This document shows positions 1-44,422 of a stretch of 44,422 bases of DNA, one piece after another. Source of the stretch: Burkholderiales bacterium (GTDB lineage: Bacteria; Pseudomonadota; Gammaproteobacteria; Burkholderiales; Casimicrobiaceae); contig JADLBN010000125.1 in assembly GCA_020847675.1 (NCBI GenBank), forward strand, positions 1 to 44,422, written 5' to 3'. Below the pieces are notes generated by a model that saw only the letters and a list, made by a program, of their open reading frames with translations, searched no databases and was not told the DNA's origin. The position numbers and the translations under genes were made by a program. Each line of letters begins with the position of its first letter. Position 1 is the first letter of the stretch.

Positions 1-1309
1 CCCCCCCCCCCCGACTCCGACCCCGAATTTCCACCGGGCTCGCGACCCCGCGGCCGCGCACCCTGCGACGGCCGGAACCGGAACCGCCGGCCTGCGCCAG
101 CCTTGAAGCGAGCGCCTCCAGCGACGCGAGGTTGTGGACCGGCAGGAAGTCGTCGACCCAGGGCAGCATCGCCCGGATGCCGGCGGGCCGAGCCTCGAAG
201 TCGGCGTAGCGCAACAGGGGGTTGAGCCAGACGAGCCTTCGGCACGACTTGGACAGCCGCTCCATCTCGGCGCCCAACCCCGCTCCCGCCTCGGCGTCGA
301 GCCCGTCGCTGATGATGAGCACCACGGCGTTCTGGCCGAGGAGCCGGCGCGACCAGCGCCGGTTGAACTCGGCGAGCGAGGCCCCGATGCGGGTTCCGCC
401 GGCCCAGTCCGCGACCGAACCGGCCACCCGCTGGAGCGCGACGTCCACGTCGCGGTGCTTGAGATGCCGCGTGACGTTGGTGAGGCGGGTGCCGAACAGC
501 AGCACGTGCACGCGGTGGCGATCGTTGGTGACGGCGTGCAGGAAGTGCAGCATCATCCGCGTGTAGCGGTCCATCGAGCCCGAGATGTCGCACAGCACGA
601 CGAGCGGCGGCGTCGCGCGCCTGTGCGCACGGAAAGCGAGGGGCGCCGAAGGTCCCGCCGCCCCGGCCATGCCCCGCATCGTCGCGCGCAGGTCGACGCG
701 CTGTCCGCGGTCGTCGCGGCGCAGGCGCCGCATCCTGATCTGCGGCAGCGGCAGCCTGAGCTTCGCGATCATCCGCTTGACTTCGGCGAGTTCGCCGGCG
801 GACATGGTCGCGAAGTCGTGCGTCTGCAGCACCTCGCGCGGCGAGAACGTGAACGCGGCGTCGAGCGTGACCTCGTCGTCCTCGCCCGACCGGGGATCGG
901 CCGGCGGGGGCGCCATCGCCTCGGCGAGCCGCGACGGGACATCCGGCAGCGCCGGGTCTTCGCCGGTCCTGCCCTGCACCGGCGGCAGCATCCCCGCCGC
1001 CATCTTCTCGAGCAGCTTCGGGTCGCGCCAGAAGAGGTCGAACGCGCGCTCGTAGAGGTCCAGGTGCTCGCGCCGGGAACAGAGCACCGCCGCGAGGGCC
1101 TCGCGAAAATCGGTGCGGTTCGCGAGACCCACCGCCTCGACCGCGGCGAGCGCGTCGAGAGTCTTCGCCGGACCCACCGGAATGCCCGCGCTCCGCAGCA
1201 CGCGCACGAAGTGCAGGACGTTCTCGGCCAGATACCCCTTCGGCGCGAGCGTCGCGAATCCGGAGCGCAACCGGGTGCCGCCGGCGGCCGGATTCGCCGC
1301 TGCGGTCAC
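1..1309 (-). CDS. coxE: CoxE-like VWA-domain protein, 3' end cut off by the window edge
   Basis: This is an accessory protein of the CoxE family, which together with a MoxR-type ATPase (CoxD) is thought to mature the active site of molybdenum hydroxylases of the CO-dehydrogenase type. The frame opens with a GTG at 1309 and stays open to position 1. Reading it by hand gives about 430 residues, with a C-terminal VWA domain whose metal site shows as VVLCDISGSMDRY (DxSxS), followed by GGTRIGASL and by VVLIISDGLD. The N-terminal half (ENVLHFVRVLR, LDLYERAFDLFW) is typical of the family. The start overlaps the stop of the kinase gene by 4 bp (GTGA), so translation is probably coupled. The last codons run into a 12-base C run at the window edge (read as poly-Gly), so the true C-terminus is missing. 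The assignment is firm at family level; membership in this cox cluster rests on context. Confidence 0.85.
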   Translation of the reverse strand, partial: MTAAANPAAGGTRLRSGFATLAPKGYLAENVLHFVRVLRSAGIPVGPAKTLDALAAVEAVGLANRTDFREALAAVLCSRREHLDLYERAFDLFWRDPKLLEKMAAGMLPPVQGRTGEDPALPDVPSRLAEAMAPPPADPRSGEDDEVTLDAAFTFSPREVLQTHDFATMSAGELAEVKRMIAKLRLPLPQIRMRRLRRDDRGQRVDLRATMRGMAGAAGPSAPLAFRAHRRATPPLVVLCDISGSMDRYTRMMLHFLHAVTNDRHRVHVLLFGTRLTNVTRHLKHRDVDVALQRVAGSVADWAGGTRIGASLAEFNRRWSRRLLGQNAVVLIISDGLDAEAGAGLGAEMERLSKSCRRLVWLNPLLRYADFEARPAGIRAMLPWVDDFLPVHNLASLEALASRLAQAGGSGSGRRRVRGRGVASPVEIRGRSRGGG

Positions 1310-3795
1310 GCCGACAGCTTCTTCAGCGCCTCGGCATCGCGCAGCACCGACTTGCGGCGGCTCTCCGGCGCACCGTAGAGCCCGGCGGGCGGGTTGGTGT
1401 CGAGTCGGCCGAGCACGGCCGGGTCGTTGCACGACGGGTCGAACCGGGCGCGCACTTCGCCCACCGACGAGGCACCCGGAACGAGGCACGGCTTCCCGAA
1501 CTTCGCGTTGAGCGGTGCGAGGATGCCCGAGGCGACGAGATCGGGCAGCGGACCGCTGCCGGCGAGTTCGAGTTCGAAGCTGCCGCCGGCGCCGGAGCGC
1601 GGCGCGATCGCGATCACCGCGGGAAGGCCGACGAACTCCGCCGCGAGCCGCGACGAGACGTCGCCCTGCGGCAGCCCCTCGATGACGAGCGTCACGCGCC
1701 GTGTCGTCGCGCTCGCGTGCTGGAGGAAGAAGTCGCGCGAGAACGCATCGGCGACGCCGGCGCCGATCGCCTTCAGCGCCTCCTCCTCGCTCGCCCAGCT
1801 CCCGCTGCCCTTCGGCAGCGCGGTCGCGTGGTAGATCTCCTCGCCGGTCGTGCGATCCACCGCCTTGAGCGTCCACGACGACAGCGCGTACTTGGTGACG
1901 ACGACGCCGGAGGCTTCGAGGCGCACCGACAGGCGCTTCACCGCGGCTTCGCCCGCGATCGACACGTCGGCCGTGCCGTCGTTCACGACGCGGAAGCCGA
2001 ACGAGCGGATCCTCTCGGCGAGCAGGTTCTCCGCCACCGACGAGCGCTGCGGCGGAATGTCGGGGCGCCCGGCGTCGCGCACCGCGATCGCGATCGACAC
2101 GCGCGGATCGCCGTTGGCGCGGATGACGTCGAGCCGCTCGGCGCGGGTCATCTCGTTCAGCGACTTCTGCACCGCCTTGACGTTCACGACGCCGACCGTG
2201 GTCATCGTCGCGACGCCGCTCGCGCCCACCACCGGCTCGCTCTCGCCGACCACCGCGCGGATGAAGTCGCCGCTTCGCGCGACGAGCTTCGCGTTCAGCG
2301 CATCGTAGTTTGCGGCGAGCGACTTGCGCTCGACGAGCAGGCCCAGCGCCTTCTCGACCAGTTGTCCGCGGGCGTCGGCCCGCAGGTCCCCTGCGAGCTT
2401 CGCCGGATCGCCCTTGTAGCGCGGATCGTTCGCGTCGGCGTAGCCGGCAGCGGCGATCAGAAGCGTGCCCGGTTCACCTCCCGCGGCGACGGGTGCCGCG
2501 GGAGCGGAGCCCGCGGAAGCTGCCGGAGCCGGCGAAGCCGCTGCGGCAGCCGGAGCCGTCGCCGCAGGAGCCGTTGCGGCACCCGGCGCCTGTGCCGAAG
2601 CGCCTGCGGCGGCGACCTGGGCGCCCTCGGCGGATACATGGCGCCCGGCCTGGCTCGTCACGCTCTGCATCCACCACCAGAGCCCGGCCGCGATCGCGAG
2701 CGCCGCGATGCCGACGACGATCAGCACGGCGGGAAGCTGCGAGCGCGGACGTGCCGACGTCGCGGTCGAGGTCGACGCCGACGATGCTGCGTAGGCCGGC
2801 TTTGGCGGCGGCGAAGCGGCCGGTGCCGCAGCCGCCGGCGCCGTAGCCGCCGGTGCCGGAGCGCTCGCAGCCGGAGCCACCGCCGGCCGGACGAGCGTCG
2901 ATGCAACCACCGTCGCGTCGCCGTCGTAGCCGGTCGAAGCGGTGGCACGCTCCGCCGCGCCGCGCGAAGGTGCAGGCATCGCGAGCGTTCGCAGCGCCTT
3001 CGCGAACTCCGCGGCGGAGGCATAGCGCTCCTCCGGCTTCTTCGCGAGCGCCTTGCGCAGGATCTCGTCCATCAGGTCGGGCAACTGGACGTTGAGCGTC
3101 GACGGCGGCAGAGGGTCCTCCTTCAGGACCTTCTGCATCGTGGTCGTCGACTGCGCGCCGCCGAACGGACGCTCGCCGGTGACGAACTGGTAGAGGACGA
3201 CACCGGTCGAGAACACGTCGGTGCGCGCGTCCACAGGCAGGCCCAGCACCTGCTCGGGCGACATCGACGAGGGCGTGCCCATCACCGTCCCCGCCTGCGT
3301 GAGCGAGGACGATTCGAGGTGCGCGATGCCGAAGTCGGCCACCTTGACCGAACCGTCGTCCTTGACGAACACGTTCGCCGGCTTGATGTCGCGGTGGATC
3401 ACGCCGTGCTCGTGCGAATACTGGAGCGCGTCGAGGATCTGCGCGGTCAGGCGGACCGCGTCGGCGGTCGAGAATCGCTCGCCCGCGTCGAATCGGGACT
3501 TGAGGTCGCGGCCCTCGACGAACTCCATCGCGATGAACGAGGTGCCTCCGTCCTCGCCGAAGTCGAAGATCGAGACGATGTTCGGATGATGCAGCCGGCC
3601 GGCGGCCTCGGCCTCGCGCCGGAATCGGGCGACGATCGAGGCGGCTTCGGCCGGCTCGAGGCGATCCGCACGGATCGTCTTGAGCGCCACGACGCGCTTG
3701 ATCATCGGGTCGTAGGCCTCGTAGACGACGCCCATCGCCCCGCGTCCGAGTTCGCGCCGCAGTTCGTAGCGGCCGAGTTGATCCTTCTCCGACAT
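1306..3795 (-). CDS. Transmembrane Ser/Thr protein kinase with a FlgT/LPP20-like periplasmic region
   Basis: 829 residues. A complete Hanks-type kinase domain fills about 9-272: glycine loop GRGAMG (18-23), catalytic Lys39, Glu61, HRDIKPANV (134-142), DFG (154-156) and SPE (179-181). The usual GTPxYM before the APE motif reads GTPSSM. An Ala/Pro-rich linker (about 273-350) leads to one membrane helix (about 354-376), then a second Ala/Pro linker (about 390-440). The periplasmic part (about 445-829) begins with an LPP20/FlgT-N-like pattern (ADARGQLVEKALGLLVE, then LVARSGDFIRAVV). It continues with a second alpha/beta unit at about 585-700 that resembles the neighbouring 230-residue protein. 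The kinase motifs are clear; the FlgT comparison is made by eye. The gene lies downstream of the CsgG-like gene, separated by a repeat array, and its stop overlaps the coxE start. It probably couples an envelope signal to cytoplasmic phosphorylation; the substrate is unknown. Confidence 0.9.
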   Translation of the reverse strand: MSEKDQLGRYELRRELGRGAMGVVYEAYDPMIKRVVALKTIRADRLEPAEAASIVARFRREAEAAGRLHHPNIVSIFDFGEDGGTSFIAMEFVEGRDLKSRFDAGERFSTADAVRLTAQILDALQYSHEHGVIHRDIKPANVFVKDDGSVKVADFGIAHLESSSLTQAGTVMGTPSSMSPEQVLGLPVDARTDVFSTGVVLYQFVTGERPFGGAQSTTTMQKVLKEDPLPPSTLNVQLPDLMDEILRKALAKKPEERYASAAEFAKALRTLAMPAPSRGAAERATASTGYDGDATVVASTLVRPAVAPAASAPAPAATAPAAAAPAASPPPKPAYAASSASTSTATSARPRSQLPAVLIVVGIAALAIAAGLWWWMQSVTSQAGRHVSAEGAQVAAAGASAQAPGAATAPAATAPAAAAASPAPAASAGSAPAAPVAAGGEPGTLLIAAAGYADANDPRYKGDPAKLAGDLRADARGQLVEKALGLLVERKSLAANYDALNAKLVARSGDFIRAVVGESEPVVGASGVATMTTVGVVNVKAVQKSLNEMTRAERLDVIRANGDPRVSIAIAVRDAGRPDIPPQRSSVAENLLAERIRSFGFRVVNDGTADVSIAGEAAVKRLSVRLEASGVVVTKYALSSWTLKAVDRTTGEEIYHATALPKGSGSWASEEEALKAIGAGVADAFSRDFFLQHASATTRRVTLVIEGLPQGDVSSRLAAEFVGLPAVIAIAPRSGAGGSFELELAGSGPLPDLVASGILAPLNAKFGKPCLVPGASSVGEVRARFDPSCNDPAVLGRLDTNPPAGLYGAPESRRKSVLRDAEALKKLSA

Positions 3796-3824
3796 CCGGC
3801 TCTCTCGGGTTGTTGAAAAGCGGT

Positions 3825-3964
3825 GGTGGGCGATGGGCGATGGGAGAACGCGCCGCGCCGGCGCAGGGTTTTCGCCTATCGCCGATCTCCTATCCGGGGG
3901 TTATGGGCTACAGGCCATGGGCGACAGGAAACGTACGCCCTCCCATCGCCTATCGCCCATCACC
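3825..3964. repeat. Palindromic array of degenerate 7-bp units
   Basis: The 170-bp gap between the CsgG-like gene and the kinase gene is filled by units resembling GGGCGAT or its complement. An outer arm at 3825-3846 (units like GGGCGATGGGCGATGGGAG) is nearly the reverse complement of the arm at 3940-3964. An inner pair, about 3872-3894 (CGCCTATCGCCGATC) and 3897-3927 (GGGCTACAGGCCATGGGCG), forms a second, looser inverted repeat. The transcript would fold into a long nested hairpin between two genes of one operon. It could reduce read-through into the kinase gene or stabilise the upstream message. Similar heptamer tracts occur between genes of other GC-rich proteobacteria, but I cannot name a family. 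Confidence 0.75.
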
Positions 3965-3965
3965 G

Positions 3966-4796
3966 CTACTTGTACTTGGTATCAATATCCCACACCGCCT
4001 TCTGCACCAGCCGCTGCACCATCGTGTCGAGTCCGACGCCGCCCTTCTGGCCCTGCGAGACGCCCAGCACCGAGGTCGACGTGGCACCGATCTCCATCTT
4101 CTCCTCGGTGTAGCCGGTCGCCACCTGCTCGGTGGTCTCGGCATTGATGATCTTGTAGCGCATGCCGACGATCCACACGCTCGTCGCCTCGTTGGTCTGC
4201 ACCGAACCGATCGCCTGGCCGCCGACGGCGCCGGCGCGCCAGCCGCCCCAGGAACCACTGAACGCACCCAGCGTCGAGGCGATGTTGCCGATCGCGCGGC
4301 CGTCGAAGCCCTCCTGCGCCTGCGCGATCTGCTCGGTCTTCAGGATGTCGAACTTGACCACGTACTTGGTGGTCTTGAGCTTGCCGATGCGAAGCATCTT
4401 GCGCGCCTGGTCGGGATCGCCCAGGTTGTAGGCGAGTTCGAACTCGCGCAGCGCGGAGCCCAGGTTGCTGCGCTCGAGCACCTGGAAATTGGCGTTCGAC
4501 AGCTCGACCTCGCCGAAATCGGCGATGTTGTTGGCGGTGACCTTCTGCAGGAAGTTGGCGTTGTTGCTCTTGATCTCGCCGGGGATCACCACCACGGCCG
4601 GTCCCTTCTTGCCCCGGTTCGGGTAGTCGATCGACTGGTAGAGCGCCTGGTCCGCGGACTGGTTGGCCTTCTGCGAGGTCGAACCGCCCGCCGTCGGCGA
4701 GGGATTGCCGAACGTCGGCTGAGCGAACGCGAGAGGAGCGGCGAGCGCGAACGCCGCGCCGGTCGCGAGGATGGCCTGGAGCCTCGGGGTTGTCAT
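3966..4796 (-). CDS. CsgG-family periplasmic/outer-membrane protein without a lipobox
   Basis: 276 residues. An N-terminal signal peptide with a likely cut after AFA (residues 23-25) is followed by a CsgG-type fold: a conserved FQVLERSNLGSALRE segment (104-118), KTTKYVVKFDILKTEQ (141-156), a glycine-rich stretch (about 165-195) and a C-terminal helix VQRLVQKAVWDI. In E. coli CsgG is the lipoprotein pore that exports curli subunits. This homologue has no cysteine at all, so it cannot be lipid-anchored in the same way and may be a soluble or otherwise anchored relative. A strong AAGGAG ribosome site precedes the ATG. It sits 30 bp after the 230-residue periplasmic protein gene and before the kinase gene. 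No curli subunit genes (csgA, csgB) are nearby, so a curli role is unlikely; an envelope sensing or export role with the kinase is inferred. Confidence 0.82.
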   Translation of the reverse strand: MTTPRLQAILATGAAFALAAPLAFAQPTFGNPSPTAGGSTSQKANQSADQALYQSIDYPNRGKKGPAVVVIPGEIKSNNANFLQKVTANNIADFGEVELSNANFQVLERSNLGSALREFELAYNLGDPDQARKMLRIGKLKTTKYVVKFDILKTEQIAQAQEGFDGRAIGNIASTLGAFSGSWGGWRAGAVGGQAIGSVQTNEATSVWIVGMRYKIINAETTEQVATGYTEEKMEIGATSTSVLGVSQGQKGGVGLDTMVQRLVQKAVWDIDTKYK

Positions 4797-4826
4797 CGGT
4801 CGGTCTCCTTCGGGGGAGTCGTCGGA

Positions 4827-5519
4827 TCAGGGTTTCCGGGGGGCGGCCTTCGCCGGCGCGCCGAGGCCCGCCTTGCGGCAGTAGTCGGCGTAGAGTTGCG
4901 CGACGATCTCGTCGGCCTGCTCGTTGACCAGTGTCAACGCCATGCGAGCAACATCCGCGCCCGCGTAGGACGCCGAGTGCGCCTCGGCGTGGGAGACCGG
5001 CCGGCCGTCGCTGCCGTTGAGCGTGAAGTCCATGTTCACCGAGACCTGGTTCACCCGCATCATCAGGTTCCCGGACGCCTGCGAGGTAACGTGCCCGCGC
5101 AGCACGAAGCTCGCGCCGAGGCGCTTTGCGGCGTTGAGGGCGGCGTCGGGGTCGTTGCGCATCGTCGCCTCGATCTCGGCCTGGGCGATCTGGCGCCGGA
5201 TCTCCTCCGGCGTGTAGGTCCGCAGCCCCACTTCCCGCAGGCGCCGGTTGATCGCTTCGTAGACCGGCCCGTGGTTCTGCTGGTGCCAGTAGGCCCAGCC
5301 GTTGCTGCGCTCCTCGCCGATCACCACCATGATCTTCTTGTTCTTGAGGTCCGCCCGGCAGGGCGTCGACAACTGGACCGCCATGCGGTCGGCGCGAGCC
5401 TCGCCCGCCGCCTTGTCCTCGTTGTCGGCCTGGTCGAACTTGAACCCCTGCGCGGGGGCGAAGGCAGGGATGAGCGAAAGCGCCAGGGCCGCCGCCGTCA
5501 GCAAGGGTGGGAAGCGCAT
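4827..5519 (-). CDS. Exported protein of unknown function, FlgT/LPP20-like features
   Basis: 230 residues from the ATG at 5519; this start is chosen because it begins a clear signal peptide (MRFPPLLTAAALALSLIPAFAPAQ), although the frame stays open further upstream. The mature part has an alpha/beta pattern: a strand KKIMVVIGEE, a helix YEAINRRLREVGLR (88-100), a strand-rich block with RGHVTSQASG, and a helix of repeated alanines ending at QLYADYC. Two cysteines (54 and 214) could pair in the periplasm. By eye the same order of elements is present in residues 585-700 of the kinase encoded two genes downstream. I do not recognise a named family with certainty; it looks like the small partners found with CsgG-type proteins. 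The 116-bp gap to coxD upstream contains a weak promoter candidate. Confidence 0.75.
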   Translation of the reverse strand: MRFPPLLTAAALALSLIPAFAPAQGFKFDQADNEDKAAGEARADRMAVQLSTPCRADLKNKKIMVVIGEERSNGWAYWHQQNHGPVYEAINRRLREVGLRTYTPEEIRRQIAQAEIEATMRNDPDAALNAAKRLGASFVLRGHVTSQASGNLMMRVNQVSVNMDFTLNGSDGRPVSHAEAHSASYAGADVARMALTLVNEQADEIVAQLYADYCRKAGLGAPAKAAPRKP

Positions 5520-5553
5520 GGGATGGGTGTCGCGGGAAGGCGGACAACCGGGA

Positions 5554-5582
5554 AGGCTAGCGCATTGCCGCGCGGGAATCCA
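5554..5582 (-). promoter_or_regulatory. Weak candidate promoter for the kinase/CsgG cassette
   Basis: On the minus strand a TGGATT box and a TAGCCT box are separated by exactly 17 bp, 35 bp ahead of the ATG of the exported protein. Both boxes match the sigma-70 consensus only partly. If real, it would let the three-gene cassette and coxE be transcribed apart from the coxSLMD genes. Confidence 0.3.
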
Positions 5583-5635
5583 CACGGCGCGCCGAAAGGC
5601 GAAGATTCGCGTCCGGTGGAAGCGGCCGGACCGGT

Positions 5636-6568
5636 TCAGGCCAGGGAACCGCCCGCCTGCTGCGCCTGCGCGACCAGCCTCGCGGCGACTTCGGGCGTGA
5701 TCGCCCCGACGTCGTCCTGGTACTTGAGCAGCACCCCGATCGTGTCGCCGACGACCGCGGGGTCGAGCGCTATCCGATCGAGCGTCACCAGCGCCTCGGC
5801 CCAGTCGAGCGTTTCGGCGACCCCGGGTGCCTTGAACAGGTCCATCGAGCGGAGCTGCTGCGTGAACGCGACGATCTCGCGCGCAAGCGATTCCGGCGCG
5901 CGCGGGGCCTTGCGCCGCACGATCGCGAGTTCGCGCCCGGTGTCCGGATAGTCGACCCAGTGGTAGAGGCAGCGGCGCTTGATCGCGTCGTGGATCTCGC
6001 GCGTCCGGTTCGAGGTGATCACGACCGCCGGTGGCTCTGCCGCGCGGATCGGGCCAAGTTCGGGGATCGTCACCTGGAACTCGGAAAGCACTTCCAGCAG
6101 GTAGGCTTCGAACGGCTCGTCGGCGCGGTCGAGTTCGTCGATCAGGAGTACCGGCGCCACGCCGTCGTGCGGCGCGAGCGCCTCGAGGATCGGACGGCGC
6201 AGCAGGAATCGGGGCGTGAAGATGTCGTGCGCGAGTTCGTCGCGCTTCACGTGGCCGCCGGCTTCCGCGAGGCGGATCTCGATCATCTGGCGCGGGTAGT
6301 TCCACTCGTACACCGCCGACGCGGTGTCGAGCCCCTCGTAGCACTGGAGCCGGACGAGCCTCCGGCCCTGCGCCGCCGCAAGGACCTTCGCGATCTCGGT
6401 CTTGCCGACGCCGGCTTCCCCTTCGAGGAACAGCGGCCGGCCGAGCTTGAGCGACAGGTAGACCGCGGTCGCGAGACGCCGGTCGGCGACGTAGTCCTGC
6501 GACGCCAGGAGATCGAGCGTCGCATCGACGGTCGCGGGAGGACCCACCGGCAGCAGCGGCGCGTTCAT
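5636..6568 (-). CDS. coxD: MoxR-family AAA+ ATPase, CoxD-like
   Basis: 310 residues. MoxR-type AAA+ ATPase with Walker A GEAGVGKT (50-57), Walker B LLIDELD (141-147), a sensor region VVITSNRTRE (about 182-191) and an arginine cluster IKRRC (about 196-200). In characterised CO-dehydrogenase clusters CoxD acts as a chaperone-type ATPase needed for assembly of the copper/sulfur-modified molybdenum centre, working with CoxE. Here it follows coxM after about 100 bp, and its presumed partner coxE lies more than 4 kb further on, behind the kinase cassette. MoxR ATPases usually pair with a VWA protein; besides CoxE, a BatA-like VWA gene at 11.7-12.7 kb also lacks a neighbouring ATPase, so a shared partner is conceivable. 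Confidence 0.88.
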   Translation of the reverse strand: MNAPLLPVGPPATVDATLDLLASQDYVADRRLATAVYLSLKLGRPLFLEGEAGVGKTEIAKVLAAAQGRRLVRLQCYEGLDTASAVYEWNYPRQMIEIRLAEAGGHVKRDELAHDIFTPRFLLRRPILEALAPHDGVAPVLLIDELDRADEPFEAYLLEVLSEFQVTIPELGPIRAAEPPAVVITSNRTREIHDAIKRRCLYHWVDYPDTGRELAIVRRKAPRAPESLAREIVAFTQQLRSMDLFKAPGVAETLDWAEALVTLDRIALDPAVVGDTIGVLLKYQDDVGAITPEVAARLVAQAQQAGGSLA

Positions 6569-6670
6569 CGCGAAGCCTGCGACGTCATCGAAGCGCGCGA
6601 AGTCGGCCGGCGTCGACCGGCAGCGCGCTCCCTCCGGCGCGAGACGCGCACCCGCCTCCTCGCCGCGCGC

Positions 6671-7462
6671 TCAATGCGTCGCGCCGACCGCCCGCGACGC
6701 CATCACCGACACCAGATGGGCGCGGTAGGCCGCCGTTCCATGCAGGTCGCTGTTGAGGTTCGCGTCGGGCGTCCTGACTGCCTTCGCGGCCGCGGCGCTC
6801 CAGTCCTTCGCGAGGGCGTCCTCGTGCGCCTTGCTGCGGAACACGGACGACGCGGCCCCGGTGACGGCCACGCGCGTGCCCGCCCCGGTCTGCGCGACGA
6901 ACACGCCGACCAGCGCGAAGCGCGAAGCCGGATTCGGGAACTTCGCGTATGCCGCCTTCTTCGGGACCGGGAAGCTCACCGCGGTGATGATCTCGCCCTC
7001 GGCGAGCGCCGTCTCGAACATGCCCTTGAAGAATTCGTCGGCCGCGATCTTCCGCTTGCTCGTGACCACCGTCGCGCCGAGTCCGAGCACCGCGGCCGGC
7101 CAGTCGGCGGCCGGATCGTTGTTCGCGATCGACCCGCCGATCGTGCCCATGTTGCGCACCTGCCGGTCGCCGATCCCTTCCGCGAGCGCCGCCAGCGCGG
7201 GAATCGCGCCCTTGACCGCTTCGGACGACACGACGTCCGCGTGGCGCGTCATCGCGCCGATCACCAGGTGGTCGCCTTCCCGGCGGATACCCTTGAGTTC
7301 CGGGATGCCGGAAAGATCGACGAGGTGGCCGGGCTGCGCGAGCCGGAGTTTCATCGCGGCGACGAGGCTCTGGCCGCCCGCGAGCGCCTTGCCGCCGGTC
7401 CTGGAGAGCGCGGCGGAGGCGTCGGCGACCGACTTGGCGTGATGCAGTTCGAATGCGTACAT
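6671..7462 (-). CDS. coxM: Molybdenum hydroxylase FAD-binding medium subunit (form II cox type)
   Basis: 263 residues, somewhat shorter than the 280-290 common for CoxM. It carries both FAD-contact motifs of the family: AGGQS (28-32) and [17 protein letters not shown] (107-123). In the heterotrimer this subunit passes electrons from the iron-sulfur subunit to the quinone pool or another acceptor. The gene follows coxL after 12 bp, giving the order S-L-M that is usual for form II clusters (form I is M-S-L). No signal peptide is visible, as expected for a cytoplasmic or membrane-associated enzyme. The family is clear; the substrate is open, as for coxL. Confidence 0.92.
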
Positions 7463-7474
7463 GGTCGCTCCCGG

Positions 7475-9844
7475 TCAGGCGTGCTTCGCGGACTGGATCG
7501 CCGCCCACACCCGGTGCGGCGTGGCCGGCATGTCGAAATGCTTGACGCCGACGGCGGCGAGCGCGTCCATCACGGCGTTCATGAACGCGGCCGGCGCGCC
7601 GATCGCCCCCGCCTCGCCACAACCTTTCGCACCCAGCGGATTGTGCGTGCAGGGCGTGACCTTGGTGCCGACCTTGAACGACGGCAGGTCGTCCGCACGC
7701 GGCATCGCGTAGTCCATGTAGGTGCCGGTCAGGAGCTGCCCCGACTTCGGGTCGTAGACGCAGTTCTCGAGCATCGCCTGCCCGAGGCCCTGCGCGACGC
7801 CTCCGTGGACCTGCCCCTCGACGATCATCGGATTGATGATGTTGCCGAAGTCGTCGCAGGCGCAGAACTGCACGACCTTCACCACGCCGGTGTCGGGATC
7901 GATCTCGACCTCGCACACGTGGGTGCCGGCCGGGAACGTGAAGTTGGTCGGATCGTAGAACGCGGTCTCGTTCAGGCCCGGTTCGAGCCGGTCCAGCGGA
8001 TAGTTGTGCGGCACGTAGGCCGCGAGCGCGACCTCGCCGAACGCCTTGCTGCGGTCGGTGCCCGCGACGGTGAACTTGCCGTCCCTGAACTCGATGTCGG
8101 TCTCCGCCGCCTCGAGCAGGTGCGCCGCGATCTTCTTGCCCTTGTCGATCACCTTGTCGACCGCCTTCACGATCGCCGTGCCGCCCACCGCGAGCGAGCG
8201 CGACCCGTAGGTGCCCATGCCGAACACCACCCTCCCGGTGTCGCCGTGCACGACGTCGACGTTCTCGACCGGGATGCCCAGCCGCCCCGCGACCACCTGC
8301 GCGAACGTCGTCTCGTGACCCTGGCCGTGGCTGTGCGAGCCGGTGAACACGGTCACGCTGCCCGTCGGATGGACGCGGACCTCTCCTGCTTCGAAGAGTC
8401 CCGCCCTCGCACCGAGCGCGCCCGCGATGTTCGACGGCGCGAGTCCGCACGCCTCGATGTAGGACGCGTAGCCCAGGCCGCGAAGCTTGCCGTGCTTCGC
8501 CGACTCGGCCTTCCGGGCCGCGAAGCCCTTCACGTCCGCCATCCGGTTCGCCTCGTCGAGGCAGGCATCGTAGCCGCCGGTGTCGTAGAGCAGCGCCACC
8601 GGCGTCTGGTACGGGAACGTGCGGATGAAGTTGCGCCGCCGCAGTTCGTCCTGCGCGATGCCGGTCTCGGCCGCCGCCTGGTGGACGATGCGCTCGACGA
8701 CGTAGGTGGCCTCGGGCCGCCCGGCGCCGCGGTACGCGTCGACCGGCGCGGTGTTGGTGAACGCCGCGGTCACCTCGGCGTAGATGGCCGGCGTCGTGTA
8801 CTGGCCCGCCAGCAGCGTCGCGTAGAGGATGGTGGGAATGCACGAGGCGAAGGTCGACAGGTACGCGCCCATCGCCGCCACCGTGTGGACCCGAAGCGCG
8901 AGGAACTTGCCGTCCTTGTCGAGAGCGAGTTCCGCGCGGGTGACGTGGTCGCGGCCGTGCGCGTCGGAGAGGAACGACTCGCTGCGCTCGCACGCCCACT
9001 TGATCGGGCGGTTGACGCGCTTCGCCGCCCAGACCATCGCCGTTTCCTCGGCGTACAGGTAGATCTTCGAACCGAAGCCGCCGCCGACGTCGGGCGCGAT
9101 CACGCGCACCTTGTGCTCGGGGAGCCCCAGCACGAACGCCGTCATCAGGAGCCGCTCGACGTGCGGATTCTGGCTCGTCGTGTAGAGCGTGTACGCGTCG
9201 TCCGCGCGGCTGTACGAGGCGACCGCCGCGCGCGGCTCGATCGCGTTGGGGATCAGCCGGTTGTTGACGAGGTCGAGCCGGGTCACGTGCGCGGCCTTCG
9301 AGAAGGCCGCGTCGACCGCCGCCTTGTCGCCCAGCGCCCACGTGTAGCACTTGTTGCCCGGCGCCTCGTCGTGGATCTGCGGCGCTCCCGGCTTCAGCGC
9401 GTCGATCGGGTTGACGACCGAGGGCAGCACTTCGTAGTCGACCTCGATCAGCTCCGCGGCGTCCTTCGCCTGCGCGAGCGTCTCGGCGATTACCAGCGCG
9501 ACGTGATCGCCGACGTAGCGCACCTTGCCCTTTGCGAGGACCGGGTGAGGCGGCTCCTTCATCGGCGTGCCGTCGGTGCTGTGGATGAGCCAGCCGCAGG
9601 GCAGCCCGTTCACCCCTTCGAGGTCGGCACCGGTGTAGACCGCCACCACGCCGGGCGACGCCTTCGCCTTCGCCGTGTCGATGCCGCGGATCTTCGCGTG
9701 CGCGTGCGGCGAGCGCAGGAAGAACGCCTGCGTCTGGTTGGGCTGGTTGACGTCGTCGGTGTACTGGCCCGTGCCGGTGAGGAAGCGCGCGTCCTCCTTG
9801 CGCCGGACCGCCTTGCCGATCACGCCCTCTTCGTTCGCGCCCAT
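7475..9844 (-). CDS. coxL: Molybdenum hydroxylase large subunit, form II CoxL type
   Basis: 789 residues, a full-length xanthine-oxidase/CO-dehydrogenase-family catalytic subunit. Visible landmarks are GGGFGSK (254-260), the active-site loop AYRGAGR (370-376), [11 protein letters not shown] (502-512) and the catalytic glutamate in GCGEAG (741-746, Glu744). True form I CO dehydrogenases carry AYxCSFR with a cysteine that binds copper. AYRGAGR marks form II, whose members only partly oxidise CO and may act on other aldehydes, heterocycles or purines. The gene lies 7 bp after coxS and 12 bp before coxM. The subunit should bind molybdopterin-cytosine dinucleotide. Substrate cannot be read from sequence; the symbol denotes family, not proven CO oxidation. 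Confidence 0.93.
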
Positions 9845-9851
9845 GGCCGCC

Positions 9852-10325
9852 TCACTTCCCCATCGCGGCGGCGCCGTGCTGCACCGCCTTGACGATGTTG
9901 TGGTAACCGGTGCAGCGGCACAGGTTGCCTTCGAGTTCCTCGCGGATCTTCGCCTCCGAGGCCTTCGGATGGCGGTTCACGAGGTCGATCGCGCTCATCA
10001 CCATGCCGGTCGTGCAGAAGCCGCACTGCAGCCCGTGGCACTCCTTGAACGCAGCCTGCATCGGGTGCAGCGTGCCGTCGGCGGCGGCGATGCCTTCGAT
10101 CGTCACCACCTTCGCGCCCTCCATCTGCGCGGCGAGGACGTTGCAGGCCTTCACGGCGCGGTCGTCGACGAGCACGGTGCAGGCGCCGCACTGCGCGGTG
10201 TCGCACCCGACGTGCGTCCCGGTGAGGCCCAGGTGGTTGCGCAGGAGTTCGACCAGGAGGGTCCTCGGATCGACCGTCGCGTGGACGGGCTTGCCGTTGA
10301 CCGAAAGCGACAGCGTGACAGCCAC
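9852..10325 (-). CDS. coxS: Molybdenum hydroxylase 2Fe-2S small subunit (form II cox type)
   Basis: 157 residues from a GTG at 10325, chosen because AAGGAG lies 6 bp ahead and because the length fits the family; the frame itself stays open upstream. Two iron-sulfur clusters are fully ligated: a plant-ferredoxin-type site with Cys41, Cys46, Cys49 and Cys61 ([10 protein letters not shown]) and an alpha-helical site with Cys101, Cys104, Cys136 and Cys138 (CGFC and CRC). The protein relays electrons from the molybdenum centre to FAD in CoxM. It is the first gene of the cluster; a well-spaced promoter candidate lies about 70-100 bp upstream. Confidence 0.93.
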
Positions 10326-10395
10326 GGGGTTCTCCTTCGAGGGCGTTGCGACGGGATCGGTCCGCGGTTGCGGCGGCGGCCGAGGATTTCCTCCG

Positions 10396-10424
10396 ACTAT
10401 ACTGCGCCGCCCACTTCGCGGCAA
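10396..10424 (-). promoter_or_regulatory. Sigma-70-like promoter for the coxSLM genes
   Basis: TTGCCG (10424-10419) and TATAGT (10401-10396) are separated by exactly 17 bp on the minus strand, about 70 bp ahead of the coxS GTG. Both hexamers are good matches and this is an AT-rich spot in a GC-rich region. No palindromic operator was seen next to it. Confidence 0.55.
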
Positions 10425-10770
10425 CGCGGCACCCGAGTCGAAGGCTTTTGCGCACCGCACACTCCTGCCGGCCGGCGTCTCCGGGTCCGGTACGATGCAT
10501 CGCCGCGCTCCGGAGGCCGACTGCGCTCGCGCTACACTGCCGCATGCGCCCGACGAGAGACCCGATTCCGGCCAGCGTGATCCTCCGCGACTCGACGGAA
10601 GCGGTCGGCGCGGGAAGCAGCACGGGCGCGATCGCATCGAGGTTTGCCTCCGCTTCGCGGGCGGCTCTGGCCAGGCACCCTTTAGCATCGCGCAACGCCG
10701 ACGCTCCGACCGGCCTCCCGGAGTTGCACCCGCGCAACCAGCGGACCCCATTCCGGCGGAAGGCGCGCTG
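10425..10770. other. Intergenic region between coxS and the IMPase-like gene
   Basis: Together with the coxS leader this is a 445-bp divergent gap. Apart from the coxS promoter I find only weak plus-strand -10 candidates (TACACT near 10532, TAGCAT near 10683), neither with a convincing -35 box. A plus-strand frame from an ATG at 10544 ends at a TGA overlapping the IMPase start, but it resembles no family and uses rare codons such as AGA and TTA. Confidence 0.5.
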
Positions 10771-11586
10771 ATGGCCGACGTTCCGCTGATCGGCGACCCG
10801 GTGCTCGCGGTGGCGGTGCGAGCCGCACGCAGGGCGTCGTCGGTGGTGGTCGACGCGGCGCGCGACCTGAGGCGACTGCCGACCTTCTCGAAGGAGCACG
10901 GGGACATCGCGGCGGCGGCCAGCGACGAGTCCCGCGGCGCGATCGTCGCGACGATCAGCGCGGCGTTCCCCGACCATCGGGTGCTCGGCGGTCCGACGCG
11001 CGACGCGCCGGAAGCCGCGCAGGCGTCGCCCTACCAGTGGGTGGTCAGTCCGATCGACGGCGCCACGAACTTCGCCCACGGCTACCCGCGCTACGCGGTG
11101 TCGATCGCGCTCGCCCACGGCGTCGAGATCACGCACGCGGTGGTGCTCGATCCGCTGCACGACGAACTCTTCACCGCGGTCCGCGGCAAGGGCGCGCAGT
11201 TGAACGGCTCCCCGATGCGCGTATCGGCCTGTACGCGGCTCGAGGATGCGCTCGTCGCCACCGTGTTCCCGGCGCGGACCAGTTCGACGATGGCCGCCTA
11301 TCTCGCGGTGATGGCAGCCGTCACGAAGCGATGCGCGGGCCTGCGCCCGGCCGGCGCGAGTTCGCTCGACCTCGCCTACCTCGCGGCCGGCCGCCTCGAC
11401 GGGTATTTCGTCACCAGCCAGCAACCGGGCGACATCGCCGCCGGCGCGCTGCTGGTCAAGGAAGCGGGGGGCCGCGTTGGCGATTTCGCCGGCGGCACCG
11501 AGTTCCTGCGTACGCGCGAGGTCATCGCCGCCGCACCGGGATTGTTCACGCCGCTCAGGGAAGCGATCGCCTCCGTGCGCCACTGA
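10771..11586 (+). CDS. Inositol-monophosphatase-fold protein with missing metal ligands
   Basis: 271 residues from the ATG at 10771, preceded by GGAAGG at a 7-bp spacing. The fold is clearly that of the IMPase/SuhB/CysQ family: SKEHGD (40-45), WVVSPIDGATNFAHG (90-104) and PGDIAAGALLVKEAGG (219-234). Three expected catalytic positions differ. The GEE site reads GGP (73-75), so the two glutamates that bind metal are gone. The first aspartate of the DPIDGT motif is Ser93. The second aspartate (Asp96) and the late Asp221 are kept. With two of the usual metal sites lost, ordinary Mg-dependent phosphatase activity is doubtful. The frame is intact and family hydrophobic pattern is kept, so it looks like a maintained pseudoenzyme rather than a decayed gene. 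It is the only plus-strand gene in the first 30 kb. Confidence 0.88.
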   Translation: MADVPLIGDPVLAVAVRAARRASSVVVDAARDLRRLPTFSKEHGDIAAAASDESRGAIVATISAAFPDHRVLGGPTRDAPEAAQASPYQWVVSPIDGATNFAHGYPRYAVSIALAHGVEITHAVVLDPLHDELFTAVRGKGAQLNGSPMRVSACTRLEDALVATVFPARTSSTMAAYLAVMAAVTKRCAGLRPAGASSLDLAYLAAGRLDGYFVTSQQPGDIAAGALLVKEAGGRVGDFAGGTEFLRTREVIAAAPGLFTPLREAIASVRH

Positions 11587-11655
11587 GGCTCGGGCGACTG
11601 ATTCCCGGCCGCGGCGCGGAAGGAGCGCGCGGTCGAAAGGCGCGCGGGACGAGCG

Positions 11656-12717
11656 TTACGCCAGCCGCTGGAACCAGAGCACCGACAGCGCGGCAGCCGC
11701 CGCCGTGAGCACTGCCGCGGCCGCGGCGACCAACGCCGAGATCTCGGTGTGTGCGCGCTCGAACACGTAGCTCGCGTGCAATCCTTCGTAGACCTTCGCG
11801 AGGTCGATGGCCGACTTGGCGTGGAAATAGGTCGCCTTGGTGGCGTCGGCGATGGCGCGCAGCGCCTCCTCGTCGAAGCGCATGTAGATCGACCAGCCAT
11901 CGAAGCTCACCGACGCGCCTTCCGCGGTGCCGAATCCGACCGTGTAGACGCGCACCCCGCGGTCGGCGGCCATCCGCGCGGCGTCGAGCGGATCCGGGCC
12001 GGTCGTGCGCCTGCCGTCGGTCAGGAGGATGATCGCAGCGGTCTGGTTCGACCCGGGCGGGACCGGCACGAACGCCTTCTTCGGCGACGGCGGAGCAGCG
12101 TCGAGCGAGCGCCCCTGCGATTCGTTGATCGCGCGCGCCATGCCGCCGGGGACGTTCGCGGCGGTCAACTCGCCCGCCTGTTCGGGAAAGATCGCGGCGA
12201 GCGAGGTCAGGATGCCGGTGCCGATCGCGGTGTGCCGCTGCAGTTCCAGCCGGTCGATCGCGGCGACGAGGTCCTCGCGGTTGCGCGTCGGCGGCTGCAC
12301 GACCGCCGCGGAGCCCGCGAACGAGACCAGCGCGACCCTGACGTCGGACGGTTGCGCCTTCACGAACGCCTTCGCGGCCTCCTGCGCGGCCTCGATGCGC
12401 GACGGCTCGATGTCGTTCGCCCGCATCGACAGCGAGACGTCGATCGCGAGCACGATGGTCCGGTGGTCCGAAGGCAGCGTGACGCGTGCGCCAGGCCTCG
12501 CCGCGGCGATGATCAGCGCGACGATTGCGAAGAGGAGCAGCGCCGCGGGCACGTGGCGCTTCCAGCCGGGGGCGCGCCCCATCGCCTCGCGCACGACGCC
12601 GAGGCTCGCGTAGCGAAGTGCTGCGCGCTTGCGGCGACGGCCGAGCCACAGGTACGCGGCGATGAGTCCCGGCACCGCCAGGAGGAGCCAGAGCACCGAC
12701 GGCCACTCGAACGACAT
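11656..12717 (-). CDS. BatA-like VWA membrane protein
   Basis: 353 residues from the ATG at 12717. Two N-terminal membrane helices (about 7-25 and 55-74) precede a VWA domain with an intact metal site: DVSLS (93-97), TAIGTG (163-168) and LLTDGRRTTG (232-241). A C-terminal alanine-rich helix (about 327-348) should be a third membrane span. This is the layout of BatA of the Bacteroides aerotolerance group; such proteins usually lie next to a MoxR ATPase and a DUF58 protein, neither of which is adjacent here. An unusual insert of about 35 residues (about 178-215, with ESQGRSLDAAPPSPKK) interrupts the VWA domain. It converges with the IMPase-like gene across a 69-bp gap with no clear terminator. 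Confidence 0.85.
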   Translation of the reverse strand: MSFEWPSVLWLLLAVPGLIAAYLWLGRRRKRAALRYASLGVVREAMGRAPGWKRHVPAALLLFAIVALIIAAARPGARVTLPSDHRTIVLAIDVSLSMRANDIEPSRIEAAQEAAKAFVKAQPSDVRVALVSFAGSAAVVQPPTRNREDLVAAIDRLELQRHTAIGTGILTSLAAIFPEQAGELTAANVPGGMARAINESQGRSLDAAPPSPKKAFVPVPPGSNQTAAIILLTDGRRTTGPDPLDAARMAADRGVRVYTVGFGTAEGASVSFDGWSIYMRFDEEALRAIADATKATYFHAKSAIDLAKVYEGLHASYVFERAHTEISALVAAAAAVLTAAAAALSVLWFQRLA

Positions 12718-12881
12718 TGCCACCCTCGCCTGGGCCGGCAAGCGCCTGCGGGGCGCCGGCCCGTCGACCACTCTACCACCGGATCGCGCCGGTTCGGAGG
12801 ACCGGGCAGCCCCCTTGGCGCCGCGGGAGAGCCCTCGCCCGCCTCATCCGGCCACCCGCCCCGAGCGCTGGCCCCAGGCGG

Positions 12882-13316
12882 TCAGGTCGCGAACAGCCGG
12901 TCCATGTCGGCGAACGCCTTGAATTCCAGCGCGTTGCCGAACGGGTCGAGGAAGAACATCGTCGCCTGCTCGCCCGGCTCGCCGCGGAAACGCACGTGCG
13001 GCTCGATCACGAAGCGGATGCCGGCCCCGCGGAATTTCGCGGCGAGCGACTCCCAGGTCGCGAGGTCCACGACGACGCCGAAGTGGCGCACCGGGACGTC
13101 GTGCCCGTCGACCGGGTTGGTCGCCTCGGCCATGTCCTGCGCCCGGACCTTGTGCGCGACGATCTGGTGGCCGTGGAAGTCGAAGTCCACCCAGTCGGGC
13201 GAACTGCGTCCTTCCGGGCATCCGAGGAAGCTCCCGTAGAACCGGCGCGCCTCGTCCAGGTCGGTGACCGGGAAGGCGAGGTGGAAGCGCGGATAGGGGG
13301 TGGTGGGCAGCGGCAT
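12882..13316 (-). CDS. VOC-family (glyoxalase/dioxygenase-fold) protein
   Basis: 144 residues made of the two beta-alpha-beta-beta-beta modules of the vicinal oxygen chelate fold: [22 protein letters not shown] near the start and [19 protein letters not shown] in the middle, ending with [15 protein letters not shown]. Histidine 12 (FHLAF), His78 (RHFGV) and the glutamate of NALEFKAF fit the usual metal-binding triad. The close similarity is to small uncharacterised VOC dioxygenase-like proteins. Substrate is not readable from the sequence. The gene stands 95 bp downstream of the YciI gene, with a dispersed repeat in between. Confidence 0.85.
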
Positions 13317-13372
13317 GGGGTTCGGGAATCAGCGGGAAGAAGCCGGTGGCAGGTCGTCGCAGCAGGCAGGAA

Positions 13373-13402
13373 CCCCAGTCCGCGGGACGTCCGTGGAACC
13401 GG
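13373..13402. repeat. Dispersed intergenic repeat, copy 1
   Basis: The 19-base core GTCCGCGGGACGTCCGTGG at 13379-13397 occurs again, identical, at 32519-32537. In both places it is preceded by CCCC with two or three bases between and lies just past the stop codon of a minus-strand or convergent gene. The core contains the self-complementary GTCC-GCG-GGAC and GGACGTCC. Here it lies 10 bp beyond the YciI stop codon. Confidence 0.6.
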
Positions 13403-13411
13403 AATCGAACG

Positions 13412-13708
13412 CTATTTGCCCATGCCGATCAGCCACGGGCGGATTTCCGCGACCAGGGTACCGCTCCTGACGGCAGGATCCTCGCCTGCGAATCGCGTGA
13501 CCTCTTCTTCGGAGATGCCTGCAACCGGAACCATCATGCCACCGCCGCCGGCGTCCGTGTGCGGGCCGCCGAGTTCGAGCTTGCCCTCGTCCAGCCATTG
13601 CCGATAGTGGGCGACGTGCTCGCGAACCCCCGGTTGCTCGAACAAGGTCTTGCCGGGCAACCATGCGGGGCCAGGCTTGTGAAAGACGACGTAGCGAACG
13701 TCCTGCAT
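13412..13708 (-). CDS. YciI-family protein
   Basis: 98 residues matching the YciI/YCII ferredoxin-like fold: RYVVFHKPGPAW, then REHVAHYRQWLDEGKLELGGPH (29-50), and FAGEDPAVRSGTLVAEIRPW near the end. The family's conserved histidine (in EHVAHY) and aspartate (in GEDPAV) are present. Some members are dehydrochlorinases, but most have no known reaction and act as small metabolite-binding or repair proteins. The gene lies between the PLP enzyme gene and the VOC gene on the same strand, in a run of likely small-molecule damage-control functions. An operon is possible, but gaps of 87 and 95 bp leave this open. Confidence 0.85.
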   Translation of the reverse strand: MQDVRYVVFHKPGPAWLPGKTLFEQPGVREHVAHYRQWLDEGKLELGGPHTDAGGGGMMVPVAGISEEEVTRFAGEDPAVRSGTLVAEIRPWLIGMGK

Positions 13709-13795
13709 GGAAAGTGGCGAGACTCCCGAGGGCGGGGCCCCGTTCGCGGTGCCTCCACCGCGATCGCCCCCTGTCCCCCGTATCCCTGATCCGTC

Positions 13796-14785
13796 CTACG
13801 GGTTACCCGACTGCCACGGCAACCGATCCAGATCGACGTTGCCCCCCGACACAATGATGCCCACCCGCTTGCCCTCGACGTCGAACCGGCGCTCGAGGAG
13901 GCAGGCGAGCGGCACCGCGGCGGACGGCTCGACCACGAGTTTCGCGCGCTCCCAGATCATCCGCATCGCTCGCACGATCGCCTCCTCGCTGCAGGACTCG
14001 ACCGCGTCGACGTTCGCGCGGATCGCGGCGAGCGTGCGCGGCGCGAGCGGCGTCCGCAATCCGTCGGCGATCGTCGGCGCGACGCCGGAGGGGAGCGGCT
14101 CGACCTTGCCGCTCGCGAAGCTCAGCGTCGCGTCGCCCGCGTTCGCCGGCTCGGCGCCGAACACGCGCACGGAAGGCTTCACGCCCTTTGCCGCGATCGA
14201 AGTTCCGGAGATGAGTCCGCCTCCACCCACCGGTGCGATCACGACGTCGAGGTCGGGAACGTCTTCCAGCAGTTCGAGCGTCGCGGTCCCCTGCCCGGCG
14301 ATCACGTCGGCGTTGTCGAACGGGTGGATCAACGTCGCCCCGGTCTCGCGTTCGACTTCGGCGCAGATCCTGGCGCGCGACGCGGCGTCCATGCCGGAGA
14401 AGCGGATCGTCGCGCCCAGCCGCCCGACGTTCGCCTGCTTCACTTTAGCCGAACCTTCGGGCATCACGACCCACGCGGGAATGCCGCGACGGCCGGCCGC
14501 GTAGGCGATCGCCGCGCCGTGGTTGCCCGACGAGTGCGTCACCACGCCGCGCTTCGCGGCGTCCGCCGACAGCGAGAACACCGCGTTCGACGCGCCGCGC
14601 GCCTTGAACGCACCGATCTTCTGCAGGCTCTCGGCCTTGAACCACAGCTTCGCGCCCACCTCGGCGTCGATCGCGGCACAGGCGAACACGGGCGTGCGGT
14701 GCACGTGCGGCCGCACGCGCAGGTGCGCGGCGCGGATGGCGGCGAGATCGGGGAGCGCGAGCGCGGGGTCGAGGCGGTCGTTCAT
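13796..14785 (-). CDS. PLP-dependent threonine dehydratase / serine racemase-like enzyme
   Basis: 329 residues of fold-type II PLP enzyme. The cofactor lysine is Lys61 in KIGAFKARGA, the substrate loop is SSGNHG (85-90) and the phosphate-binding loop is GGGG (187-190). There is no C-terminal ACT domain, so it is the short, catabolic kind, like TdcB, serine racemase or threo-3-hydroxyaspartate ammonia-lyase. The cofactor nitrogen contact appears to be a serine in IIVSGGNVD near the end. It should release ammonia from threonine, serine or hydroxyaspartate, or racemise serine. Which of these cannot be decided from sequence. It follows the SDR gene by 40 bp. Confidence 0.88.
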   Translation of the reverse strand: MNDRLDPALALPDLAAIRAAHLRVRPHVHRTPVFACAAIDAEVGAKLWFKAESLQKIGAFKARGASNAVFSLSADAAKRGVVTHSSGNHGAAIAYAAGRRGIPAWVVMPEGSAKVKQANVGRLGATIRFSGMDAASRARICAEVERETGATLIHPFDNADVIAGQGTATLELLEDVPDLDVVIAPVGGGGLISGTSIAAKGVKPSVRVFGAEPANAGDATLSFASGKVEPLPSGVAPTIADGLRTPLAPRTLAAIRANVDAVESCSEEAIVRAMRMIWERAKLVVEPSAAVPLACLLERRFDVEGKRVGIIVSGGNVDLDRLPWQSGNP

Positions 14786-14825
14786 CGCGGACCTCAGGTC
14801 AAAGGCTGCATTCTAGGCCCGCGCC

Positions 14826-15599
14826 TCAGGTCGCGGAGAACCCGCCGTCGACGCAGAGCATCTGGCCGGTGATCGCCGCCCCTGCGTCACTCGCCAGCAG
14901 CAATGCGGCTCCGCGAAAATCTTCCGGCACGCCGTTGCGCCCGATCATCGTGCGCGCCGCCATCGCGGCGACGCGCGCCGGATCCGCGGAAGCCTCGGCA
15001 GTGAGCGGCGTGACGACGAAACCCGGCATGAGCGCGTTGCAGGTCACGCCCGACCTCGACCACCGTTCCGCCGTCGAGCGCGTGAGCGACACGAGGCCGC
15101 CCTTCGACACGCCGTAGGCGCCGCTCGCGCCGAATGCACGTATCGCCTGCTGCGAAGCCACGTTGACGATGCGTCCCCAGCCGCGGGCGGCCATGCCGGG
15201 CGCGAGCGCCCGCGTGAGCAGGAACGGCCCGGTGAGGTTCGCCGCGAGCGTCGCGTCCCAGTCCTCGTCGCGTATCGCCTCGAACGGCATGCGCAGGTTC
15301 GAACCGGCCGAGTTCACCAGGATGTCGATCGTCCTGCCCGCGTCGTCGAGCCGTCGGAGCAGCGCCGCGATCGACGCGCGGTCGGCAACGTCGACCGTCT
15401 CCGCCTCGGCCATTCCGCCTTCGGCGACGAGTTCGCGCACCGCCTGCTCCACCCGTTGGCGCTGCCGCGCGGCGATGACGACCTGCGCGCCGGCATCCGC
15501 GAGCACGCCGGCGATCGCCCGGCCGATGCCCGAACTCCCTCCTGTCACGAGTGCTGCGCGCCCGGCGAGGTCGAACAGCCGCGCGATCGACGCCTTCAC
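14826..15599 (-). CDS. Short-chain dehydrogenase/reductase
   Basis: 257 residues from a GTG at 15599 that overlaps the rnhB stop by 4 bp (GTGA). It is a classical [11 protein letters not shown] (19-26) binds the nucleotide, NSAG (about 95-98) supports the fold, and the catalytic Ser (VASQQ), Tyr and Lys (YGVSKGG) follow. An arginine after the first strand (IAARQRQR) favours NADPH. The C-terminal [21 protein letters not shown] is typical of the FabG/gluconate dehydrogenase-like subgroup. Substrate unknown; the translational coupling to rnhB is a matter of gene packing rather than function. Confidence 0.88.
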
Positions 15600-16192
15600 C
15601 GCGGTGACCCTTCACGCCCGCAGCGGGCGACCGGCGCGAAACTCGTCCGGTGCGCCGGACAGGGGCCGTGGCGTTCGAGCGCCGCGAGGTGCTCGGGCGT
15701 TCCGTAACCCTTGTGACGAACGAACCCGTAGTCGGGAAACGCACGGTCGAGTTCGACCAGCATCGCGTCACGCGCGGTCTTGGCGAGGATCGACGCGGCC
15801 GAGATCGCGGCTACATCGCGGTCGCCGCGCACGATCGCACGCACGCGGCACGCGAGATCCGGACAGCGGTCGCCGTCGACCAGCACTTCGTCCGGCGCAA
15901 CCGGCAGCGCCTCGACCGCCCGGCGCATCGCGAGCATCGTGGCGCGCAGGATATTGATCGCGTCGATCTCTTCGACCGACGCCTGCGCGACAGCGAAGGC
16001 GGCCGCGCGCTCGCGGATCGCGTCGGCGAGTGCGACGCGCCGGCCGGCTGCGAGGGTTTTCGAGTCGGCGAGCCCGCGGATCGGGCGTTCCGGGTCGAGG
16101 ATGACCGCCGCGGCGACCACCGGCCCGGCGAGCGGGCCTCGCCCAGCCTCGTCCACGCCCGCGATCCGCGCCGCGACGGAAGCGCCACTCAT
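15596..16192 (-). CDS. rnhB: Ribonuclease HII
   Basis: 198 residues from the ATG at 16192, whose first bases overlap the lpxB stop by 4 bp. Ribonuclease HII removes RNA from RNA-DNA hybrids and single ribonucleotides from DNA. The signature [19 protein letters not shown] (14-32) holds the first two acidic catalytic residues, Asp14 and Glu15. EVLVDGDRC carries the third and [19 protein letters not shown] the lysine-rich helix ending in the fourth acid. The end [15 protein letters not shown] is family-typical. lpxB-rnhB is a widely conserved pair in proteobacteria. Confidence 0.97.
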
Positions 16193-17370
16193 GCGCCGGG
16201 AACCGCTGCCGCAAGTTCGTGCGCGACGGCGTCCGCCGCGAGCGCTCCGGTGTCGACCGCGAGATCGCGCGCGAACGACGCGAATACCGCTTCGATCGCG
16301 TGCCGCGCGACCGTGTCGTCGAACAGGTTCAGCGCCGCGATCGCGAGGTTCTCGCCGGTCGCCTCCTCCTGCAGCAATTCCGGCACGACGAAGCGCCCCG
16401 CGAGCACGTTGGGCAGCCCGATCCACGGCACCTCCAGCCGGGGACGGACCAGCCGCGCGGTGATCTCGGACAGCCGGTAGAAGATGACGTGCGGGCAGCG
16501 GGCGAGCGCCGCTTCGAGCGTTGCCGTGCCCGACGCGACGAGCCCCACGTCGGCGGCGCGAAGCGCGTCGTTCGCGTGGCCGTACAGGAGCGTCAGCGGG
16601 ACGTCCTGTGCGCCTTCCCGCCAGATCGCGCGCTCGAAGGCCTCGCGCGTCGCCCGCGAGACGAGCGGCACCAGGAATCGCGCGTCGGGACGCGCGCGCG
16701 CCATGCGCTTCGCGGCATCGATCACGATCGCGGCGTGCATCTCGATCTCGGAGAGGCGACTTCCGGGCAGGAGGGCGAAGACCGGCGTGGCCAATCCCAG
16801 TCGCAGCCGCTCGCGCATCGTCCGGCGGCTCCAGTCGGACGCCGCGTGCGCGGCCATCGGGTGGCCGACGTAGCTCACCGCGATGCCGGCCTCCTCGAGG
16901 ACGGGCGGCTCGAACGGGAACAGCGCGAGCACCCGGTCGACGGCGCGGCGGATCGTCGCCACGCGGCCACGCCGCCAGGCCCAGACCGACGGGCTCACGA
17001 AGTGGATCGTGCGAACGCCGCGGGCCTTCAGCCGGCGCTCGAGGCCGAGGTTGAAGTCCGGCGCGTCGACGCCGACGAACAGCGGCACGCGTTCGCCGAG
17101 GAAGCGCCGCACGAGGCCGCGCCGGATCGACACGAGTTCGGGCAGGTGGCGCACGACCTCGGTCACGCCGCGCACCGCGAGGCGCTCGGTCGACACCCAT
17201 TGCTCGCACCCGGCCGCGACCATCTTCGGCCCGGCGACACCGGCGAACCGCACCTGCGGCAGTTTCGCACGCAATGCCGCGATGAGCGTGGCGGCCAGCG
17301 CATCGCCGGACGTCTCGCCGGCGACGATGCCCACGGTGATCGGCGCCGCGGCGCCCGGCGCTTCGCGCAT
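16189..17370 (-). CDS. lpxB: Lipid-A-disaccharide synthase
   Basis: 393 residues. LpxB joins UDP-2,3-diacylglucosamine and 2,3-diacylglucosamine-1-phosphate to form the lipid A disaccharide at the inner face of the cytoplasmic membrane. Landmarks are [14 protein letters not shown] near the start, [35 protein letters not shown] and [11 protein letters not shown], all conserved in the GT19 family. A GGAGG site 5 bp ahead supports the ATG at 17370. It follows lpxA by 11 bp and overlaps rnhB. Confidence 0.97.
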
Positions 17371-17381
17371 CGGGGCCTCCG

Positions 17382-18158
17382 TCAGCGGACGATGCCGCGC
17401 CCCGCATCCGACAGGAACGCGACCAGCGGCGCCAGTACCGGTTCGTCCTGCGCGTCGCGCGCGAGCTTCGCGCGCGCGTCGTCGAGCGAAAGGCCTTCGC
17501 GATAGATCGTCTTGTACGCCCGGCGCACCGCGAGGATCTGCCCGGGCTCGAATCCGCGCCGCCTCAGCCCTTCGCTGTTGGTGCCCTTGGGCACGGCGGG
17601 ATAGCCCTGGACGATCGTGTACGGCGGCACGTCCTGCAGCACGATCGCCCCGGCCGCCAGCATCGCGTGCTCGCCGACGCGGCAGAACTGGTGGACACCG
17701 GCGTAGGCGCCGAGGACCGCCCAGTCGCCGACGCGGACGTGGCCCGCGACCTGCGCGTTGTTCGACCAGGTGGTGCGGTTGCCGACGACGCAGTCGTGCG
17801 CCACGTGGGTGTAGGCGAGAAACCAGTTGCCGTCGCCGATCGTCGTCTCCGCGCGGTCCTGGGCGGTGCCGGCGTGGATCGACGTGTACTCGCGGATCAC
17901 GTTGTCGTCGCCGATCGTCGTCGACACCGGTTCGCCGCCGTACTTCCGGTCCTGTGCAATCAGGCCGATCGAGGCGAACGGAAAGATGCGGTTGCGCCGG
18001 CCGATCGCGGTGCGGCCGTCGATCACGACGTGCGGCCCGATCGTGGTTCCGGCGCCGATCGACACGCCGGCGCCGATGACGGCGAACGGGCCCACCTCGA
18101 CCTCGGCGTCAAGGGTCGCCTTCGGATCGACGAGCGCGGTGGAGTGGATGCGCGCCAT
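17382..18158 (-). CDS. lpxA: UDP-N-acetylglucosamine acyltransferase
   Basis: 258 residues from the ATG at 18158. This start is chosen because it gives the family length and begins [14 protein letters not shown]; the frame continues upstream into fabZ. LpxA starts lipid A synthesis by adding a hydroxyacyl chain to UDP-GlcNAc. Tandem hexapeptide repeats (left-handed beta-helix) fill residues 5-190, including [13 protein letters not shown] with the catalytic histidine (HVAHD) and [10 protein letters not shown] helical C-terminal domain ([17 protein letters not shown]) completes it. The gene lies 10 bp after fabZ. Confidence 0.97.
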
Positions 18159-18168
18159 CGTCTCGGAG

Positions 18169-18621
18169 TCAGGCTTCCGGCGTCGGCCGAAGCGCGGACA
18201 GGAGCGTTGCCTCGCAGGCGACCTGGCCGTCGACGCTCGCGCGCACCGCCCAGCGCCCGACACCGCGCATGCCTTTCAGGAATGTCGACTCGAGGATCAG
18301 CGAATCCCCCGGCACGACCTGCCGCTTGAACCGGGCCTCGTCGATCCCGGCGAAGAGGAACAGCTTGCGCCCGCCCATCGCGTCCGGGTCGCTGCGGTAG
18401 GCGACGATCGCGGACGCCTGCGCCAGCGCCTCGACGATCAGCACGCCGGGCATCACCGGGAAGTGCGGAAAGTGACCCGGGAAGAACGGTTCGTTGATCG
18501 TGACGTTCTTCAGCGCCTTGATGCGCACGCCCGGCTCGAGCTCGAGCACCCGGTCGACGAGCAGCATCGGGTAGCGGTGCGGCAGCGTCGCGCGTATCGC
18601 CTGGATGTCGAGGCTTTCCAT
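18169..18621 (-). CDS. fabZ: 3-hydroxyacyl-ACP dehydratase FabZ
   Basis: 150 residues, a single hot-dog domain. FabZ dehydrates 3-hydroxyacyl-ACP in fatty acid elongation and competes with LpxA and LpxD for the same acyl-ACP. The catalytic histidine is in [20 protein letters not shown] (about 46-65), with the partner glutamate in [19 protein letters not shown] near the N-terminus is a family hallmark. Spacings of 13 bp to lpxD and 10 bp to lpxA place it in the conserved lpxD-fabZ-lpxA-lpxB group, linking fatty acid and lipid A supply. Confidence 0.97.
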
Positions 18622-18634
18622 GTCGGCCTTCGTA

Positions 18635-19702
18635 TCAGTCGTCGGAGGAGAGGTCGCGCAGCGCGCGCTCGACCCGTGCCACGCGCTCGGCGATCTGGTC
18701 GAGATGGCGGACGCGCACCATGTTGCGCCGCCAGTCGGCGAACGGCACCACCGGGAACGCGCTGCTGTACACGCCCGGCGCGTCGATCGACGACATGACG
18801 ACCGCAGCGCCGCCGAGCGTCGTCCCGTCCGGGATCGTGAGGTGCCCCGAGATCATCGCCGCGCCGCCGATCCGGCAATGGCGTCCGATGCGGGTGGAGC
18901 CGGCGATGCCGGTGCATCCGGCGATTGCGGTGCCGTCTCCGATCACGCAGTTGTGACCGATCTGGATCTGGTTGTCGAGCTTCACGTCGTTGCCGATCAC
19001 CGTGTCGTCGATCGCGCCGCGGTCGATCGTCGTGTTGGCGCCGATCTCGACCCTGTCGCCCACGACCACGCGGCCGACCTGCGGCACGCGGAGCCACCGA
19101 TCCCCGTCCTCGGCGAGTCCGAAACCGTCGGCGCCGATGACCGCGCCCGCCTGGACCAGCGCGTCCTCGCCGATCACGCAGGCGTCGCAGACTACGACGT
19201 TCGCCGCCAGCCGCGACCGCGCGCCGATGCTGGCACCGGCTCCGATGGCGCATCCCGGTCCAACCACGACTTCTGCCCCGAGCGTGGCGCCGGCTCCGAC
19301 CGTCGCGTGGGGTCCGATCGATGCACCGGCCCCCACCGTCGCCGTGGCGTCGACGAATGCAGCCGGATGGATCCCCGGCTCGGCGCCTTGCGACGGGTGC
19401 AGCAGCGTCGCTACGCGGGCGTAGGTCAGGTACGGCTTCGGCGTGACCAGCCGCGGAAGCGGCGTGAGCGCAGCGTGCTCGGGCGACACGATGACCGCGG
19501 AAGCGCGGGTCGTGGCGAGCTGCGATGCGTAGTGGGAATTGGCGAGGAACGCGATCGCGCCCGCCTGCGCCTTCTCGAGCGTGCCTACGCGCCGGACCAC
19601 GACGGCCCCGTCGCCGTCCAGGGCCGCGCCGGTGCGTCGCGCGAGCTCGGCGAGCGACCAGCCGTCGGTGGGGTCGGTCGGCGCCATCGGCGCAGGCGGC
19701 AC
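18635..19702 (-). CDS. lpxD: UDP-3-O-acylglucosamine N-acyltransferase
   Basis: 355 residues if the GTG at 19702 is used; an ATG at 19687 would give 350 and is an equal candidate, since neither has a clear ribosome site. LpxD adds the second acyl chain in lipid A synthesis. The N-terminal domain ([13 protein letters not shown] to [10 protein letters not shown]) is followed by a long series of hexapeptide repeats; [18 protein letters not shown] carries the catalytic histidine. The C-terminal helix has [16 protein letters not shown]. Located 10 bp after skp. Confidence 0.96.
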
Positions 19703-19712
19703 GGACGAAGCG

Positions 19713-20240
19713 CTACTTGTCGGCCAGCGCCTTGATCACCTTCTCGGTGATGTCGATGCGCTGGCTGGCGTAGACGACCGGATCCTGCAGGATGAGGTCG
19801 AACTTCTCGGCTTCGGCGATCTGCTGGATCACCTTGTTCGCGCGCTCCTGCAACTGGGCGAGTTCCTCGTTGCGGCGGAGGTTCAGATCCTCGCGGAACT
19901 CGCGCTGCGAACGCTGCAGGTCGCGCGACAGGTTGGCGAGATCGCGCTCCTTGTTGCGGCGCTCGGACTCGGCCATCGTCGCGCCGTCCTTGTCGAGGGA
20001 ACTCTGCAGGTCGCGGACCTGACGGGTCAGCTTCTGGACCTCGGCGTCACGGGTCGCGAACTCCTTCTCGAGTTTGGCCTGCGCGCGCTTGGCCGGCGCC
20101 GCCTCGCGGAACAGGCGCTCGGTGTTGACGAAGCCGATCCGGATCGCGGAAACCGCCGGAGCCGCGGATGGTTGCGCTTCCGCGGGAACGGCGATCACCG
20201 CCAACGCGAGCGCGGCGGCAAGGCAGAGGGTGCGTTTCAC
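19713..20240 (-). CDS. skp: Periplasmic OmpH/Skp-family chaperone
   Basis: 175 residues from a GTG at 20240. An ATG 18 bp upstream is possible, but the GTG has GGGAG at a 6-bp spacing and gives a cleaner signal peptide (MKRTLCLAAALALAVIAVPAEA). Skp holds unfolded outer membrane proteins on their way to the BAM complex. The mature part begins with RIGFVNTERLFREA, the family signature, and continues as a long charged coiled coil (about 45-140: KLEKEFATRDAEVQKLTRQV and similar), which forms the tentacles of the jellyfish-shaped trimer. It lies 28 bp after bamA, its functional partner. Confidence 0.95.
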   Translation of the reverse strand: MKRTLCLAAALALAVIAVPAEAQPSAAPAVSAIRIGFVNTERLFREAAPAKRAQAKLEKEFATRDAEVQKLTRQVRDLQSSLDKDGATMAESERRNKERDLANLSRDLQRSQREFREDLNLRRNEELAQLQERANKVIQQIAEAEKFDLILQDPVVYASQRIDITEKVIKALADK

Positions 20241-20268
20241 GTGGGTCTCCCGCATCACATGGTCCGGG

Positions 20269-22596
20269 TCAGAACACCGAGCCCATCTGGAACTGGAACT
20301 TCTGGATCTTGTCGCCGGGCTCCTCGTTGAGAGGATACGCGTAGCTGAACTTGAGCGGGCCCATCGGCGAATTCCAGGCGAGTCCGATCCCGGCCGAGTA
20401 ACGGAACGACTCGTACTCCGGCTGCTTCCCGTCGAGGTAGATCTGGCCCAGGTCCGCGAACCCCGACAGGCGGACCGCCTGCTGACCCGCCAGCAGCGGG
20501 TAGAACAGTTCGGCGTTGGCCACGATCTTGCGCTTGCCCCCGAGCACGTTGCCGAACACGTCGCGCGGACCGAGCGAGCTCGACTCGAAGCCTCGCACCG
20601 ACCCGACCCCGCCGGCGTAGAACGCCTTGAAGAACGGCAGCGGCTTGCCCTGGTAGCCGTCCCCGTAGCCCAGTTCCCCGCGCAGCATCAGCACGAAGGG
20701 CGAGTAGATCGGCCAGAACCACTGGTGCACGTACTGCACCTTGTAGTAGGACAGGTCCGCCGGCGGCAGTCCTACCTCGATGAAGAGGCTCTGCAGCCGC
20801 CCCTGGTTAGGATAGAGAATGTCGTCGCGGGTGTCACGCGCCCAGCCCAGCGTCGTGATGAGGGCGTTGGTCGTCTCGCCGAACGTGTCGACGAAGTCGA
20901 CGTAGGCCGGGGGGCTGTCCTGGAACAGCGACAGCGAGGTGCGGTCGAACCGGAAGCCCAGATTCACGGTGTCGGTCTCGGTGACCGGAATCCCGAAGCC
21001 GATGGCGGCCCCGATCGTGTCCGACGCGTACTGCGACACCGAGAGCGACGTGGAATCCAGCCGGCGCACGTACGCCTCGAGGGTCCTCGACACCCCGTTG
21101 ACCGTCCAGTAGGGTTCGAGGAACATGATCGAGTAGGTCCGATTGGCCTTGCTCGTGTTGACGTTGAGCGAGATCGCGTTGCCCGATCCGAAGACGTTCT
21201 GCTGCGACACCGAGCCGCTGAACACGAGACCATCCGCGTTCGAGTAGCCGAGGCCCGCCAGCAGGTTGCCGGTCGACCGTTCGGTCACCGAAAAGTCGAC
21301 GTCGACCTGGTCGGTGACGCCCGGCACCGGTGGCGTCTCGACGTTCACGTCGTCGAAGTAGCCCAGCCGCTTCATCCGCACCTTCGAGCGGTCGATGCGC
21401 CCGCTGTCGAACCAGGCGCCCTCGAGCTGGCGCGCCTCGCGCCGGACCACCTCGTCGCGCGTCTTGGCGTTGCCGGCGACGTTGAGGCGCCGCACGTACA
21501 CGCGGCGGCCGGGATCGACGTAGAGCGTGAACGCCGCCGTCGCGTTCTCGCGGTCGATCTCCGGCACCGCGTTGACGTTCGCGAACGCGTAGCCCTCGGA
21601 GCCCAGCCGGTCGGAGATCGCCTTGGCGGTGCGCTGGATCTTCTCGCGCGAGAACACCTCGCCCGGCGCGATGAACACCAGCTTGCGCAGCTCGGCCTCG
21701 TCCACCGCGAGGTCGCCCGCGAGCCGCACGCTGCCGACCGTGTAGCGCGGGCCCTCGGCGATGTTGATCGTGATCGTGATGTCTTCCTTGTCCGGGGAGA
21801 TCGACACCTGGGTCGACTCGATGTCGAACTCGAGATAGCCCCGGTTCTGGTAGAAGTTGCGCAGCGCCTCGAGGTCCCCCTGGAGCTTCTGCTTGCTGTA
21901 CTGGTCGTTCTTCGAGTACCAGGTGAGCCAGCCCGGCGTGGTCAGCGTCATCTCGCGCTTGAGCTGCGCCTCGGTGAAGGCCTTCGCGCCGATGATGTTG
22001 ATGCGCGCGATGCGCGAGGCCGATCCCTCGTCGATGGTGAAGTTGATCGCGACCCGGTTGCGCTCCTGCGGCGTGACGGTCGTCTGCACCCTGGCCGCGT
22101 AGAGGCCGCGCGAGATGTACTGGCGCTTCAGTTCCTGCTCGGCACGGTCGAGCGCGGAGCGGTCGAAGATGCGCGCCTCGGCGATGCCGATGTCCTTCAG
22201 CGCCTTCTTGACCGTGTCGGTGTCGAACTCCTTGTTGCCGACGAAGGTCAGCGAACTGATGGTCGGCCGTTCCTGCACCGCGACGACGAGCACGTCGCCC
22301 TCCCGCTCGAGCCGCACGTCGCGAAAGAATCCCGTCGCGTAGAGCGCCTTGACCGCGGCCGAGAGCTTCGCGTCGTCGACCCGCTCGCCCACCTTGATCG
22401 GCAGGTAGCTGAAGATGGTCCCGGCCTCGGTGCGCTGCGCGCCCTCGACGCGGATGTCGCGGACGACGAAGGGATCCGCGGCGCGCACCGGGGCCGCGGC
22501 GAGCACGACCGCGATCGCGAGCGCGACCGCGCTCGAAGCGACGCGGCCCGGGCGACGGCCGGGGCGTCGTCGGTCAGAACAGGCGGGAGACATCAT
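20269..22596 (-). CDS. bamA: Outer membrane protein assembly factor BamA
   Basis: 775 residues. BamA inserts beta-barrel proteins into the outer membrane. A signal peptide with a long basic N-region ends at VRAAD (about residue 40). Five POTRA domains follow (about 41-420; for example VRDIRVEGAQRTEAGTIFSYL and RVYVRRLNVAGNAKTRDEVVRRE), then the 16-strand barrel. The loop-6 motif VRGF is in GGVGSVRGFESSSLGPRD, and the protein ends with an aromatic beta-signal (FQFQMGSVF). The first 23 bases overlap the 3' end of rseP, so the two are co-transcribed. Confidence 0.97.
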   Translation of the reverse strand: MMSPACSDRRRPGRRPGRVASSAVALAIAVVLAAAPVRAADPFVVRDIRVEGAQRTEAGTIFSYLPIKVGERVDDAKLSAAVKALYATGFFRDVRLEREGDVLVVAVQERPTISSLTFVGNKEFDTDTVKKALKDIGIAEARIFDRSALDRAEQELKRQYISRGLYAARVQTTVTPQERNRVAINFTIDEGSASRIARINIIGAKAFTEAQLKREMTLTTPGWLTWYSKNDQYSKQKLQGDLEALRNFYQNRGYLEFDIESTQVSISPDKEDITITINIAEGPRYTVGSVRLAGDLAVDEAELRKLVFIAPGEVFSREKIQRTAKAISDRLGSEGYAFANVNAVPEIDRENATAAFTLYVDPGRRVYVRRLNVAGNAKTRDEVVRREARQLEGAWFDSGRIDRSKVRMKRLGYFDDVNVETPPVPGVTDQVDVDFSVTERSTGNLLAGLGYSNADGLVFSGSVSQQNVFGSGNAISLNVNTSKANRTYSIMFLEPYWTVNGVSRTLEAYVRRLDSTSLSVSQYASDTIGAAIGFGIPVTETDTVNLGFRFDRTSLSLFQDSPPAYVDFVDTFGETTNALITTLGWARDTRDDILYPNQGRLQSLFIEVGLPPADLSYYKVQYVHQWFWPIYSPFVLMLRGELGYGDGYQGKPLPFFKAFYAGGVGSVRGFESSSLGPRDVFGNVLGGKRKIVANAELFYPLLAGQQAVRLSGFADLGQIYLDGKQPEYESFRYSAGIGLAWNSPMGPLKFSYAYPLNEEPGDKIQKFQFQMGSVF

Positions 22597-23926
22597 TGAC
22601 GAGCGCGAGAGTCATCAGCACGGCGAGTAGCGCCATGCCGATGCGCTGCCCGACCTCGAAGGCCCGGTCGGACACCGGTCGGCCCAGGACGATTTCGGCC
22701 AGATAATACAGCAAGTGCCCGCCGTCCAGCAGGGGAATCGGCAGCAGGTTCAAGACGCCGAGGCTGATGCTGATGAGCGCGAGATAGCCGATGAACGTGA
22801 GCACGCCGGCCTGCGCCGACTGCCCGGCGTAGTCGGCGAGCGTGATCGGTCCCGACAGGTTGGCGAGCGACGCGGCGCCGGTGATCATGCGGCCGAGCAT
22901 CCGCAGCGTGAACACCGACAGTTCCCAGGTCTTCCGCGCGCCCGCGCCGATCGCCTCGAGCGGCGACGAGCGAACCGTGGTGGTCACGGCGGCGACCGCC
23001 GCCGGGTCCGCCTTGAGTCTCAGTCCGGCGAGCCCGATCCTGCGTCCGTCCTGCTCGACCGCATCGGGGACGACCGTCGCGTCCAACTCGGCGCCTTCGC
23101 GCGCGAGGCGGAACACGATCGGGCTCCCGGGTTTCGCGTGGGTCGCGCGTGCGACGTCGGCGGGCGAACGCGTCGCGCGACCGTCGATCGCGACGATCCG
23201 GTCGCCGGCTCGCAGCCCCGCGGCCTGCGCCGGCTTGCCGGGGGCGACCTGGTCGACGATCGGCGCGCCGAGGTCGGGCCTCAGACCGAGCGCGTCGATC
23301 GGATTGCCTTCCCAGTCGGCGGGTGCGAGCGACCCGAGCGCGAGCGTCCGGGTCGCGCGACTCCCGTCGGAACGCTCGACGCCCACCTCGACCGAAGCCT
23401 GTCCCTGCGCCTTCACGATCCGCCAGCGCAGGTCCTGCAGCGTGGCCACGTCCTCGCCGTCGACCGTGACGACCCGGTCGCGGTCGGCGAAACCGGCCGC
23501 GGCCGCCGCGGTGCCCGGCGCGGGCGGCGCCAGCACGGGCAGCTGCCCGGGGACGCCGGCGACGAACGTGCCGGCGAACAGCAGCACCGCGAGCAGGAGG
23601 TTCGCCGCCGGTCCGGCAGCGACGATCGCGATGCGCTTGCCCACGCCCTGGCGGTTGAACGCGCGCGGGCGATCCTCGGGCGCGAGCGCGTCCTCGCGCT
23701 CGTCGGCCATCTTCACGTAGCCGCCGAGCGGGATCGAGGCGATCGCCCACTCGGTCCGGTCAGCGCCGAAGCGCCGCGACCACAGGATGCGCCCGAAGCC
23801 GACCGAGAAGCGCAGCACCTTGACGCCGCACGCCCGCGCGACCGCGAAGTGGCCGAGTTCGTGGAACACGACGAGCACGCCGAGCACCACGAGGAACGCG
23901 CCGAGCTTCCAGGCGAGGTCGATCAC
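22574..23926 (-). CDS. rseP: RIP zinc metalloprotease RseP
   Basis: 450 residues from a GTG at 23926 that overlaps the dxr stop by 4 bp; the upstream open frame belongs to dxr sequence. RseP is an inner-membrane site-2 protease that cleaves anti-sigma factor RseA and signal-peptide remnants. The zinc site is HELGH (22-26) in the first membrane helix, paired with [13 protein letters not shown] in a late helix. Two PDZ domains lie between (about 110-190 and 195-285, the second with [20 protein letters not shown]). Four membrane spans are expected. Linkage with bamA ties the envelope-stress protease to outer-membrane assembly. Confidence 0.96.
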
Positions 23927-25128
23927 GCGGCGAGCGCGACGCCGCCGGCGTCCGCGGGAAGTCTCAGGATCGAGCGGGCGAGCCGGCGAGCCTGCGCGTC
24001 GGCGGCGAGCGCGTCTTCGATCGAATCGACGGCGGCGCAAGGCGTGCGCGACAGCACTTCGGCAGAGGTTGCGTGGATCGCCGGGAACGGCACGCTGCCG
24101 TCGAGGAAAGCCGCGACGGCGATCTCGTTGGCAGCGTTCAGCGCGACGGGCGCGGCCCCGCCCGCCGCGAGCGCGTCGTAGGCGAGCCCGAGGCAGGGAA
24201 AGCGCGCGAGGTCGGGCGCCTCGAACGACAGTCCCGCGAGGCTCGCGAGATCCAGCGTGCGAACGCCGCTTTCGATGCGCCCGGGCCACGCGAGCGCCTG
24301 CGCGATCGGCGTGCGCATGTCCGGGTTTCCGAGCTGGGCGAGCACCGATCCGTCGGCGTACTCGACCATCGAGTGCACGATGCTCTGCGGATGGATCACC
24401 ACGTCGATCGCCTCGACCGGCGCGCCGAAGAGCCAGTGCGCCTCGATCACCTCGAGGCCCTTGTTCATCATCGTCGCCGAGTCGACCGAGACCTTGCGCC
24501 CCATTCGCCAGTTCGGATGCGCGCAGGCCTCGTCCGGCGTCACCGACGCGAGGTCGGCGACGGCCCGCGTCCGGAACGGGCCGCCCGACGCGGTCAGCAC
24601 GAGCCTGCGCACGCCCTCGCGCGCGAGGTCGCCGCCGTAGCCGGCGGGCAGGCACTGGAACAGCGCGTTGTGCTCGCTGTCGATCGGCAGGAGTTCGGCG
24701 CCGCCCTCGCGCGCCGCGCGCATGAACGCGCCGCCGCCGATCACCAGCGCCTCCTTGTTCGCGATCATCACCCGCTTGCCGCAGCGCGCCGCGGCGAGCG
24801 TGGGAGCGAGGCCCGCGGCGCCGACGATCGCGGCGAGCACGGTGTCCGCCCCCGCGCAGGTCGCCGCCTCGAGAATCCCCTGCGGTCCGGCGAGCACGCG
24901 CGTCGGGAGCCCCGCGCCGCCGAGGTCGCGCTCCAGCGCGAGCGCCGCGTCGGGATCGAGCATCGCAGCGATCGCAGGACGGAAGCGACGGCACAGTCCG
25001 GCGAGCTTCGCCACGTTGCGGTTCGCGGCGAGCGCCTCCACCGCGTAGCGATCGGGGTGGCGCGCGACGACGTCGAGCGCCGAATCGCCGATCGATCCCG
25101 TCGCTCCGAGAAGACTCACGCGACGCAT
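23923..25128 (-). CDS. dxr: 1-deoxy-D-xylulose 5-phosphate reductoisomerase
   Basis: 401 residues. Dxr makes 2-C-methyl-D-erythritol 4-phosphate, the first committed step of the MEP isoprenoid pathway, using NADPH. GATGSIG (8-14) is the nucleotide-binding loop. The metal site lies in NKEALVIGG and in ALFQCLPAG with the preceding [15 protein letters not shown] and the segment [18 protein letters not shown] are family hallmarks. The isoprenoid product feeds UppS, encoded two genes upstream. It starts 4 bp beyond the cdsA stop codon. Confidence 0.97.
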
Positions 25129-25132
25129 CGGG

Positions 25133-25981
25133 TCAGGTCCCGAGGAAACGGTGCGCCGCCAGCGCGGCCGGCGGCATCGCCGCGAGCAGCGCGTCGACGC
25201 GGTCGAGGATGCCGCCGTGGCCCGGCAGCAGCGTTCCGCTGTCCTTGACGCCGGCCTGCCGCTTGAGCCACGACTCGTAGAGGTCCCCCAGCACCGACAT
25301 GAGCGCGAGCGCGAGTGCGAGCGCGATCCACGCGATCAGCGCGACGGCATCGCCCCGACCCTGATACCCCGCGGAATGCGCGAACGGCGCGATCGCGGCG
25401 GCATAGACGGCGACGGCAGCGAGGGCGCCGAACACTCCTTCCCAGGTCTTGCCCGGGCTCACCAGCGGCGCGAGCTTGCGGCGCCCGAACGCCCTGCCTG
25501 CGAAATACGCGGCGGTGTCGGCGATCCAGACGATCGCCATCGCCGCCAGCACCAGCCACGGGGAACGCGCCTGCAGTTCCACCAGCGCGACCCACACGCC
25601 GGAGAGCGCGACGATCCCGGCCAGCGCGAGCGGGAGTCGCGAGCGCGCCGGCCAGCGGCGCAGCACCCAGGGCAGGGCAACCGCGAGCCAGAACAGCGTG
25701 GCGAGGCCGCAGGCCACCAGCACCACGGGATCGGGCCAGCCGGTGGACGCGAGCGGTGGCGCGAGAATCAGCAGCGCGGCGCCGGGTGCGGCCACCGCCG
25801 CGGCATAGACCGCGCGCCCGGCGGCGGCGAAACCGGCGAGCCGTCCCCACTCGGCCGCAGCCAGGACGATGGCCGCGAGCACCAGGGCCGCCCAGCCGCC
25901 GGGAGGCAGCGCGAACAGCGCGGCGAGCACGAGCGGCACCAGCACGGCCGCGGTGGCGACGCGCGTCGCCAGCGGCGTCAT
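25133..25981 (-). CDS. cdsA: Phosphatidate cytidylyltransferase
   Basis: 282 residues from the ATG at 25981, which overlaps the uppS stop by 4 bp; the longer open frame upstream lies in uppS. CdsA makes CDP-diacylglycerol, precursor of all phospholipids. It is an integral membrane protein with about eight hydrophobic helices. The complete family signature is at the C-terminal end: [20 protein letters not shown] followed by [15 protein letters not shown] in the middle is also conserved. Confidence 0.96.
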
Positions 25982-26745
25982 GAAGCGACCGCCTGCGCGG
26001 CGACCTGCTCGCTGGTCCGGCCGTAGCGCCGCTCGCGCGTCCGATACGACGCGATGGCCTCGTCGAGAGCAGCGGCGTCGAAGTCGGGCCACAGGCGGTC
26101 GGTGAACCACAGCTCGGCGTAGGCGAGCTGCCACAGGACGAAGTTCGAGATGCGCTGCTCGCCGCCGGTGCGGATGAAGAGATCCGGCTCCGGGGCGTAC
26201 GCGAGCGCGAGGAACGGCGCGAATGCGTCGGGATCGAGCGGCGCGCCGTCCGCGAGCGCCTCGGGGTGCTGCCGGTGGTAGGCGCGCGCGGCCTGCGCGA
26301 TGTCCCAGCGGCCGCCGTAGTTCGCCGCGATCGTGAGGGTGAGCCGGGTATTCGCGGCCGTCAGGGCCTCGCCGGCCGCGATCCGCGCGCGGATGCGCGC
26401 GTCGAAGCGCGTCGTGTCGCCGATCACCTTGAGCCGGATGCCGTTGTCGTGCAGCCTGCCGACCTCGACCTCCAGCGCCTTGAGGAACAGTTCCATCAGG
26501 ATCGAGACCTCGTCGGCCGGACGCCGCCAGTTCTCGCTCGAGAACGCGAACAGCGTCAGATAGCCGATGCCGCGCTCGGCCGAGGCGCGCACGATCTCGC
26601 GCACCGCCTCGACGCCGCGGCGGTGGCCCGCGACGCGGGGCAGCAGGCGCTGCTTCGCCCAGCGCCCGTTGCCGTCCATGATGATCGCGACGTGGCGCGG
26701 CGTGTCCCGCTCTTCGGGAATCTCGCGCGTGGAGGAGGTGAACAC
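25978..26745 (-). CDS. uppS: Undecaprenyl diphosphate synthase
   Basis: 255 residues from a GTG at 26745. UppS condenses isopentenyl units into the C55 carrier needed for peptidoglycan and O-antigen. [16 protein letters not shown] near the start holds the catalytic aspartate (Asp24). [19 protein letters not shown] and the C-terminal [19 protein letters not shown] and AELWFTD are the other conserved blocks of cis-prenyltransferases. It follows frr by 37 bp. Confidence 0.96.
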
Positions 26746-26782
26746 GGCGTCCCCGGAAGCCGGATCGATCGGACCGCGGCGG

Positions 26783-27340
26783 TCAGACCGCCATCAGGTC
26801 GGCTTCCTTCGCGTGCAGCAGCCGGTCGATCTCGGCGACGAACCGGTCGGTGAGCTTCTGGACGTCGGTCTGCGCGTGGCGCTCGTCGTCCTCGGCGACC
26901 TTGTGCTCCTTCAGGAGCTTCTTCAACTGCTCGTTCGCCTCGCGGCGCACGTTGCGCACCGCGACGCGCGCGTTCTCGGCCTCGTGCCGCACGACCTTGA
27001 TGAGGTCCTTGCGCCGCTCCTCGGTCAATGCCGGCATCGGCACGCGGATCACGTCGCCGGCGCTCGCCGGATTGAGGCCGAGATCGGAATCGCGGATCGC
27101 CCGCTCGACCGCCGGCACGAGCTTCTTCTCCCACGGCTGCACCGTGATCGTGCGCGCGTCGGCGAGCTGCACGTTCGCGACCTTCGGGATCGCGGTCATC
27201 GTGCCGTAGTAGTCGACCATGACGTGGTCGAGGATGCCCGCGTGCGCGCGGCCGGTGCGGACCTTGCCGAGGTCGAGCTTCAGCGTCTCGATCGTCTTCG
27301 CCATCCGCTGCTCGGCGCCCTTCTTGATCTCGGGAATCAT
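26783..27340 (-). CDS. frr: Ribosome recycling factor
   Basis: 185 residues, exactly the usual length. With EF-G it splits post-termination ribosomes. The long three-helix domain shows [21 protein letters not shown] near the start and [20 protein letters not shown] in the second half; the small domain contains [20 protein letters not shown] and [12 protein letters not shown]. The ATG is preceded by AGGAG at about 8 bp. pyrH-frr is a near-universal pair. Confidence 0.97.
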
Positions 27341-27422
27341 CGTTGCGTCTCCTGCAGGTCGTTCGTGTCCGCCCGGGCGTCCGGCCTCCGGAGGGGTTCC
27401 CGGCTTGGCGCCCGCGTGCCGT

Positions 27423-28190
27423 CTAGCAATGGACGAGCGTGCCCTCGTCCTCGCCCATCACCACGCGCTTCAGCGCCCCGGGCGAGAAGATCGAGAATAC
27501 CTTGAGCAGCATGTCCTGGTCGCGGCACAGCGCGAGCGCGGTCGCGTCCATCACCCTCAAGTTCTTCACGATCGCCTCGTCGAACGTGAGTTCGGCGTAG
27601 CGGCGCGCCGCCGGATCCTTCTTCGGATCCGCGGTGTAGACGCCGTCGACCTTGGTCGCCTTGAGCACGATGTCGACGCCCATCTCGCGCCCGCGCAGCG
27701 CCGCGGCGGTGTCGGTGGTGAAGAACGGGTTGCCGGTGCCGGCCGCGAAGATCACCACCTTGCGCTCCTCGAGGTGGCGCAGCGCGCGCCCGCGGATGTA
27801 GGGCTCGGCGACCTGGTCGATGCGCAGCGCCGACTGCACGCGCGACTCGACGCCGGCGCGCCGGAGCGCGTCGGCGAGCGCGAGCGCGTTCATCAGCGTG
27901 GCGAGCATGCCCATGTAGTCGGCCGTCGCGCGGTCCATGCCGGCAGCGCCCGGCGCGACGCCGCGGAAGATGTTGCCGCCGCCGATGACCACCGCGATCT
28001 CGACACCGAGGTCGTTGACCTCGCCGATTTCGGCCACGATCCGGTCGATCGTCTCGCGGTTGATGCCGTAGGCGTCGTCGCCCATCAGCGCCTCGCCCGA
28101 CAGCTTGAGCAGGATGCGCCCGTAGGCGGGCTTCGGCGCGGCGGCGGTGACGGCGGAGAGCGGCGTGGCGGCGGGCGTCGGCGGGGTCAT
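27423..28190 (-). CDS. pyrH: UMP kinase
   Basis: 255 residues from the ATG at 28190, with GGAG 7 bp ahead. PyrH phosphorylates UMP to UDP in pyrimidine synthesis. The amino-acid-kinase fold shows [40 protein letters not shown] and the acceptor loop [17 protein letters not shown]. An extra alanine/proline-rich N-terminus of about 20 residues ([20 protein letters not shown]) precedes the conserved core, slightly longer than in E. coli. Confidence 0.96.
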
Positions 28191-28296
28191 CGCGGTTCTC
28201 CGTGGCGAATCGGTCCGGCGCGCGATACGCACGCCCGGGCCGCGCGCCGCGTCGACCCGGACCCGCCGGGGTACGCCCCCCGGTCCCCCAACCGCG

Positions 28297-29193
28297 TTAC
28301 GCCTTCGCCATCGCGGCCACTTCGGCCGCGAAGTCGTCCTTCTTCTTCTCGAGCCCCTCGCCGACCACGAACATCGCGAACGCCTTGACGCTCGCGTGCT
28401 TCGCCTTCAGCACCTTCTCGACCGTCTCGTCGGGGTTCTTGACGAACGGCTGGCCGAGCAGCGTCACTTCCGACAGGAACTTCGCGACACGGCCCTCGAC
28501 CATCTTCGCCACGATGTCGGCGGGCTTGCCCGACTCCGCGGCCTGCTGCGAGAAGATCGCCCGCTCCTTCGCGATCAGGTCGGCCGGGACGTCGTTGCGC
28601 GACACCGCGACCGGGCGGATCGCGCCGGGCGCACCGGACGCCGCCACGTGCATCGCGATGTCCTTGCCGAGCGCCTCGTCGCCGCCGTCGTATTCGACCA
28701 GCACGCCGATGCGGCCGCCGCCGTGGACGTAGCTCGCGACCCTGCCGGCGGTCTGGAAGCGCTGGAAGCGGCGGATCGAGACGTTCTCGCCGATCTTCTG
28801 CACCAGCGCCTGGCGCACGGTCTCGGCCGTCCCGCCGTCGAGCGGCAGCGCGGCGAGCGCCGTCACGTCCGCCGGGTGCTTCTCGGCCGCGAGCTGCGCG
28901 AGCCGCTTCGCGAACGCGACGAAGTCCTCGTTGCGCGCGACGAAGTCGGTCTCGCAGTTCACCTCGACCATCGCACCGGCCTTCGAGTCGGCAGCGAGCC
29001 ACGCGCCGACCACGCCTTCCGCCGCGACGCGCGCCGCCGCCTTCGACGCCTTGGCGCCCGAACGCACGCGCAGCAACTCCTCGGCCTTCGCGAGGTCGCC
29101 GCCGGTCTCGGCCAGCGCCTTCTTGCACTCCATCATGCCCAGCCCGGTCCGGCTGCGCAGTTCCATCACGGTGCTCGCGGCGATCTCCGCCAT
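28297..29193 (-). CDS. tsf: Elongation factor Ts
   Basis: 298 residues. EF-Ts releases GDP from EF-Tu. The N-terminal UBA-like domain has [19 protein letters not shown]; the core carries [17 protein letters not shown], the EF-Tu contact region including the conserved TDFV; and [12 protein letters not shown] is in the C-terminal part. GAGGAG lies ahead of the ATG at 29193. It follows rpsB across a 120-bp gap holding an attenuator-like hairpin. Confidence 0.97.
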
Positions 29194-29280
29194 GCTTCAT
29201 GCTCCTCGTGTGTCCGCGGAGACCGCGCGCCCGGGGGCGCCGCCTCCGCCGCCCCGGCGAGGGGGCGCGTGTCCCGAAAG

Positions 29281-29301
29281 AAGGGGGCCCTCGGCCCCCT
29301 T
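29281..29301 (-). terminator. Hairpin between rpsB and tsf, likely partial terminator
   Basis: AAGGGGGCC and GGCCCCCTT form a perfect 9-bp stem around a 3-base loop, starting 13 bp past the rpsB stop codon. On the minus strand it is followed by CTTTC rather than a long T run, so it should attenuate rather than stop transcription into tsf. Confidence 0.7.
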
Positions 29302-29313
29302 CGCGTCGTCCGG

Positions 29314-30060
29314 TTACTGCTTCGCCGGTTCGTCGGCGACCTCCACGAATTCGTCGCCACCCTCGACGATCTCCTGGATCACCACGTTGCGGCCCTCCAG
29401 GACCGCGTCGGCTGCGCCGCGCGCGTAGAGCCTGATCGCGCGGCTCGAGTCGTCGTTGCCCGGGATCACGTGCGCGATCCCGTCGGGCGAGTGGTTGGTG
29501 TCGACCACCGCGACCACCGGCACGCCGAGCTTCTTCGCCTCGGTGACCGCGATCTTGTGGAAGCCCACGTCGACGACGAACATCGCGTCGGGCAGCGCGC
29601 CCATGTCCTTGATGCCGCCGAGGCTCTGCTGCAGCTTGCCGAGCTCGCGCTTGTGGGAGAGCGCCTCGCGCTTGCTCATGCGGTCGAAGGTGCCGTCCTC
29701 GGCCATCTGCTCGAGGTCCTTCAGGCGCTTGATCGACTGCTTGACCGTCTTGAAGTTGGTCAGCATGCCGCCGAGCCAGCGCTGGTCGACGTAGGGCATC
29801 GAGCAGCGGCGCGCCTCCTCGGCGATGATCTCGCGGGCCTGGCGCTTGGTGCCGACGAACAGGATAGTGCCCTTGTTCGAGGCGAGCTGGTGCACGTACT
29901 TCATCGCATCGTTGTACTTCTCGAGCGTGCGCTCGAGGTTGACGATGTGGATCTTGTTGCGGTGGCCGAAGATGTACTCGGCCATCTTCGGGTTCCAGTA
30001 GCGGGTCTGGTGGCCGAAATGGACCCCGGCCTCCAGCATCTGGCGCATCGTGACGGACAT
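29314..30060 (-). CDS. rpsB: 30S ribosomal protein S2
   Basis: 248 residues from the ATG at 30060, chosen because it starts [20 protein letters not shown], the universal S2 start; the frame stays open upstream. Other hallmarks are [44 protein letters not shown] and the C-terminal [20 protein letters not shown] and [15 protein letters not shown]. It is the first gene of the long minus-strand run of translation and envelope genes and has a leader of about 155 nt with structural elements. Confidence 0.97.
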
Positions 30061-30112
30061 GTCGACTTCCTTCGTTCTCAGGGTTGAAGAGCGACGCCCG
30101 GGGACAAATCTG

Positions 30113-30138
30113 GCCGGAAGGTCGACCGACCTTCCGGC
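30113..30138 (-). promoter_or_regulatory. Perfect inverted repeat in the rpsB leader
   Basis: GCCGGAAGGTCG and CGACCTTCCGGC are perfect reverse complements separated by 2 bases. In the rpsB leader RNA this would be a strong stem-loop 53-78 nt ahead of the start codon. S2 is known to repress its own operon through the rpsB leader in other proteobacteria, so an autoregulatory element is a reasonable inference, but I did not match the published motif base by base. Confidence 0.5.
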
Positions 30139-30221
30139 ACCCTGAACCCCGCGGGCGCGCGGAATGCCCGCCGCGAACGTCCGGGAAACCCCGGCCGAAG
30201 ACCGCGTCGAGCTAACTTGAT

Positions 30222-30230
30222 ATTCTAGCA
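30222..30230 (-). promoter_or_regulatory. Extended -10 promoter of rpsB
   Basis: The minus strand reads TGCTAGAAT, an extended -10 element (TGn plus TAGAAT), about 160 bp ahead of the rpsB ATG in a locally AT-rich spot. No good -35 box is present at 17 bp, which fits an extended -10 promoter. Confidence 0.5.
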
Positions 30231-30276
30231 CGGTTTTAGCCCTTATACCCACCCCGCCTCCTCCCCGAATCGAGCC

Positions 30277-31272
30277 ATGCACCAGACGCCTTCCACCCGC
30301 GCCGACGCGTTCCGATCCGCCGTGGCGTCGGCCTTCGTCGCCCGCCTGCCGGGAGTCGCGATCCTCGACGTGGACGGGGCCGACGCGGCCGCGTTCCTGC
30401 AGGGCCAGTTCTCGAACGACGTGGCGGCGCTGGGTCCGGGCGAGGCCCGATGGGCGACCTACAACTCGCCGAAGGGCCGGATGCTGGCGACCTTCCTGGT
30501 CTGGCGACCGGTCGCCGGGCCGGCATACCGGATGGCCGTGGCGTCGGACCTTGCGGAGCCGATGCGCAAGCGCCTGTCGATGTTCGTGCTCCGGTCGAAG
30601 GCCGTACTGACCGTGCCGGCCCTCGACGCGCTGGGTGTCGGCGGGCCGGAGGCCCGAAGCGCGCTGAAAGCCGCGCTGGGCGCGGAATCCGCTCCCCTTC
30701 GCGCAGTTCCGCTCGCCGGCGCCGAAGCGGTCGGCCTGCCCGACGGCCGGATCCTGATTGCCGCGCCGGCCGAACGAAGCGCGGCCCTCCTCGACCGGCT
30801 CTCGGCCGCGGCAACGCCCGCCGACGAGGCGCCCTGGCGCTGGCTCGCGATCCGTTCCGGCGTGGCCGAGGTACGCCTCGCGACCAGCGAGCGGCACGTG
30901 GCGCAGGCCGGGAACTGGGACGTCAACGGCGCCCTGTCGTTCACCAAGGGCTGCTACCCGGGGCAGGAGGTCGTCGCCCGAATGCAGCACCTCGGCATCC
31001 TCAAGGAACGCGCGCACCCGTTCCACCTCGACGGCGATCCCCCGGCGCCGGCGACGCCGCTGTACGGCGCCGCGTTCGGCGAGCAGGCCTGCGGCAGCGT
31101 CGTCGACGCCGTCGCGCTCCCCGGCGGAGGGAGCGACCTGCTGGCGGTCGTGCAGTCGAAGGCGGTCGAAGGCGGCGATCTCCGGTGCGGTGCGCCCGAC
31201 GGACCGCTCCTCGTCCCGATCGCGCTCCCCTACGCACTTCCGGCGAGTGCGCCGAAGCGGGTCCGGCTGTGA
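30277..31272 (+). CDS. ygfZ: YgfZ/GcvT-family folate-binding protein
   Basis: 331 residues. YgfZ is a tetrahydrofolate-binding protein that helps build or repair iron-sulfur enzymes such as MiaB. The signature KGCYPGQE, with the essential cysteine, is at about 225-232. The N-terminal GcvT-like domain has [30 protein letters not shown] split into its two conserved parts. It is transcribed away from rpsB. The presence of three iron-sulfur/molybdenum subunits in this window is not evidence of a special link; the gene is housekeeping. Confidence 0.93.
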
Positions 31273-31432
31273 CCCCGCATCGCCCGTTGCGCGAGCGTTC
31301 GATTCGCCGGCGTGGCGCGGTTCGGTACCGGCTCCGCGCGGCGGGATTGCCGGCTTCGGATCCTGCGATGGTCCACGGGATCGTCGCAGGGCTGGTCCGG
31401 CACGGCGCGAAGGGCAGTTCCTCGCGGACGCG

Positions 31433-31729
31433 ATGACCACGAGCTACTACGTCTGGTATCGCATCGCCGGCGACGCGTGCGAGGCACGATCCGCGGTAAC
31501 CGCGATGATGCTCGATCTCGCCGAGGACTGCGGCGTGGTCGGCCGCCTGATGAAGCGCGCGGACGACCCGTCCACCTGGATGGAGATCTACGAGTCGGTC
31601 GACGACGCGACGGGATTCGAACGCGCGCTCGCCGAGGCGATCGCGCGGCACGGCGCAGATGCGCTCGCCACCGGCGGCCGCCACGTCGAGCGTTTCGTCG
31701 GCTGCGGCTCGCTCGACGCCGACGCCTGA
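31433..31729 (+). CDS. DUF4936-family protein
   Basis: 98 residues from the ATG at 31433. It begins [14 protein letters not shown] and contains [18 protein letters not shown], matching a small betaproteobacterial family annotated only as DUF4936. It has no signal peptide or membrane helix and looks like a small alpha/beta (ferredoxin-like) protein. It lies between ygfZ and the NRDE gene on the same strand, a neighbourhood common in Burkholderiales. The reaction or partner is unknown. Confidence 0.8.
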
Positions 31730-31749
31730 GCGGCGGGCGGTCTACCGGC

Positions 31750-32505
31750 ATGTGCCTGGTTGCCATTGCGCTGGACACGCATCCGCGCTACGCGCTCGCA
31801 ATCGCGGCCAACCGGGACGAGTTCCACGCGCGCCCGGCAACGCCGGCGCACTGGTGGGCCGACGGCTGGCTCGCGGGGCAGGACCTCGAGGCGGGCGGCA
31901 CCTGGTTCGGCGTGCGGCGCGACGGACGCTACGCGCTGGTCACCAACGTCCGCGAGGGCGCGCGCCGCGAGTCCGGCCGTCTGTCCCGCGGCGCCATCGT
32001 CACGGGTGCGCTGTCCGCGCAATCGCTGGCGCGCTTCGCCGCCGGGCTCGACCGCGATGGCGCGAGCTACAACGGCTACAACCTGCTGGCCGGCGATGCC
32101 GGCGGGTCGTTCTGGCAGTCGAACCGCCACGCGGACACGGTTTCGATCGGCCGCGGTGTCCGCGCGCTGTCGAACGCACAGCTCGGCACGCCGTGGCCCA
32201 AGACCGAGCGCATTCGCGCCGCAGCCGAGGCCTGGGCGAGCCGCGGCGAGGCTTCGTTCGACCCCCTGTTCGACGCGCTGTCCGACCGCGCGATCGCTCC
32301 CGACGAGCGCCTGCCCTCGACCGGCATCCCGCTCGAGCGCGAACGTGCGCTCTCGGCTCCGTTCATCGTCGGCGAGAGCTACGGAACGCGGTGCTCGACC
32401 GTGTTCGCGGTGACGCGCGACGGCAAGGCGCGATTCGTCGAGCGTTCGTTCGGTGCCGGCGGGACGCAGGTCGGCGAGGTCGCGGAAGCCTTCGACGTCG
32501 CCTGA
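31750..32505 (+). CDS. NRDE (TANGO2-like) family protein
   Basis: 251 residues. The N-terminal MCLVAIALD is followed by AANRDEFHARPATPAHWW (about 18-35), which carries the Asn-Arg-Asp-Glu motif naming the family. Cys2 is a potential N-terminal nucleophile after methionine removal, as in related Ntn hydrolases. GGTWFGVRRDGRYALVTNVRE, YNGYNLLAGD and the C-terminal GTRCSTVFAVTRDGKARFVERSF complete the pattern. TANGO2 has been connected with haem and lipid handling in eukaryotes; the bacterial role is not settled. It ends 52 bp from the convergent GNAT gene. Confidence 0.88.
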   Translation: MCLVAIALDTHPRYALAIAANRDEFHARPATPAHWWADGWLAGQDLEAGGTWFGVRRDGRYALVTNVREGARRESGRLSRGAIVTGALSAQSLARFAAGLDRDGASYNGYNLLAGDAGGSFWQSNRHADTVSIGRGVRALSNAQLGTPWPKTERIRAAAEAWASRGEASFDPLFDALSDRAIAPDERLPSTGIPLERERALSAPFIVGESYGTRCSTVFAVTRDGKARFVERSFGAGGTQVGEVAEAFDVA

Positions 32506-32511
32506 CCGCTT

Positions 32512-32558
32512 ACCCCTGGTCCGCGGGACGTCCGTGGGAACGGAGGTGGACCGGGGGT
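32512..32558. terminator. Bidirectional terminator carrying repeat copy 2
   Basis: ACCCCTGGTCC (32512-32522) pairs with GGACCGGGGGT (32548-32558) at 10 of 11 positions. The hairpin sits between the convergent NRDE and GNAT stop codons and could end transcription from both sides. Its loop-side arm contains the second copy of the 19-base repeat core (32519-32537) also seen at 13379-13397. Confidence 0.6.
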
Positions 32559-32992
32559 CAGCGCAGCGCGAGCGACATCGCGCGGTGCGGGATGCCCGCG
32601 TCGTCGAACTCGTCGCCGGTCGCCGCGAAACCGTGGGCCTCGTAGAACGGGATCGCCCGGGTCTGCGCATTGAGGCGGGCAACCGCGTGACCGCGCTCGC
32701 GCGCCAGCGCGATGAAGTGCTCGAGGAGCGCGCCGCCAACGCCCCTGTCGCGCCACTCGCGGAGCACCGCCATCCGCCCGATGTGGCCGTCCGGAAGGAG
32801 CCTCCCGCATCCGATCGCCCTTCCTCCGGCGTCCACGGCGAGCGCGTGCTCGCACCGCCCGTCGATGCCGTCCCACTCGAGTTCGGCAGGCACGTCCTGC
32901 TCGATGCAGAAAACGGCAATGCGGACGTGCCGCAGCGCCTCGCCGTCGCGCTCCCAGTCCGCCTCGCGCACCTTGAACCACGCGTGCGTCAC
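32558..32992 (-). CDS. GNAT-family N-acetyltransferase
   Basis: 144 residues from a GTG at 32992 overlapping the ldcA stop by 4 bp; the frame remains open upstream in ldcA. It resembles the ElaA/YjcF group: RIAVFCIEQDVPAELEWDGID near the start and the acetyl-CoA loop GRMAVLREWRDRGVGGALLEH (about 83-103) with R/QxxGxG. LNAQTRAIPFYEAHGFAATG is the typical C-terminal part. The acceptor is unknown. Confidence 0.88.
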   Translation of the reverse strand: MTHAWFKVREADWERDGEALRHVRIAVFCIEQDVPAELEWDGIDGRCEHALAVDAGGRAIGCGRLLPDGHIGRMAVLREWRDRGVGGALLEHFIALARERGHAVARLNAQTRAIPFYEAHGFAATGDEFDDAGIPHRAMSLALR

Positions 32993-33894
32993 GATCCGTC
33001 CGCGTAATCGTGAAAACGCAAGCGCGCCTCGCCGTCGCGCACGTCGAGCGCGACGCGTCCGCCGACCGGCAGCGTCAGCTTGTCGCGCACGTGGCCGAAC
33101 GGCAATCCGGTGAAGATCGGCGTCGTCACCGCCTCCCGGATCCGCGCCACGGCGGCATCGAGGTCGTAGCCGTCGTCGTGCGCCACCAGCGCGTAGTCGG
33201 TGAAGTGGCCGAGCAGCACCGCGCGCTGGCGTTCGAGGATGCCGGCGTACGCGAGCTGGTGGAGCATCCGCTCGACGCGGTACGGATGCTCGCCCACGTC
33301 CTCGAGGAACAGGATGCCGCCGTCGATGGACGGCAGGTATGGCGTGCCGACGAGCGACGCGACCATCGAGAGGTTGCCGCCCCAGAGCACGCCGTCCGCG
33401 GACTCCCGCGTCGGACCGTCCAGCGCGCAGCGCACCTCGTACTCGCGCGCGTCCAGCAAGCCGAAGCAGTGGGCGAGCGTGAAGTCGCTCGCTTGCGGCG
33501 CGCCGAAGTCCCATGCGAACGAAGGTCCGTGGTAGCTGACCATCCCGGCCCGCGCGAGCGCGGCCATCTGGAACGCCGTGAAGTCCGAGTGCCCGAGCCA
33601 GCGCTTGCCCGATCGCGCGAGCGCGGCGTAGTCGAGGCGGTCGAGGAGGCGCGTCGTGCCGTAGCCGCCGCGCAGCGCGATCGCGACGTCGACGTCCGGC
33701 CGGGCCGCCGTACGCACGATCGCCGCCAGCCGCTCGTCGTCGGTTCCGGCGAAGCGCTGGTGCCTGCGCAGGACGCCTTCGTCGACGACCACCCGATGGC
33801 CGAGCGCGGTCAGCCGTTCGACCGCCCGCGCGACCGGCGCGGTCTCGACGGCCGCTCCGGCCGGTGCGTAGACGCCGATGTCGAGCGCGCGCAT
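32989..33894 (-). CDS. ldcA: LD-carboxypeptidase (muramoyltetrapeptide carboxypeptidase)
   Basis: 301 residues from the ATG at 33894; the open frame extends upstream but the family starts here. LdcA is a cytoplasmic S66 serine peptidase that trims the terminal D-alanine from recycled murein tetrapeptides. The triad is visible: Ser103 in GHSDFTAF, Glu198 in FLEDVGEHPYRVERML and His268 in GLPFGHVRDK. ALRGGYGTTRLLDRLD is also conserved. Located 46 bp after tadA. Confidence 0.93.
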   Translation of the reverse strand: MRALDIGVYAPAGAAVETAPVARAVERLTALGHRVVVDEGVLRRHQRFAGTDDERLAAIVRTAARPDVDVAIALRGGYGTTRLLDRLDYAALARSGKRWLGHSDFTAFQMAALARAGMVSYHGPSFAWDFGAPQASDFTLAHCFGLLDAREYEVRCALDGPTRESADGVLWGGNLSMVASLVGTPYLPSIDGGILFLEDVGEHPYRVERMLHQLAYAGILERQRAVLLGHFTDYALVAHDDGYDLDAAVARIREAVTTPIFTGLPFGHVRDKLTLPVGGRVALDVRDGEARLRFHDYADGS

Positions 33895-33940
33895 CCGCTC
33901 ATTCTGACACGCCGCGCGCGCCAGGCCGCGCGCCGCCGGG

Positions 33941-34768
<828 letters not shown>

Positions 34769-34772
<4 letters not shown>

Positions 34773-35167
34773 CGCCGCCCCGAGCCGATCACCGCGTCCG
34801 CCTCGATCTCGACCAGCAACTCGGGCGAGATCAGCTTCGACACCTCGACCAGCGTGCACGCCGGACGGATCGCGCCGAACGCCTCGCCGTGGGCGCGGCC
34901 GACCGCCTCCCAGCGCCCGATGTCGGTCACGAAGATGCGCGTGCGCACGACGTCCTCGAGCCCGCTGCCGGCCTGCGCCAGTGCCGCCGCGATGTTGGCG
35001 ATCGCCTGCTTCGCCTGCGCGTAGGGATCGCCGATGCCGACGATCCCGCCGCGCCCGTCGGTCGCAGTCGTGCCGGACACGAAGACACGGTCGCCGACGA
35101 CCACCGCCCGCGAGTAGCCGACGACCGGCTCCCACGGTGCCCCCGAAGAGAGGTTTCGCCGGGTCAC
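34769..35167 (-). CDS. RidA-family protein
   Basis: 132 residues from a GTG at 35167 that overlaps the stop of the upstream DUF2087 gene. RidA proteins hydrolyse reactive enamine/imine intermediates from PLP enzymes such as threonine dehydratase. FVSGTTATDGRGGIVGIGDP, IANIAAALAQAGSGLEDVVR and FGAIRPACTLVEVSKLISPEL and the terminal ELLVEIEADAV match the family. The conserved arginine is Arg in IRPACT; the 'RPA.T' region shows cysteine next to the usual site. It belongs to one of the Rid subgroups rather than archetypal RidA. A PLP dehydratase gene sits 20 kb away in this window, not adjacent. Confidence 0.85.
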
Positions 35168-35604
35168 GGACGATCCGACGCCCGCGCTTCGTGCAGCGCG
35201 CGACGCTCCGCGCGCGTTCGGGCGAGAGCCTCGCGTGCCTCGACGGCGATGCGGCCGGCATCGACGGCCGCGAGCGCCGTCGCGGCCTCCGAGTACGCCG
35301 CCGGAGCGGGCGCCGCGCGCCGATATTCGCGGCCCCAGTCGTCGCGAACGACGAGTCCCAGGTCGACGAGCCAGCGGCGCAGCTCCACGTGATCGGTCGC
35401 GAGCATCGCGCCGGGCCCGGCGAGCCAGTCGCCCAGCCGCCGGTTCACGTCGCGCTCGGTCGACGCGGCCGAAGCGGGAATCGCGAGCGACGCGGCGGCG
35501 AGCGCGACGGCGAACTCCTCGTGGCGCGAGTGCATCAACGCAGCGAGGCCGACGCCGCGCTTCACGGCCACCCGCCGCCACGCTCCGAGGATGTCGTCGG
35601 CCAT
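35164..35604 (-). CDS. DUF2087-like protein
   Basis: 146 residues. The middle (about 50-90) reads RDVNRRLGDWLAGPGAMLAT and DHVELRRWLVDLGLVVRDDW, the pattern of the DUF2087 domain, a small winged-helix-like module often linked to transcription regulators. A charged alanine-rich helix follows to the end. No enzyme motif is visible. First gene of the run leading to RidA, the membrane protein, tadA, ldcA and GNAT, with 4-bp overlaps between the first three. Confidence 0.7.
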   Translation of the reverse strand: MADDILGAWRRVAVKRGVGLAALMHSRHEEFAVALAAASLAIPASAASTERDVNRRLGDWLAGPGAMLATDHVELRRWLVDLGLVVRDDWGREYRRAAPAPAAYSEAATALAAVDAGRIAVEAREALARTRAERRALHEARASDRP

Positions 35605-35708
35605 CGCTCGCCCTTTCGCTCCGGATCCGATTCTCGCACGAACGCACCATCAGCCCGACCCCTGCCCGGCGCTGCCGCTCGCTGTGTCACGGGTATCGCC
35701 GGCGGCGT

Positions 35709-36452
35709 TCAGTCGGTTGCGCGGGCGGCATGCCGGGCGCCAGGGGTCGGCCGCAACGGCACGGCCACGACGCGAAAACGCAGGTCGATGCGATCCCGCA
35801 CCGCGATCGCTCCGCCGAGGATCGCGAAGGGCACGATGCCGAAGGCGGTCTGGTCGATTGCTGCGCGGCCGGTCACGACGATCCGGTCGCCCTCCCGTTG
35901 GATCCGGGTCGCGGCGTCGATCCTGCGGGTGACGCCGCGCAGCGACAACGCGATGCTCGTGTGCTCCGCAGCGGGATCGGCGCCGTCCACGTGGACCAGG
36001 ACGAACGGATGGCGCTCCGATTCGAGCACGAAATCCTGCATGTTGCTGCGCGTACCGGCGACGTCGGAGGCCGACGGCCGGGAGTCGAGACGAGCCTCGT
36101 CCCGCAGCGCCGGGTCGTCCACCTCGAGACCTGCGACCGGGAGGTAGAAGTCGCCGCGCCCTTGGGCGGGCGACATGAAGCCCCGGACGGTGCGGCTCGC
36201 CACCACGTGATCGTGTCCGAACCGCGCGAGCGAACCGCCCCTTCGCACCTCGGCCACGACGAGCGAGGCGGCCGGATCGACCTCATAGACCACGACGCCC
36301 CTCGCCGCAGCCTCGCGATAGTGTGCCGCCGGAAATCCGGGAGGTCCCGCGTCGTCTGCCGACGGCGGAGGCTCGGGCGCGAGTCGCGCGCATCCTCCGA
36401 TCAGCAGTGCGGCGTATGCAGCGGCTGCGACGAACCGGAAGGCGGTTCGCAC
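35709..36452 (-). CDS. Lipoprotein with a YceI-like domain
   Basis: 247 residues from a GTG at 36452. A signal peptide ends in a lipobox (LLIGGC, Cys21), so the protein is probably anchored in a membrane facing the periplasm. The rest resembles a YceI lipocalin-like barrel: VYEVDPAASLVVAEVRRGGS (about 53-72), RFGHDHVVASRTVRGFM, and TGRAAIDQTAFGI with PFAILGGAIAVRDRIDLRFR at the end. YceI domains bind isoprenoid or other hydrophobic ligands. It follows the soluble YceI gene with a 1-bp gap, so two YceI-type proteins and a cytochrome b561 are made together. Confidence 0.8.
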   Translation of the reverse strand: MRTAFRFVAAAAYAALLIGGCARLAPEPPPSADDAGPPGFPAAHYREAAARGVVVYEVDPAASLVVAEVRRGGSLARFGHDHVVASRTVRGFMSPAQGRGDFYLPVAGLEVDDPALRDEARLDSRPSASDVAGTRSNMQDFVLESERHPFVLVHVDGADPAAEHTSIALSLRGVTRRIDAATRIQREGDRIVVTGRAAIDQTAFGIVPFAILGGAIAVRDRIDLRFRVVAVPLRPTPGARHAARATD

Positions 36453-36453
36453 G

Positions 36454-37026
36454 TCACTCCGCCGGGATCAGCTTCACTTTGAACCTCACTCGCACGTCGG
36501 GCCCGACGACGCCGGTCGACGCCCACTCGCCGGTCCCGATGCCGAAGGCGCCGCGTTCGAGCGAGAGTTCCCCCTCGATCACCGCACTGCGCGGCGACCC
36601 GGCGAACGCGAACGGAAGTTCCAGCGGACGCGAGACGCCCTTGATCGTGAGCGCGCCCGGCGCGACGTAGCGGCCGTCCGTCACGCGGCGCAGTCCGCTC
36701 GACCGGAAGCTCGCCTGCGGAAACGCGGCGTAGTCGAACCACGCGACGCCGGCGATCTCGCGATTGACGTCGGCGATGCCCATGTCGGCGCTCGCGAGCC
36801 GGACCGTGACGTCGAGCGTGCCTTCCCCGGGCCGCTCCGGGTCGAGTCGCAGCCGGGCATCGAACGTCCTGAAGGTCCCGGGCACTGCGCTCCCCTCGAA
36901 CGTCGCGACGAATTCGAGCCTGCTCGCCGCCGGATCGGACTTCCAGTCGGCTGCACCGCCGGCCGACGGCCAGCCCGCGGCAACCAGGGCGCCGGCGGCG
37001 AACATCGCAAAGGGCGCGCGGGTCAC
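36454..37026 (-). CDS. Periplasmic YceI-family protein
   Basis: 190 residues from a GTG at 37026 that overlaps the cytochrome b561 stop by 4 bp. A signal peptide ends near GGAAD (about residue 25). The YceI lipocalin fold is clear: SRLEFVATFEGSAVPGTFRTF, LDVTVRLASADMGIADVNRE, AWFDYAAFPQASFRSSGLRR, YVAPGALTIKGVSRPLELPF and the terminal GPDVRVRFKVKLIP. Members bind polyisoprenoids such as ubiquinone-8. Pairing with cytochrome b561 is common in proteobacteria and suggests quinone-linked redox work in the periplasm. Confidence 0.9.
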   Translation of the reverse strand: MTRAPFAMFAAGALVAAGWPSAGGAADWKSDPAASRLEFVATFEGSAVPGTFRTFDARLRLDPERPGEGTLDVTVRLASADMGIADVNREIAGVAWFDYAAFPQASFRSSGLRRVTDGRYVAPGALTIKGVSRPLELPFAFAGSPRSAVIEGELSLERGAFGIGTGEWASTGVVGPDVRVRFKVKLIPAE

Positions 37027-37574
37027 GTCCTCCCCCCCCAGGGCAGCATCCGCGCGAGCACGTCGTCGCGGCGCACCCGGTGGTGCCGCCACGCCGCTCC
37101 GGCGTGCGCGGCCACGGCGAGCAGAAGCAGCATCGCGAACCCGAGATGGACTCGCGCGAAGGCGCGCGTCACCGCCTCGTCGGGCGGCACGATCGCGGGA
37201 AGCGGAACGATCCGGAAGATGCGGAACGGCACATTGGCAGCCGAGTTGACGATCCAGCCGCTCAACGGCAGCAGCGCGAGCAGCGCGTACAGGAGCGCCT
37301 GGTTCGCGCGCGCAGCGGTGCGCTCCCAGTCCGGCATCGCGGCGGGCAGCGGCGGTGCACGGTCGACGGCGCGCCACGCGAGGCGCAAGGCGAGCAACGC
37401 GAAGATCAGGAAGCCCAGCGACTTGTGCCAGAAGAACAGCTCGACCTTCGCCGGCGACACGCGCCAGGTCACGGCCATCGCGCCCAGCGCGAGCTGCACC
37501 CCGACCAGTACGGCCATGCCCCAGTGGAGCCCCCTGGCCACGCTGCCCCAGGCAGTAGTGGAGTTTCGCAGCAC
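37023..37574 (-). CDS. Cytochrome b561
   Basis: 183 residues with four membrane helices. Four histidines fit the two haem b sites: His17 (ARGLHW), His50 (FFWHKSLGF), His143 (RVHLGFA) and His157 (AAHAGA). Bacterial b561 proteins of the CybB type exchange electrons with the quinone pool and can oxidise superoxide. The gene leads a three-gene operon with two YceI-type proteins. The last codons include a run of eight G bases (C on the plus strand at 37032-37039), a possible slippage site. The 240-bp gap to the histidine kinase gene shows nothing I can name. Confidence 0.92.
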   Translation of the reverse strand: MLRNSTTAWGSVARGLHWGMAVLVGVQLALGAMAVTWRVSPAKVELFFWHKSLGFLIFALLALRLAWRAVDRAPPLPAAMPDWERTAARANQALLYALLALLPLSGWIVNSAANVPFRIFRIVPLPAIVPPDEAVTRAFARVHLGFAMLLLLAVAAHAGAAWRHHRVRRDDVLARMLPWGGRT

Positions 37575-37815
37575 GCCCGATCACCCTTGGGTCGAACGCG
37601 ACGAGTGTTTGCCGACCCGAAGCCTCGCCACGGCCTTCACGCCCCGCGTCCGAAGGTGAACCGCCACCGGCCCCCCCCTATTCCAGCGATCGTCCCGAAT
37701 CCGGCGCATCCCGCGCGTTGGTCCCGCGCACGCTCGGGGATCGCGCGGTCCTTCGGCGTTCCTCCCTTCGGCTCCCCGACCCGGAAGGAAGCCGGCCGTT
37801 CCGAACCCGACGGCG

Positions 37816-40542
37816 TCACGCCGGTCGCGGCTCCCGCGGCGCCGCGGAATCCATCGCCGCGAGCGTCACCCGGAAGCACGCGCCGGGACCTTCACCGCCG
37901 ACCAGTTCGAGATTGCCGCCCAGGTGCCGCATGATCTGCCAGCTGATCGCGAGCCCGAGTCCCGAGCCGCTCGCGGCGGTCCGGGAGCGCGCGAGTCCGC
38001 CCGGGAAGCGCGAGAAGATGCGATCGCGCAACTCGGGCGGGATGCCCGGCCCGTTGTCGGCGATCAGCACCTCGTAGACGCCGTCACGCACGGCGCTGCG
38101 AACGGTCACGCGCGGCGAAGCGCTGGTGTTGTACTTGATCGCGTTCGAGATCAGGTTGATGAACACCTGGCCCAGCCGATCCTCGTTCGCCTCGACCGCC
38201 GCTCCCACGGCGCGCGCTTCGCTCGCGAGCGCGACCCGCCCGCCGCCCAGGCCCTCGCAGATCCGGATCGAGCCCTCCAGCGCGATCTCCGGGTCGATGC
38301 GCGTGCGCGGCCAGTTCGCCTCGCCCCGCTCGAGCAGGCCGAGGTCCAGCGTGCTGTCGAGGAGCCTCGTGAGCCTCACGCTCTCGTCGTGGATGATGCG
38401 CACGAAACGCTGCGTCCGCGCCCCGTCGAGGTCCCGCGAGTCGAGCAGGATCTGCGAGAACGAGCGGATCGAGGTCATCGGCGTGCGCACCTCGTGGCTC
38501 ACCTGGCTCAGGAAGTCGTCCTTCTCCTGGTCGAGCCGCGTGAGCCGCGCGTTCGCGTCGCGCAACTGCGCCGCCGTCGCCTCCAGTTCGCGCGACTTCT
38601 CCTCGAGCTGGCGGCTGTGCTCGGCCATGCGCCGCGTCTCGTCGGCGATCTTCATGAGCTCGTCCAGGCTGATGGTCTCGACGGTGACCACTTCGGAGAT
38701 CAGCGCCCGCGCCGTGGCGGCACCGACGCTCCCGGCGAGCTTGCGTTCGAGCTGCGAGATGAACGGGTCGTCGGCGATCGGCAGTCCGCGCTCGAGGCCT
38801 TGCTCGCGAGCGGCCCGCGCGAAGAAGCGCTGCGCCTCGCCCACGCCGAGGATGCGCTGCGCCAGCGCGTCGAGGTCCTGCACCGAGGCCGTGCGGCGCA
38901 GGAGTCCCGAGGTCGCCTCGGCCGGCGCGCGGAACACGTCGACGAAGAGCGTGCCCTGCAGGCGGTCGATCGGCCGGGGCCTCCGCAGCAGCGAGACCAC
39001 GACGAACAGCAGCACGTTGACGGACAGGCTCCAGAACAGCGCGTGCACCAGCGGATCGAGCCCCGAGAGGCCGAAGAGCGCCTGCGGCCGCAGGAGCGCG
39101 AGCCCGAGCGGACCGTCGCGCAGCGTCGCCGCCGACAGGACGACATCGGGCCCGAAGCTCGGCAGGAACAGCGCGTAGGCCCACAGCGCGGTGCCGGCGG
39201 AGAGGCCGGCGATCGCGCCGCCGACGTTGGCGTTGCGCCAGTACAGCCCGCCGAAGAGGCTGGGCGCGAACTGCGCCACGCCGGCGAACGACACCAGCCC
39301 CATCGCGGCCAGCGCATCGCTGCTGGAGAGGCGGAAGTACACGAAGCCAAGCGCCAGCATGACGCAGATGCCGATGCGCCGGGCGTTCAGGAGGAACCTT
39401 CGCACCTCGCCGTCCGCGTAGAGCGGCACCCACTTGAAGCGCATCGCGAGCGGCATCACGAGGTGGTTGGAGATCATCGTCGACAGCGCGATGCAGGCGA
39501 CGATCACCATCGAGGTAGCGGACGAGAAGCCGCCGAGGAACGCGAGCAGCGCCACCGCGTTCTGACCGGCCCACATCGGCAGCGTCAGCACGAACATGTC
39601 CGGGCTGGAGCCGCTGGGAAGGAGCGAGAGGCCGGTGATCGCGATCGGCAGCACGAACAACGTGATCAGGAGCAGGTAGAGCGGAAAGAGCCACGACGCG
39701 GTGCGAAGGTGGCGCTCGTCCACGTTCTCCACCACGGTGACCTGGAACTCGCGCGGCAGGCAGACCACCGCGACGGCGGAGAGCAGGAGCGTCGTCACCC
39801 ACCGCGCTCCGAAGACGTCGGCCGACTGCAGGAGCTGGGGCGACGCCCGCGAGAAGCTGTGCGCGACCCCGTCGGACAGCCCGAACACCACGAGAACGCC
39901 GACGGCGAGGAGCGCCACCAGCTTGACGATCGCCTCGAGCGCGATCGCTGCGACGACGCCGTGGTGGCGTTCCTTCGCGTCGACGTTGCGCGTGCCGAAC
40001 AGGATGGTGAACAGCGCCATCCCGGCCGCGATCCAGAGCGCCGCGTGGAAGTCCGGATGGGCGCCGGGCAGCCCCGAGGGATTCTCCGGGCCGGCGCTGG
40101 TGATGACCTGGTAGCTGACGGTCACCGCCCGCAGCTGCAGCGCGATGTACGGCGCGGCGCCGACCACGGCGACGAGCGTCACCAGCGCGGCGAGCGTCGT
40201 GCTCTTGCCGTAGCGCGACGAGATCATGTCCGCGATCGACGAGACGCCCTGCGCGTGCCCGATGCGGATCAGCTTGCGCAGCAGCCACCACCAGCCGACG
40301 AACACCAGGGTCGGGCCGAGGTAGATCGTGGCGAACTCGAGCCCCGAGCGCGCGGCGTAGCCGACCGCGCCGTAGAAGGTCCACGACGTGCAGTAGATCG
40401 AGATCGACAGCGTGTAGACGACCGGCGACTTGAGCCACCCGAGCCTGCCCGCACGCGCCCGCTGGTCGCCGACGAAGGCCACCACGAACAGGAGCGCCAC
40501 GTAGGCGATCGCGATCGGGAGGATGAGCTCGGTCGGAAGCAT
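37816..40542 (-). CDS. Sodium:solute-symporter-type sensor histidine kinase (CbrA-like)
   Basis: 908 residues from the ATG at 40542. Residues 1-520 are an SSF transporter-like domain with about 13 membrane helices (YCTSWTFYGAVGYAARSGLEF, PREFQVTVVENVDERHLRTA and SATSMVIVACIALSTMISNH are landmarks). A coiled linker (about 620-675, ADETRRMAEHSRQLEEKSRE) leads to the kinase: H box SHEVRTPM with His683, N box INLISNAIKYN (795-805), DNGPGIP (829-835) and GSGLGLAIS (859-867). No PAS motif stands out in 520-620. CbrA and CrbS of other bacteria share this layout and report on carbon sources such as acetate or histidine. The start overlaps the stop of the small membrane-protein gene by one base (TGATG). 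Confidence 0.92.
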   Translation of the reverse strand: MLPTELILPIAIAYVALLFVVAFVGDQRARAGRLGWLKSPVVYTLSISIYCTSWTFYGAVGYAARSGLEFATIYLGPTLVFVGWWWLLRKLIRIGHAQGVSSIADMISSRYGKSTTLAALVTLVAVVGAAPYIALQLRAVTVSYQVITSAGPENPSGLPGAHPDFHAALWIAAGMALFTILFGTRNVDAKERHHGVVAAIALEAIVKLVALLAVGVLVVFGLSDGVAHSFSRASPQLLQSADVFGARWVTTLLLSAVAVVCLPREFQVTVVENVDERHLRTASWLFPLYLLLITLFVLPIAITGLSLLPSGSSPDMFVLTLPMWAGQNAVALLAFLGGFSSATSMVIVACIALSTMISNHLVMPLAMRFKWVPLYADGEVRRFLLNARRIGICVMLALGFVYFRLSSSDALAAMGLVSFAGVAQFAPSLFGGLYWRNANVGGAIAGLSAGTALWAYALFLPSFGPDVVLSAATLRDGPLGLALLRPQALFGLSGLDPLVHALFWSLSVNVLLFVVVSLLRRPRPIDRLQGTLFVDVFRAPAEATSGLLRRTASVQDLDALAQRILGVGEAQRFFARAAREQGLERGLPIADDPFISQLERKLAGSVGAATARALISEVVTVETISLDELMKIADETRRMAEHSRQLEEKSRELEATAAQLRDANARLTRLDQEKDDFLSQVSHEVRTPMTSIRSFSQILLDSRDLDGARTQRFVRIIHDESVRLTRLLDSTLDLGLLERGEANWPRTRIDPEIALEGSIRICEGLGGGRVALASEARAVGAAVEANEDRLGQVFINLISNAIKYNTSASPRVTVRSAVRDGVYEVLIADNGPGIPPELRDRIFSRFPGGLARSRTAASGSGLGLAISWQIMRHLGGNLELVGGEGPGACFRVTLAAMDSAAPREPRPA

Positions 40543-40808
40543 CAGTCCGAAGGCCCGGGTTCGTCGGCCTCGCCGTGCTCGACCGGCCCGAGCGCACGCG
40601 CGAGCACGGCGGCGCCCGCGACGAGCGCGCCCCACACGGCGAACACGTAGACGACGATCAGCGGCACACCCGCCACCTCGGCCGGCGCGGCGAACAGCAG
40701 GATCACCGGCGGCAGCAGCAGGAACAGGCCGACGAGCGGCAGCACGCGGGCCGCGTCCCGCACCCGCGCCGATCGCTCAGGCGCGGCCTGCGCAGAGTCG
40801 GGCGGCAT
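40542..40808 (-). CDS. Small two-helix membrane protein upstream of the SSF kinase
   Basis: 88 residues with two hydrophobic helices (about 23-43, VLPLVGLFLLLPPVILLF and on; about 47-72, VPLIVVYVFAVWGALVAGAA) and an acidic tail (EHGEADEPGPSD). It lies between the receiver gene and the kinase gene, and its stop codon overlaps the kinase start (TGATG), so kinase translation is probably coupled to it. The position recalls the small gene cbrX described ahead of cbrA in Pseudomonas; that comparison is from memory and rests on position and size, not on alignment. Confidence 0.75.
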   Translation of the reverse strand: MPPDSAQAAPERSARVRDAARVLPLVGLFLLLPPVILLFAAPAEVAGVPLIVVYVFAVWGALVAGAAVLARALGPVEHGEADEPGPSD

Positions 40809-40832
40809 GGGCGGAACCTTCCCCGGCCGGCG

Positions 40833-41201
40833 TCAGGCGCGCACCGCGCGGCGCACCGCGTCGACGACGTCGGTGTTGGAGAACGGCTTGGTCATGAAAC
40901 CGGTCGCTCCCATCTGCTCGGCCATCCGGCGATCGTGCGCCTGGCCCTTCGCGGTCAGCACGATCACCGGCAGCGCGCGCAGCGCGGGGTCGGCCTTCAG
41001 CGCCTTCAGCACCTCGAACCCGTCGCGCCCGGGCAGCATCACGTCGAGGATCACGACATCCGGCAGTTCCGTCTGCAGCCGCCGCAGCGCGTCCTCGCCA
41101 TCGAGCGCTGCGCTCACCTCGAAGCCTTCCCGCCCGAGCACGAAGCTCAGCGACTCGACGATGTGCGGATCGTCCTCCGCGATCAGGACCCTGACGGCCA
41201 C
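40833..41201 (-). CDS. Single-domain response regulator
   Basis: 122 residues from a GTG at 41201, all of it a receiver domain. Acidic pocket EDD (9-11), phosphorylation site in DVVILDVMLPGRDGFEVL (Asp53 by position), the switch Thr in VIVLTAKG and Lys in FMTKPF are all present. There is no DNA-binding or enzymatic output domain. It stands just upstream of the small membrane protein and SSF kinase and is presumably their phosphate acceptor, so output must pass through another protein. Related CbrA/CrbS systems use NtrC-like or LuxR-like regulators instead. Confidence 0.92.
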   Translation of the reverse strand: MAVRVLIAEDDPHIVESLSFVLGREGFEVSAALDGEDALRRLQTELPDVVILDVMLPGRDGFEVLKALKADPALRALPVIVLTAKGQAHDRRMAEQMGATGFMTKPFSNTDVVDAVRRAVRA

Positions 41202-41271
41202 GCTCTCTCCCTCGCCCGCCCTTCGATCCGGCGAGTGTAGCGCCCCGCGGCTCGCCGCGGCACGCGGCCGG

Positions 41272-42756
41272 TCAGGCGTCGATCACCGGGTCCTCCTGGC
41301 GGAAGACACAGTCGGTGCGCGTGCACACGCGGCAGTTGAGTCCCACCGGCACCGCCGGCGCCGACTGCCCGAGATTGAGGCCGTCGCCGTACGCGACGCG
41401 GTCGCCGTAGTGCACGTCGCACGCGAGCATCACCGACGCCACGCGCCGCGGCATCGGGAAGGCGGGTCCCGGCCCCTCCACCGCGCGCGCCACGAACAGG
41501 AACCGCTCGCGGCCGGGAAACTCGGCCAGTTGCCGCACCGTCGCTCCGGGCGACTGCAGCGCCAGGTACACGGCCCACAGAGGACACGCGCTGCCGTGGC
41601 GGGGCAGCGCAAGCCGGGGCGTCGGCGCGCGCTGTCTCGTGTACCCGGAGGCGTCCACCTTCATCAGCGCGAACGGCACGCCTTCGGCGCCCGCACGACG
41701 GAGCGTCACCAGACGGTGGCAGACCTGCTCGAAGGTCGCGCCAAACTCGCTCCCGAGCGCGTCGGCGTCGTACCGCAGCCGGGCTGCCGCCTCCAGGAAG
41801 GCCTGGTACGGCATGATCACCGCGGCCGCGACGTAGGCCGCGAGCGCGTGGCGCGCGCGCCTCCGCGCCGCGTCGCTCGACAGGCCTTCCGCGCGTTCGA
41901 CCTCAGCCGCCAGCGCATCCTCGCAGGAAATTTCCGCCGCGCGGAGCGCAAGTTCGAATCGCGTCGCGCCGGCCGGAGCGGGCACGCCTTGCGCACGTTC
42001 GAGCCACTCCGCGAGGCGCTGCTCCGGACGGCCGGCCACGCCAACCGCGGCGCGAAGCGCCTCGGCGGCGTCCTCGAGCGCCGGGAAGTGGTGGCGGTGG
42101 TCGGCGAGAAAGTCGTCGACCTCGCCCACCGGCGTCACCGAGCGCACCGACGTGTGCGCGCGGTCGAAGTACGCGGCAAGCGCCTGCGCGAGGTCGGCGA
42201 GGCGCCTGCTCTCGCTGCCGACGATCGCGGCGAAGCGGTGCAACCGCTCGGGCGGCAGGTCGTCGACGTGCTCGACGATCTCCGCCGAGGAACGGATCGC
42301 CGCGACGCGCGTGAGGAGATCGTGCATCGCGTCGGCGAGAAACGGGTCGTGGCGCAGGCGCTCGGAGAGCGCGTTCACCGCCCTGCCGCGGTCGAGCCAC
42401 GCGCGGTGGAGCGTCAGCAGCGCCCGTGCCCATCCGGGATAGCGGCCCGCGAGTTCGGGCGCTGCGGCGACCTCGAGCCGAAGCTGGCGCAGCAGCGGTT
42501 CGGCGGTCAGTTCGCCCAGGTCGTCGATGACGCGACGCTCGGTGGCGCCGTCGAGATCGCCGACCGAGAGTCCCAGTTCGGTCGCGATGCGTTTGAGGAG
42601 CGCACCGCCGATGTTGCGCTTTCCGGCCTCGATCAGGTTGAGGTACGACGGCGAGATGCCGAGCGTCGCCGACAGGCTCGACTGCGTGATGTGGAGCGCG
42701 CGCCGCCGGTCGCGGATCTTCGGACCGACGACGCGCTGGGCGGGAATAGGGCTCAT
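41272..42756 (-). CDS. ScfR/RamB-type XRE transcription regulator
   Basis: 494 residues. An N-terminal XRE helix-turn-helix (about 12-65, ITQSSLSATLGISPSYLNLI) precedes a long central region with a degenerate IrrE-like stretch (TRFELALRAAEISCED, ALAAYVAAAVIMPYQAFLEAA) lacking HExxH. The C-terminal DUF2083-type domain ends with CxxCxxxxC (Cys475, 478, 483), usual in this family. Relatives (RamB, PrpR of actinobacteria, ScfRs) control acetate, propionate and glyoxylate metabolism and sense acyl-CoA. The gene is divergent from the ABC binding-protein gene and has a perfect palindrome just ahead of its start, which suggests autoregulation and control of the transporter. Confidence 0.88.
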   Translation of the reverse strand: MSPIPAQRVVGPKIRDRRRALHITQSSLSATLGISPSYLNLIEAGKRNIGGALLKRIATELGLSVGDLDGATERRVIDDLGELTAEPLLRQLRLEVAAAPELAGRYPGWARALLTLHRAWLDRGRAVNALSERLRHDPFLADAMHDLLTRVAAIRSSAEIVEHVDDLPPERLHRFAAIVGSESRRLADLAQALAAYFDRAHTSVRSVTPVGEVDDFLADHRHHFPALEDAAEALRAAVGVAGRPEQRLAEWLERAQGVPAPAGATRFELALRAAEISCEDALAAEVERAEGLSSDAARRRARHALAAYVAAAVIMPYQAFLEAAARLRYDADALGSEFGATFEQVCHRLVTLRRAGAEGVPFALMKVDASGYTRQRAPTPRLALPRHGSACPLWAVYLALQSPGATVRQLAEFPGRERFLFVARAVEGPGPAFPMPRRVASVMLACDVHYGDRVAYGDGLNLGQSAPAVPVGLNCRVCTRTDCVFRQEDPVIDA

Positions 42757-42772
42757 CGGTGTTGCAGCGCAA

Positions 42773-42787
42773 GGTCGATAATCGACC
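42773..42787. promoter_or_regulatory. Perfect 7-1-7 palindrome, candidate operator
   Basis: GGTCGAT-A-ATCGACC lies 17-31 bp ahead of the regulator ATG and downstream of its promoter candidate, a position suited to repression by roadblock. A perfect 15-bp palindrome in the only AT-rich gap of this region is unlikely to be noise. It does not resemble the TTTGCAAA-type sites known for RamB/PrpR. Confidence 0.5.
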
Positions 42788-42808
42788 GACTTTTCTCACG
42801 CGAGGTCA

Positions 42809-42838
42809 ATGATACACAAACTTTCTCAATCAACTCAA
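42809..42838 (-). promoter_or_regulatory. Candidate promoter of the ScfR-type regulator
   Basis: TTGAGT (42838-42833) and TATCAT (42814-42809) on the minus strand are separated by 18 bp. The short direct repeats CTCAAT-CAA-CTCAAT and two copies of TTTCTCA cover the same stretch and could bind a regulator. A convincing plus-strand promoter for the binding-protein gene was not found. Confidence 0.45.
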
Positions 42839-42997
42839 TGGGCTATTGCCATGTTTACACAAGCCCCCGAAAATTCCTCGCAGCGTCGAGCGGCCTGGAA
42901 GGACATCGGCAGGCGAGAGTCGGCCCCTGTCCTCCCCCTGCAAGAACATTCAAAGGCCCGCCGCGCCCTCTGCACCCCATCGAGGAGGTCTTCGAGA

Positions 42998-44344
42998 ATG
43001 AGCACAACTCCCAGGAACACTCGCCGCCGGCAGATCCTGAAGGCCGGCGCCGCCCTCGGCACCGGGTTCGTGGCGCCGTCGTTGATGTTCCCGCGCGCCG
43101 CGCGGGCCGCGGACCATCCGCCGGTCGGAACCTGGCCCGCGGGCGCCAACGGCAGCGTCATCTACGCGAGCGCAGCGGTGCCGCTGACCGGTTCCTACGC
43201 CGCGCAGGGCGCCGACGAACTCAAGGGCATGCAACTCGCCGTCGAGCACCTGAACGAGGGGCATCCGCTCGCCAAGGCGATCTCGCCCAAGACGAAGAAG
43301 GGCGTGCTCGGCAAGGAGGTGAAGCTCCTGTACGCGGATTCGGCCGCGAAGCCCAACCAGGCGGTGCAGGCCCAGCAGCGCTTCATCACCGAGAACAAGG
43401 TGCAGGTGATGACCGGCTCGACCTCGTCGGCGGTCGCGGTCGCGACCAACAAGCTCGCCGAGCGCGAGAAGGTCCTCTACTTCACCGGCATCTCCGGCTC
43501 CAACGACACCACCGGCAAGGACTGCGTGCGCTACGGTTTCCGCCAGAACTTCTACGGCGAGACCGCGGCCAACGCGCTCGGACCGGTGCTGGTGAAGAAC
43601 TTCGGCAAGAACCGCAAGGCGGCGTTCATGACGCCGGACTACACCTACGGCCACACGACGACCAAGTCGATGGCCGACTACCTCGTCCAGAACGCCGGGT
43701 GGACGGTGGTCACCAACCAGGTGTCGCCGCTCGGCACGCAGGACTTCAGCCAGTACCTGACCAACATCGCGAACTCCGGCGCCGAGTTCCTGATCAACGT
43801 GAACTGGGGCCGCGATGCCGTGCTCTCGACCCAGCAGGCGAAGCAGTTCGGCCTGCTGCCCAAGATGACGCTGGTGATTCCCTACCAGATCCCGTTCCTC
43901 GCCCAGGAAGTCGGCCCCGAGATCATGCAGGGCGTGTTCGCGGCGACCGACTTCTGGTGGACGCTCGGCGACAAGTATCCGCACGCCAAGACCTTCGTCG
44001 ACGCGTTCCAGAAGAAGTACGGCTACCGTCCCGAGTGGGGCGCGGAGAACGGCTACATCAGCTTCCTGCACTGGGCGCGCATGGTCGAGGAAGCGGGATC
44101 GCTGTATCCGCCCGACGTCATCAAGACCTGGGAGAAGGGCGAGACCATCCCGTCGCTCGTGGGCCCGGTCCACTACCGGCCGCAGGACCACCAGGCAGTG
44201 CGCCCGGTCATCATCGTGCGCGGCAAGAAGCCCTCCGACATGAAGAACAAGGAGGACTTCTGGGACGTGGTCGAGATCGTGCCGGGCGAAGGGGTCATGC
44301 AGAAGCCCGACGCGTTCGGCTGCAAGCTCGGCGACTACACCTAG
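42998..44344 (+). CDS. ABC transporter substrate-binding protein (amino acid/amide type), Tat-exported
   Basis: 448 residues from the ATG at 42998, with GAGGAGG 9 bp ahead. The N-terminus has a twin-arginine signal (TRRRQILKAG, 8-17) and a cleavage site ARA-AD near residue 38. The mature protein is a type I periplasmic binding protein of the branched-chain amino acid/urea/amide group: YASAAVPLTGSYAAQGADEL, YADSAAKPNQAVQAQQRFI, VMTGSTSSAVAVATNKLAER, MTPDYTYGHTTTKSMADYL. The ligand cannot be named. Tat export suggests folding or cofactor binding before export. Permease and ATPase genes are not in the window but may follow, because a ribosome site stands at its very end. Confidence 0.92.
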   Translation: MSTTPRNTRRRQILKAGAALGTGFVAPSLMFPRAARAADHPPVGTWPAGANGSVIYASAAVPLTGSYAAQGADELKGMQLAVEHLNEGHPLAKAISPKTKKGVLGKEVKLLYADSAAKPNQAVQAQQRFITENKVQVMTGSTSSAVAVATNKLAEREKVLYFTGISGSNDTTGKDCVRYGFRQNFYGETAANALGPVLVKNFGKNRKAAFMTPDYTYGHTTTKSMADYLVQNAGWTVVTNQVSPLGTQDFSQYLTNIANSGAEFLINVNWGRDAVLSTQQAKQFGLLPKMTLVIPYQIPFLAQEVGPEIMQGVFAATDFWWTLGDKYPHAKTFVDAFQKKYGYRPEWGAENGYISFLHWARMVEEAGSLYPPDVIKTWEKGETIPSLVGPVHYRPQDHQAVRPVIIVRGKKPSDMKNKEDFWDVVEIVPGEGVMQKPDAFGCKLGDYT

Positions 44345-44370
44345 ATGTGATTTCTATGAGGGTTGTTCAC

Positions 44371-44422
44371 CCGGGCTGAATCCCGGAAGCTGATTGGTGC
44401 GAGCCGATCAACTTCATAGGAG
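44371..44422 (+). promoter_or_regulatory. Two hairpins and a ribosome binding site after the binding-protein gene
   Basis: CCGGG-CTGAAT-CCCGG (44371-44386) and TGATTGG-TGCGAG-CCGATCA (44391-44410, one G-U pair) form two stem-loops in tandem after the stop codon, neither followed by a T run. The window ends in AGGAG (44418-44422), so another gene should start a few bases further on. Such hairpins often protect the 3' end of abundant binding-protein messages. Confidence 0.5.

Follow-up and report, generated by a model that had tools for sequence, protein, structure and literature searches.

The window, meaning the whole 44,422-nucleotide stretch of DNA analysed here, carries on its minus strand, in this order, coxS, coxL, coxM, coxD, a gene for an exported protein, a gene for a CsgG-fold protein, a kinase gene and coxE (Table 1). 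The cox enzyme is of the form II type, as it combines the coxSLM order with the AYRGAGR motif in CoxL, which the available text of PMC7645674 gives as the form II signature. The window CoxL scores below the cut-off of the aerobic CO dehydrogenase large-subunit model TIGR02416 (681 vs 991 bits). The locus shares gene order and motif with form II coxSLM-D-E operons but differs from them by the three genes between coxD and coxE, an arrangement that this analysis met in no more than five genomes, all of the window's genus. The first-pass annotation had the envelope and kinase genes in one orientation, separating coxD from coxE, and both gene order and strands are confirmed. Its interval of 1306 to 5519 holds the genes but requires one correction: 1306 marks the kinase stop, and the GTG start of coxE (1309-1307) overlaps the kinase gene. 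The coxE reading frame has no stop before a run of C at window positions 1-20 of the plus strand (G on the coxE strand), which is probably an assembly edge.

Table 1. Features of the cox locus and of the genes inserted in it (window positions)
Feature	Position	Strand	Evidence or remark
coxS, [2Fe-2S] subunit	9852..10337 (start approximate)	-	Fer2_2 E 4.5e-32
coxL, molybdopterin subunit	7475..9844	-	MoCoBD_2 E 5.7e-92; AYRGAGR at residue 370
coxM, FAD subunit	6671..7462	-	FAD_binding_5 E 5.7e-49
coxD, MoxR-type AAA ATPase	5636..6568	-	AAA_5 E 5.4e-10; MadB-family ATPase model 265 bits, below cut-off 475
Exported LpoB/FlgT-M-like protein, 230 aa	4827..5519	-	signal-peptide-like start
Exported CsgG-fold protein, 276 aa	3966..4796	-	signal-peptide-like start, without lipobox cysteine
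CsgG-kinase gap with palindromic REP-like repeat	3796..3965	-	dispersed matches in same genome
Transmembrane Hanks-type Ser/Thr kinase, 829 aa	1306..3795	-	kinase 10-259; TM ~354-376; three-domain periplasmic part modelled over 441-829
GTGA overlap, coxE start and kinase stop	1306..1309	-	computed
coxE, VWA protein	2..1309, open at contig edge	-	VWA_CoxE E 5.3e-65

No sign of a transcriptional break was found before coxE. The kinase and coxE genes overlap, a consensus scan of 1200-6700 found no promoter-like sites, and the sole minus-strand terminator-like site in that scan sits within the kinase gene. The four-base kinase-coxE overlap is identical in the window and G256, while the junction is +7 in G255 and +28 in G239 (values for the four inserted genomes with a resolved coxE start). 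A four-base overlap also joins coxD to coxE in 11 of the 16 computed uninterrupted cases. The repeat in the CsgG-kinase gap has inverted arms of 28 nt that are 93% complementary, and the genome carries 16 partial matches to it beyond the window, spread over 12 further contigs.

The three module proteins

The description of the set as two exported proteins (predicted) and a receptor kinase is supported by the signal-peptide-like starts, which were assessed by eye and with a hydrophobicity scan, and by the properties of the kinase. The kinase domain matches Pkinase (PF00069) at E 3e-51 and well over the cut-off (174.8 vs 31.7 bits). The K, HRD and DFG elements of a Hanks-type kinase are present, and the catalytic residues K39, D136 and D154 are invariant in 10/10 sequences. 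The strongest hydrophobic stretch begins at residue 354, which supports the transmembrane assignment; from this topology the kinase domain is predicted to be cytoplasmic and the residues from about 380 periplasmic.

The predicted periplasmic part of the kinase appears FlgT-like in the structure model. FlgT, the flagellar H-ring protein (3w1e), is absent among the 50 Foldseek matches listed for this ectodomain, which differs from FlgT in lacking a sequence-family match to it and in being fused to a kinase. Pfam scans found no reliable family for the ectodomain (alignment of 54 usable rows plus the window protein). The protein resembles PknB/Stk1-type receptor kinases in its Hanks kinase domain, transmembrane helix and extracytoplasmic part but stays below the cut-off of NF033483 (Stk1/PknB; 337 bits over residues 8-398, cut-off 450), and Pfam scans found no PASTA family in it, so that it does not class as a PASTA receptor kinase. 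PknS of the Gram-negative Xanthomonas citri is likewise a transmembrane Hanks kinase, whose periplasmic part is needed for signalling, but it differs in that this part consists of three TPRs and its target is a sigma factor; the word "lipoprotein" does not occur in the available text on PknS (PMC13147305).

The CsgG-like protein of the window matches Pfam CsgG (PF03783) at E 0.011, below the cut-off (15.6 vs 20.8 bits). The profile matches 51 of the 62 alignment members (61 of 68 usable rows plus the window protein) at E<=0.1, the best at 1.3e-5. The 20 best Foldseek matches of its structure model are all chains of CsgG or curli-complex entries, with a model pLDDT of only 60.7. The modelled CsgG fold and the matches of its relatives support the label of CsgG-like, though the window protein itself falls below the Pfam cut-off. 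In the model it shares its fold with CsgG, the curli secretion lipoprotein, but it differs in having no lipobox.

For the exported protein, labelled FlgT/LPP20-like in the first-pass annotation, the prediction of export is supported by its signal-peptide-like start, and LpoB is the nearer family: PF13036 matches 45 of the 65 alignment members (64 of 69 usable rows plus the window protein; best E 3.4e-5), whereas FlgT_M matches 1/65 and LPP20 0/65. The likeness to LpoB, a peptidoglycan-synthase activator, is a weak profile match; the window protein scores below the PF13036 gathering score (14.9 vs 22.3 bits) and differs from LpoB by a cysteine pair, Cys54 and Cys214, that is invariant across the alignment. 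The idea that the three module proteins are recognisable sequence copies of each other was rejected, the probabilities from comparing their profiles being 0.13, 3.5 and 5.3. Sequence-profile searches against solved structures gave no match at a meaningful E-value.

Distribution of the module and its place in cox operons

A scan of named genomes found the set of exported protein, CsgG-like protein and kinase at 74 loci, and genes that recur together in this way are not chance open reading frames. In 66 of these loci the organism is named as Betaproteobacteria or a group within; the other eight are named as bacterium, proteobacterium, Pseudomonadota, Gamma- or Deltaproteobacteria. The order exported protein-CsgG-kinase is found in 64/74 loci, L089 has the kinase first, and nine are incomplete at a 45% identity floor, which applies also to the coxD and coxE counts in these loci and leaves less alike genes uncounted. 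L102, among the nine, has the order CsgG-kinase-exported protein. In 19/74 loci the exported-protein gene is closely preceded by a small gene whose product begins like a signal peptide (e.g. L068:6784-7236), and a second one occupies the same position in 6/74 (L042:848-1477); the products are possible cargo or partners.

The set had been read as part of a molybdenum-hydroxylase system, and its distribution does not support this. Of the two outcomes that the first-pass annotation named as making the link accidental, a cassette found mostly away from cox genes is what was observed, and a break before coxE was not found. Among the 66 loci with room, coxD lies within 2 kb upstream of the module in three and is absent in 63; coxE lies downstream in two of the 32 loci that have room and whose ectodomain reaches 45% identity. 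Within the order, the exported protein is matched in 15/200 genomes (12 strongly, the window genome included), and 11 strong regions among the 14 fetched carry the module, two of them cut by contig ends. No cox genes were found in these 11 regions except for one 32% MoxR-type match. In the window's family the exported protein is matched in 22/64 genomes. Among the 19 family loci fetched, four lie within cox genes (G238, G256, G239 and G255; five counting the window) and cox genes are absent in 15, of which L123 is too short to judge upstream. A phylum-wide search of 398 genomes with the ectodomain gave two strong matches, the window genome and G374, and weak ones in two genomes. The cassette was rejected as a general cox accessory set, as the module lies mostly away from cox genes and cox operons mostly lack the module.

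The view from the cox operons is similar. The gene coxE is present in 35/64 family genomes, and coxD adjoins coxE in 19 of the 20 coxE loci fetched. The twentieth is that of G255, which is split over two contigs with one junction on each. A tblastn search with the kinase found no match when 39 further coxD loci from the order were examined, which also speaks against a dedicated cox part; these are 39 of 48 coxD places, the window, G083 and seven more being set apart. A distance of at least 300 bases separates coxD from coxE in 8 of 34 such loci, so the boundary is permissive. Other genes also lie between coxM and coxD. G256 has a gene for a DUF1631 protein there (L125:11624-13981), another insertion in this operon type. 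In G247, of the same genus, another Ser/Thr kinase with a PEGA domain lies between coxM and coxD together with a PP2C phosphatase, an FHA protein and a TPR-like protein (L171:4443-8480).

The five inserted cassettes form one clade with 100/100 support. In the cox tree, the window, G238 and G256 share a 100/100 clade with G245, where coxD and coxE are adjacent and no module match is found; exclusive monophyly of the five inserted genomes is rejected (p-AU 0.00015) and the order between the two inserted sub-clades is not settled. On these trees a single gain, with a loss or replacement in one genome, would be the simplest history. The empty site of G245, a genome that is 86% complete and covers 41% of the cox-tree columns, could reflect precise loss, exchange of the cox segment through recombination, or a gap in the assembly. 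The best reading of the link to cox is one insertion event that a single clade has retained, and the module's link to the molybdenum enzyme is probably one of position only.

Putative partners and competing readings

A gene for a class III adenylate/guanylate cyclase that ends in an FHA domain lies convergent to the kinase gene within 3 kb in 33 of the 45 loci (of the 74) in which the ectodomain was found and 2.5 kb lie beyond it. One of these is L041:7221-8123 (minus strand), identified by Pfam, and 32 further ones are among L044-L099; L094 is left out of the count since its cyclase is a different one, on the opposite strand and without FHA. Nine of the 12 loci without an FHA-cyclase belong to the window's family, and outside the family 33/36 have one. 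Strain GR16-43 and Candidatus Desulfobacillus denitrificans have the module with the FHA-cyclase beside it, and Caenimonas koreensis has the module but no such cyclase next to it. FHA domains bind phosphothreonine, which would make the cyclase the natural reader of the kinase. Within the family, G225 keeps the kinase/FHA-cyclase pair (L189). In the window genome a single full-length FHA-cyclase gene is found, on another contig (C34:1177-2034), divergent from a gene for a Cache-HAMP transmembrane Ser/Thr kinase (L197:1162-3918), and pairs of the same layout occur in G238 and G256. Tables of module and full-length FHA-cyclase co-occurrence, compiled by hand, read 11/3/1/7 in the genus (Fisher p 0.006, kinship ignored) and 16/6/5/37 in the family. 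These are not the main evidence, because the cyclases of the window, G238 and G256 lie beside a different kinase, G225 counts as module-negative despite carrying the module's kinase end, and relatedness is uncorrected.

Two further genomes of the order (L028 and L029) have the CsgG-like gene directly after a gene for an exported caspase-like peptidase (Peptidase C14; L028:9543-11060 and L029:9787-11274, both minus strand), and no such kinase is found in the fetched regions. L028 has two CsgG-like genes. The C-terminal parts of the two peptidases match the exported-protein profile (E 3.6e-27 and 5.9e-23). From gene content, the constant core looks like the envelope pair, with exchangeable outputs.

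Taken together, the three genes are probably an independent, conserved envelope-to-cytoplasm signalling module that is mainly betaproteobacterial and is not a dedicated part of the cox system. The CsgG-fold and LpoB-like proteins would make up or monitor an outer-membrane/periplasmic assembly whose state the FlgT-like ectodomain of the kinase would read, and FHA proteins, a cyclase in most species, would read the phosphorylated kinase. The cox genes of the window may at most be co-expressed with the module. A fuller version, put forward tentatively, is a previously undescribed relay from the outer envelope to a second messenger, running from the CsgG-fold/LpoB-like assembly through the FlgT-like ectodomain-kinase to the FHA-cyclase; in other genomes of the order the envelope pair would instead work with the exported caspase-like peptidase, and one clade would have the relay wired into a molybdenum-enzyme operon.

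Three other readings were weighed against the independent module. It is unlikely that the module is a passive passenger, taken in by a permissive operon and co-transcribed without regulatory effect either way. The insertions do form one clade, the neighbours of the module vary between family sub-lineages, so that it sits at several places, and the DUF1631 gene of G256 is another inserted gene, but long retention and near-seamless junctions suggest that co-expression is at least tolerated. It is quite improbable that the CsgG-fold protein works like the pore of curli-type secretion, with the kinase in control of what is exported. The modelled fold includes two long strands (199-218 and 224-243) and the small genes upstream of the exported-protein gene could encode cargo; against this, the window protein has no lipobox, residues 176-200 and other loops are of low confidence in the model, and the window has no such small gene separating coxD from the module.

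The least probable reading is that of the first-pass annotation, in which the kinase senses envelope state, phosphorylates CoxD or CoxE and in this way tunes the maturation or activity of the form II molybdenum hydroxylase. Retention of the arrangement in five genomes is in its favour, as are the four-base overlap shared by the window and G256 and the second kinase-PP2C-FHA set within the cox operon of G247. It is opposed by the general separation of module and cox genes, by G245, which lacks the module and yet groups with three of the five, and by the splitting of coxD from coxE at other loci of the order where no kinase was found.

The gene set is not described in the literature searched (open-licence PMC text, judged by title and start of abstract), and the three-gene module itself looks undescribed. 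To our knowledge, many Gram-negative transmembrane Ser/Thr kinases have no known signal or partners. The conserved gene set names likely partners for this one, the CsgG-fold and LpoB-like proteins outside and the FHA-cyclase inside, and thus a signal path that can be tested. The reading of the set as part of molybdenum-hydroxylase maturation is corrected, and the locus offers a clear case of a signalling module that entered a metabolic operon with near-seamless junctions. The interest of the gene set lies more in its being a signalling module in its own right than in its place among the cox genes.
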